Shown: piece by piece, positions 1 to 64,000 of the stretch
Layout of the letters: each line of letters begins with the position of its first letter
How positions within the stretch are numbered: the stretch's first letter is position 1
NCBI GenBank assembly: GCA_013414795.1
Contig: CP058732.1
Coordinates: 2,519,737-2,583,736, forward strand
From: Candidatus Kapaibacterium sp.
GTDB lineage: Bacteria; Bacteroidota; Ignavibacteria; Kapaibacteriales; UBA2268
Reading direction: 5' to 3'
DNA: 64,000 nucleotides
Position numbers and translations under genes: made by a program
Notes under the pieces: generated by a model
What the model was told of the DNA's origin: nothing
Seen by the model: only the letters and a program-made list of their open reading frames with translations
Database searches by the model: none

Positions 1-719
1 CCCTGAGAAATGAATATAATCGCCGCAACTATTGCTACCCAAAATGTCAAAATGATTATCTCTACTGGCCAAGGACGTTCGCCCAAAGTGAACACTTGTG
101 AAAATTCTTGATAAAGAGCGGTTGGAAAGCGGGCAACAATGCCAATGAAAATCAACAATGATATTCCGTTGCCAATTCCACGTTCTGTAATTTGTTCACC
201 GAGCCACATTAAAAACATTGTTCCAGCTGTCAACAGAATAATAGTCGAGACAAAGAAAAAGAACCCAGAGGATGGCACGACTGGGAACCCGTTGGCTTCC
301 ATATTAACTAAACGGATGGACATTCCCCAGGATTGGAACATACAAATTGGTACAGTCAAAAGCCGAGTGTATTGATTAATCTTTCTTCGTCCTTCCTCGC
401 CTTCCTTTTGCATTTTTTGAATTTCGGGAATAACTATTCCAGCAAGTTGCATAATAATCGAGGCAGTAATGTATGGCATCACACCAAGAGCAAAAATTGC
501 AGCATTGGAGAATGCCCCGCCAACGAAGAAGTCGAACAATCCAAACAAATCCTGCGCAGCACCTTTGTTAAATGCTTGAAGAACTTGGAAATCCACCCCT
601 GGTAGAGTGATATGGGCTCCTATGCGTGCTACAATTATCGCAAACAAAGTAAAAAGGAGCCTTTGCCGAAGTTCCTCAATTTTCCAGATATTTTGAAAAG
701 TTTCAACAATCTTACTCAT
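1..719 (-). CDS. secY: Protein translocase subunit SecY (partial, C-terminus beyond window)
   Basis: SecY is the channel subunit of the SecYEG translocon in the inner membrane. The start codon is at 719. The translation begins MSKIVETFQNIWKIEELRQR and continues with the family's N-terminal helix, the plug region (around ITLPGVDF) and several hydrophobic spans. About 239 residues are present and the C-terminal half lies outside the window. The ATG overlaps the 3' end of rplO by 8 bases, which indicates translational coupling at the end of the spc-type operon. The gene order rplO-secY is the normal one. Its partner secE is at the other end of the same gene block. Confidence 0.97.
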   Translation of the reverse strand, partial: MSKIVETFQNIWKIEELRQRLLFTLFAIIVARIGAHITLPGVDFQVLQAFNKGAAQDLFGLFDFFVGGAFSNAAIFALGVMPYITASIIMQLAGIVIPEIQKMQKEGEEGRRKINQYTRLLTVPICMFQSWGMSIRLVNMEANGFPVVPSSGFFFFVSTIILLTAGTMFLMWLGEQITERGIGNGISLLIFIGIVARFPTALYQEFSQVFTLGERPWPVEIIILTFWVAIVAAIIFISQ

Positions 720-1173
720 AAATAGCCACCTTGCCTCCTACTGACTCAATCCTTTCAATAGCAGATTTGGAAAACTTATGCGCTTTTATAGTCAATGGCT
801 TGGAAATTCTTCCTTCCCCAAGAATTTTGATTGGTTTGTCCTTTTTGCTTACCAAACCAATCTTGTACATTGTTTCGGGATCTAATTCTTCGGTTTGTAT
901 TTTCCCTTTATCAATAAATTCTTGCACTTTTTCCAAATTTACAATTTGATACTCAACACGGAACTTGTTGTTAAATCCAAATTTTGGGACACGCCTAATC
1001 AAGGGCATTTGCCCACCTTCGAAAGCCAATTTCCGATGGTATCCACTTCTGGATTGATGTCCTTTGGTTCCACGAGTTGCAGAGCCTCCGTGTCCCGACC
1101 CCGGACCTCTTCCAATCCGCTTATCTTTATGTTTTGAACCAGGTGCTGGATGTAAATTTCCAATATGTTTCAT
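712..1173 (-). CDS. rplO: 50S ribosomal protein L15
   Basis: L15 is a large-subunit protein that binds 23S rRNA late in assembly. The glycine-rich, basic N-terminus (GRGPGSGHGG, then GTKGHQSRSG) is the family signature. I chose the ATG at 1173 because AGGTGA lies five bases upstream; a GTG three codons earlier (1182) overlaps that ribosome-binding site and is less likely. The product is 153 residues, normal for the family. It lies between rpmD and secY in the conserved order, and its stop overlaps the secY start. Confidence 0.97.
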   Translation of the reverse strand: MKHIGNLHPAPGSKHKDKRIGRGPGSGHGGSATRGTKGHQSRSGYHRKLAFEGGQMPLIRRVPKFGFNNKFRVEYQIVNLEKVQEFIDKGKIQTEELDPETMYKIGLVSKKDKPIKILGEGRISKPLTIKAHKFSKSAIERIESVGGKVAIYE

Positions 1174-1189
1174 TTTTATCACCTACCAC

Positions 1190-1375
1190 TTATTGTTCAA
1201 TTTCTTCAACTTTAACCAGATGTTTCACAACATTAATCATTCCACGAGTTTGAGGATTATCGGGCAAAATATTAAAATAATTTGGTCGGCCCAATCCCAA
1301 TGCTTCGATTGTTCTCTTCTGCTTTTTGTTTGTTTTGATAATGCTACGAATTTGGGTAACTTTCAACTTTTTCAT
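1190..1375 (-). CDS. rpmD: 50S ribosomal protein L30
   Basis: L30 is a small large-subunit protein of about 60 residues. The sequence shows the typical VTQIRSIIKTNKKQKRTIEALGL core followed by the RGMINVVKHLV region, given here in shortened form. I placed the start at 1375 because CAGAGG lies six bases upstream. A longer frame to 1396 would run into the end of rpsE and add seven unsupported residues. It sits in the usual rpsE-rpmD-rplO order with gaps of 13 and 16 bases. Confidence 0.95.
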   Translation of the reverse strand: MKKLKVTQIRSIIKTNKKQKRTIEALGLGRPNYFNILPDNPQTRGMINVVKHLVKVEEIEQ

Positions 1376-1388
1376 ATTAAACCTCTGA

Positions 1389-1892
1389 TTAACCAAACAG
1401 TACCTTTTGTGGGGAAATTCCTCGTCGAGCAGAAACCTGCCCTATATCCTCCATCATCATCAATGCTTTTAACGTTGCCTTGGTTGTGTTGTGTGGATTT
1501 GACGAACCCAGGCTCTTTGTAAGAACATCCTTTACGCCAGCCAATTCCAACACTGCGCGAATTCCACCAGCGGCTATAACGCCAGTTCCTGGCGACGCAG
1601 GTCGAATGAGAACTTTCGCCGCACCGTACTTACTAATCACCTCGTGTGGAACAGTGTTGTTATGCAAACTAACTTTAACAATATTTTTTTTCGCAGCCTC
1701 GGTTGCTTTATTCACAGCGTCTATAACTTCGGCTGCCTTTCCCATACCAACGCCAACGTGTCCGTTGTAATCGCCAACCACAACAATAGCCGTAAATCCA
1801 AAGCGGCGTCCTCCTTTTACAACCTTGGCTGTTCGCCCAACATAAACCAATTTTTCTTTAAGTTCTAATTCAGAAGCCTTAATCTTTGCCAT
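1389..1892 (-). CDS. rpsE: 30S ribosomal protein S5
   Basis: S5 contributes to decoding accuracy and mRNA entry on the small subunit. The 167-residue product has the double-stranded-RNA-binding N-terminal domain ([19 protein letters not shown]) and the C-terminal domain with [16 protein letters not shown]-like sequence and SLGSSNPHN. Length is normal. It lies between rplR and rpmD, 18 bases after rplR. Confidence 0.97.
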
Positions 1893-1910
1893 ATCATAAC
1901 CTAATTGTTA

Positions 1911-2282
1911 TCAAAATTTCAAACCACCCTCGCGGGCACCTTCTGCAAGGGCTTTCACTCGCCCGTGATAAAGATAGCCGTTTCGGTCGAATGCAACCTT
2001 TTCAATTCCAAGTTTTAAAGCACGTTGAGCAAGCACTTGCCCAACAATTTTTGCTTGTTCAACTTTCTTGCTTGCGCCCGAAAGTTTTTCGCGCACTTCT
2101 TTATCCAGTGTCGAACAAGCAACGAGTGTATGCCCAATATCATCATTAATAACCTGGCAATAAATATGCTTTAGACTTCGGAAAACTGTCAAACGTGGTC
2201 TTTCGGCAGTTCCATAAATTTTCTTTCTTACTCGAAGTTTTCTTCGTGTCCTTCTTACCTTTTTTAATTCCAGTCTATTCAT
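1911..2282 (-). CDS. rplR: 50S ribosomal protein L18
   Basis: L18 binds 5S rRNA together with L5 and helps attach it to the central protuberance. The 123-residue product has the basic N-terminus ([16 protein letters not shown]), the [18 protein letters not shown] strand region and the family's C-terminal [23 protein letters not shown]. Length and position (between rplF and rpsE) are standard. Confidence 0.97.
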
Positions 2283-2313
2283 TTACTATACCATTTCTAT
2301 TTGTGATACTTAA

Positions 2314-2853
2314 CTATTTTGTTCCAGTCTTACCAGCCTTACGTCGTATGTATTGTCCTTGATAGAATATACCCTTACCCTTATAAGGTTCAACCGGTCG
2401 AATTTTCTTTATTTTAGCAGCAACTTCGCCCACTGCTTGTTTATCAATCCCCTTAACAATAATTGTAGTGGGATTAGGTGATTCAATAGTAACACCCTCT
2501 GGGGGAATAAAAAATATAGGATGTGAATACCCAAGGGAAAGAAGAAGCCCCTTGTTCTTCATCTCTGCTTTGTACCCGATACCATTAATCAAAAGAGTCT
2601 TTTCAAAACCCTGGGTAACTCCAATTATCATATTATTCACATAGGCACGCGTCAACCCGTGCAGTGCTCGTGTTTTCTTATCGTCCGCAGTTCTCCCAAA
2701 AGTCAAAACATTACCATCGAGTTTGTAAGTTATATTATCGGGTATATCAAACGACAGTTCCCCTTTGGGACCTCGGACGGTGATTTTTCCGTCGCTAATA
2801 TCCACCTTGACTTTATCGGGTATTTGTATTGGCTTTTTTCCTATTCTTGACAC
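2314..2853 (-). CDS. rplF: 50S ribosomal protein L6
   Basis: L6 sits near the factor-binding site of the 50S subunit. The protein has the two-repeat L6 fold: MSRIGKKPIQIPDKV at the start and VVKGIDKQAVGEVAAKIK followed by EPYKGKGI near the end. The initiation codon is GTG at 2853, with AGGAG eight bases upstream. A nearby ATG (ATGGAACAG) is in another frame. The product is 179 residues. Its neighbours are rpsH upstream and rplR downstream. Confidence 0.97.
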   Translation of the reverse strand: MSRIGKKPIQIPDKVKVDISDGKITVRGPKGELSFDIPDNITYKLDGNVLTFGRTADDKKTRALHGLTRAYVNNMIIGVTQGFEKTLLINGIGYKAEMKNKGLLLSLGYSHPIFFIPPEGVTIESPNPTTIIVKGIDKQAVGEVAAKIKKIRPVEPYKGKGIFYQGQYIRRKAGKTGTK

Positions 2854-2872
2854 TGTTCCATCTCCTAATTAT

Positions 2873-3268
2873 CTACCATACTGTAAAAAGCAATTCGCCG
2901 CCAATGTTCAATTTGCGAGCCATCTTGTCGGTCATTATCCCTCTCGATGTAGATAGCACGGCAATTCCAAGACCATTCTTTACTCGAGGTATCTCGCGAA
3001 CATTAACATAAATTCTTCTTCCGGGCTTACTAATACGCTTCAATTCTTTAATGACTGGTTGTCTATTGTAATACTTCAACTTAATTCTAATCGTCCCTTG
3101 AACATTGTCTTGAATTTTCTCAAAATCCTCGATGTACCCTTGGTCCTTCAATATTTCACAGATAGCCATTTTCATTTTGGAAAATGGCACTTCCACCTCT
3201 TTGTGCCGTGCAGCACTTGCATTTCTTATTCTCGTCAAAAAATCCGCAATTACATCAGTTACAGGCAT
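2873..3268 (-). CDS. rpsH: 30S ribosomal protein S8
   Basis: S8 is a primary 16S rRNA-binding protein; in E. coli it represses spc-operon translation. The 131-residue product has the family N-terminus (TDVIADFLTRIRNA) and the C-terminal SRKPGRR-like and STSRGIMTDKMARKLNIGGE stretch that forms the RNA-binding surface. The spc gene order is conserved. I did not identify an S8-type regulatory RNA here. Confidence 0.97.
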   Translation of the reverse strand: MPVTDVIADFLTRIRNASAARHKEVEVPFSKMKMAICEILKDQGYIEDFEKIQDNVQGTIRIKLKYYNRQPVIKELKRISKPGRRIYVNVREIPRVKNGLGIAVLSTSRGIMTDKMARKLNIGGELLFTVW

Positions 3269-3288
3269 ATTTCACAATTCCTTTATTA

Positions 3289-3558
3289 TTACCAACTTGC
3301 TTTTCTTAATCCTGGAATTTTTCCTTCGAGCGCCATTTGACGCAAAACGTTTCTACAAAGCATAAACTTTCGATAGACTCCGCGTCCACGTCCAGTTACA
3401 CCACATCGGTTCCTAACGCGTACCGGGCTACTGTTCTTAGGTAGTTTTTGCAAACCAACCCAATCGCCAGCCTCTTTCAAAGCCTCGCGTTTGGCTTTAT
3501 ACTTTTCAACCAATCGAATTCGCTTTAAATTTCTTGCTATTACTGCCTTTGTTGCCAT
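3289..3558 (-). CDS. rpsN: 30S ribosomal protein S14 (zinc-independent form)
   Basis: S14 is a small-subunit head protein. At 89 residues it is the long form. It lacks the two CxxC zinc pairs, retaining only isolated cysteines around [12 protein letters not shown] and FMLCR, so it is the C-minus type, as in E. coli. It ends in the usual PGLRKASW. The gene is two bases from the rplE stop, indicating coupled translation. Confidence 0.96.
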
Positions 3559-3560
3559 AA

Positions 3561-4217
3561 TTATTCCTTTCTTTGGAATGGAAAACCAAATTCTGAAAGT
3601 AATGCGTAAGATTCTTCATCTGAATTGGAACGAATTACGAAAGTAATATCCAATCCAGTAATCCTTGAAACTTTATCAACATCGATTTCTGGGAAAATGA
3701 TTTGCTCTTTGATACCAACGGAATAATTGCCGTGTCCATCGAAACTTTTATCCGAAAATCCACGGAAGTCGCGAATACGTGGTGCGGCGATATTAATAAA
3801 TCTATCCAGAAATTCATACATTCTTTGTCTTCGTAATGTTACGAAACAACCAATTGGAACACCAGCGCGCAATTTAAAGTTCGAAATTGATTTCTTTGCC
3901 CGTGAAATTGCTGGTCTTTGTCCTGCGATTAACTCTAATTCATTAATTGCATTTAGCAAAAGTCTTTGGTCCTGGGTTGCACCACCTACACCCATATTTA
4001 GAACTATCTTCTCCAATCTTGGTACCTGCATTGGAGACTTATACCCAAACTTCTTCATTAAGTTTGGTACAATAGTATTTTTGTAATATTCATATAGCCT
4101 TGGTACGGGAAATTCCTTTTCCTTTACGTCCTCGAGTCTTTTACCTTCTGGTTTAAATTCTACCTTTTTGGACGCTACCGCTGGTGTTTGGGGTTTCTTT
4201 TTTGTTGCCTGTGCCAT
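3561..4217 (-). CDS. rplE: 50S ribosomal protein L5 with N-terminal extension
   Basis: L5 binds 5S rRNA and contacts the P-site tRNA. The core from about residue 38 ([21 protein letters not shown]) to the end matches the usual protein of about 180 residues, including [10 protein letters not shown] and the [11 protein letters not shown] region. Before it lies a lysine-rich, proline-containing tail of about 37 residues, giving 218 in all. There is no alternative in-frame start at the core boundary, and a GAGG lies about ten bases before the ATG at 4217, so the extension looks genuine. Its role is unknown. Confidence 0.96.
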
Positions 4218-4236
4218 ATTTATTCAACCTCACTTT

Positions 4237-4557
4237 TTACAAATCTTTACCATTTTTCTTAGAGTAACGAATCTTTACAATTTTACCATCTTTTTCTTCG
4301 AAACGAATACCTATGCGTGTTGGATTCTTATCCGAATCCAAAATCATTACATTAGAATAATGTATCGGCATTTCTTTGCTGACAATGCCACCTTTTGGAT
4401 TTGTTTGCGTTGGTCTTTGGTGTTTCTTTCGAACATTAACACCTTCGACCAAAACTCGCATCTTGTCGGGATAGATTTCAAGAATTCGACCAACCGCCCC
4501 TTTGTCGTTGCCTGCAATTACCTGAACCAAATCGCCTTTTTTCAACTTAAGTTTCAT
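4237..4557 (-). CDS. rplX: 50S ribosomal protein L24
   Basis: L24 initiates 50S assembly by binding the 5' end of 23S rRNA. The 106-residue protein has the KOW motif at its N-terminus ([21 protein letters not shown]) and the following [20 protein letters not shown] segment. AGAGGTGG four bases before the ATG is a strong ribosome-binding site. It lies between rplN and rplE. Confidence 0.97.
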
Positions 4558-4567
4558 TTTACCACCT

Positions 4568-4936
4568 CTACAAAACTTCTGGTGCCAAAGATACTATTTT
4601 CATAAAATTCTTTTCTCGAAGTTCTCGCGCAACTGGTCCAAACACGCGAGTTCCCCGCGGCTCGCCTTGATTGTTTAAAATCACAGCAGCGTTGTCGTCG
4701 AAGCGAATAAAGGAACCATCCTTTCTTTTAACTTCTTTCTTAGTTCTGACGACAACCGCACGGCAAACTTCGCCCTTTTTGACTGCCGAATGTGGCAGAG
4801 CAGACTTTACCGAAACAACAATGATATCGCCAACAGTCGCATATCGTTTTTCGTGTCCACCAAGAACACGAATACAGCGAACTTTTTTCGCTCCCGAATT
4901 GTCTGCCACAACTAAATTTGTTTCTTCCTGTATCAT
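4568..4936 (-). CDS. rplN: 50S ribosomal protein L14
   Basis: L14 is a conserved 50S interface protein. The 122-residue product begins [19 protein letters not shown] and contains the expected [20 protein letters not shown] and [13 protein letters not shown] segments. Length is exactly as in most bacteria. A GGAGAGGGG ribosome-binding site precedes the ATG. It lies between rpsQ and rplX. Confidence 0.98.
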
Positions 4937-4947
4937 TGTCCCCTCTC

Positions 4948-5340
4948 CTACTTTGCTCGTTCAACAATTTCTTTCAACATCCAGCGTTTGCGTCGGCTAA
5001 GTGGACGCCATTCTATTATTCGAACTAAATCTCCTACTCGGCATTCATTATGCTCGTCGTGAGCCATAAACTTTTTCGAACGCTTGTAATATTTCTTGTA
5101 CAAAGGATGTTGGACATATCTTTCAACCAGCACAACAATCGTCTTATTTGGTTTATCGGAGACAACCCGACCTTCAAGAATTCGCCGATGTCCAGTCTTC
5201 AACGATTTTGGTGATTTATCCCCGCCTTCCTCCGAAGGCATTCCTTGTAAAGTTTGGCTTTCGGGTTCTGTCTCGACCATTTCAACTTTGCTTTCTTGGA
5301 TATTTTCTTCTTGTACCAAATTATCGTTATTGTTTTCCAT
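4948..5340 (-). CDS. rpsQ: 30S ribosomal protein S17 with acidic N-terminal extension
   Basis: S17 is a primary 16S rRNA-binding protein with an OB fold. The normal core of about 80 residues starts near [20 protein letters not shown] and includes [18 protein letters not shown]. Ahead of it is a tail of about 50 residues rich in Glu, Asn and Ser. If the ATG at 5340 is used, the protein is 130 residues and overlaps rpmC by 14 bases. An AAAGGA lies just before this ATG. Internal Met codons at residues 21 and 34 would shorten but not remove the tail. Confidence 0.94.
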
Positions 5341-5545
5341 ATTCCTTTGCCCTTTGCCGTTCAGAAATAATAGTTTTTATTCTTGCAATATCTTTTTTCA
5401 AGATTTTCAATGACGCAGTATCTTGTAGTTGACTCAATGAATGTTGAACGCGAAGCCGAGCCAAAGTCTCGACAGACTCGTTCAAAATCCTATTCAATTC
5501 TTCGTCAGTCAATTCCCGCAAATATTTTGCTTTACGTGGTTTCAT
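5327..5545 (-). CDS. rpmC: 50S ribosomal protein L29
   Basis: L29 lies at the polypeptide exit tunnel and forms part of the docking site for trigger factor and SRP. The 72-residue helical-hairpin protein begins [20 protein letters not shown]. It overlaps rplP by four bases (ATGA) at its start and rpsQ by 14 bases at its end, so the three genes are translationally coupled. Confidence 0.96.
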
Positions 5546-5961
5546 TCTTCTATATCCACTCGTTGAACAAATTTAGTCTTTATCGGCAGTTTTTGAGCCG
5601 CAAGGCGAAGCGCCTCTTGCGCTCGTTCTTTTGAAACACCACCAACTTCAAACATAATCTTTCCTCTTTTGACAACAGCCACCCAAAACTCGGGGGAACC
5701 TTTACCACTTCCCATACGAGTTTCAAGAGGTTTCTTAGTTACTGGCTTATCTGGAAAAATTCGAATCCAGAGTTTACCTTCACGTTTTAAGTAACGATTT
5801 ATTGCAATACGAGCCGCCTCGATTTGCCTATTGGTAATCCAGGCACCTTCGAGTGCTTTCAACCCATAATTCCCAAAAACTACTGTTGTTCCCCGAGTGG
5901 CAACTCCTCGAACCCTGCCTCTTTGTGTCTTACGATATTTTACTCTTTTTGGTAATAACAT
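5542..5961 (-). CDS. rplP: 50S ribosomal protein L16
   Basis: L16 helps position A-site tRNA on the 50S subunit. The 139-residue product starts [19 protein letters not shown] and contains the conserved [22 protein letters not shown] segment. Length and place (rpsC-rplP-rpmC) are standard. Confidence 0.98.
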
Positions 5962-5977
5962 AACCCACCTTAAAATT

Positions 5978-6619
5978 TTATGCTAATTGTGGTTTGCCTA
6001 AAATTTCTCCTCGACAAATCCAAACTTTTACTCCAATGCTACCATATATTGTTTGGGCTACTGCAAACCCATAGTCAATGTCGGCGCGTAATGTATGCAA
6101 AGGTATACGACCATCCTTGTATTGTTCGGAGCGTGCCATTTCCGCACCACCCAACCTACCCGAACATTGAACCTTAATACCAACAGCACCCATTTTCATT
6201 GCATTACTTACCGCCATCTTCATTGCTCGACGGAAAGAAACTCGCCCTTCGATTTGCGCCGCAATATTTTCAGCAACAAGAACTGCTTCAAGTTCTGGTC
6301 TTTTAACTTCCGAAATTAATATCTTCACTTCTTTGTTTGTCAAGCGGCGAATTTCTTCTTCCAGTTTTGAAATCTCTTGTCCAGAGCGTCCAATTATCAA
6401 ACCAGGTCGGGAAGAATGTATCGTAATCCGAAGCAATTTTGTTGTTCTTTCAATAACAATTCTCGAAACGCCAGCCCTACGCAAACGATTTTTAATATAA
6501 TTACGAACTTTAATATCTTCGTGAAGTTTTTCCGCAAAGTTTTGCTCATCGTACCAATTTGCGTCCCAACCACGAATAATTCCTAACCTTAACCCGATTG
6601 GATTAGTTTTCTGTCCCAA
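5978..6619 (-). CDS. rpsC: 30S ribosomal protein S3 (TTG start)
   Basis: S3 lines the mRNA entry channel and has helicase-like activity with S4 and S5. The family nearly always begins [11 protein letters not shown]. That sequence is preceded here by TTG at 6619, with a perfect AGGAGG six bases upstream inside the end of rplV. I therefore chose TTG over an in-frame ATG 22 codons earlier. The result is 213 residues with KH domain ([20 protein letters not shown]) and C-terminal S3 domain. It overlaps rplV by 17 bases. Confidence 0.96.
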
Positions 6620-7016
6620 CTTTCTCCTCCTTTTTAACCTTGGACTTAACTTCTTTAGATTTTGTTGGCATTGGCAAATCTTCAACTACAATAGTAATAT
6701 GAGCAGAGCGTTTTCGCAAGCGATATGCTCGGCCCATAGGCGCTGGAAGAATTCTCTTCAAAGTAACGCTTGAATCTACAAAAACCTTTTTAACAAGAAC
6801 ATACTCTGGGTCCAAACTTCCTCTGTCTTTCAAATTTTGCAAATTTGCAACAGCAGAGCGCAGAACTCGTTCGACCTCGATTGCTCCCGCTTTCGGACAG
6901 AATTTCAAAATCGCAAGCGCCTCGGAAACCTTCTTCCCACGAATCAAATCAACAACTACCCTAATCTTCCTAGGGGACATTCTCAAATACCTTTTAATTG
7001 CGCGTGCTTCCATCAT
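6603..7016 (-). CDS. rplV: 50S ribosomal protein L22
   Basis: L22 spans the 50S subunit and forms part of the exit tunnel through its beta-hairpin. The core begins [27 protein letters not shown] (shortened here) and includes the hairpin region [19 protein letters not shown] lysine- and glutamate-rich tail of about 20 residues follows the core. The 3' end contains the ribosome-binding site and start of rpsC. Confidence 0.97.
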
Positions 7017-7025
7017 TCCTCCTAA

Positions 7026-7316
7026 TTACTTTTTGGCTTGTGCCTTTTGTTCTTTCCTATGACCAGCGTGACCTCGATAGGTTCGCGTGGGCGCAAATTC
7101 TCCCAACTTATGCCCAACCATATTCTCGGTAATATACACGGGGATAAACTTATTACCATTGTGAACCGCAAAAGTGTGCCCAACAAATTCCGGTACAATC
7201 GTAGAGGCTCGGGACCAAGTTTTGATCACTTGTTTCTTTCGGCTTTGGTTCAATGCCTCCACTTTTTTTAACAATTTCCAGTAAACGTATACGCCCTTTT
7301 TTAATGATCTTGACAT
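7026..7316 (-). CDS. rpsS: 30S ribosomal protein S19
   Basis: S19 is in the 30S head and contacts the A-site tRNA and bridge B1a. The 96-residue protein starts [18 protein letters not shown] and contains [18 protein letters not shown] and [14 protein letters not shown], the family signature. It lies between rplB and rplV. Confidence 0.98.
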
Positions 7317-7332
7317 AGTCTATACCACTTTT

Positions 7333-8169
7333 TTAACTTTTCCTTCTACGAATAATATATTTATCCGATGGTTTATTTTTCTTACGAGTTTTCAAACCTT
7401 TTGCCAATTGCCCCCAAGGAGAGCGTGGATGTTGTCTTCCACCGCCAGACTTCGAACGTCCTTCGCCACCACCGTTGGGATGGTCGATTGGGTTCATTGC
7501 CATACCACGTGTTTGCGGTCGAATACCAAGCCAGCGAGAGCGCCCAGCCTTTCCAAGCATAATGTTCTCGTGGTCTGGATTGCTAACTCTCCCTATGGTT
7601 GCGTAGCAAGTGTTCAAAATGTTTCGAATTTCCCCAGATGGCAATTTCACTTGCGCATATCTTTCGTCCAAGCCCACCAATTGAGCAAAAACGCCGGCAG
7701 AACGAGCCAATTGACCACCTTTCCCCGGTTTTAATTCAATATTATGAATGAACATACCTATCGGGATATTCTTCAATGGCAAGGCATTTCCGTCTTTGAA
7801 TTCAGCGTCGGGTCCAGCCATAATCTTATCGCCAACCTTCAAACCATCGGGGGCAAGGATATATCTATACTCGCCATCTTCATATTTGATAAGTGCAATT
7901 CTTGCGCTCCTGTTTGGGTCGTATTCAATTGTCTCGACAACAGCGGGAATCCCTCTCTTATCACGCTTGAAATCTATAATTCGATAACGTCTCTTATGTC
8001 GCCCTCCTCGATGGCGAGAAGTTATTCTTCCTGTATTATTTCTACCCCCAGTTCTTTTTAAAGGTACAACCAAAGGTTCATATGGTTTATCTGTTGTAAT
8101 CTCCTCGAATGTGGAGACCGAATAAAATCTTGTACCTGGGGTTATTGGTTTTAAAACTCTAATTCCCAT
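7333..8169 (-). CDS. rplB: 50S ribosomal protein L2
   Basis: L2 is essential for subunit association and supports the peptidyl-transferase centre. The 278-residue protein has the N-terminal OB region ([20 protein letters not shown]) and the C-terminal [18 protein letters not shown] signature, which contains the functionally important histidine. An AAGGTGATGAG ribosome-binding region precedes the ATG. It lies between rplW and rpsS. Confidence 0.98.
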
Positions 8170-8182
8170 CTCATCACCTTAA

Positions 8183-8491
8183 TTATGTTTCTGCTCCAGA
8201 GACCAATTCGATAGAATATCCTTCTTTCAAAGTAACATAGGCTTTCTTCCGCAATGGAGTTCGTCCCAACATTACACCTCTTCGAGTAAATCTTCGGCGA
8301 ACTTTGCCCTTGACTCTAACTGTGCGAACGGATTCAACTTTCACTTCGAACATTTTTTCTACTGCTTGTTTAATTTGAATTTTATTAGCCTTCGGGTCGA
8401 CTTCAAAAACATATTGCCTTTGTTCGCCCAATTTCATTGCCTTTTCGGTTATTATCGGCTTTCTAATTACCTCTATCATCTTTACCACCAT
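8183..8491 (-). CDS. rplW: 50S ribosomal protein L23
   Basis: L23 lies at the tunnel exit and docks trigger factor and SRP. The protein has the family KPIITEKAMKL motif near its N-terminus and the basic KGKVRRRFTRRGVMLGRT loop. The start could be the ATG at 8491 (one base after rplD) or the ATG four codons later at 8479, which has GGTGG upstream. The product is 98 to 102 residues. Confidence 0.96.
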   Translation of the reverse strand: MVVKMIEVIRKPIITEKAMKLGEQRQYVFEVDPKANKIQIKQAVEKMFEVKVESVRTVRVKGKVRRRFTRRGVMLGRTPLRKKAYVTLKEGYSIELVSGAET

Positions 8492-8492
8492 T

Positions 8493-9119
8493 TCAATTTG
8501 TAAAAGTTGCTTGCAGTTGCTCGACTGCGCTCTTGAAAATCAACAATTTTTTATGTGCAAGAATGTGGTATGTTGAAACTTTTTCCGCTTCGAGCACTGA
8601 AACTTTGTCGATATTTCTTGCCGACAAATACAATTCTTCAGCATTTTCTGGAAGAAGAATTAATGTCTTTTCGCCGTTTAGATTCAAATTTTTCAAAACT
8701 TGGTAAAACTCTTTCGTTTTCGGCTTTTCTAATTGAAAGTCTTCTAATACCAGAAGATTACCTTCCTGAAGCCGAAGTGAAAGAGCACTCTTTCGAGCAA
8801 GAGTTTTCAATTTCTTGTTGATTTTCATTGAATAATCACGAGGCTTCGGTCCGTGAATGGTTCCGCCGTGAACCCACAATGGAGAGCGAATAGAACCAGC
8901 ACGAGCCGTACCGCGTCCTTTTTGTCGCCAAGGTTTCTTTCCACCACCACGAACCTCGGAACGTACTTTTGTCTTGTGTGTTCCTTGTCTTTGGTTTGCT
9001 AAAAAGGCAACGACCGCCATATGCATAGCGTGCTCGTGGGGCTCGACAGCAAAAACATCGTCTCGTAATTCTATTTGACCTACAACCTTGCCTTCCTTGG
9101 AATATACATCTACTAACAT
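8493..9119 (-). CDS. rplD: 50S ribosomal protein L4
   Basis: L4 is an early 50S assembly protein whose loop reaches the exit tunnel; in E. coli it also regulates the S10 operon. The 208-residue product has the tunnel-loop signature ([20 protein letters not shown]-like, ending [14 protein letters not shown]). Seven bases separate it from rplC. Confidence 0.97.
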   Translation of the reverse strand: [208 protein letters not shown]

Positions 9120-9126
9120 TTTTCGC

Positions 9127-9753
9127 CTACAATTTAACTATTTCTAACAAACCATTAACGGGTCCGGGGACCCCACCTTTAACAAGCATCAAATTCTCTT
9201 CTGGTATGACTTCGACAACTTCCAAATTCCTAACAGTTACTCTTTTACCGCCCATACGTCCAGCCATTCGCATTCCTTTGAATACTCGGGATGGGAACGA
9301 AGACGAACCTATTGAACCCGGAGCCCTAACCCTATCGGATTGTCCGTGCGTCGTCATACCCACACCACCGAAGTGATGTCTTTTAACTACACCTTGAAAT
9401 CCTCGCCCCTTGCTTGTACCAGAAATTTTAACTTTGTCGCCCTTTTTGAACAAATCACCAACTTTCAAAACATCTCCGGGCTTCAATGACGTATCGAGCA
9501 CTCGGAACTCTTTTAAAAATGCGGTTGGCGAAACACCAGCCTTTTTAAAATGTCCCATTTCTGGCTTATTCACACGCTTGGGCGAACGAACACCAAATCC
9601 AATCTGTACCGATTCATAACCATCACGCTCCAAGGTATTAACTTTTACTACCGGGCAAGGTCCAGCCTCGATAACAGTCACTGGGATTTGCTCGCCCTTC
9701 TCTGTGAAGTAGCTCGTCATACCTAATTTCTTTCCCAAAATAGCAACACCCAT
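9127..9753 (-). CDS. rplC: 50S ribosomal protein L3
   Basis: L3 initiates 50S assembly and reaches toward the peptidyl-transferase centre. The protein starts GVAILGKKLGMTSYF and contains the characteristic GRGFQGVVKRHHFGG and SIGSSSFPSRVFKGMRMAG segments. At 208 residues it has normal length. It lies in the expected rpsJ-rplC-rplD order. Confidence 0.98.
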   Translation of the reverse strand: MGVAILGKKLGMTSYFTEKGEQIPVTVIEAGPCPVVKVNTLERDGYESVQIGFGVRSPKRVNKPEMGHFKKAGVSPTAFLKEFRVLDTSLKPGDVLKVGDLFKKGDKVKISGTSKGRGFQGVVKRHHFGGVGMTTHGQSDRVRAPGSIGSSSFPSRVFKGMRMAGRMGGKRVTVRNLEVVEVIPEENLMLVKGGVPGPVNGLLEIVKL

Positions 9754-9761
9754 ATTAGCAC

Positions 9762-10073
9762 CTACACTTTAACTTCAACATCAACACCGGCTGGAAGTTC
9801 CAATTTCATTAAAGCATCAATTGTCCTCTGGGACGAGCTGTAAATATCAATCAACCTTTTGTGAACACGCAATTCAAATTGTTCCCGCGATTTCTTGTCT
9901 ACGTGTGGCGACCTGTTCACAGTGAAAATCGACCTCTTGGTCGGAAGTGGAACAGGACCGGAGACAATCGCCCCGGTCTGTTTCACAGTCCGCACTATTC
10001 TCTCGGCTGATTTATCAATCAAGTAATGATCGAAGGATTTTAATTTAATTCTAATTTTCTGAGTCGCTGCCAC
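9762..10073 (-). CDS. rpsJ: 30S ribosomal protein S10 / NusE
   Basis: S10 is a 30S head protein and, as NusE, a partner of NusB and NusG in antitermination. The 103-residue product contains [37 protein letters not shown] and the C-terminal [18 protein letters not shown]. It is the first gene of the S10-type run and directly follows tuf with a 47-base gap. Confidence 0.98.
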
Positions 10074-10120
10074 TTCTTTCTCCTAAAATTAACCCACTTG
10101 CTCCAAGGAGCAAAAAACTA

Positions 10121-11332
10121 TTATTCTATAATCTTGGTAACAACGCCAGCACCAACTGTTCGACCGCCTTCACGAATTGCAAAGCGAAGTCCTTCTTCCA
10201 TTGCAACGGGTGTAATCAACTCTATGGTGATGTTGTCGAGGTTATCGCCCGGCATAACCATATCGACACCTTCTGGCAATTTGATAACCCCAGTAACATC
10301 AGTGGTTCGGAAATAGAATTGTGGTCTATATCCAGAGAAAAATGGTGTATGGCGTCCGCCTTCTTCTTTCTTCAAAACGTAAACTTGTGCATTAAACTTT
10401 GTATGCGGAGTAATTGTTCCAGGTTTGGCAATAACCATACCACGTTCGAGTTCGTCTTTGTCAATTCCTCGCAACAATAAACCAACGTTATCGCCAGCAA
10501 CTCCTTCGTCGAGAATTTTACGGAACATTTCAATGCCAGTAACTGTAGTTTTCTTTTGCAATCCAAAGCCAACGATTTCAACTTCTTCGTTCAAACGGAT
10601 AATTCCTCGTTCGATTCTTCCAGTTCCTACTGTTCCACGACCAGTAATAGAGAACACGTCTTCAACTGGCATCAAGAATGGCTTATCAATATCCCGCTGA
10701 GGAGTTGGGATGAACTCATCTACTGCATCCATAAGTTCATAAATTGGCTTAAATCTTGGATCGTCGGGTCCAGCGTTTGGATCCATACCTGCTTGCATTG
10801 CCAATAAAGCAGAACCACGGATTACCGGAACTTCGTCGCCTGGAAATTCATATTTATTCAACAATTCGCGGACTTCCATTTCAATAAGATCGATAAGTTC
10901 TGGGTCGGCGATATCAACTTTATTCAAGAACACAACAATGTAGGGAACATTAACCTGTCGAGCAAGAAGTACGTGCTCGCGAGTTTGTGGCATTGGCCCG
11001 TCGTCTGCTGCTACGACAAGAATAGCACCGTCCATCTGAGCCGCACCAGTTATCATATTCTTAATGTAGTCGGCGTGGCCAGGGCAGTCGACGTGTGCGT
11101 AATGTCGTTTTTCAGTTTCATACTCAACGTGTGCAGTATTGATTGTAATACCTCGAGCCCGCTCTTCTGGTGCGTTGTCAATCGAGTCGAAAGTTCTTAC
11201 TTGCGTGTTTGTTCCCTTTTTAGCAAGTGCCATCGTAATTGCAGCGGTTAAAGTCGTCTTTCCATGGTCGATATGACCAATGGTTCCAATGTTGATATGG
11301 GGTTTCGTTCTTGCGAATTTTTCTTTTGCCAT
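10121..11332 (-). CDS. tuf: Elongation factor Tu
   Basis: EF-Tu delivers aminoacyl-tRNA to the ribosome as a GTPase. All G-motifs are visible: GHIDHGKT (P loop, with Ile where E. coli has Val), RGITINTAH (switch I), DCPGHADY and NKVD. Domains 2 and 3 follow. The protein is 403 residues, slightly longer than E. coli's 394. An AGGAG ribosome-binding site precedes the ATG. This is the str-operon copy; the second classical site, between tRNA-Thr and tRNA-Trp, is empty in this window. Confidence 0.98.
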
Positions 11333-11403
11333 TTTTAAACTCCTAAAATTAAACCAACATAAACTATTTTATTAACAATATAAAAGATATCTCTCGTGCT
11401 GTC

Positions 11404-13458
11404 CTACAAAGATTTTTGTTCTACAACGGGTTCATAATGAGAAAATTCCATCGAATACGATGCTCTGCCCTGGCTCAATGATCTTAAATCGGTAACATAT
11501 CCAAACATATGGGAAAGCGGTGCAACTCCTTTAATGATTTGCACATTTCCTCTTTGTTCAATTGCATCAATTTTCCCTTTCCTTGCGTTAAAATCTGCGA
11601 TAATATCGCCAACATATTCCTCGGGTGTAACAATCTCCACTTTAAAAACTGGTTCGAGCAGTACAGATTTTGTCTTTCGCAAGGCTTCGCGAACTGCCAT
11701 TGAAGAAGAAATTTTGTATCCCAACTCTGTATAAAATTCTCGTTCGTACCTACCATCGATTACATCGACACCGACGTCGGTCAATGGATAGCCAAGAAAT
11801 CCTATCTGTAATCCTTCCTTAATTCCTTCTTCAATGGCGTTCCAAAATTGCTTTGGAATCACATTGTCATTAATTTGAAATTCTACTTTATTTCCAACTC
11901 CACGAGGTAACGGTTTCAATTTTATTCGTACATATCCAAAATTGTTTTTCCCCGAAATCTGCTTGTCGAAGAGGTAATCTTGTTCTATTTCCTGGATTAT
12001 TGTCTCGCGGTATGCAACTTGGGGTTTACCAATTTTAACTTCCAAATTATACTCGCGTTTCAATCTGTCTACAATAATTTCAAGATGAAGTTCTCCAACG
12101 CCGCTAATAATGATTTCCCCACTTTCTTCATCATTATTAAAACGGAATGTTGGGTCTTCGTCGGCAAATCTGTTCAAACATTCAATTAGTCTATCTCGGT
12201 CTTGTTGTGTTTTTGCCTCAATTCTTTGATTGATAACTGGTTCTGCAAAAGTAATTCTTTCGTAAAGAATTTTGTGCTTCTCGTCGCAAAGTGTATCACC
12301 CGTTTTTGTAACTCTTAAATCTGGAAATGCTACGATATCTCCGCTATATGCTTCGTTAATTTCTTCCTTGCGGTTGGCATACAATCGCAAAATCTTCTGA
12401 ATTCTTTCACGTTTGCCAGCATTGGCATTAAATACCGATTGTCCAACAGTTAAAGAACCAGAATAAATTCTTACGAAAGTCAATTTTTTTAGATATGGGT
12501 CGGAAAGTATTTTAAACGCCAATGCCGAGAAAGGTTCCTCGTCGTTTGCTTTGCGACTTTGCTTTCTATCGTGGTTGTTAAAATCGTAGCCATAGAAAAC
12601 ACCAATGTCGGCTGGCGAAGGAAGATACTTGATTACACCATCCAAAAGTGGTTGAACTCCAATATATTTTTTCGAAGAACCGCAAAAAACTGGAACGAGT
12701 TGGTTCGAAATTGTTGCCTTTCGCAAACCAGATTCAATTTGCTCAACAGTTAGAGTTCCATTTTCGAGGTAGTAATTCAACAGTTCGTCGTCGGTTTCTG
12801 CTACCAAATCGACAAGTTTTTCCCGCCACTGTCTTGAAATTTCAATCATTTCCTCGGGTATTTCTTCGTATGAATATCGAAAGCCTTTTACTTCTTCATC
12901 GAAGTATATTGCTTTTTCTTGTATCAAATCAATAACACCAACAAAATTCTCCTCGGCACCAATAGGCAACTCTACTACCGCAGGCTTTGCGTTTAATTTC
13001 TCTTTCATCATATCTATAACACGGAAGAAATCCGCACCCAAACGGTCCATCTTGTTTACATAGGCAATTCTTGGCACATTATACATATCTGCCTGGTGCC
13101 AAACAGTCTCCGATTGTGGTTCAACCCCGCCGACAGCACAAAATATTGCAACTGCTCCGTCGAGAACTCGCAAAGAACGTTGAACCTCGGCGGTGAAATC
13201 TACGTGCCCGGGCGTGTCTATTAAATTTATTTGATGGTCGCGCCAGAAGAAAGTAGTCGCAGCAGAATTAATTGTAATTCCTCTTTCCTTTTCCTGTTCC
13301 ATATAATCCATAAAAGCGGTTCCGTCGTCAACTTCGCCAGGGCGATGGAGAAAACCCGTATAGAACAAAAATCTTTCTGTAGTGGTCGTTTTCCCCGCAT
13401 CGATGTGTGCCATAATTCCAATATTTCGCACCTTTTCTATTTCAACCTTGCGGGGCAT
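11404..13458 (-). CDS. fusA: Elongation factor G paralogue, mt-EFG2/spdEFG2-like (probable ribosome-recycling factor)
   Basis: This is a five-domain EF-G GTPase of 684 residues. It has P loop [26 protein letters not shown] and NKMD. Several features set it apart from translocase EF-G and recall human GFM2 and spirochaete EF-G2: the [16 protein letters not shown] start, the [18 protein letters not shown] switch I region, and domain IV, where the usual GGVIP and HxVDSSE elements are replaced by DNVIPKQFW and [15 protein letters not shown]2-type factors split post-termination ribosomes with RRF. It occupies the str-operon site between rpsG and tuf. The recycling role is inferred from these motifs. 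Confidence 0.85.
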
Positions 13459-13502
13459 AACACACTACCAGCACTTCATTTGACAAAGAACAAACATAAT
13501 TG

Positions 13503-13970
13503 TTACCACTTGAAATGTGCAAAAGCTTTGTTAGCTTCTGCCATTCGGTGCGTATCTTCGCGCTTCTTGACAGAGGCACCTTCACCGTTGGCTGCAGCGA
13601 TAATTTCGGAGGCTAAACGCGCGCTCATAGATTTGTCTTTTCTCTGCTTGGCAAACATTCTCAACCAGCGTAGTGCAAGCGAAATTCTTCGGTCTTCCCG
13701 AACTTCAACTGGCACTTGATAGGTTGCACCACCAATTCGACGAGAGCGAACTTCGATGAGTGGAGCAACATTCGATACCGCCTTTCGGAATACGTCCAAT
13801 GGGTTTTGTTTAGTTTTCTGAGCAATAATCTCCAATGCTTCGTAGACAATCTTGCGTGCCAGATTTTTCTTTCCTTTTCGCAAGACAGTATTAATCATCC
13901 GTGCAACGAGTATATCGTTGTACTTCGGGTCTGGTTGAATTGGTCGCTTTTCTGCTCTCTTCTTTCTCAT
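13503..13970 (-). CDS. rpsG: 30S ribosomal protein S7
   Basis: S7 nucleates 30S head assembly and lies at the E site; in E. coli it autoregulates the str operon. The 155-residue product has [20 protein letters not shown], the [19 protein letters not shown] beta-hairpin region and the C-terminal [20 protein letters not shown]. It lies 15 bases after rpsL. Confidence 0.97.
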
Positions 13971-13985
13971 TTTATCGTATACCCA

Positions 13986-14372
13986 TTATTTTGCAACTGC
14001 TTGTTTTGGTCGTTTAGTACCATATTTCGAGCGTCCTTGTTTCCTTCCTTCAACTCCTTGCGTATCCGCAACGCCTCGCACTATATGATAGCGAACACCT
14101 GGCAAATCTTTCACACGACCGCCGCGAACATATACAATCGAGTGTTCTTGCAAATTGTGCCCTTCGCCAGGAATGTACGCAATTACCTCGTAGCCAGAAC
14201 TCAATCGCACCTTTGCTACTTTACGCAACGCAGAATTTGGTTTCTTCGGCGTTGTTGTGTACACACGCGTGCAAACGCCTCGTCTTTGCGGACACGCTTT
14301 CAATGCAGGCGATTTACTCTTCTTCTTTACCTGCTTTCTTGGCTTTCTAACTAATTGACTAATTGTTGGCAC
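13986..14372 (-). CDS. rpsL: 30S ribosomal protein S12
   Basis: S12 controls decoding accuracy at the A site. The 128-residue product starts [20 protein letters not shown]. It keeps [19 protein letters not shown] and [10 protein letters not shown], the two segments whose lysines decide streptomycin sensitivity; the first shows the wild-type KK pair. A TAATTTTG-type promoter lies about 50 bases upstream, so it is the first gene of its own transcription unit. Confidence 0.98.
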
Positions 14373-14419
14373 CCAACCACTCCTAATTACTTATATAAAA
14401 AAACCAAATAAAGAGACTA

Positions 14420-14447
14420 CAAAATTACAAAAAAAATTAATATGCAA
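14420..14447 (-). promoter_or_regulatory. Putative Bacteroidota-type promoter of rpsL (str/S10 operon)
   Basis: On the minus strand TTG (14445-14447) is followed after 17 bases by TAATTTTG (14420-14427), an exact match to the TAnnTTTG -7 element of Bacteroidota housekeeping promoters. The predicted transcript would start about 40 bases before the rpsL ATG. The same TAATTTTG appears before the tRNA cluster and mraZ. Confidence 0.65.
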
Positions 14448-14523
14448 TATATTTTTCTAAAAAATTTACTTTTTGTTAAAAAAATTTTATTTGGGGGAAT
14501 TTATCTAAAAGACCAAATGTCTC

Positions 14524-15495
14524 TTATCTAAACTTAATAAGATTTAGAATATTCTTCCACAATATGAAATATTTGCCGTTCTTGTTGTTAAATCTTTTCC
14601 AAGATGAAATAATTTCCAATTCTTTAAAAATTCTTATAATGTCTGTTAAATCTCTCTTAACATTGGTTCTTTGTGTTGCTAACTTTTCTTGTAAAATTTT
14701 TTTAGAAAGTAAATCAACAAAAAAATTTGTGCTTTCGAACCAGTCGTATTCGTCATTTAACTCTTGAATAATACCAATAATATCTATGTAGTTTCCATCA
14801 ATTAAAAACTGTTTCCTAAAAAAAGCCTTAAGTTTTTCGCTATCGCCAACATCCATTGCAAGAAGTTCTTTCCCAATTTCTGTAACTTGAAACATACTAA
14901 AATCGAATAACTTTAAATCTCTCAACAATAATTTTGTGTTTAGAACATTTGACTTTGGCGAGGATTTCCAATTTCTAATTTTTTGCAAACCATTCCAAAT
15001 CACATCATCAACTTTTTTAGGATCGTTTTGCACGGTATATGATGAATCTTTCAATTCAAGAAGTACAGAGTAAATTTCATTTATTTTTAGGTCCCTATAA
15101 TATGCATATCCTCTTTTAATTTTTTCAATTTTTGGTTTTATACCTTTGGGCTTAACAGGATCTCGAAAAACAGCTACGTTTGAACCATCGACCAAAATAA
15201 TACCAACAAAATTTGGCCAAAGGAAATCTTCCATAGAAGAGAACTCTTTCGAAGGAAGTGCCAGATACGCCTTGTCAGAATGCCTATAAAAAGCAATTGT
15301 TTGTCCCAAACCTGTAAGATATTCTCTTCGGGTTGCATTGCTTGGCTTACACTCAATTTGTAATATCGTTCCATCGGTATATTGTATTTGAATATCTGGA
15401 ACAGGGAATGAATATGAAAACCTGGTTACAATTTCTACATCTGGTTTTAACTTAAACCAATTTGATACACTTTGTATGACCTCAGAATGTGTCAT
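14524..15495 (-). CDS. Putative type II restriction endonuclease (PD-(D/E)XK fold)
   Basis: The 323-residue product starts at the ATG at 15495, which overlaps the stop of the upstream methyltransferase by four bases (ATGA). Its first 90 residues show a PD-(D/E)XK nuclease core: PD at 33-34, a beta strand, then ECK at 48-50 and a Q-containing helix (TGLGQTIAFY). The remaining two thirds look like a helical, winged-helix-like region without a family I recognise. The pairing with a DNA methyltransferase argues for a restriction enzyme. The specificity cannot be read from the sequence. The DNA is more AT-rich than the flanking ribosomal genes, consistent with horizontal gain. Confidence 0.75.
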   Translation of the reverse strand: MTHSEVIQSVSNWFKLKPDVEIVTRFSYSFPVPDIQIQYTDGTILQIECKPSNATRREYLTGLGQTIAFYRHSDKAYLALPSKEFSSMEDFLWPNFVGIILVDGSNVAVFRDPVKPKGIKPKIEKIKRGYAYYRDLKINEIYSVLLELKDSSYTVQNDPKKVDDVIWNGLQKIRNWKSSPKSNVLNTKLLLRDLKLFDFSMFQVTEIGKELLAMDVGDSEKLKAFFRKQFLIDGNYIDIIGIIQELNDEYDWFESTNFFVDLLSKKILQEKLATQRTNVKRDLTDIIRIFKELEIISSWKRFNNKNGKYFILWKNILNLIKFR

Positions 15496-16388
15496 TTTGG
15501 TTTTCTGAAAATAATAACATAATCGTGATTGCAAATAAAATAATTTGAACGGAGAGAACGATATTTGTTGATGTTCATCTTTCCCATTCGAGAACTTGCA
15601 AAACGAGTAACTTTTATTACTTTTGTATAAAATTCAAATCCAGTTTCCATACCTACTTTGGTAGTATAATAATCCAATGGTATAGTTTTCCCACCCTTTT
15701 TAAAATCGTCGCCAATTAAAACGCAAAAAAATCTTCCTTTCTTCAACAAATGATAAACACCTTTAAAAACTAATCCCAACTTTTGCAAAAAGCCATCAAG
15801 GGTCGATTCATTGGATAAGTCGCCTTCGACATTTCCATACTCTTCACTATACTTTACTAATTCCCAATATGGTGGATGGGCGAAGGAGAAATCGAAACTT
15901 TCTGGCTCGAAATCCATTTCAAGCAACTTCGTAGAATCGCCAACGATGACTTTTTGCTGTTTCAACCAGTAATTCAACTCGTCGTCGCCAAAATCAAGTC
16001 GTTGTTCTTCTAAATTTAGCCGGGCTAATTCAGCAATTTTGGGATTTATTTCAATTCCAATGCATTTTCTTTTTAAATGTGCAGCTACAACTAATGTCGT
16101 ACCCGAGCCACAGAATGGTTCAAGGATTAAATCGCCCTTTTTTGAAAAGCGCAGCATACATTGACGAGGAATTTCAATGGGTGAATTACCGTGAATTGTA
16201 TATTTTGTCCAATTGTAGGGGTCTCTTTCGGGGGTATCCCATATTGTAAAAAATTGAAGATTTTCTTTCTCTTCGTATTCTTTCCACTTGTCCGGCTCTA
16301 AATCGTTTACACTGGCATTCTCGGATTTTGTAATCCTACCGTTAACCTCCAGAGAATCGGCATTGTTTGTCTCGAAAATTTCGTTCAT
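15492..16388 (-). CDS. DNA methyltransferase of a type II restriction-modification system
   Basis: This 298-residue protein transfers methyl from S-adenosylmethionine to an exocyclic amino group of adenine (N6) or cytosine (N4). Motif I is LEPFCGSGTT (residues 89-98) and the catalytic motif IV is AHPPYW (170-175), a variant of the usual DPPY/SPPY. Motif I precedes motif IV. The stretch HGNSPIEIPRQ before motif I resembles the segment in permuted amino-methyltransferases. It is coupled to the nuclease gene downstream. A 69-base gap, starting with AT-rich sequence, separates it from the upstream EF-G gene. Confidence 0.88.
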   Translation of the reverse strand: MNEIFETNNADSLEVNGRITKSENASVNDLEPDKWKEYEEKENLQFFTIWDTPERDPYNWTKYTIHGNSPIEIPRQCMLRFSKKGDLILEPFCGSGTTLVVAAHLKRKCIGIEINPKIAELARLNLEEQRLDFGDDELNYWLKQQKVIVGDSTKLLEMDFEPESFDFSFAHPPYWELVKYSEEYGNVEGDLSNESTLDGFLQKLGLVFKGVYHLLKKGRFFCVLIGDDFKKGGKTIPLDYYTTKVGMETGFEFYTKVIKVTRFASSRMGKMNINKYRSLRSNYFICNHDYVIIFRKPK

Positions 16389-16457
16389 TACAAAAAGTTA
16401 AAAAATCAAATTACAAAATACGAGTTTAAAAAAATAAGAAACAAAAACTTTAAAATA

Positions 16458-18545
16458 CTAACTTTTCTTGTTTTTCCTATGCTCCTCAATAATTGAATCT
16501 TGGACTGTTTTTGGTACGGGTGCATAGCGTAAAAATTCCATTGTAAATTCACCTTTGCCCTGGGTTACACCCCTCAAATTGGAAGAATAACCAAACATCT
16601 CCTTCAAAGGAACTTCTGCTTCGACAACAACAAAGCCATTGTCCACTCTTGTGTCGACAATTATCCCTCGCCTTTGGTTGATTTGTCCAATGATTACACC
16701 TTGAAACTCTTCTGGAGCGGTTACTTCCAATTTCATAATCGGTTCGAGGATTATTGGTCCAGCCTTTTGCAATGCTTCCTTCAAAGCATATTTGGAAGCA
16801 AGTTTAAAAGCCATTTCCGAAGAGTCGACCGGATGGGTTTGACCATCGTTCAAAACTACCCGAATATTTACAATCGGTTGGTCAACAAGAATTCCCTCTT
16901 TTAATTGCTCTTGGAAACCCTTGTCGCAAGCAGGAATAAATTCCCGAGGTATCACCCCGCCAACAATTTTATCTACAAATTCATATTCTTTGCCTTCTGT
17001 TCCATCTATCGGTTCAATGTATCCTGCAACGCGAGCAAATTGACCAGCACCGCCAGTTTGCTTTTTGTGTGTATAATTGAACTCTGCTCTTCGTGTAATT
17101 GTCTCTCGATAGGCAACCTTTGGTTGCCCGACAACAACTTCGCAATTGTATTCTCGCCGTATCCTCTCCAAATAGATTTCTAAGTGCAACTCGCCCATAC
17201 CCTTGATTACTGTTTCGCCAGTTTCTTCGTCCCGATAAACTTGAAAAGTCGGGTCTTCCTTCTGAAATCGATTTAACGCTTTAGAAAAATTATTCAATGT
17301 TGTTTTTTCCTTTGGTGCAACGGAAAGTTCAATAACTGGTGTTGGCACATACATAGATTGCAAAGAGTAATTCACAGTTCCATCGGTAAACGTGTCGCCA
17401 GAATAACATTCAACGCCAAACATTGCAATAATATCTCCTGCAAAGGCTTCCTCAATCTCGGACATCTCTTGTGCGTGCATTCTAACTATTCTTGGAACTT
17501 TTATCTTTTTCTTCGACTTCACGTTGTAAATCATATCCCCTTTGCGAACTTTACCCTGGTAAATTCTCATATATGTTAATTGTCCGTATCGACCATCTTC
17601 CAATTTAAAAGCAAGTCCAACAAAAGGCTTTTCGGGAGAGCATTCCAAGCGGACTTTTTCTTCGTTGTTATCCAAATCGAAGGCTTCGTATTCACGTTCA
17701 GAAGGGTTTGGTAGAAACATTCCAACACCATCAAGCAAGGGTTGTACTCCTTTATTCTTTTTAGCCGACCCACAATAGACGGGAGTAACCAAATGCGAAA
17801 TTGTTGTCCTTCGCAAAGCATTAATAATCAAATCAGTTGGAACTTCCATATCCGAGAGAAACAGTTCAGCAATTTGGTCGTCGAAGTCAGCCAATGTTTC
17901 GATAATTTGTAATCTTCGAAACTCTGCCTCGTCGATTAAATCCTCTGGAATTTCCTTTTCGACAACAATTTCCCCATTCTCGCCTTCGAAATAAATTGCT
18001 TTCATTTTCAACAAATCCACAACCCCAGTGAAATTTTCTTCCAAACCAATTGGCATTGTTATCATAACGGGACGCAAATTCAGCTTCTCTCTCATTTGCT
18101 GGATAACTTTATCTGGGTTCGAACCAGAACGGTCTAACTTGTTAATGAAAGCCAATCTTGGCACATTGTACCTTCGTATTTGTCTGTCTACTGTAATTGT
18201 TTGACTTTGTACACCTGCAACACCGCAAAGAACAAGTATAGCACCATCGAGAACTCGAAGCGCTCTTTCAACTTCGACAGTAAAATCTATGTGTCCAGGC
18301 GTATCAATTAAATTGACGTGGTAATCTTTCCATTTAAAATAAGTTGCAGCGGACTGAATTGTGATACCTTTTTCACGCTCGAGTTCCATCGCATCGAGAG
18401 TTGGTCCAGCGCCGCTTTTATCGCGTACTTCTACAATCTGATGAATTCGACCAGTGTAATACAAAATTCTTTCGCTTAGGGTAGTTTTCCCCGAATCAAT
18501 ATGGGCAGCAATTCCAATGTTCCTTATTTGAGTTAAGTTATTCAT
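16458..18545 (-). CDS. fusA: Elongation factor G, mt-EFG1/spdEFG1-like (probable translocase)
   Basis: This is a GTPase that moves tRNA and mRNA during translocation. It begins [20 protein letters not shown], typical of mitochondrial EFG1 and its bacterial spdEFG1 relatives. It keeps [22 protein letters not shown] and an intact domain IV with [18 protein letters not shown] and [12 protein letters not shown]. The ATG at 18545 is used (a TTG two codons earlier is unlikely), giving 695 residues. It lies after rpoC, separated from it by a terminator. The other EF-G at 11404 lacks these domain IV elements, so this copy probably does the translocation. Confidence 0.88.
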
Positions 18546-18584
18546 TTCCAATTAATTTAAAAAGTAACACATACAATTTCTTTT

Positions 18585-18624
18585 TTATAAAAAGAAGCGA
18601 AAGCGGAAAGTTCCGCTTTCGCTT
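18585..18624 (-). terminator. Rho-independent terminator after rpoC
   Basis: A perfect inverted repeat (arms 18595-18608 and 18611-18624; arm sequence AAGCGAAAGCGGAA) lies 20 bases after the rpoC stop. On the minus strand it is followed by CTTTTTATAAAAAA. This ends the rpoBC transcript before the downstream EF-G gene. Confidence 0.85.
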
Positions 18625-18643
18625 ATGTTGTTTATGAAAAAAT

Positions 18644-21600
18644 TCACTCTATGAAACGTTCTTTCTCTTTTTCTTTACTTGCTTCAATAAGAGTGGCTTT
18701 TTGAGTAACAATTGGTTTCAATTCAACAGTTTCCTCGAAAATATCGCTACTCTCTGCCTTGATTACTATATCTTGATAATGCTTCAATCCAGTACCCGCT
18801 GGTATTAATTGACCAAGAATAATGTTTTCCTTTAACCCGTAGAGATAATCCACTTTACCTTCAACTGCTGCTTCGGAAAGCACGCGAGTAGTCTCCTGGA
18901 ACGAAGCAGCCGAGAGCCAACTATCTGTTTCAAGAGAGGCTTGCGTGATTCCAAGCAGGACTGGTTCAGCAATCGCTGGCTCGGCGGGTCGGGCTTGGGC
19001 AACTTTCTTTCCTTTCTTTCTCAAATCTTGGTTAACTTCGCGGAATTTCTCCTTGGTAACAATTTGCCCAACTTTAAACTTCGAGTCGCCTTTATCGGTT
19101 ATGACAACTTGTTTCTTTAATTTTTCGTTTTCATCAATAATTTTGATTCGGTCCACGTAATCGTTTTCAATGAATTTCGAATCCCCGGGGTCGACAATAC
19201 GATATTTTTGTAACATTTGACGAACGATAATTTCTATGTGCTTGTCATTAATTTTGACACCTTGCATTCGGTAAACTTCCTGGATTTCGTTAACAAGGTA
19301 TTCTTGTACTGCATTAGGTCCTTTGATTTTAAGAATGTCGTGGGGATTAATATCTCCGTCGGTAAGTCTGTCGCCAGCCCGTACGAAGTCGCCATCTTGC
19401 ACCAATATGTATTTGCCGAATGGTATATTATATTCGATTTGAGTTTTACCATCAAGCGAGGTAACCACCAAAGTCCTTTGCCCACGTTTGACCTTTTCGA
19501 ATCTAACAATTCCATCGATTTCGGAGACAAACGCTGGGTTTTGTGGAGCGCGCGCTTCGAACAATTCCGTAACACGGGGCAAACCACCAGTAATATCACG
19601 CATTCTTCCAAGATCACGCGGAATTTTAACCAATGGAGTTCCAACTCCAACAAATTCGTCTTCCTCTACTCTCAATTGTGCTTTAACTGGAACAGAATAT
19701 GTTCGCAAAACGTTGCCATTCTCGTCCAAAATTTCAATACTCGGCTGTTTGGTCTTATCGCGGGATTCAATAACTACCTTTGTTATGTGACCAGTTTGCT
19801 CGTCGCTAATTTCTCGGTAAGTTACGTTATGAATCATATCTTTGAAACGAACCCTTCCGCTAACTTCTGTAATAATCGTAGCGTTGTATGGATCCCATTC
19901 ATACAATAGTTGACCTTTCTTGACCGCCTCGCCATCGCGGACTTTTAGTATTGCAGCGTAAACCGCATCATATTTGGTCAACACCCTATTGCTATCGGGT
20001 TCGATAATATTTATTATACCATTACGAGAGACAACAACTTGAACTTCGCCTTCGTCACCTTCGTAACTTACGGTGCGAACATTATCAAATTTTACAATTC
20101 CGTCGAATTTCGCAGAAACCGAAGATTGGCTGGTGATTAACAATGCAGTACCACCAGTGTGGAATGTTCGCAATGTTAATTGTGTACCAGGTTCACCAAT
20201 CGATTGGGAAGCAATAGTTCCAACCGCCTCGCCAACATCGACCAGTTTCCCGGTAGCAAGGTTGCGTCCGTAGCATTTGGCGCAAACTCCGTGGCGCGAT
20301 TCACAAGTCAACACACTTCGGATTGTTACTTCTTCGATTGGCGACTCTTCGATTTTTTGGGCAATTTCCTCATCAATCATTTGACCAGCCTTGCACAATA
20401 TTTCGCCTGTGATTGGATGTTCAACATCCCAAAGAGCAACACGCCCAAGAATTCGTTCGTAGAGTGTTTCTTTGACTTCCTCTCCTTCCTTCAAGGCGGT
20501 CATCACCACGCCACGAATCGTACCGCAGTCCTGTTCGGTAATAATTATGTCTTGAGCAACGTCGTGCAACCTTCGTGTTAGATAGCCAGCATCAGCGGTC
20601 TTCAATGCAGTATCGGCAAGACCTTTTCGAGCGCCGTGTGTCGAAATGAAATACTCAATTATGGACAAACCTTCTTTGAAATTCGAAAGAATTGGATTTT
20701 CGATAAGTTCGCCCGTAGACCCGGTCAAAGATTTTCTTGGCTTAGCCATCAAACCACGCATACCAGCCAACTGTCGAATCTGCTCTTTCGAACCTCGCGC
20801 TTGCGAGTCGAGCATCATCCAGAATGTATTAAATCCCTGGTCTACGCGGGCAATTTCGCTATAAAGTTTATCGGCAACTCTATTGGTTGCTGTCGACCAG
20901 GTATCTATGATTTTATTATATCTCTCACCAAAACTTATAACACCATTCTGATAGGCGTTTTCAATTTCCTCGACACGTTTTCGGGCTTGCTCGACTATTT
21001 CATACTTTTCCTTTGGAATAACAACGTCGGCAATACTTACAGAAAGTCCTCCCCGAGTTGCATATTCAAATCCGATTTGCTTCAAGTTATCGAGAAACTC
21101 GACAGTCTTTGCCAAACCGGCAACACGGAAGCAATAGCCAATAATTTGGCGTAACCTTTTCTTTGTTAGCAACTCATTAATGAAACCTAATTCTTTCGGA
21201 ACTATTTGATTCAACAGAACACGACCAGTAGAAGTTTCTACAAGTTTACCATTTATTCTAACTTTAATTTTGGCGTGCAAACTCAAGGCTCCATTGTTAT
21301 AGGCAATGATAACCTCATCTGGCGAGTTAAATATTTTCCCCTCGCCTTTAACTCCATTCCTAGTTTTGGTAATATAGTATATGCCCAAAACCATATCTTG
21401 CGAGGGAACAGCGATTGGGTCACCGTTCTGAGTATGCATTATATTGTGTGGTGCAAGCATCAACAGAAGCGCTTCAAGTTGAGCCTCGAAAGATAAGGGA
21501 ACGTGGACAGCCATCTGGTCGCCGTCAAAGTCAGCGTTGAATGCAGTACAAACCAACGGATGCAATTGTATGGCTTTCCCTTCAATCAATCTGGGTTGAA

Positions 21601-22936
21601 ATGCTTGGATACCAACTCGGTGCAACGTTGGAGCCCTATTCAATAGCACTGGATGATTTTCAATAACCTTTTCAAGGATATCCCAAACTTCGTCAGTTTT
21701 CTTTTCAACTAATTTCTTGGCGCTTTTAACAGTACGAACGTGTCCTCGTTCAATGAGTTTGCGAATGATAAAGGGCTTGAACAATTCGACAGCCATATCT
21801 TTGGGAAGCCCACATTCGTGCATTTTAAGTTCTGGTCCAACCACAATGACCGAACGGCCAGAATAATCGACTCGTTTTCCAAGCAAATTCTGTCGGAAAC
21901 GTCCCTGCTTTCCTTTCAAAGAATCAGCAAGCGACTTCAACGGTTTGCTCGACTCGGTTTTGGTGTTTTTGCGGGAACTATCAAAAAGTGCATCGACACT
22001 TTCTTGCAACATTCTTTGTTCATTTCGAATGATAACTCCCGGCGCCTTGATATCCATTAACCGCTTTAGACGATTGTTGCGAATGATAACCCTACGGTAT
22101 AGGTCGTTCAAATCTGATGCAGCAAACCTACCCCCATCGAGGGGAATCAAGGGCCTTAGGTCCGGCGGAATCACAGGAATCACATCCAGGACCATCCACT
22201 CTGGTCGATTTATGGGTTCGCCGGTCTTTTCGTCGGGCAAGAAAGCCTCGAGAACCTTCAAACGCTTGAATATTTCTTGCTTTTTCTGTGGGTTGGTTTC
22301 CTCTCGCATTTGCGTACGCAATTTGTAATATTCCTCCTCAACATCGACTCGCTTGAGAAGTTCTTTAATTGCTGGTCCACCCATTAAAGCAAGAAACTTG
22401 TTTGGGTCGTCGTCGTCGAGGTATTTTTCTTCCTCGGTGAGACTTTTCATTATGTTCTGATATTCAATGTCGGAGATTAAATCATATTTCTTAAATGGAA
22501 ACTTCCCCGGATTGATAACCACATAAGTTTCGTAATAAACGATTTTCTCGAGATCCTTTGTAGATAGACCAAGAACAGCCCCAATTTTGCTTGGCAGACT
22601 ACGCAAAAACCATATATGAACAACAGGAGTAGCAAGCATAATATGACCCATTCGCTCGCGGCGAACAGTTTTCTGTGTTACTTCAACTCCACATCTATCG
22701 CAGACAATTCCTTTGTAGCGAATACGCTTGTATTTTCCACAAGCGCATTCCCAATCTTTAACTGGACCAAATATTCTTTCGCAGAAAAGACCATCCTTTT
22801 CTGGTCGATAAGAACGATAATTAATAGTTTCTGGCTTTGTAACCTCGCCTCTCGACCGCTCTAAAATAGAGTCCGGAGAGGCAATTTTAATCATAATCCT
22901 TTTAAATCCTTTTTTTGGAATTGGTTTTCCTTGCAT
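18644..22936 (-). CDS. rpoC: RNA polymerase subunit beta'
   Basis: This is the largest catalytic subunit of RNA polymerase, 1430 residues. The N-terminal zinc site ([24 protein letters not shown], shortened) and the active-site [12 protein letters not shown], whose three aspartates hold Mg2+, are intact. The second zinc site appears as [19 protein letters not shown]. The C-terminal [19 protein letters not shown] region is present. It starts 31 bases after the rpoB stop and ends at a strong terminator. Confidence 0.98.
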
Positions 22937-22967
22937 TTTTAACCAATATTTATTTTTAAAACCCTAA

Positions 22968-25900
22968 TTACTCAAGAACAACATCAAGGCATAAACCTTG
23001 CATTTCGCGGATAAGAACATTAAACGATTCGGGAATATTCGGGTCGGGTAAATTGTCTCCTTTAACTATTGCTTCGTAAGCCTTTGCCCTGCCAACAACA
23101 TCGTCGGACTTAATAGTCAACATCTCTTGAAGAGTATGAGCCGCGCCGTATGCTTCCAAAGCCCAAACTTCCATTTCCCCAAGTCTTTGACCACCAAATT
23201 GGGCTTTGCCTCCGAGCGGTTGCTGGGTAATTAAAGAATATGGTCCAATTGAACGAGCGTGGATTTTGTCTTCAACCATATGGACAAGTTTCATCATATA
23301 AATCACACCGACAGTAACTTTTTCGTGGAATGGCTCGCCAGTTCGTCCGTCGTAAAGAATTGTTTTGCCGTCGGGCGGCAAACCAGCCATTTTTAAGAAT
23401 TCAGAAACCTGTTCCCAGGTTGCTCCGTCAAACACAGGCGAAGCGAAACGAATGCCAAGTTTCTGACCAGCCCACCCAAGCGAAGTTTCGAAAAGTTGGC
23501 CCAGGTTCATACGAGAAGGAACGCCAAGCGGATTTAATACAATATCGACAGGAGTTCCGTCTGGAAGGAAAGGCATATCTTCGACCGGAACAATAATAGA
23601 AACAATACCTTTGTTGCCGTGCCTTCCAGCCATCTTGTCGCCAACCATTAACTTTCGCTTTATTGCAATATAAACTTTTGCCATCTTAACGATTCCGGGT
23701 TGCAACTCTTCGCCAGCAGTCAATTTAGCTCGATGGGCTCGGTAAGTTTGCTGAATTTTATTTTTCTGTTCATAGTAATTATTAAACATTTTTCGCAACA
23801 ACTCGTCCCGTTCTTTGTTCGCAACTATTGGATTTTCAAGGTTCACTAGTTCAATTTTCAATGGCTCTTTTTCAAAATAATCTAAAACTTCTTGGGCAGT
23901 AACTTTGTGACCACTTCTGAAGACTGTATCACCATTTGTTAATTTCAAACCATAAACTTTATATCCATCGAGAAGTTTAGCAAGCCGAGCAACAGCATCC
24001 TTTGCAAGTTGGGCTAACTTTTCCCCCTCGGCTTTTGAAATTCTTTCAAGAATTCGTTTATTTTCAATATCCATTTCGCTACTCTTGGAATGCCTTCGGG
24101 AGAACAGCCTTGTGTTTATCACAACACCTTTCAAACCTGGAGGTGCCTTCAAAGAAGCATCTTTAACTTCGCCAGCCTTATCGCCGAAAATTGCACGCAA
24201 CAACTTCTCCTCGGGAGTTGGTTCGGTTTCGCCTTTTGGTGTAATTTTTCCAATTAGAATATCGCCTTCGCGAACTTTCGCTCCAACTCGAACAATACCA
24301 TCTTCATCCAAATCTTTCGTGGCTTCTTCGGATACATTTGGAATATCGCGGGTGAACTCTTCTTCGCCCCGTTTTGTATCTCGAACTTGAAGCGAGAATT
24401 CTTCAAGATGGACAGAAGTGAAAACATCTTCGGCAACAAGCCTTTCAGAAACAACGATAGCATCTTCGAAGTTGTACCCACGCCAAGGCATAAACGCCAC
24501 AAGAACATTTCGCCCAAGGGCAAGTTCTCCTTGGTCTGTTGCAGCACCATCGGCTATTGGCATTCCTTTAAATACTTTGTCTCCAACTTTTACAATAGGT
24601 TTCTGGTTAATACAAGTATTCTGGTTCGTTCTAAAATATTTTAATAACTTATATTCTTTAACCTCCTGGAAACTAAAATCGATTAATTTTTCTTCTTCGG
24701 TTCTCGTATCTTCATATTTAATTCTGATTCTTTCAGAATCAACATAAATCACTTCGCCCGGTCCTTCGGCAAAAACCAATGTTCGAGAATCCTTCGCAAC
24801 TTTGGGCTCCATTCCAGTACCAACTATCGGTGCTTCGGGCTTCAGCAAAGGAACTGCTTGGCGTTGCATATTTGAACCCATCAATGCACGGTTTGCGTCG
24901 TCGTGTTCGAGGAATGGAATCAAAGACGCTGCTGCGCTTGTAATCTGTTCTGTTGAAACTTCAAGATATTGAACCTCTTCGGGCGAAACAACAACAAAAT
25001 CCCCAGACAATCTTGCATTAACTTTTGTTTCAATTATTTTTCCATTTTCGTCCAATTTCGTATGTACAGTTGCAATTACTTTATCATCCTCGTCTTCGGC
25101 TGTGAGATATTCTATTTCGTCAGTAACATATCCATTAACCACCTTTCGGTATGGAGTTTCAATGAAACCTTTATCGTTTACCCTGGCAAATAAAGCAAGA
25201 GACGATATCAAACCAATGTTGGGACCTTCTGGTGTTTCTATTGGACACAAACGGCCATAATGGGTGTAATGCACGTCGCGGACTTCGAAACCAGCACGCT
25301 CACGACTCAAACCCCCAGGACCAAGTGCGGAAGTTCTTCTTTTGTGTGTCAATTCCGCAAGAGGGTTCGTTTGGTCCATAAATTGGGATAACTGGTTGGT
25401 CCCAAAGAATTGATTAAGGACGGAATTTATTGTACGAGCATTAACGAGGTCTTGCGGGGTTAAACTTTCGGCTTCGCGAACACTCATTCTCTCCCGAATC
25501 GTACGAGTCATCCTTGCCAAACCAAGATTAATTTGTGCAGTTAATTGTTCGCCAACAGTACGAACTCGTCGATTTCCAAGATGGTCGATGTCATCGCCAC
25601 TTAACTTGTTGTCGTGCAAATAGAGCAAGTGTTTTATCGTGGCAATAATGTCTTCCCTCGTAAGAACAGTAACTTCTGGGTCGATGTCCAACCCAAGTTT
25701 CTTATTAATCTTGAATCTACCAACTAAACCCAGATCATACCGCTTTGGACTAAAGAACAATTTTTCGAGCAAAGCCTCGCAGGCTTGAAGATCTGGTGGG
25801 TCTGTAGTTCTCAATTGTCTAAAAATATGTTCTAATGCTTCCTCTCGATTTCTAGTTGGGTCTTTGGAAAGAGTCCGTGCGATCACCGGTTCTTCGCTCG

Positions 25901-26840
25901 GATCGTATGGTTTATAAAGGCGAATATCCAGAACTTGTGTGTTTTTGATTTTTTCAATCAAATCAGTTGTTAAAATCATATCGCGGGTAGCAATGATTTC
26001 CCCAGTGGTCAAATCAACAACATCGCTTGAAAGTTTTCGACCGGCATAATTCTCGTTCAGATTTTCATTAGAAACAACCTCGTCCAATTGGAAAAGTTGA
26101 ATGATTTCCATATCAGAAGAATACCCAAGAGCGCGTAGGAAAGTAGTTGTTAAGAATTTTTTCTTCCTATCGACGTAAGTAGTAAGAACTTCGTGAATGT
26201 CGGTGGTGAATTCTAACCAAGAACCTTTGAATGGAATAATGCGAGCGGAATAGATTCGGGTACCATTTGGATGCATAGTATCGTCGAAGAAAACGCCCGG
26301 GGAACGATGCAATTGCGAAACAACAACTCTTTCGGCACCATTTATTATAAAAGTGCCTCGGGCAGTAATTGCAGGTATATTTCCAAGGAATACTTCCTGC
26401 TCGATAGCCTCGATGTAATCTTCGGAATCTGGACCAACCTTGCTTGAAAGACGGAACTTTGCTTTTAATGACTTCGCATAGGTAAGTTCTCGTTCTCGAC
26501 ATTCTTCCTCGGAGTATTTTGGTTTTTCAACAGTGTAATTTAAAAATTCAAGTTGATAGACGCCCGATGTGTCCTCGACAGGGAAATTGGCAAGAAAAGC
26601 AGATTGCAATCCCACATTTTTTCTTTCGTCGGGGGGAACATCTTCTTGCAAAAATTCTTCGAAGGATTTGATTTGAACATCTAACAAATCGGGGAAATTG
26701 GTGTATCGTTTCGTTCTACCAAAACTTAACCTATCGACAAGACGAACGGTACCATCGTTTTCAATTCCCGTTAAAACGGTCAGTCCATACTCTTTAGCAA
26801 TTTTTTCTAAATTCTCTTTCTTCACGGGATTTGCCTCCAT
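22968..26840 (-). CDS. rpoB: RNA polymerase subunit beta
   Basis: This catalytic subunit is 1290 residues. The rifampicin-pocket region is present (QFMDQTNPLAELTHKRRTSALGPGG, shortened to its key part). The C-terminal HxxRSIGPYSLITQQPLGGKAQFGGQR and GDKMAGRHGNKG motifs are intact. The annotated ATG at 26840 has no ribosome-binding site. A GGAGG lies immediately after it, eight bases before an in-frame GTG at 26825, which may be the true start. Two hairpins precede the gene. Confidence 0.97.
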   Translation of the reverse strand: MEANPVKKENLEKIAKEYGLTVLTGIENDGTVRLVDRLSFGRTKRYTNFPDLLDVQIKSFEEFLQEDVPPDERKNVGLQSAFLANFPVEDTSGVYQLEFLNYTVEKPKYSEEECRERELTYAKSLKAKFRLSSKVGPDSEDYIEAIEQEVFLGNIPAITARGTFIINGAERVVVSQLHRSPGVFFDDTMHPNGTRIYSARIIPFKGSWLEFTTDIHEVLTTYVDRKKKFLTTTFLRALGYSSDMEIIQLFQLDEVVSNENLNENYAGRKLSSDVVDLTTGEIIATRDMILTTDLIEKIKNTQVLDIRLYKPYDPSEEPVIARTLSKDPTRNREEALEHIFRQLRTTDPPDLQACEALLEKLFFSPKRYDLGLVGRFKINKKLGLDIDPEVTVLTREDIIATIKHLLYLHDNKLSGDDIDHLGNRRVRTVGEQLTAQINLGLARMTRTIRERMSVREAESLTPQDLVNARTINSVLNQFFGTNQLSQFMDQTNPLAELTHKRRTSALGPGGLSRERAGFEVRDVHYTHYGRLCPIETPEGPNIGLISSLALFARVNDKGFIETPYRKVVNGYVTDEIEYLTAEDEDDKVIATVHTKLDENGKIIETKVNARLSGDFVVVSPEEVQYLEVSTEQITSAAASLIPFLEHDDANRALMGSNMQRQAVPLLKPEAPIVGTGMEPKVAKDSRTLVFAEGPGEVIYVDSERIRIKYEDTRTEEEKLIDFSFQEVKEYKLLKYFRTNQNTCINQKPIVKVGDKVFKGMPIADGAATDQGELALGRNVLVAFMPWRGYNFEDAIVVSERLVAEDVFTSVHLEEFSLQVRDTKRGEEEFTRDIPNVSEEATKDLDEDGIVRVGAKVREGDILIGKITPKGETEPTPEEKLLRAIFGDKAGEVKDASLKAPPGLKGVVINTRLFSRRHSKSSEMDIENKRILERISKAEGEKLAQLAKDAVARLAKLLDGYKVYGLKLTNGDTVFRSGHKVTAQEVLDYFEKEPLKIELVNLENPIVANKERDELLRKMFNNYYEQKNKIQQTYRAHRAKLTAGEELQPGIVKMAKVYIAIKRKLMVGDKMAGRHGNKGIVSIIVPVEDMPFLPDGTPVDIVLNPLGVPSRMNLGQLFETSLGWAGQKLGIRFASPVFDGATWEQVSEFLKMAGLPPDGKTILYDGRTGEPFHEKVTVGVIYMMKLVHMVEDKIHARSIGPYSLITQQPLGGKAQFGGQRLGEMEVWALEAYGAAHTLQEMLTIKSDDVVGRAKAYEAIVKGDNLPDPNIPESFNVLIREMQGLCLDVVLE

Positions 26841-26874
26841 CTATTTTTAAAACTTTTGAATACAAAAAATACAA

Positions 26875-26900
26875 GGTAAAACCAACAATTTGGCTTTACC
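26875..26900 (-). terminator. Terminator-like hairpin just upstream of rpoB (possible attenuator)
   Basis: On the minus strand GGTAAAGCCAA pairs with TTGGTTTTACC across a four-base loop (11 pairs, one G-U). TTGTATTTTTT follows, about 35 bases before the rpoB start. Its form is that of an intrinsic terminator. In E. coli partial termination between rplL and rpoB sets the ratio of ribosomal protein to polymerase, so a similar role is plausible. Confidence 0.6.
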
Positions 26901-26974
26901 AATATAGAAGCCTTTTGAATGAATTTTTATAACCAATTGCCTTATTCCATTCAAAATTCCTTGTTAAACAATCA

Positions 26975-27000
26975 TTGGACCGAGCATATGCTCGGTCCAA
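26975..27000 (-). repeat. 26-base perfect palindrome immediately after rplL
   Basis: The arms TTGGACCGAGCAT and ATGCTCGGTCCAA form a perfect palindrome eight bases after the rplL stop. It is not followed by a clear U-run on the minus strand. It may be an RNA-processing hairpin or mRNA 3' stabiliser rather than a terminator; an AT-rich run follows it on the plus strand only. Confidence 0.6.
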
Positions 27001-27007
27001 AATTAAT

Positions 27008-27394
27008 TTATTTAATAGTAACTTTGGCGCCTTGGGCTTCGAGTTTCTTCTTGATATCCTCGGCTTCTTCTTTGCTAACACCTTCCTTGACCATCTTCGG
27101 AGCACCTTCGACAAGTTCCTTGGCTTCTTTCAAGCCAAGTCCAGTGATTTCGCGAATGACTTTAATTACATTCAATTTGTTTGGTCCCATTTCGGTCAAT
27201 TCGACATCGAACTCGGTCTTTTCCTCTTCTTTTGGTGCTTCGGCAGGTGCGCCAGGAGCAACAGCACCAGCAACCATAACGGGCGCAGCGGCTGTAACAC
27301 CAAATTTCTCTTCGAGTGCTTTTTTCAACTCTGCTGCTTCAACCAAAGTCAAATTCGATATCTTTTCAACCAATTCTTCAACTATTGCAGACAT
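27008..27394 (-). CDS. rplL: 50S ribosomal protein L7/L12
   Basis: L7/L12 forms the flexible stalk that recruits translational GTPases. The 128-residue protein has the N-terminal dimerisation domain ([22 protein letters not shown]), an Ala/Pro/Gly-rich hinge and the C-terminal domain ([20 protein letters not shown] through [17 protein letters not shown]). It lies 32 bases after rplJ. Confidence 0.98.
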
Positions 27395-27426
27395 TTTTCA
27401 ACTCCTTAATTTTTAAACCAAAAATA

Positions 27427-27951
27427 TTATTTTGAATTCTTTTTTGCAACTTCTTCGATTACATAGGCTAAATCGCGAATTACAGCGTTAATTGCTCCAA
27501 CAACTCCGGAAATTGGGGCATTCAAACTTCCAAGAATACTTGCAATGATATCGCTCTTCGAAGGCAACGAAGCAAGTGTTGTCAACTGGTCCGCACCATA
27601 GACAACTCCTTCGACAACTGCACCTTTGAAAACCGGTTGTTGAAACTTTTCGATTCGCTCTTTAAGGACTTTTGCGGGAGCGATGGGGTCTCCATAGCCA
27701 AAAATCACAGCGGTTGGTCCGCGAAACCCATCTTTCAACCCTGGGAGATTTCCAGCCTCGGCTAAAGCCCTTTCAAGAAGCGTGTTCTTGGCTACCTTCA
27801 ACTCCATCTGGTTCTTTTTCAGTTCCCGACGGAATTGAAGAGTCGATTCGACGTTCATTCCGGTAAAATCCACAAAATAGTAAGAATTTACCTTCTTGAA
27901 CTTTTCAACAAGTTTTTGAACCTGCTCAACTTTCTTTTGTTTCGTAATCAT
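27427..27951 (-). CDS. rplJ: 50S ribosomal protein L10
   Basis: L10 anchors L7/L12 dimers at the stalk base and, in complex with them, represses its own translation by binding its mRNA leader in E. coli and others. The 174-residue product has YYFVDFTGMNVESTLQFRRELK, then KNTLLERAL and the C-terminal helix for stalk binding. GGATGGTGAA precedes the ATG. A structured-looking leader of 93 bases lies upstream. Confidence 0.97.
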   Translation of the reverse strand: MITKQKKVEQVQKLVEKFKKVNSYYFVDFTGMNVESTLQFRRELKKNQMELKVAKNTLLERALAEAGNLPGLKDGFRGPTAVIFGYGDPIAPAKVLKERIEKFQQPVFKGAVVEGVVYGADQLTTLASLPSKSDIIASILGSLNAPISGVVGAINAVIRDLAYVIEEVAKKNSK

Positions 27952-28044
27952 TTCACCATCCTTTTTTGTTTACAAGCGACTTCGTTCAAATGAACGAGAA
28001 GCAAGCCGCCCATTTATCCTACGAGTGCGTAATAGCCTTCATTT
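27952..28044 (-). promoter_or_regulatory. Candidate L10 autoregulatory leader RNA
   Basis: The 93 bases between rplA and rplJ contain a hairpin (CTTCTCGTTC pairing with GAACGAAG, with a small bulge) and flanking GGCGGCTTG and GTCGCTTGT segments. Position directly ahead of rplJ matches the L10-leader RNA family. I matched it by place and general structure, not by a covariance model. Confidence 0.5.
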
Positions 28045-28743
28045 CTATGCATTTTGGAACGACGATTCACTCACTTCTACACTTGGTCCCATAGTAGATG
28101 AGAAGTGTATACTCTTGATATAACGACCCTTTGCGGAAGCAGGTTTTGCTTTCACAATGCTTTGGTACAAGGCTTGAATATTTTCGGCAAGTTGGTCCAC
28201 ACTAAAAGAACATTTGCCAATCGAAGCGTGGACATTTCCCGTTTTGTCAACTCGATATTCAATCTTACCAGCCTTGACTTCCCGCACGGCTTTTGCGACA
28301 TCTGTTGTAACGGTACCACTTTTGGGGTTTGGCATTAAACCTCGGGGACCAAGAATTTTACCAAGTTTTCCGACTTCGCCCATAACATCGGGGGTTGCAA
28401 TTATAACATCGACATCAGTCCAACCACCTTTAATCTTTTCGATGTATTCCTCGAAGCCAGCGTAATCTGCTCCTGCGTCAAGAGCCTCCTGGTCGCGTGG
28501 CGATTTGCACAATACAAGGACACGCACCTGGCGTCCTGTTCCGTGTGGTAGCGTTACTGTTCCGCGGACTAATTGGTCTGCCTTTCGGGGGTCAACTCCC
28601 AATCGCATTGCAACTTCGAAAGATTCGTCAAATTTTGCAGTAGCGTTTTTCTTGACAATTTCGATTGCCTCGCGAAAGGGATATATCGCCTTCGGGTCGT
28701 AATTCTTGAGCAATTGTCGGTAGCGCTTTCCGTGTTTTTTCAT
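28045..28743 (-). CDS. rplA: 50S ribosomal protein L1
   Basis: L1 forms the mobile stalk at the E site and is a translational repressor of rplKA in E. coli. I chose the ATG at 28743 because GAGGA lies upstream; an in-frame upstream ATG at 28767 lies inside rplK. The 232-residue product starts [16 protein letters not shown] and contains the conserved [15 protein letters not shown] and [15 protein letters not shown] segments. Confidence 0.97.
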
Positions 28744-28756
28744 ATCTTGTCCTCTG

Positions 28757-29182
28757 TTATTCGACAACAGTAACTCCCATACTTCGGGCTGTCCCTTTAA
28801 TCATAGAAACAGCCGATTCCAATGTATCACAGTTCAAATCATCCATTTTAATCTTTGCAATTTCTTCGCATTGGGCTAATGTAATTTGCCCAACCTTCAC
28901 TTTGTTTGGTTGCCCAGAGCCTTTTTGAATTCCAGCGGCTTTCATAATCAACACCGCTGCTGGGGGAGATTTTACGACAAAAGTAAAACTTTTGTCGGAA
29001 TAAAATGTTACAACAACTGGGACAATTGTTCCTTTTTGTTTTGCTGTTCTGGCATTGAATTGCTTCACAAATTCGACGCCATTCAAACCACGCTGACCAA
29101 ATGCAGGACCAACTGGTGGCGACATCGTTGCTTCGCCAGCGGGTAGTTGAAGTTTAAACGAGCCTAATACTTTCTTTGCCAT
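28757..29182 (-). CDS. rplK: 50S ribosomal protein L11
   Basis: L11 forms part of the GTPase-associated centre and is the binding target of thiostrepton-type antibiotics. The 141-residue protein has the proline-containing N-terminal domain ([23 protein letters not shown]) and the C-terminal RNA-binding domain ending [15 protein letters not shown]. Length and order are standard. Confidence 0.98.
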
Positions 29183-29212
29183 ATCTAATCTCTACTAAAT
29201 TTCCCACAAAAT

Positions 29213-29806
29213 CTAAATTGCGCCAATTTCTACTTGGCTAAAATCTAATTCAATTGGTGTCTTTCGGCCAAGAATGCCAACCTCGACTTTCAATTTTTGC
29301 TTCTCGTAGTTAACTTCTTTGACTGTACCATTAAATCCAGTGAATGGACCATCAATGACTTTCACCGGGTCGCCAATCTGGAATTCAGTTCCAATAGTTT
29401 CGATATTTTTTCTCTCTTCAACTCGGCTTAGAATTCGTTTAATCTCTGCTTCGGTCAACGGCACCGGTTCGGTTTTTGTACCGACAAAACTAACAACCGA
29501 AGGGAGAGAGTTAATAAAATCCTTTAATTTTTTATCAAGAGCAACGCGAAGAATAATATATCCGGGCAAAAAGTTCTGAATCTTGGTTCTTTTTTTGCCG
29601 TGACGAATTTCGAAAACTTGTTCTAGGGGAACAATAATATCTGTGATACGATTTTGCAAACCAAGGCGTTTAATTTCCGCTTCCAAAGTCAGTTTGACTT
29701 TGTTCTCGTGGCCCGTATATGTGCGAAGGGCATACCACTTAAATTCGGGCTGTTTGCCCGATTCGATTTCCTCTTCGCTTCTATTTAAATATTCTTTGTC
29801 TTCCAT
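29213..29806 (-). CDS. nusG: Transcription termination/antitermination factor NusG
   Basis: NusG binds RNA polymerase near the clamp and links it to Rho or to the ribosome through S10. The 197-residue protein has the NGN domain (WYALRTYTGHENKVK) and a C-terminal KOW domain (GDPVKVIDGPFTGFNGTVKEV). It follows secE with a one-base gap, so the pair is co-translated. Confidence 0.97.
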   Translation of the reverse strand: MEDKEYLNRSEEEIESGKQPEFKWYALRTYTGHENKVKLTLEAEIKRLGLQNRITDIIVPLEQVFEIRHGKKRTKIQNFLPGYIILRVALDKKLKDFINSLPSVVSFVGTKTEPVPLTEAEIKRILSRVEERKNIETIGTEFQIGDPVKVIDGPFTGFNGTVKEVNYEKQKLKVEVGILGRKTPIELDFSQVEIGAI

Positions 29807-29807
29807 T

Positions 29808-29990
29808 TTAGAAAATAAACTCTAAGATTTTAACCATCAACAAATCAACAATGTAGACAAATGCAGTAAAAATCAACATAGTTATAATCACAATATAAGT
29901 AGACTCGCGCAATTGGGCACGAGTGGGCCAAGAAACTTTTTTCATTTCCTTGGCAACTTCATTTAAATATCTTTTTACTTTACCCAGCAT
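29808..29990 (-). CDS. secE: Protein translocase subunit SecE
   Basis: SecE clamps SecY in the translocon. At 60 residues it is the short single-span form. An amphipathic N-terminal helix with the signature KEMKKVSWPTRAQL is followed by one transmembrane segment (YIVIITMLIFTAFVYIVDLL). It is directly downstream of tRNA-Trp (24 bases) and is probably made from the same tRNA-led transcript. Confidence 0.97.
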   Translation of the reverse strand: MLGKVKRYLNEVAKEMKKVSWPTRAQLRESTYIVIITMLIFTAFVYIVDLLMVKILEFIF

Positions 29991-30014
29991 ATTGTCCCCT
30001 TTTCAAAAAATTAG

Positions 30015-30087
30015 CAGGGGTGGAAGGACTCGAACCCTCAGCCTACGGTTTTGGAGACCGCCGCTCTGCCAATTGAGCTACACCCCT
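30015..30087 (-). tRNA. tRNA-Trp (anticodon CCA)
   Basis: This folds as a 73-base cloverleaf: acceptor AGGGGTG/CACCCCT, D arm with AGCTCAATTGGCAGAGC, anticodon loop CTCCAAA, T arm GTTCGAGTC and discriminator G. The terminal CCA is not encoded. It is the last tRNA before secE. Confidence 0.97.
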
Positions 30088-30094
30088 TTCCTCG

Positions 30095-30167
30095 AGCTGA
30101 TGACCGGGATTGAACCGGTGACCTCTTCCTTACCAAGGAAGCGCTCTACCAACTGAGCTACATCAGC
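30095..30167 (-). tRNA. tRNA-Thr (anticodon GGT)
   Basis: A 73-base cloverleaf with acceptor GCTGATG/CATCAGC, anticodon stem CTTCC/GGAAG and loop TTGGTAA. CCA is not encoded. Only seven bases separate it from tRNA-Trp, where many bacteria have tufB. Confidence 0.97.
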
Positions 30168-30178
30168 ATTGTTGTGAG

Positions 30179-30251
<73 letters not shown>

Positions 30252-30267
30252 GCTCAACACAATCTCG

Positions 30268-30340
30268 AGCGGGAAACGGGACTCGAACCCGCGACCCTCA
30301 GCTTGGAAGGCTGATGCTCTACCAACTGAGCTACTCCCGC
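30268..30340 (-). tRNA. tRNA-Gly (anticodon TCC)
   Basis: A 73-base cloverleaf with anticodon stem TCAGC/GCTGA and loop CTTCCAA. It differs from tRNA-Gly(CCC) mainly in and next to the anticodon arm. CCA is not encoded. Confidence 0.96.
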
Positions 30341-30349
30341 ATCCTCTCG

Positions 30350-30432
30350 TGGGCAGGGAAGGATTCGAACCTCCGAAGGGATACCCCAGCAGATTTACAG
30401 TCTGCCCCGTTTGACCGCTTCGGTACCTGCCC
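30350..30432 (-). tRNA. tRNA-Tyr (anticodon GTA)
   Basis: An 83-base tRNA with a long variable arm typical of bacterial tRNA-Tyr. Acceptor is GGGCAGG/CCTGCCC and the anticodon loop is CTGTAAA. It is the first gene of the tRNA-secE-nusG unit; the predicted promoter lies 14 bases upstream. Confidence 0.97.
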
Positions 30433-30445
30433 CTTTTAGAGACTT

Positions 30446-30477
30446 CAAAATTAATAAAAAATTTTTTTATACCAAAA
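30446..30477 (-). promoter_or_regulatory. Putative Bacteroidota-type promoter of the tRNA-secE-nusG unit
   Basis: On the minus strand TTTTG (30473-30477) is followed, 19 bases later, by TAATTTTG (30446-30453), matching TTTG/TAnnTTTG. The predicted start is only a few bases before mature tRNA-Tyr, as expected for a tRNA promoter. Confidence 0.75.
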
Positions 30478-30615
30478 TCCAAATTAATTTTTTTTGTTTT
30501 AACAAAAATCGATTTATTAAGACGACCTTTTAAAATTTTATTTTTTCTTTTCTCTAAATGGTGTTTATTCTATTTACCTTAAATTTGCTTTTGTTTAACT
30601 TTTGAATACCAAAAT

Positions 30616-32673
30616 ATGATTGTCAAAGAATTAATTGAACCTAATAGTATTGTTATCGTAGGCGGTTCTAACGATATTCGAAAACCAGGAGGGAAAGTAC
30701 TCGAAAATCTCCTTCGAGGCGGTTTCGCTGGTGAACTTTTTGTTGTCAATCCAAAGGAAACCTCTGTCCAAGGCATTAAATCATTTCCTTCTTGCAACGA
30801 ACTTCCCAAAATCGACCTTGCGATTTTTGCCATTCCCGCTCAATTCATACCCGAGGCAATGGAATTGCTTGCAAACAGAGGAACCCGTGCCTTTATTGTT
30901 CTTTCCGCAGGGTTTAGCGAAATGGGCGAAGAAGGGAAAAAACTGGAACGAAAATTAGTTGAAATTGTCGAAAAAGTTGATGGCTCTCTTATTGGTCCAA
31001 ACTGTATCGGCGTTATCACCGAAAAATACAAAGGTGTGTTCGCTGGACCAATACCCGAATTCGATACTTTTGGTTGTGATTTTGTTTCTGCTTCCGGTGC
31101 CACTGCTGTTTTCATTCTTGAGGAAGCAATCGAAAAAGGTATCAAGTTCAGTTCGATTTTTTCTGTCGGGAACTCTGCTCAAATTGGAATAGAAGAAGTT
31201 CTTGAATACTGGGATAACAACTACGAACCCGGGAAATCCCCTTTTGTCAAACTTATCTATGCAGAACAAATTTCAAAACCCAAAAAGTTTTTGAAACATT
31301 CCCTATCCCTACGAAAGAAAGGATGTAAAATCGCTGCGATAAAATCGGGAAGAACATCGGCTGGCCAACGGGCAGTTTCTTCACATACTGGAGCACTTGC
31401 TGGCGAGGACGCTGTCGTTGAGGCTTTGTTCAAAAAGGCTGGCATTATTCGTTGCGAGGGTAGATTGGATTTGGTTAACGTTGCCGGCATTTTACTCGAA
31501 CAAGCACCCAAAGGGAAAAATGTTGCCATTGTAACGCACGCCGGGGGTCCGGGCGTAATGCTCACAGACACGCTCGAAGCCGAAGGATTGCAAATACCAA
31601 AAATCGAAGGCGAGCACGCCGACGAGTTACTTAAACAATTACATTTTGGTTCTTCTGTTTCAAATCCCATCGATTTTCTTGCAACGGGGACTGCTGAACA
31701 ACTCGATTTGATATTGGATTATGTTGAAAACAAATTCGATAGCATTGACGCTTGTGCAGTGATTTTTGGTACCCCAGGACTTTTCGATGTAAAAAATGTC
31801 TACGAGGTTTTGTACAAAAGAATAAAAAGCAGCAAAAAACCTATTTTCGCTATTCTTCCTTCAATTTACCAAGCAAAGTCTGCAATTGAGCATTTCAAAT
31901 CGCTTGGCGGTCATTATTTCAACGACGAGGTTGCTTTCGGCAAAGCATTTGCAAAAGCAATCAAAATGCAATTCAAACAATTCGACGAACCATATCAATT
32001 CGATGATTTTAACACAGAGAAAATTCGACAAATTATTGAAACCTCTTCGAATGGTTTTTTGCCATCAAAAAAAGTCTTCAAAATTTTAGAATATGCAAAT
32101 TTCAAACTCGTTAAAACATACTTCGTTGCAAGTCCAGACGATTTAAAGCCCATTCTTTCGAACATCGAATTTCCAATCGTTATGAAAGTCGATGGTCCAA
32201 TTCACAAAACGGAAGTCGGTGGAGTTATCACTAATATAAATGATGTAGAAACAGTAAGAGAAAAATTTAATCAACTAATGGAAATCGAAGGTGCAACTGG
32301 CGTTGTCGTCCAACCAATGGCTTCTGGTGTGGAATTATTTTTTGGATGCAAATACCAGGAAGGCTTTGGACATTTGCTTGCTTTTGGGCTTGGAGGCATT
32401 TTTGTTGAAGTTCTCAAAGATGTTCAAATGTCTCTCTCTCCTCTTTCAAAAACCGAAGCCCTTGAAATGGTCGAAAACATTAAAGGTGTTAAGATATTGG
32501 AAGGCTATCGAAAGCAACAAAATGTAGACAAAAATTCAATTGCTGAAGTCCTCCTTCGCCTTTCACAACTCGTTGAGATTGCCCCCGAAATTACCGAACT
32601 CGACATTAATCCAGCATTTGGAGTAGGTCAAGACATAAAAATTGTTGACGCAAGAATAAGATTACAGAAATAA
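30616..32673 (+). CDS. ADP-forming acetate/acyl-CoA synthetase, single-chain
   Basis: This cytoplasmic enzyme interconverts acyl-CoA, ADP and phosphate with acid, CoA and ATP. The 685-residue chain fuses both halves. Residues 1-130 form the CoA-binding domain (IVGGSN, GPNCIGV). A ligase-CoA region follows, with the phosphorylatable His257 in SSHTGALAGED. A C-terminal ATP-grasp domain starts near residue 480 (PIVMKVDGPIHKTEVGGV). Fused forms occur in archaea and fermentative or thermophilic bacteria. The substrate is not evident. It is read divergently from the tRNA operon and appears to stand alone. Confidence 0.88.
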   Translation: MIVKELIEPNSIVIVGGSNDIRKPGGKVLENLLRGGFAGELFVVNPKETSVQGIKSFPSCNELPKIDLAIFAIPAQFIPEAMELLANRGTRAFIVLSAGFSEMGEEGKKLERKLVEIVEKVDGSLIGPNCIGVITEKYKGVFAGPIPEFDTFGCDFVSASGATAVFILEEAIEKGIKFSSIFSVGNSAQIGIEEVLEYWDNNYEPGKSPFVKLIYAEQISKPKKFLKHSLSLRKKGCKIAAIKSGRTSAGQRAVSSHTGALAGEDAVVEALFKKAGIIRCEGRLDLVNVAGILLEQAPKGKNVAIVTHAGGPGVMLTDTLEAEGLQIPKIEGEHADELLKQLHFGSSVSNPIDFLATGTAEQLDLILDYVENKFDSIDACAVIFGTPGLFDVKNVYEVLYKRIKSSKKPIFAILPSIYQAKSAIEHFKSLGGHYFNDEVAFGKAFAKAIKMQFKQFDEPYQFDDFNTEKIRQIIETSSNGFLPSKKVFKILEYANFKLVKTYFVASPDDLKPILSNIEFPIVMKVDGPIHKTEVGGVITNINDVETVREKFNQLMEIEGATGVVVQPMASGVELFFGCKYQEGFGHLLAFGLGGIFVEVLKDVQMSLSPLSKTEALEMVENIKGVKILEGYRKQQNVDKNSIAEVLLRLSQLVEIAPEITELDINPAFGVGQDIKIVDARIRLQK

Positions 32674-32714
32674 AATAAGACAATTTTGTCTGAATTTAAA
32701 CGTTTTATTACTTT

Positions 32715-32722
32715 TATATTTG
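32715..32722 (+). promoter_or_regulatory. Putative -7 element for the hemerythrin-rubrerythrin pair
   Basis: TATATTTG matches TAnnTTTG, 22 bases before the ATG of the hemerythrin gene. I do not see a well-spaced TTTG upstream, so only half of the promoter is supported. A small AGACAA/TTGTCT palindrome lies about 30 bases upstream, at 32678-32691. Confidence 0.45.
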
Positions 32723-32744
32723 TAATCTTAAATGGGGTATAAAA

Positions 32745-33689
32745 ATGAATGAACTTTATATTACAATGCTTATGAATGACCATTCAATTATTGAAAAGGC
32801 TTTGGTCATTCTGGAAAGGCAACTTCAAAAAAAGAAAAAGAATTGGCTAACAATTCAAACTTTGATTGATGTGCTTTGGGATTATGGCGAAACTTGCCAC
32901 AATATGAAAGAAGAGAAAGTATATTTCCCAACCCTGTTAGAAAGAGGAATGCCAGAAAGTGGACCAATCGGCGTGATGCTTAAAGAACATCAAGCAGAAA
33001 GGGATTATTTAACAAAGTTCAAAGAATTTTTGGCAAAAGAGCAAAAAAGCGAAGAGGAGATTAACCAATTTGTTACGGAATTCTCTGACTATGCAAATTT
33101 GACAAAGGACCACATTTGGAAAGAGAACGATATCCTTTATCCAATGGGGCGTAAGTTTATACAACCCGATGATGTTCCCTATCTTGCAAACGAATTCAAA
33201 CGAATCGAAAGAGAATCGCTCGGCGAAGGAGCCTACACTCGTTATAAGACGCTTGTCGATGCATTGGAGAAGGAAAGTGGCGAACGAATTGATTTGCTTG
33301 CTTCTCTTCCAACCGAAATCATTGGTAATATGCTAGATGCTCTTCCAATTGAAATCACTTTTGTCGATGCCGAGGACCGTGTTCGCTATTTCAACAAATT
33401 GGACAAGGACAAAATCTTTGCCCGAACACTTTCCGTCATTGGCCGCCTCGTTCAACAATGCCATCCACCAAAAAGTTTGCACCTTGTGAACAAAATTATT
33501 CAAGAAATGAAAGAAGGAAAGCGAGACCAGGCAACATTCTGGATTCATTTCAATGGAATGTATCTTTTCATAGCATATTACGCAGTTAGAAATGAAAATG
33601 GAGAATACCAGGGAGTTGTCGAAATGGTTCAAGATATCAATCCATATCGAACACTCGAAGGTGAAAAACGTCTTCTTGATGAACAATAA
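32745..33689 (+). CDS. Hemerythrin-domain protein with C-terminal PAS-like domain
   Basis: The 314-residue soluble protein has an N-terminal four-helix hemerythrin domain whose di-iron ligands can be read: His13, His52, Glu56, His82, His123 and Glu127. From about residue 190 there is a PAS-like region (LDALPIEITFVDAEDRVRYFN) resembling the DUF438/PAS part of related proteins. Such proteins bind O2 or NO, or handle iron; which applies here cannot be decided. It is followed 11 bases later by a rubrerythrin-like gene, so the two form an operon. Confidence 0.87.
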   Translation: MNELYITMLMNDHSIIEKALVILERQLQKKKKNWLTIQTLIDVLWDYGETCHNMKEEKVYFPTLLERGMPESGPIGVMLKEHQAERDYLTKFKEFLAKEQKSEEEINQFVTEFSDYANLTKDHIWKENDILYPMGRKFIQPDDVPYLANEFKRIERESLGEGAYTRYKTLVDALEKESGERIDLLASLPTEIIGNMLDALPIEITFVDAEDRVRYFNKLDKDKIFARTLSVIGRLVQQCHPPKSLHLVNKIIQEMKEGKRDQATFWIHFNGMYLFIAYYAVRNENGEYQGVVEMVQDINPYRTLEGEKRLLDEQ

Positions 33690-33700
33690 ATGGAGAAATT

Positions 33701-34177
33701 ATGGAAACAATTGATTTACACAAAGTAGTTGATATTGCTCTCAAAGTGGAAGAAAAGGGAGCAGAAATCTATAACCAATTGGCGGATAAATACTCTTCGA
33801 ATCAAGAACTTTACGAAACATTCAAACTGCTTGCCAAAGACGAGCAAATCCATTATAACCAATTTCAGTCTTTTAAGAAAGACATACCAGAAACCCTCGA
33901 TAATGTTAGCCAAATTGACAAGGAATTACTCGATTTTGTTGACCCATCAAGATTTGTTCCTTTTTTCGAATCAGCAGAAGAGGATTTAAACGAAATTTTG
34001 AAAGTTTGTTACAACTTCGAAAAAGATACCTACCTTTTTTATTCCGCTGTACGAGACTTAATCGCGGACAACGAAGTGCTAAATAATATTATCAAGGCAG
34101 AGAAATCGCATATGGTGATTTTGTTTAAATATATAGTAACCGATAGCAAATTCCGAGGAATTTCAGATAAATTTTAA
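33701..34177 (+). CDS. Rubrerythrin-like di-iron protein
   Basis: The 158-residue protein is a ferritin-like four-helix bundle without a rubredoxin domain. Two ExxH pairs are visible (Glu48/His51 in KDEQIHY, Glu134/His137 in AEKSHM), together with Glu18 and Glu107 at matching positions in the other helices. This is the rubrerythrin/YciE-like ligand set, used in peroxide reduction or iron handling. It shares a transcript with the hemerythrin-PAS gene and ends at a strong terminator. Confidence 0.85.
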   Translation: METIDLHKVVDIALKVEEKGAEIYNQLADKYSSNQELYETFKLLAKDEQIHYNQFQSFKKDIPETLDNVSQIDKELLDFVDPSRFVPFFESAEEDLNEILKVCYNFEKDTYLFYSAVRDLIADNEVLNNIIKAEKSHMVILFKYIVTDSKFRGISDKF

Positions 34178-34233
34178 ATTTTTTAAAATCTTTTAAAGAA
34201 CAAATTAATCTATCTAACTTTTCAATTCTAAGG

Positions 34234-34270
34234 AAGTGCTTGTAAAAAAATAATTTACAAGCACTTTTAT
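34234..34270 (+). terminator. Rho-independent terminator after the rubrerythrin-like gene
   Basis: A perfect 13-base stem (AAGTGCTTGTAAA, 34234-34246; complement 34254-34266) with a seven-base loop is followed by TTATTTTCC. It lies 57 bases after the stop codon and separates this operon from mraZ. Confidence 0.88.
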
Positions 34271-34308
34271 TTTCCTTTCAAAAAAAATCAAAAATTTTTC
34301 AAAAAAAA

Positions 34309-34339
34309 TTTGGAAATAAGAAAAATATGTTTAATTTTG
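34309..34339 (+). promoter_or_regulatory. Putative mraZ promoter, Bacteroidota type
   Basis: TTTG (34309-34312), a spacer of 19 bases, and TAATTTTG (34332-34339) match the TTTG/TAnnTTTG consensus exactly. The predicted start is about 50 bases before the mraZ ATG. Confidence 0.8.
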
Positions 34340-34380
34340 CAGTGGGGAATTAGTCAAATAATTTCCCAAAAAAATAAAGA

Positions 34381-34400
34381 AAAGTGGGGCAAAGTGGTAT
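34381..34400 (+). promoter_or_regulatory. Putative MraZ operator (tandem AAAGTGG repeats)
   Basis: Two direct repeats with a ten-base period, AAAGTGGGGC and AAAGTGGTAT, end at the mraZ start codon. A third similar unit (CAGTGGGG) lies about 40 bases upstream. MraZ proteins of E. coli and mycoplasmas bind tandem GTGG-containing repeats in their own promoter, so this fits autoregulation. The repeats also occupy the place of the ribosome-binding site. Confidence 0.65.
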
Positions 34401-34896
34401 GACATTCTTTCAAGGTAGCGAAGAGTACGTATTGGACAATAAAGGCAGGGTGACAATTCCACCGTATATGAGGCGTGCACTTAGCCCCGAAGCCCGCGAA
34501 ACTTTCACAATCACTCGCGGTGTTCGAAAATGCATTATTGCTTATCCAATTGACCAGTGGGAGAAAATTCAGCACAAGTTGATGGAGTTAAATCCATTTA
34601 ATCCAGAAAATGACAAGATTATCACGTTCTTAACGATGTTTTGCAAAGAAGTTACGCTTGACGCACAGAACCGAATACTAATACCCAAAGATTTGCTTAC
34701 ATACGCAAAAATAGATACGAAAGCATTGATTGTTGGCAAAATCGACCACATTGAAATTTGGAATCCCGAAGAGTTTGCAAGAATTTACTCATTCGACGAG
34801 GAAGAATACGCACAAATCTTTGAAAAAGTTCTCGGAACAAACCATTACAACAATCAAGAATCGAAATACGAAGCAAACGAGCCAAAGCAAGTTTGA
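34399..34896 (+). CDS. mraZ: Transcriptional regulator MraZ
   Basis: MraZ is a DNA-binding regulator of the division and cell-wall cluster. The 165-residue protein has two SpoVT/AbrB-like halves, starting YVLDNKGRVTIPPYMRRAL and VTLDAQNRILIPKDLLTY. I chose the ATG at 34399; a GTG five codons earlier lies within the operator repeats. A C-terminal tail of about 20 polar residues is present. The stop overlaps the rsmH start (TGATG). Confidence 0.95.
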   Translation: MTFFQGSEEYVLDNKGRVTIPPYMRRALSPEARETFTITRGVRKCIIAYPIDQWEKIQHKLMELNPFNPENDKIITFLTMFCKEVTLDAQNRILIPKDLLTYAKIDTKALIVGKIDHIEIWNPEEFARIYSFDEEEYAQIFEKVLGTNHYNNQESKYEANEPKQV

Positions 34897-35828
34897 TGGC
34901 AATTAATATTGAACAATATCATACGCCCGTTCTTTTAAAAGAAGTAGTTGAATTGTTGGTCACCGACCCCAAAGGGATTTACGTTGATGGAACGATAGGA
35001 GGCGGAGGGCACAGCAGTGCAATTTTGGAGCGTCTTGACGAGGAAGGAAGGATTTTGGGGTTCGACAAAGATATCGAAGCAATTGAGTTTTGCAAAGAAA
35101 AGTTCAAGGGGGAGCTCGAAAAGGGGGAATTATCGAGAATTGAACTTTTCAACGAGTGTTTTAGTAATGCATGCAGCATAACGAGACATCGGGGGAAATG
35201 GACAGGCTTTCTGCTGGATTTGGGGGTTTCGTCACGGCAGCTCGATGAGAGCCGCCGTGGTTTTTCGTATCGTGCGGTAGGACCATTGGACTTGCGATTT
35301 TCACCGCACGGAACGACAGCAGAAGAGCTTGTCAATGCAGCAAACGAGGAAGACTTGGCGGCTCTTCTCCGTAAGTTCGGGGAAGAGCCATACGCCAAAA
35401 AAATTGCCCGCGCAATTGTCCAGCAACGAAAAATTTCCCCCTTGAAAACAACGGTAGACCTTGCAAAGGTAGTTGAAAACGTTGTGCCAAGGAAATTCCT
35501 CAAAAAATCGCTTTCGCGTGTCTTCCAAGCAATTCGCATTGCAATCAACAACGAACTTGAAGTCCTTGAAAAGGCTTTGAACAATTCACTTGAATGCCTT
35601 GCAATAGGTGGCAGAATTGTTGTCATTTCATACCATTCGCTTGAAGACCGCATCGTTAAAAACTTCCTACGCAACTTTTCAACAAAAAGAAGTGAAGAAG
35701 GAACAATAATTGTGCCAAAAATTAAAGTTTTAACCAAAAAACCGATTGTCCCAAGCGAAGCAGAGATTAAATCGAACCCAAGGGCGAGAAGCGCAAAACT
35801 TCGGGCGGGCGAAAAAATCGCAGATTAA
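34896..35828 (+). CDS. rsmH: 16S rRNA m4C1402 methyltransferase RsmH
   Basis: RsmH (MraW) methylates N4 of C1402 in 16S rRNA at the P site. The 310-residue protein has HTPVLLKEVVELL, the SAM site VDGTIGGGGHSSAILE, and FLLDLGVSSRQLDE. It also has the C-terminal SYHSLEDRIVKNFLR and PRARSAKLRAGEK signatures. It is translationally coupled to mraZ. The usual next dcw genes do not follow; a convergent gene overlaps its stop. Confidence 0.97.
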   Translation: MAINIEQYHTPVLLKEVVELLVTDPKGIYVDGTIGGGGHSSAILERLDEEGRILGFDKDIEAIEFCKEKFKGELEKGELSRIELFNECFSNACSITRHRGKWTGFLLDLGVSSRQLDESRRGFSYRAVGPLDLRFSPHGTTAEELVNAANEEDLAALLRKFGEEPYAKKIARAIVQQRKISPLKTTVDLAKVVENVVPRKFLKKSLSRVFQAIRIAINNELEVLEKALNNSLECLAIGGRIVVISYHSLEDRIVKNFLRNFSTKRSEEGTIIVPKIKVLTKKPIVPSEAEIKSNPRARSAKLRAGEKIAD

Positions 35829-36967
35829 ATAAACAACAGCAGAAACAGCAAGGTGATTGTACCATATTTAAAATAGTATTTCAATAATTTCCTTTCCGAC
35901 ATAAACTTTTCGTATAAGAAGACCAAAGTGAAAGAAATTATAACCACCAAAAAGGACAATGCAAAGGACTCTGCGATTCCAAATTTTCTATAGTAGATAC
36001 TTGCAAAACTTGGGTACCATGGTAAACCATAAAGAATAACAAGATGGACAATATAGACAAAAAGAGAATTTTTACCCAAAGTCAAAGAAATCTGTTTAAT
36101 CCAAGGAAAGTTAACCAGATATTTTTGATAAAGCCAAACTAATGAAGCAAGCAAGATTAAAACCAAAGAAAGCCTAATTAACGACATTCCAGTATTTGCT
36201 TTGAAAACATCATAAAATGAGAAATTGAACGAATTGATAAAGAAAAAGGTAAGGATACCAATTGGAAGAAGAATTGCTCCGTATTCCAAACCTTTTTTAA
36301 TTATTATTTCTGCTCTTTCTTCAAGCGAAAATCGTTCAAGGTAGGTACCAAACGCAATTCCCAAAAATAAGAAGCCAGAAAACGGAAAAATTGTGAAATA
36401 TGAACCTTTTTCAAGCGAAAAGTATGGAGCCAGCCATATTGGTAATATTTTGAACCAATCTACCAAATGTACAACGGGAGTTAAAACAAAAATTGCAATC
36501 CCAGTAACTAATGAAACAACGCCAAGTTGTCGATTGTTTTTCGTAACCAGAAAGTAAAACAAAACCCAAATGAGAGTAACCCCAATCAGTTGTAAAATAT
36601 TAACTTGGAAAAAGGGAATTAATGTATTTTTACTTTGGAAAAAGATATGAAACGCTTTTTGAACTGGGAAATAAAGAAAATAGCCAAGAAAGATAAGTAG
36701 TAATGCTGTTCTGAGTCGTTTATAAACAATCTCTTTTGGCAATTTGCCTTCAATTCTTTTATTTGCAAAGACTTGAACAATGCCCGAAACAACCAAAAAG
36801 ACTGGAGCAGTAAGACCCCGCACAAAATCCCAAATATTCCAAGGAAACTGGCTAATGTCAACATAGTTTGGACGAACCAAATCGAAAAATGAATGACCAA
36901 GAATCATCATCACCATTGCAATAACACGCATCAAGTCCAAAAATACAAGTCGTTGACTTCCGTTCAT
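35825..36967 (-). CDS. HGSNAT/DUF1624-type membrane acyltransferase-like protein
   Basis: The 380-residue protein has about ten hydrophobic segments. The start RLVFLDLMRVIAMVMMILGH and the later LTAPVFLVVSGIVQVF fit the heparan-alpha-glucosaminide acetyltransferase catalytic domain (DUF1624) family, whose members move an acyl group across membranes to glycans. The conserved early His of the family may be the H in MILGHSFFDL. The substrate is unknown. The gene is downstream of surE with an 89-base AT-rich gap, and its stop overlaps rsmH on the opposite strand by three or four bases. Confidence 0.7.
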   Translation of the reverse strand: MNGSQRLVFLDLMRVIAMVMMILGHSFFDLVRPNYVDISQFPWNIWDFVRGLTAPVFLVVSGIVQVFANKRIEGKLPKEIVYKRLRTALLLIFLGYFLYFPVQKAFHIFFQSKNTLIPFFQVNILQLIGVTLIWVLFYFLVTKNNRQLGVVSLVTGIAIFVLTPVVHLVDWFKILPIWLAPYFSLEKGSYFTIFPFSGFLFLGIAFGTYLERFSLEERAEIIIKKGLEYGAILLPIGILTFFFINSFNFSFYDVFKANTGMSLIRLSLVLILLASLVWLYQKYLVNFPWIKQISLTLGKNSLFVYIVHLVILYGLPWYPSFASIYYRKFGIAESFALSFLVVIISFTLVFLYEKFMSERKLLKYYFKYGTITLLFLLLFI

Positions 36968-37056
36968 AACAAAATCATATAAAACACAATTTAGTCGTTA
37001 AATTTTAACTTTTATTTTTAAACTTTTGGAATATTGTTTACCAAATCACTATGGAA

Positions 37057-37848
37057 TCAGAAACTGCTTAAAGTATCTAACCCATCGAATGAAACTTCAT
37101 TCATTTTTTCAATCAAGGAGTAGTCAGTGAAAGAAAAGTTTACGGGAGTAATCGAGACGAAACCATTAGCAATTGCCCAATCGTCGCTTCCTTCGTCGTC
37201 GCTTGGCACAAATTCGCCCGCAAACCAATAGTAATCCCTTCCAAATGGGTCGACTCGCTTGACGTAGTTGTCTTTCCAGTAAGCGTTTCCACAATGGGTA
37301 ACTCTAATTCCTTTGATTTCGGAAGGTGGAAGTGCGGGAATGTTAATATTCAGCAATTTAAATTGTAATTTCTGTTCGTTGAGTAACTTCTTAATGATTT
37401 TGCTACTCAATTCTGCTGGAAATTTGCAATCGAATTCCAAATCGTATGTTCCAAGCGAAATGGCAATCGATGGAATCCCAGCCAAACAGCCTTCGGTCGC
37501 AGCAGCCACAGTTCCAGAATACAATATATTTACCGAAGTGTTTTGTCCATAGTTTATTCCAGAAACTATCAAGTCTGGCTTTCTGTCCAGCAGAGTTGAA
37601 AGAGCAAGTTTAACACAATCCGAAGGGGAACCATTAACAGCATAGCCAAAAACTTCACCGTTACGATAGAATTTTGTAACACGCAAAGGCTTCGAAATTG
37701 TCAACATATGCCCGACTGCGCTTTGCTGTTTATCGGGAGCAACGACTTTAACTTCTGCAAACTCTTCGAGCGATTTGACAAGATGAAAAAGACCATTCGA
37801 ATCAATTCCGTCGTCATTTGTAGCAAGTATTAAGAACTTCTTTTCCAT
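37057..37848 (-). CDS. surE: 5'/3'-nucleotidase SurE
   Basis: SurE is a metal-dependent phosphatase of nucleoside monophosphates in the cytoplasm. The 263-residue protein has the metal-site NDDGID near the N-terminus, APDKQQSAVGHMLT, and SGINYGQNTSVNILYSGTVA. Length is typical. It follows rseP by six bases and probably shares its transcript. Confidence 0.95.
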   Translation of the reverse strand: MEKKFLILATNDDGIDSNGLFHLVKSLEEFAEVKVVAPDKQQSAVGHMLTISKPLRVTKFYRNGEVFGYAVNGSPSDCVKLALSTLLDRKPDLIVSGINYGQNTSVNILYSGTVAAATEGCLAGIPSIAISLGTYDLEFDCKFPAELSSKIIKKLLNEQKLQFKLLNINIPALPPSEIKGIRVTHCGNAYWKDNYVKRVDPFGRDYYWFAGEFVPSDDEGSDDWAIANGFVSITPVNFSFTDYSLIEKMNEVSFDGLDTLSSF

Positions 37849-37854
37849 TTGAAC

Positions 37855-39234
37855 TTACTTTATTAACCTTGAAACATCGTTGAATATTACAAAAATCATT
37901 AATAGCACAATCAATCCGATACCAATATTTTGAATAATCAATTTTGCCTTCACTGGCAATTCTTTACGAATTATTCCTTCGATTAAGATAATAATTAAAT
38001 GCCCACCATCGAGCGCTGGTAATGGCAATATATTTATTATTGCAAGAGTAACAGAGAGCAATGCAATGAAGTTTAGAAAATATACAACTCCTAAACTGGC
38101 TTGTTGAGAAGCACTTTTAGCAATCATAATTGGTCCACCAATGGACTCTTTCGCAGAAATATTCCCTTTAAAAATTTGTGCTATCGAAGAAAAGAACAAT
38201 TCTGTCGAACGAATTGTCTCTTTCACTCCGTTGCCAAGCGCCTCGAAAACACCATAGTAAAGCGTATCTTTACGCCCAGCAAAGTGGAAACCAGGATAGA
38301 AACCTAATTTACCATCGGCAGTTGGCACTACAGAATCGGCAAGAATTTGGTTTCCGCGTTTCCATTGCAAAAGTATTGGCTTGGATTTGTTCAAAGAAAG
38401 CAAATATGTTAACTCATCGAAAGCGTCAATCTTTTCATTGTTGATTGCTAAAAGAGTGTCTCCCGATTTAAGTCCTAATTTGCCCGCTGGTGCAAGTGTT
38501 TCAACATCACGGACGAAAACGTAAAATTTTTCTGGTGTCAAGCCAAGATTCATATTCCCTTTGGCAATACTTTTGACAATTTTATCTCCATCGACAGAAA
38601 GGGTCAATGTATCGCTTCCCCGAAGAATTGTGATTTTTTTGGTTGCACCAAATTTATCCAGCGAAAGTCTTGTAATAATATCATTCCAATTATCAACAGT
38701 TTTGTTATTAATTGAAAGAATCACATCGCCAGGTTTTAAACCAATGGATTCAGCAACGGAATTATTTTGAACATAGCCAATCTTGTTTGTCTTCCAAACA
38801 ACTTTCCCTTCGGAAAAAGAAATTATTGAAAAAATCAAAACAGCAAGCAAAAAGTTCATTATTACGCCAGCAGTGATTACAAACAACTTCGCAAGAGTTC
38901 CTTTACTTCGAAATTCGTATTCTTTCGGAGGCGTATTTATAAAAGACTTATCCAAACTTTCGTCTATCATTCCAGCAATTTTAACGTAACCACCAATTGG
39001 CAAAAGACATACTCGATAATCGCAAAAACCGTTTAATTCGAAATCATCGGGTAGTTTACCAAAAGTGAATCCATTTACTTTATTGAAACCAAACAATCGA
39101 GGTCCCATTCCAATTGAAAAGGCGTCAACACGAATTCCCGATAATTTCGCTGCAATGAAATGCCCAAATTCGTGGACAATCACCAAAATCCCGATGACAA
39201 TTACGAAATACAAAATGTTGCTTAAAAATTCCAT
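37855..39234 (-). CDS. rseP: Site-2 intramembrane metalloprotease RseP
   Basis: RseP cleaves transmembrane substrates, such as anti-sigma factors and signal-peptide remnants, in the inner membrane. The zinc motif HEFGH lies in the first transmembrane segment (residues 21-25 from the ATG at 39234). Two PDZ domains follow (IGLKPGDVILSINNKTV and LGLKSGDTLLAINNEKI), then the second zinc site LPLPALDGGH near the C-terminus. A TTG two codons earlier is possible. The product is 459 residues. It follows dxr almost without gap, as in many bacteria. Confidence 0.95.
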   Translation of the reverse strand: MEFLSNILYFVIVIGILVIVHEFGHFIAAKLSGIRVDAFSIGMGPRLFGFNKVNGFTFGKLPDDFELNGFCDYRVCLLPIGGYVKIAGMIDESLDKSFINTPPKEYEFRSKGTLAKLFVITAGVIMNFLLAVLIFSIISFSEGKVVWKTNKIGYVQNNSVAESIGLKPGDVILSINNKTVDNWNDIITRLSLDKFGATKKITILRGSDTLTLSVDGDKIVKSIAKGNMNLGLTPEKFYVFVRDVETLAPAGKLGLKSGDTLLAINNEKIDAFDELTYLLSLNKSKPILLQWKRGNQILADSVVPTADGKLGFYPGFHFAGRKDTLYYGVFEALGNGVKETIRSTELFFSSIAQIFKGNISAKESIGGPIMIAKSASQQASLGVVYFLNFIALLSVTLAIINILPLPALDGGHLIIILIEGIIRKELPVKAKLIIQNIGIGLIVLLMIFVIFNDVSRLIK

Positions 39235-39236
39235 AA

Positions 39237-40406
39237 TCAAATAATCTTGTTAATAAAATCCAAAGTGAATTCTCGTGTAAATTTATCAGTGTCGAAGATG
39301 TCCTTTAAAGTCGGATTTTCTATATGTTCAACTTTTTCAAGAGCATAGGAAATGCATTTTGGTATCGAAGAGAACGAAATTCTTCCATCGAGGAAACTTT
39401 GAACAGCGGTTTCGTTGGCAGCGTTGAGAATTGCTGGTGCGTTTCCACCAAGTTTTAAAGCATCGTAAGCAAATTGCAAACAAGGAAATTTCTCTGTGTC
39501 TGGTCTTATGAAATTTAAACTACTAACCTCAAGCAAATCCAATCGAGGAAAATCATATTTGAAGCGATTGGGATAATTCAAGGCAAATGAAATTGGAATT
39601 CGCATATCCTGGGGTCCAAGTTGTGCCTTGATTGAACCATCGACAAATTGAACCAGGGAATGCACAATACTTTCGGGATGGACCACGACCTGGATTTGCT
39701 CTGCGGACAAATTAAATAGCCAATGCGCCTCGATTACTTCGAAACCCTTGTTCATTAAGGTTGCCGAATCGATGGAAATTTTCTTTCCCATAGACCAACG
39801 TGGGTGGGCAAGCGCTTCGCTTACCTTTACCTCGTCGAATTTCTTTTGGTCGAAGTTCAAGAAAGGACCACCAGAGGCTGTTAAAATAATCTTTTCGACT
39901 TTGGAAACATCTTCGCCCAATAAACACTGCAATATCGCATTGTGTTCGCTATCTATTGCAATTATTTTTGCATTGTTTTTTCTGGAAATTTCTGAAATAT
40001 ATTGACCAGCAGAGACGAGCGTCTCTTTGTTTGCCAAAGCAACATCTTTTCCAGCCTCCAAAGCAGAAATTGTCGGGGAAACACCAGAAAAACCAACAAG
40101 AGCAGAAACAACCAAATCATTTTCGCTATCGGAAGCGGCACGAAGAAGTCCTTCTTGCCCAAAAAGAACTTCTCCGTCGAAGGTATAGTTCTTTTTGAAA
40201 GCCAAGTAACTTTGGTAATCATTAATTACCACCCCTTTGGGTTTGAATTTTTGAATTTGCTCCGCCAGCAAATCAATATTCTTGTTGGTTGTCAAATACA
40301 ATATATTGAAAAAGCCATTGCTTTTCTCAATCACTTGAAGAGTTTGAACACCAATTGAACCAGTAGAACCAAGAATGGAAATGTTTTTAGTTGAGAGTTG
40401 CGTCAT
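39237..40406 (-). CDS. dxr: 1-deoxy-D-xylulose-5-phosphate reductoisomerase
   Basis: Dxr makes methylerythritol 4-phosphate, the first committed step of MEP isoprenoid synthesis, using NADPH and a divalent metal. The 389-residue protein has the nucleotide-binding ILGSTGSIG, ANKETLVSAG and DSEHNAILQCL. It also has the metal and substrate region ASGGPFLNF and the HPRWSMGKKISIDSATLMNKG segment. It overlaps the end of rng by 20 bases. Confidence 0.97.
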   Translation of the reverse strand: MTQLSTKNISILGSTGSIGVQTLQVIEKSNGFFNILYLTTNKNIDLLAEQIQKFKPKGVVINDYQSYLAFKKNYTFDGEVLFGQEGLLRAASDSENDLVVSALVGFSGVSPTISALEAGKDVALANKETLVSAGQYISEISRKNNAKIIAIDSEHNAILQCLLGEDVSKVEKIILTASGGPFLNFDQKKFDEVKVSEALAHPRWSMGKKISIDSATLMNKGFEVIEAHWLFNLSAEQIQVVVHPESIVHSLVQFVDGSIKAQLGPQDMRIPISFALNYPNRFKYDFPRLDLLEVSSLNFIRPDTEKFPCLQFAYDALKLGGNAPAILNAANETAVQSFLDGRISFSSIPKCISYALEKVEHIENPTLKDIFDTDKFTREFTLDFINKII

Positions 40407-42051
40407 AGTTTACTTCCAAGAATTCTTTCGTAATATCCTTACTTTGTTTAACCGATTCAAATTTAAATTGGTCGATAGGCAAACTTTCGTCAATTACAAG
40501 TTTAATTCTAACGAAGTATTTCAACATCAGTTTTGTCAATCGGGAAATATTTCCCTCTGTAAGGTATTCAGCAATATGTGGATGGACATACAAGCGTAAA
40601 CGAAATTCTTTTGCTTTCGATTTGAAATTTTTCAGCCATCGCTCTATCTTTGTCAATACTTCTGCTTTCGTAGGAATGCGTCCTAACCCTTTACACAAAG
40701 GACAAACCTCTGTAACTTTTTCGGAAATGTTCAGATTTATTCTTTGTCGGGTAATTTGCATTAGGGAAAGTTCAGTCAAAGGAAACACAACAGCCTTTGC
40801 CCTGTCTTTCTTCATTGCTCGCCGCATTGCATAGTATATCTTCTTCCTGTTTATCGGGTCGTGCATATCAATAAAGTCGACAATGATGATACCAGCAAGG
40901 TCACGCAATCGAATTTGCCGAGCAATTTCGTTGACAGCCTCCATATTGGTTCTAAAAGCATTTATCTCTTGCGTAGCCTCGCTTACTAATTTCCCAGAAT
41001 TCACATCGATTATGAACATCGCTTCTGTTTGGTCTATGATTATCGAGCCACCACTTGGCAAAGGCACTTTTCTTTGTTTGGTCAACTCGATATCTTTTTC
41101 AATTTGGTAATAATCGAAAAGTGGTGTCTTGCCTTTGTACAGTTCCACTCGCTCAATAAATTCTGGGGAATAATCTTCAAGATATTCCACTATCTCTTTG
41201 TACAGTTTCTTGGAATCGACAATAACTTTGTCCACATCGTTGCGGAACAAATCTCGAATAATACTTGTGGTCAATTCCATATCTTTGTACAAAAGCATTG
41301 GTTCTTTTGCCGTTGCGATTTTTTTCTGTATCTTTTCCCAAGTTTCCTTCAAATTTGCCCAATCGGATTCAAAATCTTCCAAATCTCGCCCAACGGCAGC
41401 AGTTCGGATAATGCAACCAAACTCTTTGTTGGTGATTTTCGCTGCAAGAGAACGCAAACGCCTCCGCTCTTGCGGAGAATGTATCTTCCGCGAGACTCCA
41501 ATTATCTTGAAATCGGGAACAAGCACCAAATAGCGACCAGGGATAGAAATCCGCGTAGTAACTTTAACACCTTTATTGGCAAATGCTTCGCGAACAACTT
41601 GGACTGGAATAAGTTGATTTTCCTTTATATCGAGTTTCAAATTTAGATTTATGGCTAAATTTTCCTGGCGTTTTCGAGTGTTGTTTGGTTTGGAACTCGA
41701 TTTCCCATTTTTTTCGTTCAAGTTTTCGAGCATAGAGTCGATTTCGTTGATAACGCTGTTTTCTCTTTCGAATCCATTCTCATTAAAAGCGTCGCCTTCC
41801 TCCTCCCAGATAATTTGGCGGAAGCGTTCGTCTACATCGGAAAAATGCAAAAATGCATTTTGCTTCAAGCCAATATCGACAAAAGCAGCATTCAAACTCG
41901 GAAGAATTCGAGTAATCCTTCCAAGATATATATTACCAACATATTTTTCTTTGTCTGGCGTTTCGACAAAGTATTCGGCTAATTTTCCATCTTCTGTAAT
42001 AGCAATTCTATTCTCGTTTATTGCCGAATTTATTAGAATAACTTTTTTCAT
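40387..42051 (-). CDS. rng: Ribonuclease G/E family endoribonuclease
   Basis: This enzyme cuts single-stranded AU-rich RNA in rRNA processing and mRNA decay. The 554-residue protein starts at the ATG at 42051 (a TTG five codons upstream is less likely). It has an S1 domain starting GNIYLGRITRILPSLNAAFVD, broken by a polar insertion of about 60 residues rich in Glu, Asn and Ser. The catalytic DNase I-like region follows, with FIIDVNSGK and DLAGIIIVDFIDM, and the zinc link is CPLCKGLG. There is no long E. coli RNase E-type tail. It heads the rng-dxr-rseP-surE run. Confidence 0.93.
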   Translation of the reverse strand: MKKVILINSAINENRIAITEDGKLAEYFVETPDKEKYVGNIYLGRITRILPSLNAAFVDIGLKQNAFLHFSDVDERFRQIIWEEEGDAFNENGFERENSVINEIDSMLENLNEKNGKSSSKPNNTRKRQENLAINLNLKLDIKENQLIPVQVVREAFANKGVKVTTRISIPGRYLVLVPDFKIIGVSRKIHSPQERRRLRSLAAKITNKEFGCIIRTAAVGRDLEDFESDWANLKETWEKIQKKIATAKEPMLLYKDMELTTSIIRDLFRNDVDKVIVDSKKLYKEIVEYLEDYSPEFIERVELYKGKTPLFDYYQIEKDIELTKQRKVPLPSGGSIIIDQTEAMFIIDVNSGKLVSEATQEINAFRTNMEAVNEIARQIRLRDLAGIIIVDFIDMHDPINRKKIYYAMRRAMKKDRAKAVVFPLTELSLMQITRQRINLNISEKVTEVCPLCKGLGRIPTKAEVLTKIERWLKNFKSKAKEFRLRLYVHPHIAEYLTEGNISRLTKLMLKYFVRIKLVIDESLPIDQFKFESVKQSKDITKEFLEVNYDATLN

Positions 42052-42446
42052 TACAAGATTAAGCAAATAAAAAAATTAAACAACTGCAAATTTTCCAGAC
42101 GAAATATATTAAAATAAATTTGCAATTTGTAAAAATTAATACAGTTATAAAATTCCAAGCAAATCTAGATACTATTATGACAGCCGTATTTAAAAATTTT
42201 TCAAAAAAATATTAATTATTTACTATTCAATAATTTAAATCTAAAATGCACATATCCATTCGAAAAAAAATCTTATAGAAATATATTTGGAGGGAATATG
42301 AAAAAAGCGTTCTATTTATCGAAAATTCTCTAATTAATTTTTACATTTTCGGAATTAATTGCTTTGGCTTTTTCAACCTCCTTTGATCTTTGCGTAATAT
42401 AAAATTCCGAAAGGCAGGTAACAGACTGGTATACTTTTAACTCAAA
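42052..42446. other. Long intergenic region between ogg and rng
   Basis: This 395-base AT-rich stretch separates two minus-strand gene runs and must carry the rng promoter. I see no convincing TTTG/TAnnTTTG pair on the minus strand. On the plus strand it has a short SD-led reading frame, described separately. I see no tRNA or clear terminator. Confidence 0.6.
42298..42402 (+). pseudogene. Possible decayed secreted-protein leader
   Basis: GGAGGGAAT followed by ATG opens a frame MKKAFYLSKIL that stops after 11 codons. The same frame then continues for 22 hydrophobic codons (LIFTFSELIALAFSTSFDLC) to a second stop. Together they look like a signal peptide broken by one stop codon. It could also be a chance AT-rich frame or a short leader peptide. 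Confidence 0.3.
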
Positions 42447-43088
42447 CTATTTTAAAACATATCCAGTTTCTTTAGCCCAAAAAAGTAGGTCGAGTTCTTC
42501 GGCTGGAATTCCAATTGACTTCGCAAATTCAAAAAATAATTTTTCCACAAAATGATAATTCTTTCTCGTAGCGACGTTTATCTTGGAGTCCAGTACCCCG
42601 AAATTTTGCAGATTTCTCAAAATATGGCGGTCGAGTACAGCCACTCCCTCGCTCCCAATGTTCCGCAAAAAATGGGAGGCTTCCTTGTATCCAAAACCGT
42701 AAACTGTTTCCACCAAATAGTCCCTTTTTTTGCTTACTTCAATACTTTGGTGTAAAATCGAACGAATCTTTGCCCAATCTTCTCTTGCACGCAAAAGTCT
42801 TTCGGCTTTTTGGTTATGGAACCGAATGTAAACCTTCTTCGGTCGGCTATCGAATACACTTCCCCGAAGCACTTTTGTGGGCTTGAAACCATTTTCAAAA
42901 AAATTTTTCTCTTTCAAGTATTCGACAACAATCAAAGCATATTCTGCTTTGTTTGCTGGTGTTAAAAGACAATAGCAAAGTTCGTAGAAATAATCTTCTT
43001 CGGGAACTTGTTTGAAGTTGGCAAGCGTCCTTTTGATTTCTTCACCATATTTTGCGTACAAATCGAAAATTTCCTTGGCGTTAGACAT
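42447..43088 (-). CDS. 8-oxoguanine DNA glycosylase/AP lyase, archaeal Ogg2 type
   Basis: This enzyme excises 8-oxoguanine and nicks the abasic site. The 213-residue protein has the Ogg2 signature VYGFGYKEASHFLRNIG with catalytic Lys135, followed by AVLDRHILRNL with Asp153. It lacks the N-terminal domain of eukaryotic OGG1. I chose the ATG at 43088, overlapping rodA by eight bases; an upstream in-frame ATG at 43112 is possible. The place after rodA in a cell-envelope gene run says nothing clear about its role. Confidence 0.9.
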   Translation of the reverse strand: MSNAKEIFDLYAKYGEEIKRTLANFKQVPEEDYFYELCYCLLTPANKAEYALIVVEYLKEKNFFENGFKPTKVLRGSVFDSRPKKVYIRFHNQKAERLLRAREDWAKIRSILHQSIEVSKKRDYLVETVYGFGYKEASHFLRNIGSEGVAVLDRHILRNLQNFGVLDSKINVATRKNYHFVEKLFFEFAKSIGIPAEELDLLFWAKETGYVLK

Positions 43089-44328
43089 CTTTGAATTTTT
43101 TTCTATATGCATTCAACGCTACACCAACAAGAAAAGAATTGACAAGGAAAAATGAACCACCGCTACTGACAAATGGAAGTGGTATTCCCATAACTGGGAA
43201 CAAACCCATAGCCATACCAAGATTTTCGGCAAAATGGACAAAGAGCAATGTTGCATAACTTAAAATGATGTATCGCAGAAATGGTGAACCCGTTTCTGTT
43301 CCAATTCGAACAACCCGACTTATCAAAACAAAAAATGCTATGACAATTGCTACCGAGCCAACGAAACCAAATTCTTCGGCGGGTATGGAAAACACAAAAT
43401 CGGAACTTTGTGCATAAACATACTTTAATTGGGTTTGCGTTCCCGAAAATGGTCCTTTTCCAAAAAGCCCACCACTTCCAACAGCAAGTATCGATTGAAT
43501 CATATTGTAACTTTCTTTCAAAGGGGAACGGCTGGGGTCGACAAAAGCACTTATTCGGTCTTGTTGGTGTTTGGGCAAATGATTGATTAAATCCTTTGTT
43601 CCCAATGACAAAACCACAACGAGAGCAATAGTAATAATAGAAACCACAAACTTTCTTTTGTTCACATAGAAAATCAAAGCGGAGAAGATTGTTAAAACAA
43701 CAATAAATTCAAAAATTCCTTTCAAGTAGAATAGTAGTACGAAGGGGAACCCTAACAAAGCAAGCAAAATATTCAAATTAAAATCCGACCAGAAAAGGAT
43801 TCCCCAAAAGATTGTCAAAAGAATAATCGCAGTGCCAAAATCTGGTTGCAGTACGATAAAAATAAGTGGCAAGAGGAAGATAACGAACAATGTCCCAAGT
43901 CCTCGAATATTCTTCAAACTAACGCCTGGAATAGAAAGGAAAGCAGAGGAAGCCAAAATCACAGCAAGTTTGGCAAACTCCGACGGTTGGAAAGAATAAC
44001 CAGCAATCCTTAACCAGCCCTTTGTGCCGTTTATTTCTACTCCGAAAATCAGAACTGCAATCAAAAGTAATGTTGTAATAATATAGAAGGGAAAAGCAAT
44101 CGAACGAATCCATTGCTCGGGCATAAAAGCAACCGCAAACATCAAAATTATTCCCCAACTGACATAAGTCAAATGCTTTTGAAATGGAATTAAAGTCTCG
44201 GAATTAAGGTAATTACTAAAAATTGAATAAATACCAATGAGAATCAAAAACAAAACGCTGGCGAGCAATTTTTTATCAACTGTCCGAAGAAAGGATTTTT
44301 TTGCTCCAACTTTAACTTCCATACTCAT
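43081..44328 (-). CDS. rodA: Peptidoglycan glycosyltransferase RodA (SEDS family)
   Basis: RodA polymerises lipid II during rod-shape elongation with a class B PBP. The 415-residue protein has ten or so transmembrane segments and the SEDS landmarks GWLRIAGYSFQPSEFAKLA, LQPDFGTAIILL, SSDFVFSIPAEEFGF (which holds the likely catalytic Asp) and PFVSSGGSF. The partner PBP2, mreB or mreC are not in this window. It overlaps purC by four bases. Confidence 0.94.
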   Translation of the reverse strand: MSMEVKVGAKKSFLRTVDKKLLASVLFLILIGIYSIFSNYLNSETLIPFQKHLTYVSWGIILMFAVAFMPEQWIRSIAFPFYIITTLLLIAVLIFGVEINGTKGWLRIAGYSFQPSEFAKLAVILASSAFLSIPGVSLKNIRGLGTLFVIFLLPLIFIVLQPDFGTAIILLTIFWGILFWSDFNLNILLALLGFPFVLLFYLKGIFEFIVVLTIFSALIFYVNKRKFVVSIITIALVVVLSLGTKDLINHLPKHQQDRISAFVDPSRSPLKESYNMIQSILAVGSGGLFGKGPFSGTQTQLKYVYAQSSDFVFSIPAEEFGFVGSVAIVIAFFVLISRVVRIGTETGSPFLRYIILSYATLLFVHFAENLGMAMGLFPVMGIPLPFVSSGGSFFLVNSFLVGVALNAYRKKFKDV

Positions 44329-45218
44329 TCTTCAAAAGGTTTGCCCAGAATTCTGTGATAGGCTTCTTTGTATTTCTCGACGATTTTGTTAATAACCTCA
44401 TTTGGTAATGGTGGTGGCGGTGGAACTTTATTCCAATTTAGCGACTCAAGATAGTCGCGAAGCACTTGCTTGTCGAAATTGTATTGAGGTTTCCCTGGCG
44501 CATAGTCTTCTTTCAACCAAAATCTTGAAGAGTCGGGAGTTAGCACTTCGTCGATAAGAATCAACTGCCCGTTTTCGTCCAATCCAAACTCGAACTTTGT
44601 GTCTGCAAGAATTAACCCGCGTTCTTCAAGATATTCTGAAGCAAACTTGAACAAATCCAAGGAGACTTCACGCACACGATTTGCCAACTCTTCGCCAAGA
44701 ACATCTACGGTATATTCAAAATTTACATTTATATCGTGTCCAACTTCTTCTTTTGTCGAAGGAGTGTAAATTGGCTCGGGAAGTTTCTGGAATTCGACAA
44801 GTCCTTCGGGAAGAGGAATTCCGCAGATAGTGCGTGACTTTTGATACTCTTTCCAACCAGAGCCAGCAATATAGCCACGCACAATTGCTTCGATTGGCAA
44901 AGGCTTGCATTTTTTAACTATCATCGAGCGACCAAGTAAATCATCTTTATACTTTTTGCATACATCGGGATATTCGTCAATATTATCAGTAACGAAGTGG
45001 TTGGGAATTATAGATTTAGTCTTTTCCAACCAAAATTTTGAGATTTGAGTTAGAATCGCTCCTTTGTAAGGGACTGGTTCGTTCATTACTACATCGAAAG
45101 CAGAGATACGGTCGGTAGCGACAAAAAGCAAACTATCTCCGAGGTCGAAGATATCCCTTACTTTTCCACGATTTCGCAAAGGAATGTCTGGAAAATTTGC
45201 TTGATAAATCGTTTTCAT
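44325..45218 (-). CDS. purC: Phosphoribosylaminoimidazole-succinocarboxamide synthase
   Basis: PurC joins aspartate to CAIR with ATP, step 8 (SAICAR synthesis) of purine synthesis. The 297-residue protein is the longer form found in yeast and many bacteria. It has RNRGKVRDIFDLGDSLLFVATDRISAFD at the start (shortened here), VRGYIAGSGWKEY and DEVLTPDSSRFW. It sits in an operon with unrelated envelope genes, coupled by four-base overlaps on both sides. Confidence 0.97.
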   Translation of the reverse strand: MKTIYQANFPDIPLRNRGKVRDIFDLGDSLLFVATDRISAFDVVMNEPVPYKGAILTQISKFWLEKTKSIIPNHFVTDNIDEYPDVCKKYKDDLLGRSMIVKKCKPLPIEAIVRGYIAGSGWKEYQKSRTICGIPLPEGLVEFQKLPEPIYTPSTKEEVGHDINVNFEYTVDVLGEELANRVREVSLDLFKFASEYLEERGLILADTKFEFGLDENGQLILIDEVLTPDSSRFWLKEDYAPGKPQYNFDKQVLRDYLESLNWNKVPPPPPLPNEVINKIVEKYKEAYHRILGKPFEE

Positions 45219-47797
45219 AAAACACCTATTTGTGAATAATGTGACAAATATTCAACAATGTAATATTTATATTCCAAAATTGAAAAATAAGCCAGAAAGG
45301 CAATAAATACCAAAATAGTAGAAATTAAATAAACAACGGATGGTCTAACATCGAAAACAACCCAAACTGATTTAATCAACCTTAATAGCCAGAGCAAAAT
45401 TAATAGAATAAATATAGCATTGAAAAGGTAGCCCAACAATGGAGAAATTGGAAGAATTCGATTCAAAAAAATGGCAATTGGAAGCATAAATAAAATTGGA
45501 GCACCAGCCCAGATAACCATTTTAAATGTATCGCTAAGGAAAATTTTCGAACGAACAAAAAACGAGGCAAACTTCAACAAAATCGCAATTAACAATAGTT
45601 TGACAAAAATTAACAAAGAGAAGACAGTTACAAAGATTTCTGGTTGCCAAGATAATCTAAAAAGCCATTCTCGGAAGAAAACGTTTGGTATAAAGAAATT
45701 CATTAACAAATTGAACAAATTGCTTGTTCTATAATAATATACAACAGAAGATAGATATGTCGCAATTATGATTGAAATTACCAAACCAAAAATACCAGTT
45801 TGCCAATTGGAAATCAGACGACGGTCGCGAATGTCAGCAAAAAAGTTATAAGTTCTAAACAAGGAGCGAAACGTGTGCTCGCGAAATCTACGACTGCGAT
45901 TAATCATTACTCCCCAAAGGACAAAAGCCAAGACACCAGACAAAATATAAAGCACTGGGTAATCGCTTTCGGGTTGACCAGGATTAACAATTGGCGTCTC
46001 TTCATTGTTGAACAATGCTTTCAACATATTGAAAGCAACACGTTGGCTTTTGTAATTAACAATTCCAGAATAGCAAACAAAAGGTTCGTTCTTTGAGGTC
46101 ATTACTTGCGGATTTTCAGTAAAGTAATCATTATAACACCAGAACAAGACACCAGCATTTCCAACTTGGTTCCGTATGTTGTAACGATTGTTTAAAAAGA
46201 ATGCTTGATATTCAACAGACATCGGGTCGTTATAGCCTTTGTGGTTCGTTGGGTCAATGATAACCCCAAAATTAAAAATTACAGGATTTTGCAAAATGGA
46301 ATTCATTTTGCGTAGTTCCGACAGCACAATTTCATTTTCTTTAATTCTAAAATTGTCTTTAACTACGTAGAAATCAATTAAATTCAATTGCTTTGGTTCT
46401 TGCCCAATGATAAAAGTAACAAATTTCTTTATTCGCAAATAATGGCTAATTCTCGAACTGATCCTTTGTATATAATCTTGTGTTTCTGGTTGAGCAAAAT
46501 TCAATCCTTCACCAAGCCCAAAAGCAAACAACGAAGGATTTGTTCCACAGTTCTTTGCGATATTTTCCATCACTGTCAAAAAGCGGATGAATAAATCGGA
46601 CTTCTTTAGCAAGTTCGAAGGTATATTGTAGACTGGCAAATCTATCAGAACCAATATCCCATATCTATTTGCCAGAGCAAGAAACAATGGGTGTGGTGGT
46701 GTGAAAAGAAACCTTACAGCATTGGCACCCATAGACTTCAAGTTTCGTAAATCACCTTCGATTTTTTTTATTGTTTCGCCAGAATAGTAGTATTCATAGT
46801 CTTCAACAATATCGATTGCTTTCAAAAGGAATGGCTTTCCATTAAGAATGAATCCAAAGCCTTCTTTCAATTTGTAATTGTCCCACTTGGTAAAACCAAC
46901 TTCTTGTACAAGATTGTCGACAAGAGTGCCCAGAGCAGACAATCTCACTTCAACTTCATACAAATTTGGATTTTCGGGTTCCCAAAGATTAGGATTTAAA
47001 ATTCCAATCGAGGCTTCCAAAACAATATTTCTAAAAGAAGCAAGTTCAAAAGACCCAATTTCCGAGCGTCCAACAACTTGCTTTGTTACCCTATCCCGCA
47101 GAATCATTTCAAGCGAGAAATTTCTTCTCGGAAAAATCTGTGTTGGGTTTTGCACTCTTAAAAGGTTTTCTACTTCAAAGGAACTTATGTTTACTTTTAG
47201 ACGCAAGTTACCTTTTCCAAGACTCTCAAATTCGGGATTTACAGCAATATAATTTATCCAAGCAGTTGGGGTTCGCACCAGATAAAAATCCCTTGGTATC
47301 CCAGTAACAATTTTTCGATAGAATGGATAATTTCGACGAGTTTTATAGGCTAACGAATTAGAAGAACTCATCACAATTTCCACTTCGTTATGTTCTTTAA
47401 TTGTTGCTTTTCTTGGAAGTGTTACCCATAAAGGAGAACCATCGGAAACAAACTTACCAAGAAATTGATTATTCCAGTAAAGTTCTACTTCGTCGTTCAC
47501 ACCAAGAAAGTATAAATGCCAGACTGAATTGGCAATCAACTGTTTGTCAAGATGGATTATCTTTCGAATCTTTACAGTTTCGCAATTGTAAAAAACTTTG
47601 GGAAAATATTCAGACTTCGGTTCGCCACCGTCGATTGAAGTTTCCCAAGAACCACTTAACTTATAAAGTGTTCGAGTATCGGAATTTAATATTAATTTCA
47701 ACAAACTATCGCTTGAAGTTGAATTTTGTCCGAAAGTTGACAACAAAAAAGAAAAAAACAAAGTCGCTACGATAGTAATCTCTTTAAAAAATCTCAT
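45215..47797 (-). CDS. Glycoside hydrolase family 2-like protein fused to a C-terminal membrane domain
   Basis: The 860-residue protein starts with a signal peptide (FSFLLSTFGQ). Jelly-roll and Ig-like regions follow (about 45-310), then a TIM-barrel part (about 311-600) resembling GH2. The acid/base position reads FGLGEGLNF (Glu430), but the place where GH2 enzymes carry the nucleophile (SEFG-like) reads PVIFNFG, with Asn509 instead of Glu. From about residue 612 there are five or six transmembrane segments, which is unusual for GH2. It may be an inactive carbohydrate-binding or structural protein at the membrane surface. It lies between an exporter and purC. Confidence 0.65.
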   Translation of the reverse strand: MRFFKEITIVATLFFSFLLSTFGQNSTSSDSLLKLILNSDTRTLYKLSGSWETSIDGGEPKSEYFPKVFYNCETVKIRKIIHLDKQLIANSVWHLYFLGVNDEVELYWNNQFLGKFVSDGSPLWVTLPRKATIKEHNEVEIVMSSSNSLAYKTRRNYPFYRKIVTGIPRDFYLVRTPTAWINYIAVNPEFESLGKGNLRLKVNISSFEVENLLRVQNPTQIFPRRNFSLEMILRDRVTKQVVGRSEIGSFELASFRNIVLEASIGILNPNLWEPENPNLYEVEVRLSALGTLVDNLVQEVGFTKWDNYKLKEGFGFILNGKPFLLKAIDIVEDYEYYYSGETIKKIEGDLRNLKSMGANAVRFLFTPPHPLFLALANRYGILVLIDLPVYNIPSNLLKKSDLFIRFLTVMENIAKNCGTNPSLFAFGLGEGLNFAQPETQDYIQRISSRISHYLRIKKFVTFIIGQEPKQLNLIDFYVVKDNFRIKENEIVLSELRKMNSILQNPVIFNFGVIIDPTNHKGYNDPMSVEYQAFFLNNRYNIRNQVGNAGVLFWCYNDYFTENPQVMTSKNEPFVCYSGIVNYKSQRVAFNMLKALFNNEETPIVNPGQPESDYPVLYILSGVLAFVLWGVMINRSRRFREHTFRSLFRTYNFFADIRDRRLISNWQTGIFGLVISIIIATYLSSVVYYYRTSNLFNLLMNFFIPNVFFREWLFRLSWQPEIFVTVFSLLIFVKLLLIAILLKFASFFVRSKIFLSDTFKMVIWAGAPILFMLPIAIFLNRILPISPLLGYLFNAIFILLILLWLLRLIKSVWVVFDVRPSVVYLISTILVFIAFLAYFSILEYKYYIVEYLSHYSQIGVL

Positions 47798-49095
47798 TTA
47801 GATACTCCAACTTCATTAGCATTAATTTTTACTTTTAAAAGCAAAAAGATACCCAAAAGAAAAAACAAAATTAAAGATAAAATTGCTAATCTATATGATT
47901 TGGTGAGTTGCAGAATAATGCCAAAAAATAAGGGACCAATCCAACTGGAACCCTTTTCTGTGATTTCGTAAAAACTGAAGTATTCAGCCTCCATATTTTC
48001 TGGAATAAATCTTGAGAAAACCGAACGGCTAATGGCTTGTGTTCCACCCAAAACCAACGAAATTAACAAAGCAAGAATAACAAAGCCATAAGCATCTTTG
48101 AGAAAAAAATAAGCAAAAACGACTGTGAAACTCCATACAAAAAGACAAAGAATCAAGGTTTTTTTAGATTTTATTCGCTGGTCAATTTTCATAACAAGCA
48201 AAGTTCCAAAAAACGAAGCAAATTGAACGAAAAGAACAACTAATACAAGAAAATCCATACCTAAATTTAGTTCTCTTTTTCCGAATTGCGTGGAAACAAC
48301 TATAACAGTTTGGACTCCATCATTGTAGAATATATAGGCTATAAAAAAAAGCAAAGCATTTCTGTCATTCAATATCTTTTTAAATGTTTTTGAAATGCTT
48401 GCGAATGCCATTCCAAAGGTAATTGGCTCTTTCTGATAGACTTGTCTTTTAGGTAGTTTCAGATTTATTTGCGAAATTATTGAAAAAATCAGCCACCAAA
48501 AGCCAGCCGAACCAAGCGACAGTCTGATTGCGAATTCGTAACTTATTCCAATTCTGTTATGAAAGAATATCGTCAGAAGATTAATTGCAAGCAGAATTCC
48601 GCCACCAATGTACCCAAAAGCCCAGCCATTCAGGGAAATCTTGTCTCGTTCGCTACTGTCGGCAATATCAATAAGCAGACTGTTGTACATTACAACGCTT
48701 GCTCCAAAAAAAATGTTTGCCAAAATGAATGCAACGATGCCAATGAACAAAGTTTTCTCTGTAAGGAAGAATAAACTAATTGCGAGAATCGACCCAGCAT
48801 ATGCAAACAAGTAAAGAAAATTCTTTCTTTGATTTTTGATATCTGCAATGGAGCCAATTATTGGAAGAAGGAACACTTGAAGCAAGACAGAAATCGAAAC
48901 AACATAGGAAAATAGCGACTCGGAATAAATGCTTAAGCCAAATAGCGAAATTTCGCCGTTTTCGTTTGCTACATTACTTGCCAAAGTTGTAAGGAATGGT
49001 CCGAGAAAAACCGTTATAACAGAAGTTACAAAAGCAGAATTAGCCCAATCGTAGAGATACCACGCAAATCGAGTCTTGCGTAGTGTCGACTCCAT
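47794..49095 (-). CDS. MFS transporter, UMF1/Atg22-like family
   Basis: The 433-residue protein has about 12 transmembrane segments. The start FAWYLYDWANSAFVTSVITV is the mark of the UMF1 family, whose known member in yeast (Atg22) exports amino acids from vacuoles; bacterial substrates are unknown. A GGTQAISRSVFSRFIP motif is present in the second half. It is coupled to gmhA upstream (TAATG) and to the glycosidase-like gene downstream. Confidence 0.85.
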   Translation of the reverse strand: MESTLRKTRFAWYLYDWANSAFVTSVITVFLGPFLTTLASNVANENGEISLFGLSIYSESLFSYVVSISVLLQVFLLPIIGSIADIKNQRKNFLYLFAYAGSILAISLFFLTEKTLFIGIVAFILANIFFGASVVMYNSLLIDIADSSERDKISLNGWAFGYIGGGILLAINLLTIFFHNRIGISYEFAIRLSLGSAGFWWLIFSIISQINLKLPKRQVYQKEPITFGMAFASISKTFKKILNDRNALLFFIAYIFYNDGVQTVIVVSTQFGKRELNLGMDFLVLVVLFVQFASFFGTLLVMKIDQRIKSKKTLILCLFVWSFTVVFAYFFLKDAYGFVILALLISLVLGGTQAISRSVFSRFIPENMEAEYFSFYEITEKGSSWIGPLFFGIILQLTKSYRLAILSLILFFLLGIFLLLKVKINANEVGVSK

Positions 49096-49721
49096 TAGTT
49101 CTCTTTCCTAAAATACTCGGGGAAAAGGATTTCTTCGATAATCTCGCACCAGATGTGTCCAATCATTATGTGGCTTTCTTGTATGAGAGCAGTTTCCGTT
49201 TCGGGGACTATTACAGTGTGGTTGCACAACGGAGCAATTTTGCCACCACTTCCACCAAGCAATCCAATTGTAATCAATCCTAATGCGTTTGCTGTTTCTA
49301 TTGCTTTTAAAACATTTGGGGAATTGCCACTTGTAGAAATTCCAACAAGTACATCGCCAGGCTTTCCATAGGCTTCCACTTCACGAGCGAAAACGTATTC
49401 GAAACCGAAATCGTTGCCACCAGCAGTCATTATCGATGGGTCGACAGTTAGAGCAATAGCGGGAAGTGCCCGCCGATTTACATTCCCCCGAAACCGAATT
49501 ACCAATTCTGCGGCAATGTGTTGACTATCGGCAGCACTTCCACCGTTGCCGCAGAATAGTACTTTATTCCCTAAACCGAGTTGCTTTGCAATGATCGCCC
49601 CAGTTTCAAGTATTTTATCTGCAATGGTTTCAATAACTTTCTTCTTTGTTGCGATACTCTTTTCGATTCTTTTGGCAACGTCGTAAGCGAAATCAATATT
49701 ACTCATTATAATCTTGTGCAT
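49095..49721 (-). CDS. gmhA: Sedoheptulose 7-phosphate isomerase
   Basis: GmhA makes D-glycero-D-manno-heptose 7-phosphate for LPS core or S-layer glycans. The 208-residue SIS-domain protein has CGNGGSAADSQHIAAELV, ISTSGNSPNVLKAI and the QESHIMIGH segment that holds active-site Glu and His residues. An ATG five codons later is also possible. No other heptose genes (hldE, gmhB) are in this window. It leads the gmhA-MFS-GH2-purC-rodA run. Confidence 0.93.
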   Translation of the reverse strand: MHKIIMSNIDFAYDVAKRIEKSIATKKKVIETIADKILETGAIIAKQLGLGNKVLFCGNGGSAADSQHIAAELVIRFRGNVNRRALPAIALTVDPSIMTAGGNDFGFEYVFAREVEAYGKPGDVLVGISTSGNSPNVLKAIETANALGLITIGLLGGSGGKIAPLCNHTVIVPETETALIQESHIMIGHIWCEIIEEILFPEYFRKEN

Positions 49722-49760
49722 TGTTAAACATAATCATTACAATTTGATTTCTTATTTTTC

Positions 49761-49768
49761 TAAATTTG
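49761..49768 (+). promoter_or_regulatory. Putative -7 element of the TrkH gene
   Basis: TAAATTTG matches TAnnTTTG and lies 19 bases before the ATG. A TTTG is 14 bases upstream, too close for the usual spacing, so the -33 part is not assigned. Confidence 0.4.
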
Positions 49769-49787
49769 TATTTATTTTTTTAATAAA

Positions 49788-51566
49788 ATGAAAATAGCAA
49801 CCGTAATTAAATTAAAAACTAATTTAAAAACTTTTCTTGATATTATCCTTTTGCTAATTGGCCTTTTTTCATTTACTACTTTTATTTTAATTATCGGATT
49901 TCCTTTAACTCGTCTCGAAGAACTTTTGGTTCGCTCGATTATTAAATCAATTATTTACGTTTTTGTCGTGGAGGAAATTCTTCGTCTTTTCACATTGCAA
50001 AACTTATCCCAACACTTAAAAGAACGTTGGGTTGAACTTTTAATCGCTTTACTTTTAATTCTTGAAATCATTTTCGAGGTTCCTTTCCAACTTGGAATCA
50101 AAAAACTGTTCCCATTTCTATCTTTCGACCAAATAGCCTTGCTCTATTTGATAATTTCCCAGTTAATTATCTTCGTTTCTGGAATTTTTAAATTAGTTCG
50201 CCACAGCACTGCTATAACTCGTTTACAAATCCCGCCAGGTGCGATATTAGCAATAAGTTTTGCATTTCTCATCCTATTGGGTTCGTTCTTTCTGTCCCTA
50301 CCTAAATCCTCCGCTACTGGGGAGCCAATCAGATACATCGATGCACTTTTTACCTCAACAAGTGCAGTTTGTGTTACTGGGCTTATTGTGCTCGATACCC
50401 CCAAGGACTTTTCGCTTACTGGTCAAATCATAATTCTGGTGCTAATCCAACTTGGTGGGCTTGGAATAATGACGCTAACAACCTTTTTCTTCACGTTCAT
50501 AGGTGGTGGACTTACAATTAGAATGCGATTGATGTTGAAAGAATTTTTAAGCCCCGATACATTTTCAATGATTGGTTCTTTATTGAAACGAATAATTTTC
50601 TATACATTTATCATCGAAGCAATTGGATTTCTAATCTTATACTTATCAACTTTGCATTCTATACCAGAGGATGGGTCAAGATTCTTTATAGCACTTTTCC
50701 ATTCGATATCTGGATTCTGCAATGCTGGATTTAGCCTTTTCTCGGAAAATTTAATGTCCCCAATTTTGCAGAGCAACTATCTTTTCAAATTCACAATTAC
50801 ACTTTTGATTATTCTTGGCGGTTTGGGTTTTACCACTTTAACAGAACTTACTTCCTTGAAACTTTTTGGTAAGAAAACCCAAAGAATCAAATACCAACTT
50901 TCGCCAACTTCAAAATTAGTACTCGTTTCAACTCTCATTTTGATTCTTCTTGGAACAATCCTTATTTACCTCGGGGAATATAGAAGCAATCTCTTGGGAA
51001 ACAACATTCTGGATAAGGTATTTAACGCCTATTTTCAATCAGTTACAGCAAGGACTGCTGGGTTCAATACAGTCGCAATTGACCAACTGTCGGTCTTCAC
51101 TGCCATTGTGCTTATCTTGCTTATGTGGATTGGTGCTTCCCCAGGAGGTACAGGTGGCGGAATCAAAACAACCACATTTTCTGTGATGTTCTTGTACTTA
51201 CTCAATTACATCCGTGGTCGTGAACGGCTGGAAATTTACAATCGTCAAATCGAAAACGATAATATTATTCGGGCTTTTGCAATAGCCTTTCTTTCTCTTT
51301 TTGTTTTATTCATTGGAACTTCGATTCTTATCATTTACGAGCCAGACAAAAATCCAATCAATCTACTGTTCGAAACCGTCTCTGCTTTTGGAACTGTCGG
51401 GCTTAGCAGAAACACAACTTTCTATTTAGGAGATGGTAGTAAGTTCGTTCTCGTTTGGGTTATGTTTATTGGAAGAATTGGTGTTTTAACATTTTTCACT
51501 GCTTTGTTTAAACCAGTTCGGGAATATAATTATTCATTGCCCAAGACGCACATAAACATAGGATAA
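49788..51566 (+). CDS. TrkH/KtrB-family potassium transporter with N-terminal membrane extension
   Basis: This inner-membrane K+ (or Na+) uptake protein is 592 residues. The four pore loops are TSAVCVTGL, SGFCNAGFS, TARTAGFNT and SAFGTVGLS, each with the filter glycine; the ending PGGTGGGIKTTT is typical. About 150 residues with four hydrophobic spans precede the core, giving a longer protein than E. coli TrkH or KtrB. No RCK-type trkA/ktrA partner is next to it. It is a single plus-strand gene between two minus-strand runs. Confidence 0.92.
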   Translation: MKIATVIKLKTNLKTFLDIILLLIGLFSFTTFILIIGFPLTRLEELLVRSIIKSIIYVFVVEEILRLFTLQNLSQHLKERWVELLIALLLILEIIFEVPFQLGIKKLFPFLSFDQIALLYLIISQLIIFVSGIFKLVRHSTAITRLQIPPGAILAISFAFLILLGSFFLSLPKSSATGEPIRYIDALFTSTSAVCVTGLIVLDTPKDFSLTGQIIILVLIQLGGLGIMTLTTFFFTFIGGGLTIRMRLMLKEFLSPDTFSMIGSLLKRIIFYTFIIEAIGFLILYLSTLHSIPEDGSRFFIALFHSISGFCNAGFSLFSENLMSPILQSNYLFKFTITLLIILGGLGFTTLTELTSLKLFGKKTQRIKYQLSPTSKLVLVSTLILILLGTILIYLGEYRSNLLGNNILDKVFNAYFQSVTARTAGFNTVAIDQLSVFTAIVLILLMWIGASPGGTGGGIKTTTFSVMFLYLLNYIRGRERLEIYNRQIENDNIIRAFAIAFLSLFVLFIGTSILIIYEPDKNPINLLFETVSAFGTVGLSRNTTFYLGDGSKFVLVWVMFIGRIGVLTFFTALFKPVREYNYSLPKTHINIG

Positions 51567-51584
51567 AATACAACTATTTTGCGA

Positions 51585-52535
51585 TTACTTCACCTTTGAG
51601 ACTTTCCAATGATAGAGATACGGTGGGTCTATAGAAACAAGGCTTAAACCATTGGGAACATCGATACGAGGAACAATGATACCAATCGTATCCTTCATAA
51701 TTTCTGAATAATCGACTTTAACCGTCAATGTTATTGGGTCTATTTCAATCAATTTGTTGACACCAGTGCGGACAACTGCGTTTACTTGTTTCGGAAAAAT
51801 AACGTGGTCTTCGGGCAGAAAGCCACCATCGACGATTATAGGTATATCATATATTGTCCTTTCAGCAGATAAGTCCACGTCAATGTAAATCATAACTTTA
51901 TTGGTATTGAGTTTAACTTGGGAGCGAAGGGTATCGCTTAAAGGAACTTCAATTTGCATAGGTTTGTGAACATCTTCAAGCGTTACGTAAATAGTTTCCC
52001 AACGGTCAATCAAATCCAACACTTCCTTTCTGGCACTTATTGTTACATATTGTGGTTTAACTATTGGAGAACCTACAACCACGAAATTATCTCTTGTTCG
52101 AATTGTAATTTTGGGTTCGACTGGTACCACTTTTTCTACCATTTTGCCAATTTCGAACGAAAGCGAACCAGGACTAACATCCAAAATTTTTGCATTAACT
52201 CCAAGAAAAGTCCCTTTTATCAAATCATTCTTTGTAAGGATTACCTTATCGTTGAACCTTTCTATTTGGTCTAATGAAATAGTACAACTTGCACTTTTGG
52301 GCAAAACGGCAAGATTTAAAATTTGCCAGCCAATTGCAGACACAAGTACATCGATATTTTCGGGAATTTTGCCAGAAATCGAGTGTTTCTCTGGTGGTAT
52401 AATGTTTAGCGGTACTTTGATGTAGATGTTATACTCGGAATTTAAAACAGCATAAATCCAAATTGTAAAACTTACAACCAAAGCAAAAATCAAGCCCTTT
52501 AAATTATCTCTTGCAAAAATTCTTTTGAGTTTCAT
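51585..52535 (-). CDS. YbbR-domain protein (CdaR-like)
   Basis: The 316-residue protein has one N-terminal transmembrane segment (LIFALVVSFTIWIYAVL) and then an extracytoplasmic part of several YbbR-like beta repeats (one starts VPLNIIPPEKHSISGKIPENI). In Firmicutes such proteins regulate the c-di-AMP cyclase CdaA, but no cdaA is in this window, so that link is unproved. Its start overlaps the dnaG stop by four bases. Confidence 0.8.
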   Translation of the reverse strand: MKLKRIFARDNLKGLIFALVVSFTIWIYAVLNSEYNIYIKVPLNIIPPEKHSISGKIPENIDVLVSAIGWQILNLAVLPKSASCTISLDQIERFNDKVILTKNDLIKGTFLGVNAKILDVSPGSLSFEIGKMVEKVVPVEPKITIRTRDNFVVVGSPIVKPQYVTISARKEVLDLIDRWETIYVTLEDVHKPMQIEVPLSDTLRSQVKLNTNKVMIYIDVDLSAERTIYDIPIIVDGGFLPEDHVIFPKQVNAVVRTGVNKLIEIDPITLTVKVDYSEIMKDTIGIIVPRIDVPNGLSLVSIDPPYLYHWKVSKVK

Positions 52536-54358
52536 CTTCGCAAAAAGTTTAACAATTTTTGTTTGCGTCGCAATTCTTCTTGCATTTTTTTCAAATATTG
52601 TTCTTGGTTTGCAGGGTCTTCAACCATTTTCTTGCGCAATTCTTTTACAGTTAAATCTATTTTTTTAACATTAAACTTTGTGTAAACGTCTTCCAGAATT
52701 TTCCCCGTATCTTTTTCTTCTCTGTCGAAACCAAACTTTTCCCATCTTTCGCTTAACTTTTCTTTCGAAAGAACTAAATTTACGAAATAATCCTTTTTTT
52801 CTTGGGGTACTTCTGGGTCGATTAAAATATTGTTCAATATATCCTTACCATAATGATTTTCAAGTATCGAAAATAGCAACTTACCATTTTCTGTTATCAT
52901 ATGTTCGGAATGGAATTTCTTGATTTTCAACAAATCAAATGCTTCGGGAAATTCAAGGCAAATGCTTATCAGTTGCTCCTCTTCAAGTTCAAGTTCTTGC
53001 TTTGTAATGTTAATTGAAAAATCTGGCTTAGCAATATTTTCGGCACTTTCGACTTTTTCCTTTTCAAGTTTGGATTTTTCCTTTAGCAGTGTCTCGAGTT
53101 GAGAATATGGAAGCGAAAGTAAATCGGCTAATTCTTGAACAAACTCAATATGTTGCAATTTATCGGGAATTGTTGAAATCAAATGCAAACAGTAATGAAT
53201 AAATTTTGATTTTTGAGCGGGTCGAGTCAAAATCGATTTGCTTTGTGCAAGTTCGTACAAATATTGTAAAAAACTTTTAGCGTTGTCGAGAAGATTGTGG
53301 AAAGCCTTTGCTCCATACTTTTTTACAATGCTGTCGGGGTCTTCGTTTTCAATCAATTTCACAATTAGAACTTCAAATCCAAGCGGTAAAGCCAACTGGA
53401 TTGCTCGTTCTGTGGCTTTCTGTCCTGCTTCGTCTCCGTCGTATGCAATGTAAATCGTTTTACAATAGCGGGCAATTTGGTTCAATTGCTCTTCGGTCAG
53501 CGAAGTTCCGCAAGAAGCAATAGCATTTTTAAACCCCGCTTGGTGAAGAGCAATCACATCGGCGTATCCTTCGACAAGTATAACAGACTCCTTTGCTCGT
53601 ATCTCATTTCTTCCTTTAAACAAACCGAATAGCAATTTACTTTTATCGAATAAGTCAGTTTGTGGCGAGTTCAAATATTTTGGCTGGTTTTCTACTTCTT
53701 TAAGAATTCTTCCCCCGAAACCAACTACTTTTCCCGAATGATTATAAATTGGGAACATTATCCGCTCTCGAAACAAGTCGTAGAACTCGTTCGGAGAATG
53801 TTCCTTCTGTTTGATTAATCCTGCTTCAAGAAGAATTTCTTTCGAAAAGCCCGCAGAAGTCAATTCCTTCAAGAGATTGTCCCATCCAGAAGGAGCATAT
53901 CCAATCTCAAATTCTGCAATAGTAGCCTTTGTGTATCCTCTATTTGCTAAATAAGCAAGAGCAACATTTCCGCTCTGGGTATAGAGCACTTTTTGATAAT
54001 ATTTTTTCGCATATTCAAGTGCTTGTAAAATTCTGTCACGCTTGGTCAATTCCTCTTTTGCCTTCTCTGTTAAAGGCTCGTAGCGGATTCCAGCACGCTT
54101 GGCAAGTTCCTTCAATGCTTCGTGATAGGTCAAACCATAGTACTCGATAGCGAAAGTAATTACATTACCCGACTTTCCACAACCAAAACATTTAAATATC
54201 TTCTTCTCGGGTGAAACAGTGAAAGAAGGCGTTTTCTCTTGATGGAACGGACACAAACCAACAAAATTTACTCCCCTCCTTCGAAGGTTTACAGCCTCGC
54301 CAATGTAGTCGACAATGTCTATTGCCTCGATTATTTCTTCTCGTAGGTCTGCTTTCAC
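52532..54358 (-). CDS. dnaG: DNA primase
   Basis: DnaG makes RNA primers at the replication fork. The 608-residue protein has the CHC2 zinc finger (Cys36, His39, Cys57, Cys60) and the RNAP basic motif region (RERIMFPIYNHSGKVVGFGGR). The Toprim domain has Glu263 in VEGYADV and the DGD at 307-309. The C-terminal helicase-binding part is present. It overlaps the YbbR gene by four bases. rpoD is not adjacent, unlike in many genomes. Confidence 0.97.
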   Translation of the reverse strand: MKADLREEIIEAIDIVDYIGEAVNLRRRGVNFVGLCPFHQEKTPSFTVSPEKKIFKCFGCGKSGNVITFAIEYYGLTYHEALKELAKRAGIRYEPLTEKAKEELTKRDRILQALEYAKKYYQKVLYTQSGNVALAYLANRGYTKATIAEFEIGYAPSGWDNLLKELTSAGFSKEILLEAGLIKQKEHSPNEFYDLFRERIMFPIYNHSGKVVGFGGRILKEVENQPKYLNSPQTDLFDKSKLLFGLFKGRNEIRAKESVILVEGYADVIALHQAGFKNAIASCGTSLTEEQLNQIARYCKTIYIAYDGDEAGQKATERAIQLALPLGFEVLIVKLIENEDPDSIVKKYGAKAFHNLLDNAKSFLQYLYELAQSKSILTRPAQKSKFIHYCLHLISTIPDKLQHIEFVQELADLLSLPYSQLETLLKEKSKLEKEKVESAENIAKPDFSINITKQELELEEEQLISICLEFPEAFDLLKIKKFHSEHMITENGKLLFSILENHYGKDILNNILIDPEVPQEKKDYFVNLVLSKEKLSERWEKFGFDREEKDTGKILEDVYTKFNVKKIDLTVKELRKKMVEDPANQEQYLKKMQEELRRKQKLLNFLRR

Positions 54359-54367
54359 TTTCTAAAA

Positions 54368-55522
54368 TCAATAAACTTTACGATTAAGTCTAAAATCGAA
54401 ATACTTGCTTGCCGAAGGCAATTCAATCACAAATTTTCCGCTGTGGTCGATATATCCACGCTGTCCGTTACGCAAGGATACCCAAGCAATACCATCGACA
54501 AAATTGTCGACATACTCGTAGTCGTTCGCAAGAACTTCTGTCCCAGTTTTGTCAATGAAATACCAACGTCCATCTTTCAATACTGGGGCAACACCTTCGG
54601 AAAATTCCTTAACATCGTCAAAAATGTAGTCGGTAACTATTTCGCCTTTCCGATTTATAAGGCACCACTTCATCTGTCTTTTAATCAACTTTCCAACGAA
54701 AGCCATACTATCGGAAAATGGTTTGGAGGCGTAGGCATCGACCAGAAATTCGAACCTCCCATCTTTATTAATGAAACCAGCCGAGTCCCCTTTAACAGCA
54801 AAAGCAAGCCCTTCGGAATAATGTTCTAATACATCGAATTCTAACGGTACAACAATTTCGCCATTTCGGTTCATAAACCCGCTTTTATATCGTCGGTCAT
54901 TAATATCGGCAAGACCATTTTTAAAACGATTTCCTGCAGAGTTTTCCATCTTAATAACGAGATTGTTGCTGGTATCAATAAAACCTCTGATTTCTTTGTT
55001 TTTTACAAAAGCAAGCCCTTCGCTAAATTCGGTTGCGTCCTCGTAAACGAGCGGAATTACTAATTTCCCTTTATAGTTAATGTAGCCGAACAAATATTCT
55101 TTGTTCGATGTATCTGCATTTTCGCTTTTCTTCAATTTTACAACCAAAGCCCGCCCATTGTGAAAATCAAAAAGATAGTTGATACCATCTATTAAAGTAA
55201 CATTTCCAACCAAGTCAATAATTGCCCATTTGGGTCTTCCGTTGATTTCAATATTCACTCGGAAAAAACCCTCGCTATATCCAAGAACATCTAATAATTC
55301 AAGTGGTTCAAATAATAACTTCCCCGATGTGTCGAGGAAATACCATTTTCCATCTTTTAAATAAGCAACCAGTGGCTTGGAGTTTGTGACTCCCTTTTTC
55401 TCTGTATTTCCTTTCCTTGCTTTGGGATAAGTTTTGTTTTTAGGATTTTGTGCATTAACGAATAGCGTAGAAAAAAACAATGCAATTTGCAAAAAAATTA
55501 CAAGTATTAAATTTTTTTTCAT
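54368..55522 (-). CDS. Secreted WG-repeat protein
   Basis: The 384-residue protein has a signal peptide (LFFSTLFVNAQ) and then about eight WG-type repeats of the pattern GxxxWxFIDxxGxxV, such as DGKWYFLDTSGKLLFEP and DGRWYFIDKTGTEVLAN. WG repeats are common in secreted proteins of Bacteroidota; function is mostly unknown. It lies between an MlaF-type ATPase (four-base overlap) and dnaG. Confidence 0.82.
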   Translation of the reverse strand: MKKNLILVIFLQIALFFSTLFVNAQNPKNKTYPKARKGNTEKKGVTNSKPLVAYLKDGKWYFLDTSGKLLFEPLELLDVLGYSEGFFRVNIEINGRPKWAIIDLVGNVTLIDGINYLFDFHNGRALVVKLKKSENADTSNKEYLFGYINYKGKLVIPLVYEDATEFSEGLAFVKNKEIRGFIDTSNNLVIKMENSAGNRFKNGLADINDRRYKSGFMNRNGEIVVPLEFDVLEHYSEGLAFAVKGDSAGFINKDGRFEFLVDAYASKPFSDSMAFVGKLIKRQMKWCLINRKGEIVTDYIFDDVKEFSEGVAPVLKDGRWYFIDKTGTEVLANDYEYVDNFVDGIAWVSLRNGQRGYIDHSGKFVIELPSASKYFDFRLNRKVY

Positions 55523-56304
55523 ACCACTTTTGTCTTATATCTTTCAAGAAATTCTTGCACAACTGGATTTTGCGATTCTCGGAACTTCTCCACTTCGCCA
55601 TCGAAGACCAAATTTCCATCGTCAATCATTGCAACATAATCTGCGATTTTGAACACAGAGAACAAGTCGTGGGTTATGATTATCGAGGTAATTTCAAATT
55701 TCTTCGCTAAATCTGCAATTAAGTTATCCACTTGTTCAGAAGTGACTGGGTCGAGCCCAGTTGTTGGTTCATCGTAAAATATGTATGAAGGGCTTCCCAC
55801 CAATGCACGGGCAACACCAACACGCTTTCGCATACCACCAGACAACTCCGCAGGCATTTTATCTTTCAATATTCTCCACTCCCTTTCGAATTCCTTTTCG
55901 CTAACCTCTTCCTTTCTTGGTAATAAACCAACTGCGGTAAGAGTTCGAATTGCTTCGTTGTATAAAACCTTCTCGTTTCGAATTCCTCGTTCGTAAAGAC
56001 CAATAACAACATTTTCAAAAACCGTGTAGGAATCGAAAAGTGCAGAACTTTGGAAAACAAATCCAAATTTTTCTCTAACTTTGAAAAGTTCTTCTCTACC
56101 AAGTTTGTGAATATTTTGACCATCGATAAAAACTTCGCCGACATCTGGTTCCAGCAATCCTACAATATTTTTTATTAAAACACTTTTTCCACATCCCGAA
56201 CGCCCTATAATACAATAAGTTACACCATCGGGAATTGTTAATGTAACCCCATTAAGAACTTTCTTCTCGCCGAAGGATTTGTGTACGTTTCTTACCTCAA
56301 TCAT
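55519..56304 (-). CDS. ABC transporter ATP-binding protein, MlaF-like
   Basis: The 261-residue ATPase has Walker A GRSGCGKS, the Mla-type GFVFQSSALFDSYTVFENV, signature LSGGMRKRVGVARAL, and Walker B with FYDEPTTGLDP. These match the MlaF/Mkl branch, which powers lipid transport with an MlaE permease and an MCE protein MlaD. Neither partner is next to it, so they may be elsewhere. It is coupled by four-base overlaps on both sides. Confidence 0.87.
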   Translation of the reverse strand: MIEVRNVHKSFGEKKVLNGVTLTIPDGVTYCIIGRSGCGKSVLIKNIVGLLEPDVGEVFIDGQNIHKLGREELFKVREKFGFVFQSSALFDSYTVFENVVIGLYERGIRNEKVLYNEAIRTLTAVGLLPRKEEVSEKEFEREWRILKDKMPAELSGGMRKRVGVARALVGSPSYIFYDEPTTGLDPVTSEQVDNLIADLAKKFEITSIIITHDLFSVFKIADYVAMIDDGNLVFDGEVEKFRESQNPVVQEFLERYKTKVV

Positions 56305-57197
56305 TTCATTCCCTCTGGAATATCAATCACATATGAATCCTTTGGTTTTGGCAAAGAACGTTTCAAAATCCAAGGATTTAATGTCTTTACCCACAAATAA
56401 GTTGTACCTTGAGATTTTGCCCACTCGGCCAAGTTTGGAATTTCCTCTTTTACTACAACTCTCCGAACTTTGTAAGGCTTGTAGAATTCAGAATTAGGTA
56501 TATCGAATCCATAGCGTCGATGGTTGCTTAATATCTCTTTTAAAATTGCAATTCTAAAGATATAGCGAGAAGTTTCTTCGTTCAAGAACATTTCGAAAAA
56601 GTCTCTTGTATTTTGAAAATCAATATTACTCGACAAATTGGAAAAGCCCATATTATATGCGGCGGCAGCAAGCGACCAGGAACCAAACACTTCGTAGGCT
56701 CGTTTCAAATATTTGCACGCTGCCTCTGTTGCCTTGTAAATATTCAAACGTTCATCGACATAGTCGTCCACTTGTAGCCCCCATTCTTTTGCAGTCGAAG
56801 GAATAAATTGCCAAATACCGTAGGCAGACTTTGGCGACATTGCAATTTGCAGACCACTTTCGGCAACAGCAAGGTATTTTATGTCCTCGGGAATATTGTA
56901 CTTTTTGAAAATGCTATCAAAAATCGGAAAGAAACGACCCGACCTTTTCAAATAGAGAATAATTTGTCCAGGTGATTGCAAATTAATGTAAAATTCACGT
57001 TCGGCTCGTTCACGCATTATTGGGTTATCCAAGGGTATCTGTTCGCCACAAAAGTCTAGTTTGTTTGGAAGTTTCACTTTGGATAGAAAATGATTAAATT
57101 TCTCCGAAGCATTTGAACCGTCGTCCCCACTGGCAAAAGTTCCCCAGTCGGCAAACATCAAAACCAGCAAAACACTACAAAAAACTGCCTTCCACAT
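56301..57197 (-). CDS. Lytic transglycosylase (SLT domain, MltD-like)
   Basis: This enzyme cleaves peptidoglycan glycan strands, forming 1,6-anhydro ends, in the periplasm. The 298-residue protein starts at the ATG at 57197 (a TTG two codons earlier is less likely) with a signal peptide (AVFCSVLLVLMFADWGTFAS). The SLT domain shows AVAESGLQ with the catalytic Glu, SAYGIWQFIPSTA and AAAYNMG. I see no LysM repeat. Confidence 0.9.
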   Translation of the reverse strand: MWKAVFCSVLLVLMFADWGTFASGDDGSNASEKFNHFLSKVKLPNKLDFCGEQIPLDNPIMRERAEREFYINLQSPGQIILYLKRSGRFFPIFDSIFKKYNIPEDIKYLAVAESGLQIAMSPKSAYGIWQFIPSTAKEWGLQVDDYVDERLNIYKATEAACKYLKRAYEVFGSWSLAAAAYNMGFSNLSSNIDFQNTRDFFEMFLNEETSRYIFRIAILKEILSNHRRYGFDIPNSEFYKPYKVRRVVVKEEIPNLAEWAKSQGTTYLWVKTLNPWILKRSLPKPKDSYVIDIPEGMK

Positions 57198-57236
57198 AAT
57201 CAAATTTGTTTTGTTATTTTCTTGACGAAAAAGACT

Positions 57237-58253
57237 CTATTTTAATGATTGTTCAATTTTCCTTATGCTATCAACCTTTTCCCAGAGGATGTATTTTAAC
57301 TGCTCAACGCCAAAGCCAGTTGCAGCCGAAATTCCCATCGGCTTTGGATAATTCTTCCCAAAATTGATTTTCAAAAGTTCCTTCCACTGCTCCTGTGGAA
57401 TAACATCAAATTTATTGATTACAATAATTTTCTCTTTTTGCAATAGTTCCTTGTTGTAGTTTTTCAACTCGTTGACAAGAACCTTGAAATCTTTTTTCAC
57501 ATCTTTGCTCGTTGCATCCAGCATAAAAAGTAGAGCCTTCGTTCTTTCTATATGGCGAAGGAATTCCAACCCAAGACCCTTCCCTTCCGAAGCACCCTCG
57601 ATGAGACCTGGAATATCCGCTACGACATAATTTTTTCCAATATCTATTTTCACAACTCCAAGATTTGGTGTCAATGTGGTAAATGGGTAATCTGCAATCT
57701 TTGGCTTTGCATCGGAAATAACAGAGATAAGAGTTGATTTTCCGACATTTGGAAAGCCAACAATTCCCACGTCGGCAATTACTTTAAGTTCAAGAATCAA
57801 ATCGAGTTCTTCGCCTGGTTGCCCCTTTTCAGCAAATCGAGGGGTTTGGTTCGTTGGGGTTGCAAATTCGGCATTCCCACGCCCGCCACGCCCTCCTTTT
57901 GCAACAATACACTCTTGCCCTGCTTCGGTAAGGTCGGCAATAATTTCCCCAGACTCGGCATTTTTAACAACTGTACCACAAGGAACCTCAATAATTAAAT
58001 CCTCGCCACTTTTGCCAGTCTTATTGTTGGAACTGCCAGGTTTTCCATTTTCCGCTTTGAAATGAGATTTATACTTAAAATCGAGCAAAGTTGTCATATT
58101 TGGATTTGCACGCAAAATAATATGCCCCCCGCGTCCACCGTTGCCACCGTCGGGTCCACCTTTTGGTATAAACTTCTCGCGATGGAAACTAACAATACCA
58201 TTTCCACCATTGCCTGCTTTGACGTGAATTTTGGCAATGTCGATGAATTTCAT
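57237..58253 (-). CDS. obgE: GTPase Obg/CgtA
   Basis: Obg helps 50S assembly and links it to growth state. The 338-residue protein has the glycine-rich Obg fold ([20 protein letters not shown] and [12 protein letters not shown]), then a GTPase domain with [18 protein letters not shown] and NKFD. It has only a short C-terminal tail, not the acidic tail of E. coli ObgE. I chose the ATG at 58253 right after the stop of the upstream channel gene, rather than 58271 inside it. Confidence 0.97.
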
Positions 58254-58254
58254 A

Positions 58255-60207
58255 TTATTGCTCGTCGCCAATGACTATGATTTTATCACCCTCGGAGAAG
58301 AAAATTCTATTTGATTTGACTGGATTAACTCGTACTCCATAAGCAAGCATAGAATCGCCAGCATAGCGAGGTTTTGCCTCGTGAAGTTTGTAACCAATCG
58401 CAATTTCATTCCGTTGGCGGGCTGCTTCCATAACAGTGTAGAAGTTAACGGGCCTGCCAAGTTCAACATAATATTCCGCTGGTTTGATGAAAATGGACGG
58501 ATTGGTAGCGCTGAACAGTATTTCAAAAATTGTCTTTAGTTCCTTGTTCTCGGAAATTTGAGACAGCAACAAACTATCGAGTTTGACACTTACAATGAAA
58601 TCATCAGCGTGGGTAATTTCCGCAAGTTCTCTATTTCTATCGTCGAGCATTTCGCTAACAATAGAAAACTTGTGCTCTGTTCGGTCGGCAATATCACGAA
58701 GATGGAGCAAAGTGCTCAAAGTTCTTGCGTCAACAGATTGAACATCCAGCATTTCCGTTTGGCTTAGAACAATGATATGGTCAAATTGCTCAACAATAAG
58801 GTTGTCGAGAACCCTCCTATCTGTTGTATCCCCGTATATAAATGATATCTCGTGGTTTTTCAGTTCATAATTAATTTCAAGGATTGTCCTTTCGACATAG
58901 GCTAAATCGGTAACTACAACAAGTTTTGATCCTTTCAAAACATACTTGTCGAGTTCATTAATTATCAACGGGGCTCGGCGGTTCCAACCAAGAATTAGTG
59001 TGTTTTCTGGGTACCGTTCTTTCTTTTCTGGTTCAGTGCGAATTGCTCCAGGATCAATCTTGTAATCTAAAATCCCCGAAAGAATTATTGTATCGTCATC
59101 TTCGGAAATAGCAATAACTTTGTCATCTTCTTCTATTTTTGTATTCATTGGTGGTTTTAAAAGAATCTCTCCATTTTTCTTTCGCAATCCAATTACTGTG
59201 GAAGTTTCATAGGCGAACATTGCTTCGACAAAAGTTTTGCCAACCAAGCGTGGCTCGTAGGCGAAGTATATTTCATCTCCTTTGAAATCGAGTAATTCTG
59301 TAAAGACAACTGAAAGTCCTGGCTGACGGCAAGTTTGAGCAATAATTCGTGAGACCACGTAATCGAAGACTACCAGTTGAACCTCATCTTTACCAGCTAT
59401 TTCGGCAATAGGTACATTTCGAGGGTGACGAATTTCTGCAACAATGTGATACTTATGTGGTAATGGCTTTCTGTTTGGATTGTTGGTAATAGCAAGAATA
59501 GTTTTTATTACATATGAATCAGGCTCGGGTACGTCGGGAGCAATTACGATAATGGACTTTGCATAGTTCAAATTTACGACTTCAAGGTCACGCAAATCTA
59601 TTGGATTTCCCGTTCGGCAAATGACGCGGGTATTTTTTGTATCGCCAACTTTTGCTCGTATCTCATCATCCATTTCAACCTTATCTTTCTCGGCAAGAAC
59701 AACCACAGTTGGTCTCTTTTGATTTTCATTTGCAATGACCAATTCAGAAATTATCTGAAAGACCTGGAACGACCAGCCAAGGATGACAGTGTGGTTTTTT
59801 GCAAGAACCAAACTTCTTCCCTTGCGTAGTTCTATAATTTTGTCCATAACCACACTGCTTACAACGCCAATGAACACTCCAAGCATAAACAAGCCAAAGA
59901 GTGTTGCAATCAGCATAAAAACAATGAAGACAAAGTCCAGCGGGTCCTCTGAAATCACACCACCATCAAGGGTTCGTAGAACAACAACCCAAAATACATC
60001 GATTAAATTATAATTATTTGGATTGGACAGTCCAAGAATAGTTCCCTTGTCAGTTGGAATCAAATTGAATAAGTAGATAATAACAGCGAGAAAGAGAATA
60101 AAAATAAAGCCACCAATAGCAAGCAAGATAAATGGTGGCAAAGGACCTTTGGACATCAAATTGTCAAATTCGTAGCGTACACGCTCTTTGAACTTGATTT
60201 TTCTCAT
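58255..60207 (-). CDS. CASTOR/POLLUX-like ion channel with two RCK-type regulatory regions
   Basis: The 650-residue membrane protein has two or three hydrophobic spans at the N-terminus. Between them is a pore-like loop ([15 protein letters not shown]). Two long soluble parts with Rossmann-like starts follow ([19 protein letters not shown] and [18 protein letters not shown]). This layout fits the CASTOR/POLLUX/SYM8 channel family, which conducts cations in plant nuclear membranes; ion and ligand here are not known. Its stop precedes the obgE start by one base, so it leads the operon. Confidence 0.85.
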
Positions 60208-60342
60208 TAATTAAATTTTAAAAAAAACTAATTTATAAAAAATTTAGATTAATTGTTAATAAATCTTGTATTTTTAAATACAATTTTAGAATAATTTCAC
60301 AATTGTAATTTTTGTTAAATTTAAATTTTTATTAGATTAAAA
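60208..60342. promoter_or_regulatory. Divergent AT-rich promoter region between the channel gene and the peptidase
   Basis: 135 bases separate the two divergent starts. TAATTTTTG-like and TTG elements occur on the plus strand but none matches the TTTG/TAnnTTTG pattern with correct spacing. A short imperfect palindrome, TTGTATTTTTAAATACAA, is centred near 60275. Confidence 0.4.
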
Positions 60343-61695
60343 ATGAAAAGTTGGATAATATTTTGCTTTGCTTTCTTAATAACTAATTCTGGGGTTATTT
60401 TCCCGAGCGATGGGAATTCGGTTGACTTAATTTTTTCAAATTTGCAAAGGATATACAATCAATCGCATTCCAGCAACGAAGCCTGGAAAACTCTTGCCCA
60501 ACTTTGCGATGATTTCGGTCCAAGGCTTAGTGGTAGCGAAAATCTTGAAAAAGCACTTTTTTGGATTGAAAACCAACTTCGTGAAGATGGCTTCGATAGT
60601 GTCTGGACAGAAGAAGTAATGGTTCCAAAATGGGTTAGAATCCACGAAGATTGTGAAATGATTTACCCGAGACGCAAATTTATGCCTATTCTGGCTTTTG
60701 GGGGTAGCGTCTCCACACCAAATGAAGGGATACTCGCCGAGGTTTTGGTCGTCAAAGACTTTGAGGATTTGGAAAGGAACAAGTCGCAAGCAAAAGGGAA
60801 AATTGTTGTATACAATCCACCATACGAAGGCTATGGTAAAACAGTTCAATATCGATGGCTGGGAGCTGTCAAAGCCGCTCAATTTGGTGCAGTTGCTGCT
60901 CTTTGTCGTCCTGTAACTCCAATGTCGATGAACAACCCACACACAGGAGTAATGCATTACGAAGATACAATTCCTAAAATCCCTTTTGCATCTATGACCG
61001 AGGAAGATGTTCTTCTTCTTCAAAGGTTACAAGACAGAGGAATCAAACCTAAATTATTCTTAAAAATTCTTACAAAAGACGAGGGGTTGTCTCCATCGAA
61101 AAACATTATTGCTGAAATTCGTGGTACAACAAAACCCAATGAAATCATAGCATTTGGTGGGCACATCGATTCGTGGGATGTTGGAAGCGGAGCACACGAC
61201 GATGGGGGCGGTTGCGTGGCTTCGTGGTATGTACTCAAAACTTTTAAAGCATTGGGAATTCGTCCGAAAAGAACTCTTCGCCTGGTATTCTGGGTAAACG
61301 AAGAGAATGGCTTGGCTGGGGGCAAGAAATATGCTGAATTACACAAGGACGAGACCCACGCTTTGCTTTTCGAATTCGATTCTGGCGTTTTTCCCCCTAA
61401 TAGAATTGGATTTTCGGGTGCAGATTCTCTTTGGGTAAAAGTTCAAAAATTTCAGGATTATTTAAAAAGATTCTACCCAGAACTTCAAATAGTTCAAGGC
61501 GGGGGTGGAGTCGACATTTCGCCAATGACCAAACTGGGATATCCTGGTGGTTCGCTTGGCACTGACGACAAAGGCAAATATTTCTGGTACCACCATTCCC
61601 ACACCGACACCCCAGACAAAGTCGACCCAAAAGACCTTAACGATTGTATTTCAGCAATAGCAATGTTTATTTATCTTTATTCAGAATTAATGTAA
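60343..61695 (+). CDS. Secreted M28 family metallopeptidase (carboxypeptidase Q-like)
   Basis: This exopeptidase uses two zinc ions. The 450-residue protein has a signal peptide (IIFCFAFLITNSGVIF), a PA-like region inserted near 125-215, and the catalytic residues of M28. These are His274 in GGHIDSWD, Asp286 in GAHDDGGG, Glu320/Glu321 in NEENG, Asp346 in EFDSG and the final His in YHHSHTDTPDKV. Substrate is probably short peptides outside the cytoplasm. It is followed eight bases later by a biotin carrier gene. Confidence 0.92.
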   Translation: MKSWIIFCFAFLITNSGVIFPSDGNSVDLIFSNLQRIYNQSHSSNEAWKTLAQLCDDFGPRLSGSENLEKALFWIENQLREDGFDSVWTEEVMVPKWVRIHEDCEMIYPRRKFMPILAFGGSVSTPNEGILAEVLVVKDFEDLERNKSQAKGKIVVYNPPYEGYGKTVQYRWLGAVKAAQFGAVAALCRPVTPMSMNNPHTGVMHYEDTIPKIPFASMTEEDVLLLQRLQDRGIKPKLFLKILTKDEGLSPSKNIIAEIRGTTKPNEIIAFGGHIDSWDVGSGAHDDGGGCVASWYVLKTFKALGIRPKRTLRLVFWVNEENGLAGGKKYAELHKDETHALLFEFDSGVFPPNRIGFSGADSLWVKVQKFQDYLKRFYPELQIVQGGGGVDISPMTKLGYPGGSLGTDDKGKYFWYHHSHTDTPDKVDPKDLNDCISAIAMFIYLYSELM

Positions 61696-61702
61696 GGCAA
61701 AT

Positions 61703-62224
61703 ATGGTCGAAAAAAAATATTTTGTCAAAGTTGACGATAAGGAATTTCAAGCGACTTTTGTAAACAACGAAACCGAAATTTCTATTGGCGACGAGGTTTT
61801 TAAAGTTGAAAAAATCAAAGAGCACGCTCCTGGTGTTTACACTTTCAAAGTCAACGATAGAATTTACACTTTTGAACTTATTGAAAAAGAGAATGGCAGT
61901 AGACAAATTTTGCTTGATGGTGTAACATTTGATATTGAAGTACTCGATGAACTCTTGATGCTTTTACGTTCTTTTGCCTCGAAAGACGACGATGAGCATA
62001 AGGGATTAATAAAAATCAAGGCACCTATGCCAGGCTTGGTCGTTAAACTACTCGGAGAGGAAGGAGCAAAAATTTCCAAAGGTGAAAAAGTCGTAATTAT
62101 CGAAGCAATGAAAATGGAAAATGCTCTTGTCTCCCCAATCAATGGTACAATCCAAAAAATTTATGTCAAGGAAGGTCAAACAGTTGAAAAAGACGCTGTT
62201 CTGGTTGAAATTGTATCAACTTAA
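61703..62224 (+). CDS. Biotin carboxyl carrier protein
   Basis: The 173-residue protein ends in a biotinyl domain with the attachment motif EAMKMEN (Lys137), preceded by KAPMPGLVV. The first 95 residues form a separate domain of the kind found in carrier subunits of acyl-CoA or oxoacid carboxylases. No biotin carboxylase or carboxyltransferase gene is adjacent, so the enzyme it serves is unknown. The neighbouring peptidase gives no clue. Confidence 0.92.
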   Translation: MVEKKYFVKVDDKEFQATFVNNETEISIGDEVFKVEKIKEHAPGVYTFKVNDRIYTFELIEKENGSRQILLDGVTFDIEVLDELLMLLRSFASKDDDEHKGLIKIKAPMPGLVVKLLGEEGAKISKGEKVVIIEAMKMENALVSPINGTIQKIYVKEGQTVEKDAVLVEIVST

Positions 62225-62277
62225 AATTTTTATACATTCCATCGTCAAATCTAATTAGGCATTTACGAGTTGTTGCA

Positions 62278-63687
62278 GTGTTTAGATATTGTTGGTTTAT
62301 TCTATTGACTTTGTTCTGGGCTTGTTCAACACCAAAAAAGCCAAGAGATTTCGATTTGCAAAAAGACGTTTGGGAACAGCCAGACTCTACAAAATCGACA
62401 ATTTATTTAACTGGAACAAAATCTATCGACTCTGTCGACCCCAATTCACTTAAATACGACATTTGGAGAATTGAAATCGACAAATATCCCGACACAGTGA
62501 AACTTTTTGCCAGAGTTTTCGACCAAGATGGAAATTTTGTCTCGCAAATGGCTGAACCATATCGAAAATCGAACCACAAATACTTCAACTTTCTCGAAGA
62601 ATATCTTGGGAAAGTCTACAATATCCGAAGGGTACCAATCGAACAATTCAATGTCCGTGAGTATGGTGCAAATGATTCTATTCCCTATTACATAGCACTG
62701 ACTGTCGATTACAGCGGTTCTATGAGCGGAGTTACAAACGCCATTTTCGAAGGGACAGAGTTGTTCATTTCTTTAAAGTATAACAACGACAGAATTGCCT
62801 TTTGTACATTCAACAAAGATTTTGATTTAAAAATACCATTTGAGAAAAACAAAGAAAAGTTGCTCGAAGAGTTTCGAGCAAAAAGAATGCAAGGCTTTGG
62901 ACTTTACTCTGGGCTATTCGATGCCATTTACAAAAGCATAGATATGTTTACAACAATGCCCGACGACGGTTTTCCACGCCTCGTCGTTGTTTTCTCCGAT
63001 GGAGACGACAATTATTCCCGCTCAAAAATTGGTCAAATCATTGCATTAGCCAAAAAGAACAAAGTCCACGTTTTCACTGTTGCTTTTGGGTATTCAATCG
63101 ACGAAAATCTTCAAGAAATTTCGTTTAACACTGGCGGAAAATTTTACAAAGCCTATTCAAAAGAGGAATTGAAACGAATTTTTCTCGACATCTATATGAG
63201 TTTACGCAATTATTATCTAATCACTTATAAACCGCCCAAGTATTGGGGATTCCATCGAGTTGTCTCTTATTTGGATATACCTAATAGAAAAGATTCACTT
63301 TGGGCAGAAGGCTTCTACGATACTTCCGAAATGTGGAAAGATACTGGGGATTCTTTTGTTCGACCAATTTTATTCGATTTCGATAAATGGGACATCAAGC
63401 CCGAATCCTTTGCAATTATTGATGAAATTGTCGACCAAATGATGTCACGCCCACGCCTTCGTCTTGAAATTCAAGGACATACAGATAACATTGGAACCAT
63501 TGAATACAACCAAAGATTGTCCGAACGACGTGCAAAAGCAGTCTACGATGCTTTGGTCGAACGAGGGGTCGACCCGAAACGACTACGCTGGCGTGGGTTC
63601 GGTATGTCGCAACCTGTTGCACCAAACGACACCGAAGAAGGAAGAGCATTGAACAGAAGAACACAATTTGTTATTTTAGCAAAATAA
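62278..63687 (+). CDS. Putative lipoprotein with VWA domain and C-terminal OmpA-like domain
   Basis: The 469-residue protein has a GTG start and a signal peptide with a possible lipobox ending at Cys16 (LTLFWAC). The von Willebrand factor A domain has an intact MIDAS (Asp144-Tyr-Ser-Gly-Ser148 in LTVDYSGSMSG) and VVFSDGDD. The C-terminal 110 residues form an OmpA domain that binds peptidoglycan (LEIQGHTDNIGTIEYNQRLS and RALNRRTQFVI). It is therefore probably at the inner face of the outer membrane. What it binds through the VWA part is unknown. Confidence 0.85.
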   Translation: MFRYCWFILLTLFWACSTPKKPRDFDLQKDVWEQPDSTKSTIYLTGTKSIDSVDPNSLKYDIWRIEIDKYPDTVKLFARVFDQDGNFVSQMAEPYRKSNHKYFNFLEEYLGKVYNIRRVPIEQFNVREYGANDSIPYYIALTVDYSGSMSGVTNAIFEGTELFISLKYNNDRIAFCTFNKDFDLKIPFEKNKEKLLEEFRAKRMQGFGLYSGLFDAIYKSIDMFTTMPDDGFPRLVVVFSDGDDNYSRSKIGQIIALAKKNKVHVFTVAFGYSIDENLQEISFNTGGKFYKAYSKEELKRIFLDIYMSLRNYYLITYKPPKYWGFHRVVSYLDIPNRKDSLWAEGFYDTSEMWKDTGDSFVRPILFDFDKWDIKPESFAIIDEIVDQMMSRPRLRLEIQGHTDNIGTIEYNQRLSERRAKAVYDALVERGVDPKRLRWRGFGMSQPVAPNDTEEGRALNRRTQFVILAK

Positions 63688-63699
63688 TTTGGATTGGCA

Positions 63700-64000
63700 A
63701 TGAGAAAATTAGGTATTCTTTTACTTTCTGTTTTAGTTTTGTTTTCTTGTGTGAAAAAGGACATCAGCAAAACATTTGAAAGCAAACTCGATGCAAAATT
63801 GAAACTTGTAATGAAAGACCCAAACTATGCAAACACGGATAAGCAAATCCGCTGTGTAATTGAAATGTATAAAAACCTCGACTTCATCTTGAAAGACAAA
63901 TTGGAACGAGTTGGGTTGAAAGTTGTTACTTCTGCTGGGAACATTATAATTGTTGAAGGAAATGCTCAATCAATTTACAATGCAGCCCGATTTGATTTTA
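63700..64000 (+). CDS. Start of a putative lipoprotein (partial, C-terminus beyond window)
   Basis: The ATG at 63700, 13 bases after the previous stop, opens a frame that runs off the window. It has a lipoprotein signal (KLGILLLSVLVLFSC) followed by about 80 residues of mixed charged sequence (NTDKQIRCVIEMYKNLDF and VGLKVVTSAGNIIIVEGN). I do not recognise the family. It probably shares the transcript of the VWA-OmpA gene. Confidence 0.7.
   Translation, partial: MRKLGILLLSVLVLFSCVKKDISKTFESKLDAKLKLVMKDPNYANTDKQIRCVIEMYKNLDFILKDKLERVGLKVVTSAGNIIIVEGNAQSIYNAARFDF

Follow-up and report, generated by a model that had tools for sequence, protein, structure and literature searches.

Restriction-modification (R-M) pairs that have inserted into operons are already described. 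As far as the accessible text of PMC4615327 goes, pairs of the PabI family lie inserted in operons whose genes share one strand, other families are cited there, and the PabI-family insertions show both mobility and long inheritance. Described nucleases may provide a structural counterpart as well. The accessible text of PMC10201449 describes PaqCI as a Type IIS enzyme whose nuclease domain is N-terminal. PaqCI, FokI and BpuJI each have separate PD-(D/E)XK and recognition domains, an arrangement that the nuclease reported here, judged from its model, may share.

We analysed a window of 64,000 nucleotides from the single 2.66-Mb contig of a Candidatus Kapaibacterium sp. genome (G000), in which a DNA methyltransferase gene and a nuclease gene lie between fusA1 and rpsL. 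Like the PabI-family pairs in the accessible text of PMC4615327, this R-M pair sits in a same-strand operon, but the host operons differ, and R.PabI is a DNA glycosylase, unlike the PD-(D/E)XK-type nuclease at this locus. Judged against that account, the pair is a familiar kind of defence cassette; our search of the open-licence literature found no report of an R-M pair between fusA and rpsL or in the str operon. Our data make it likely that the two genes form a Type II R-M system, probably with a separate C-terminal recognition domain in the nuclease, and that this system reached the boundary between rpoB-rpoC-fusA1 and rpsL by gain or by relocation. The locus lets related genomes be compared with and without an R-M cassette that has entered the str region upstream of a conserved promoter-like box, and its nuclease family, which has no curated profile in the libraries searched, could supply new specificities.

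The original prediction had placed a coupled methyltransferase and nuclease between an EF-G gene and rpsL, all in one direction, and this arrangement was confirmed. Positions 14373-16457 run exactly from the end of fusA1 (16458) to the start of rpsL (14372), and all features of this locus given below are on the minus strand. In the direction of transcription the order is rpoB, rpoC, fusA1, methyltransferase, nuclease, rpsL, rpsG, fusA2 and tuf, where fusA1, fusA2 and rpsL are named by family matches and rpoB, rpoC, rpsG and tuf by sequence reading. The upstream neighbour fusA1 (EF-G; 16458..18551; TIGR00484, E 2e-285) is followed by an AT-rich gap of 69 bp between its stop and the methyltransferase start (16389..16457), by the methyltransferase gene (298 aa; 15492..16388) and by the nuclease gene (323 aa; 14524..15495), whose start overlaps the methyltransferase stop in an ATGA (15492..15495). 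A gap of 151 bp, which contains the promoter-like box of rpsL, then separates the nuclease stop from the rpsL start (14373..14523), and rpsL itself (S12; 13986..14372; PF00164, E 5.3e-41) is the downstream neighbour. The nuclease reading frame called mechanically begins at 15534; the ATG at 15495 is the likelier start, because the other copies begin MTH or MNH. The overlap of stop and start suggests translational coupling, by which the methyltransferase would be made first and protection before cutting would be favoured; in the related genome G001 the overlap of the two genes is 1 base. No translocase or specificity subunit was found beside the pair, which in the window is flanked on either side by fusA1 and rpsL.

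Amino-methyltransferases carry motif I in the form FxGSG and motif IV in the form (D/N/S)PP(Y/F/W). In the methyltransferase studied here, motif I is FCGSGTT (residues 92-98; 16095..16115, minus strand), predicted by family to bind SAM and invariant from F92 to T97 in the four aligned copies. Motif IV is AHPPYW (residues 170-175; 15864..15881, minus strand), predicted by family to be catalytic, with AHPPY invariant in the four aligned copies. The histidine in HPPYW is unusual, and HPPY occupies motif IV in 10 of the 10 distant methyltransferase loci inspected. The LEPFCGSGTT and AHPPYW named in the original prediction are thus both present, and with FCGSGTT and HPPYW the protein qualifies by its sequence as an N6_N4 amino-methyltransferase. 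Pfam N6_N4_Mtase matches it with E 1.1e-26 and a score of 94.6 against a cut-off of 26.7, and the PADLOC profile MTase_II (PDLC03351) matches residues 15-296 with E 3.6e-51. The solved protein 2zie aligns to it as two swapped pieces, which indicates that motif I precedes motif IV, a permuted order relative to 2zie; the structure model of the methyltransferase, with a pLDDT of 42.6, is too low in confidence for fold comparison. In the proposed system this enzyme would place its mark on a short motif of the host's own DNA. When viral contigs and plasmids were queried with the methyltransferase, the former returned four loci with partial segments (27-45% identity) and the latter one record (32.1%). 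Two more distant methyltransferase matches are present in the window genome (L065 6486-7286 and L066 6021-6743; 34% identity each); both span most of the query, and L065 shows two TAA stops.

The nuclease had no match in Pfam, NCBIfam or PADLOC, and against the sequences of solved proteins (PDB) its matches were at chance level or none. In the libraries searched, its family has no characterised member. Two short motifs, FPVPD (P33-D34) and IECK (E48-K50), make up the putative active-site stretch P33-D34 ... E48-x-K50 (15346..15399, minus strand), in which PD and ECK are kept in six of six aligned copies. An AlphaFold2 model (mean pLDDT 79.0), built from four sequences of which one is a fragment, predicts the order helix-strand-strand-strand-helix-strand for residues 3-81. 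In the model, therefore, the nuclease combines the alpha-beta-beta-beta-alpha-beta core with the PD...(D/E)xK motif of PD-(D/E)XK enzymes, in agreement with the nuclease type originally predicted. The model further divides the chain into an N-terminal catalytic part (about 1-117) and a mostly helical C-terminal part (about 128-323).

Foldseek with this model returned one match under E 0.001, 3dnx. With VIA-align, the N-terminal part matched 3dnx (Z 11.0) and two XisH-type proteins (Z 9.3-9.4), and the C-terminal part matched the recognition domains of FokI (Z 9.4-9.6) and BpuJI (Z 8.8-9.0), although Z values of such size on mostly helical models may be due to chance. The whole chain aligned to PaqCI with Z 15.6 over 304 residues (rmsd 15.7) and, in a second alignment, with Z 11.9 over 292 residues (rmsd 11.9); given these rmsd values, PaqCI fits the nuclease only as separate domains. 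BrxA, which is a BREX protein and not a restriction enzyme, reached Z 10.3 on the C-terminal part, above FokI. Separate catalytic and recognition domains are in keeping with the model and the alignments, but at Z 8.8-9.6 on a helical part for which BrxA scores 10.3. In domain order, with the catalytic domain first, the nuclease agrees with PaqCI as the accessible text describes it, whereas PaqCI chains have 482-492 residues and the nuclease 323; PDB searches gave no sequence match between the nuclease and PaqCI, FokI or BpuJI. The architecture may thus be Type IIS-like. The relation to restriction enzymes that the original prediction presupposed holds in so far as the predicted fold and the pairing with a methyltransferase are concerned, but sequence similarity to a known enzyme does not bear it out.

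The nuclease is single-copy in the window genome. With this genome included in each count, it occurs in 5 of 60 relatives, in 6 of the 54 family genomes, in 7 of 391 genomes in the class sample (one of them, G545, with a short distant match) and 3 of 395 genomes in the phylum sample. A profile search of genome contigs found the nuclease in the Ignavibacteria MAG SKW251, a MAG filed as Chloroherpeton thalassium and the Ignavibacteriales MAG CROMO_A_84; the same contigs searched with the single nuclease sequence gave no match, and the nuclease was not found in phage records. Among the collections searched, the nuclease family was seen only in the Chlorobi/Ignavibacteria class. Plasmid records held four Acinetobacter matches of 74 residues only. 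In this plasmid system (pBspH11, pAV1), a "hypothetical protein" is 40.8% identical to the nuclease over 74 residues that span the catalytic stretch, but the rest of the nuclease is unmatched. In the two records inspected, the matching gene is adjacent to its partner, which is annotated as a DNA cytosine methyltransferase and differs in size from the methyltransferase here.

Within the class, the pair is present as six whole or nearly whole copies (G000, G001, G004, G034, G435 and G655) at five places, plus one wreck (G002). The nuclease gene directly follows a close relative of the methyltransferase gene in all six copies, and the G002 fragments lie in the same order; the two genes are thus adjacent and co-inherited, as methyltransferase and endonuclease genes are in Type II R-M systems. 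The G004 copy lies between ftsK and an rnhB-like gene, with a frameshift in the methyltransferase and a stop in the nuclease, and the G034 copy, with one stop in the nuclease, adjoins a glmS-like gene. Both frames are open in the G435 copy, which adjoins a gene of 414 aa, and in the G655 copy, which lies between a 112-aa ORF (after an rseP-like gene) and a dnaX-like gene; the glmS-like, rnhB-like, rseP-like and dnaX-like genes were named by eye. Three of the seven copies (G002, G004 and, by one stop, G034) are broken or fragmentary, which indicates that the pair is dispensable. That the G004 copy had entered an ancestral ftsK-rnhB junction was considered and rejected, since rnhB gave no match (E 1e-3) in the stretches around ftsK in G000, G001, G002 and G003, which reached up to 1.5 kb beyond the match. 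The 112-aa ORF that directly precedes the pair in CROMO_A_84 (L089 3725-4063) has no significant Pfam match (best E 0.08) and is possibly a regulator. The G545 locus (L095 1212-4729) contains cytosine-methyltransferase-like ORFs, a 408-aa ORF and a Vsr-like ORF, all named by eye; the 408-aa ORF has the catalytic core of the nuclease in common (27.1 bits) and is possibly its relative in another kind of R-M system.

In the five genomes of the genus, the fusA1-rpsL junction holds the intact pair in two (G000 and G001), fragments in one (G002) and neither gene in two (G003 and G004). The stop-to-start gap between fusA1 and rpsL is 121 bp in G003 and 139 bp in G004, and 85 bp in the outgroup G009, which also lacks the pair at this place. 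As in R-M insertions into operons, the genes lie on the same strand, and the junction is empty in some genomes (G003, G004) and filled in others (G000, G001). The comparison thus did not find the pair at this place in all relatives, the outcome that would have refuted the original prediction. Given two intact, one fragmentary and two empty junctions, the cassette would most simply have entered this boundary on a single occasion, in a common ancestor of G000, G001 and G002, three species of a Chlorobi/Ignavibacteria genus; it is also possible that no such gain took place and that G003 and G004 cleanly lost the pair. In a host tree from five genes, G003 falls outside the group of G000, G001 and G002 (support 94 for protein and 71 for DNA), and the branching order inside this group of three differs between the protein and DNA trees. 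No target-site duplication or repeats were seen by eye in the gaps at the insertion edges. In G002, the fragments of the methyltransferase and nuclease genes come after fusA1 in unchanged order, an unrelated gene follows them, and rpsL is on a different contig, with neither fusA1 nor rpsL at a contig end (L060 5394-6247, L055 2422-2706). This split may be a misassembly. A simple inversion is not supported, since the candidate genes are not adjacent in G000, where the ortholog of the gene facing fusA1 in G002 has its start at 2583804, and that of the glmS-like gene near rpsL is at 2292213.

The trees of the nuclease (R) and the methyltransferase (M) have one topology, ((G000,G001),G004),(G034,G435), with the G655 copy as outgroup. 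Their inner supports are 72-99, and they agree with the host grouping where that grouping is known. Because the two trees coincide and fit the host grouping, the pair seems to have been long resident in these lineages, with site moves or transfers between close relatives. Between G000 and G001, pS is saturated (0.76 for M and 0.80 for R) while pN is low (0.17 and 0.24), so both genes have long been under constraint; they evolve faster than rpoC (pN 0.061) or fusA1 (0.081). On these sequence comparisons we regard the pair as no recent arrival, maintained by selection in two lineages, with decay in a third. The original prediction had called the pair AT-rich and apparently gained. The first half of this statement stands, with GC contents of 36.2% for the methyltransferase and 30.8% for the nuclease against 40.4% for fusA1 and 46.0% for rpsL. 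Low GC as proof of recent transfer was rejected: at third codon positions (GC3) only the nuclease is low (methyltransferase 33.8%, fusA1 35.2%, nuclease 25.6%), the methyltransferase being close to fusA1, and the same pattern recurs in G001 (28.3, 30.8 and 24.7%).

The cassette is very probably Type II. The model of the nuclease pairs a catalytic domain at the N-terminus with a C-terminal part similar to the recognition domains of Type IIS enzymes, and for this reason our preferred reading is a Type II system that is possibly Type IIS-like. In such a system, the nuclease would cut DNA without the mark via its N-terminal PD-(D/E)XK domain and, like Type IIS enzymes, would probably have a separate recognition domain at the C-terminus. 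Two methylation activities are usual in Type IIS systems, and the presence of only one adjacent methyltransferase beside the nuclease counts against this type. It is quite possible, if not what we would expect, that the system is Type IIP-like, with a dimeric nuclease, a palindromic site and a C-terminal half that serves as an accessory or dimerisation domain, which would leave the R-M reading unchanged. A single compact methyltransferase, as found here, suits a palindromic site, and the catalytic part also matches SdaI (Z 7.8), EcoT38I (Z 6.7) and HindIII (Z 6.4-6.6). The matches of the C-terminal part to the FokI and BpuJI recognition domains, although helical and possibly due to chance, and a domain order identical to that of PaqCI point in the other direction. 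We consider it doubtful that an undescribed nuclease family of Type IIS architecture and a single small HPPY-type methyltransferase constitute a minimal Type IIS system, with one-strand or unusual methylation, that moves between the boundaries of housekeeping genes without an adjacent recombinase.

A role outside defence, with a regulatory methyltransferase and a nuclease-like protein that is inactive or acts in repair, could be proposed from the resemblance of the N-terminal part to EndoMS (Z 6.7) and to the Pyrococcus abyssi protein 2vld (Z 7.8). It is very improbable, however, given that PD and ECK as well as the pairing with the methyltransferase persist in all six copies and that both genes decayed together in G002 and G004. 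The pair might also act as an addiction cassette, whose post-segregational killing deters loss or rearrangement of the rpoBC-fusA1 and rpsL blocks, and the accessible text of PMC4615327 interprets same-strand R-M operon insertions in this way. At the present locus we find this unlikely: the pair has decayed in G002, where fusA1 and rpsL are now on different contigs, and other copies stand beside ftsK, the glmS-like gene, the rseP-like and dnaX-like genes or the 414-aa gene, so that we see no particular association with the str genes. The decay to fragments of a copy beside fusA1 likewise counts against the earlier suggestion that neighbouring essential genes stabilise the system.

In the window, the promoter-like box of rpsL, TAATTTTG (14420..14427, minus strand), lies 55 bp ahead of the start of rpsL. 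The box stands 53-60 bp before rpsL in five of five genomes of the genus, within a conserved stretch, and fits the TAnnTTTG promoter type of this bacterial group. Its conservation makes the junction look like the edge of two transcription units. The pair lies upstream of the box, in line with the original placement of the str promoter after the cassette, so rpsL and the ribosomal genes would retain their own start signal.

The gene order around rpsL had been assumed to be normally free of cargo, and our survey of its upstream edge does not support this assumption. Among the best 30 of 59 genomes with an rpsL match, 25 have 1.5 kb upstream of rpsL, and five loci with 83-619 bp were left out. 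In these 25, the window genome included, the upstream gene was fusA1 in nine (82-158 bp away, measured to the end of the match), the R-M pair in two and rpoC in one; the remaining 13 had neither fusA1 nor rpoC within 1.5 kb. Directly downstream of rpsL, rpsG was found in 29 of the best 30 of 59. In these bacteria, the upstream edge of rpsL is thus a variable boundary rather than a protected one, which makes the location of the pair less surprising. The varied upstream genes (L021, L023, L029-L032, L035-L038, L040, L042) include, as read by eye, a phage portal-like gene (G026), a flagellar hook-like gene (G012) and one with an NPPY methylase-like motif (G005). Two EF-G genes (window 11404-13458 and 16458-18551), both above the EF-G equivalog cut-off, flank rpsL-rpsG, and the same layout, with EF-G genes on both sides of rpsL, occurs in 9 of the 25 genomes with 1.5 kb upstream. 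Elsewhere in the window, five tRNA genes (Trp, Thr, Gly, Gly, Tyr) form a cluster at 30014-30432 on the minus strand.
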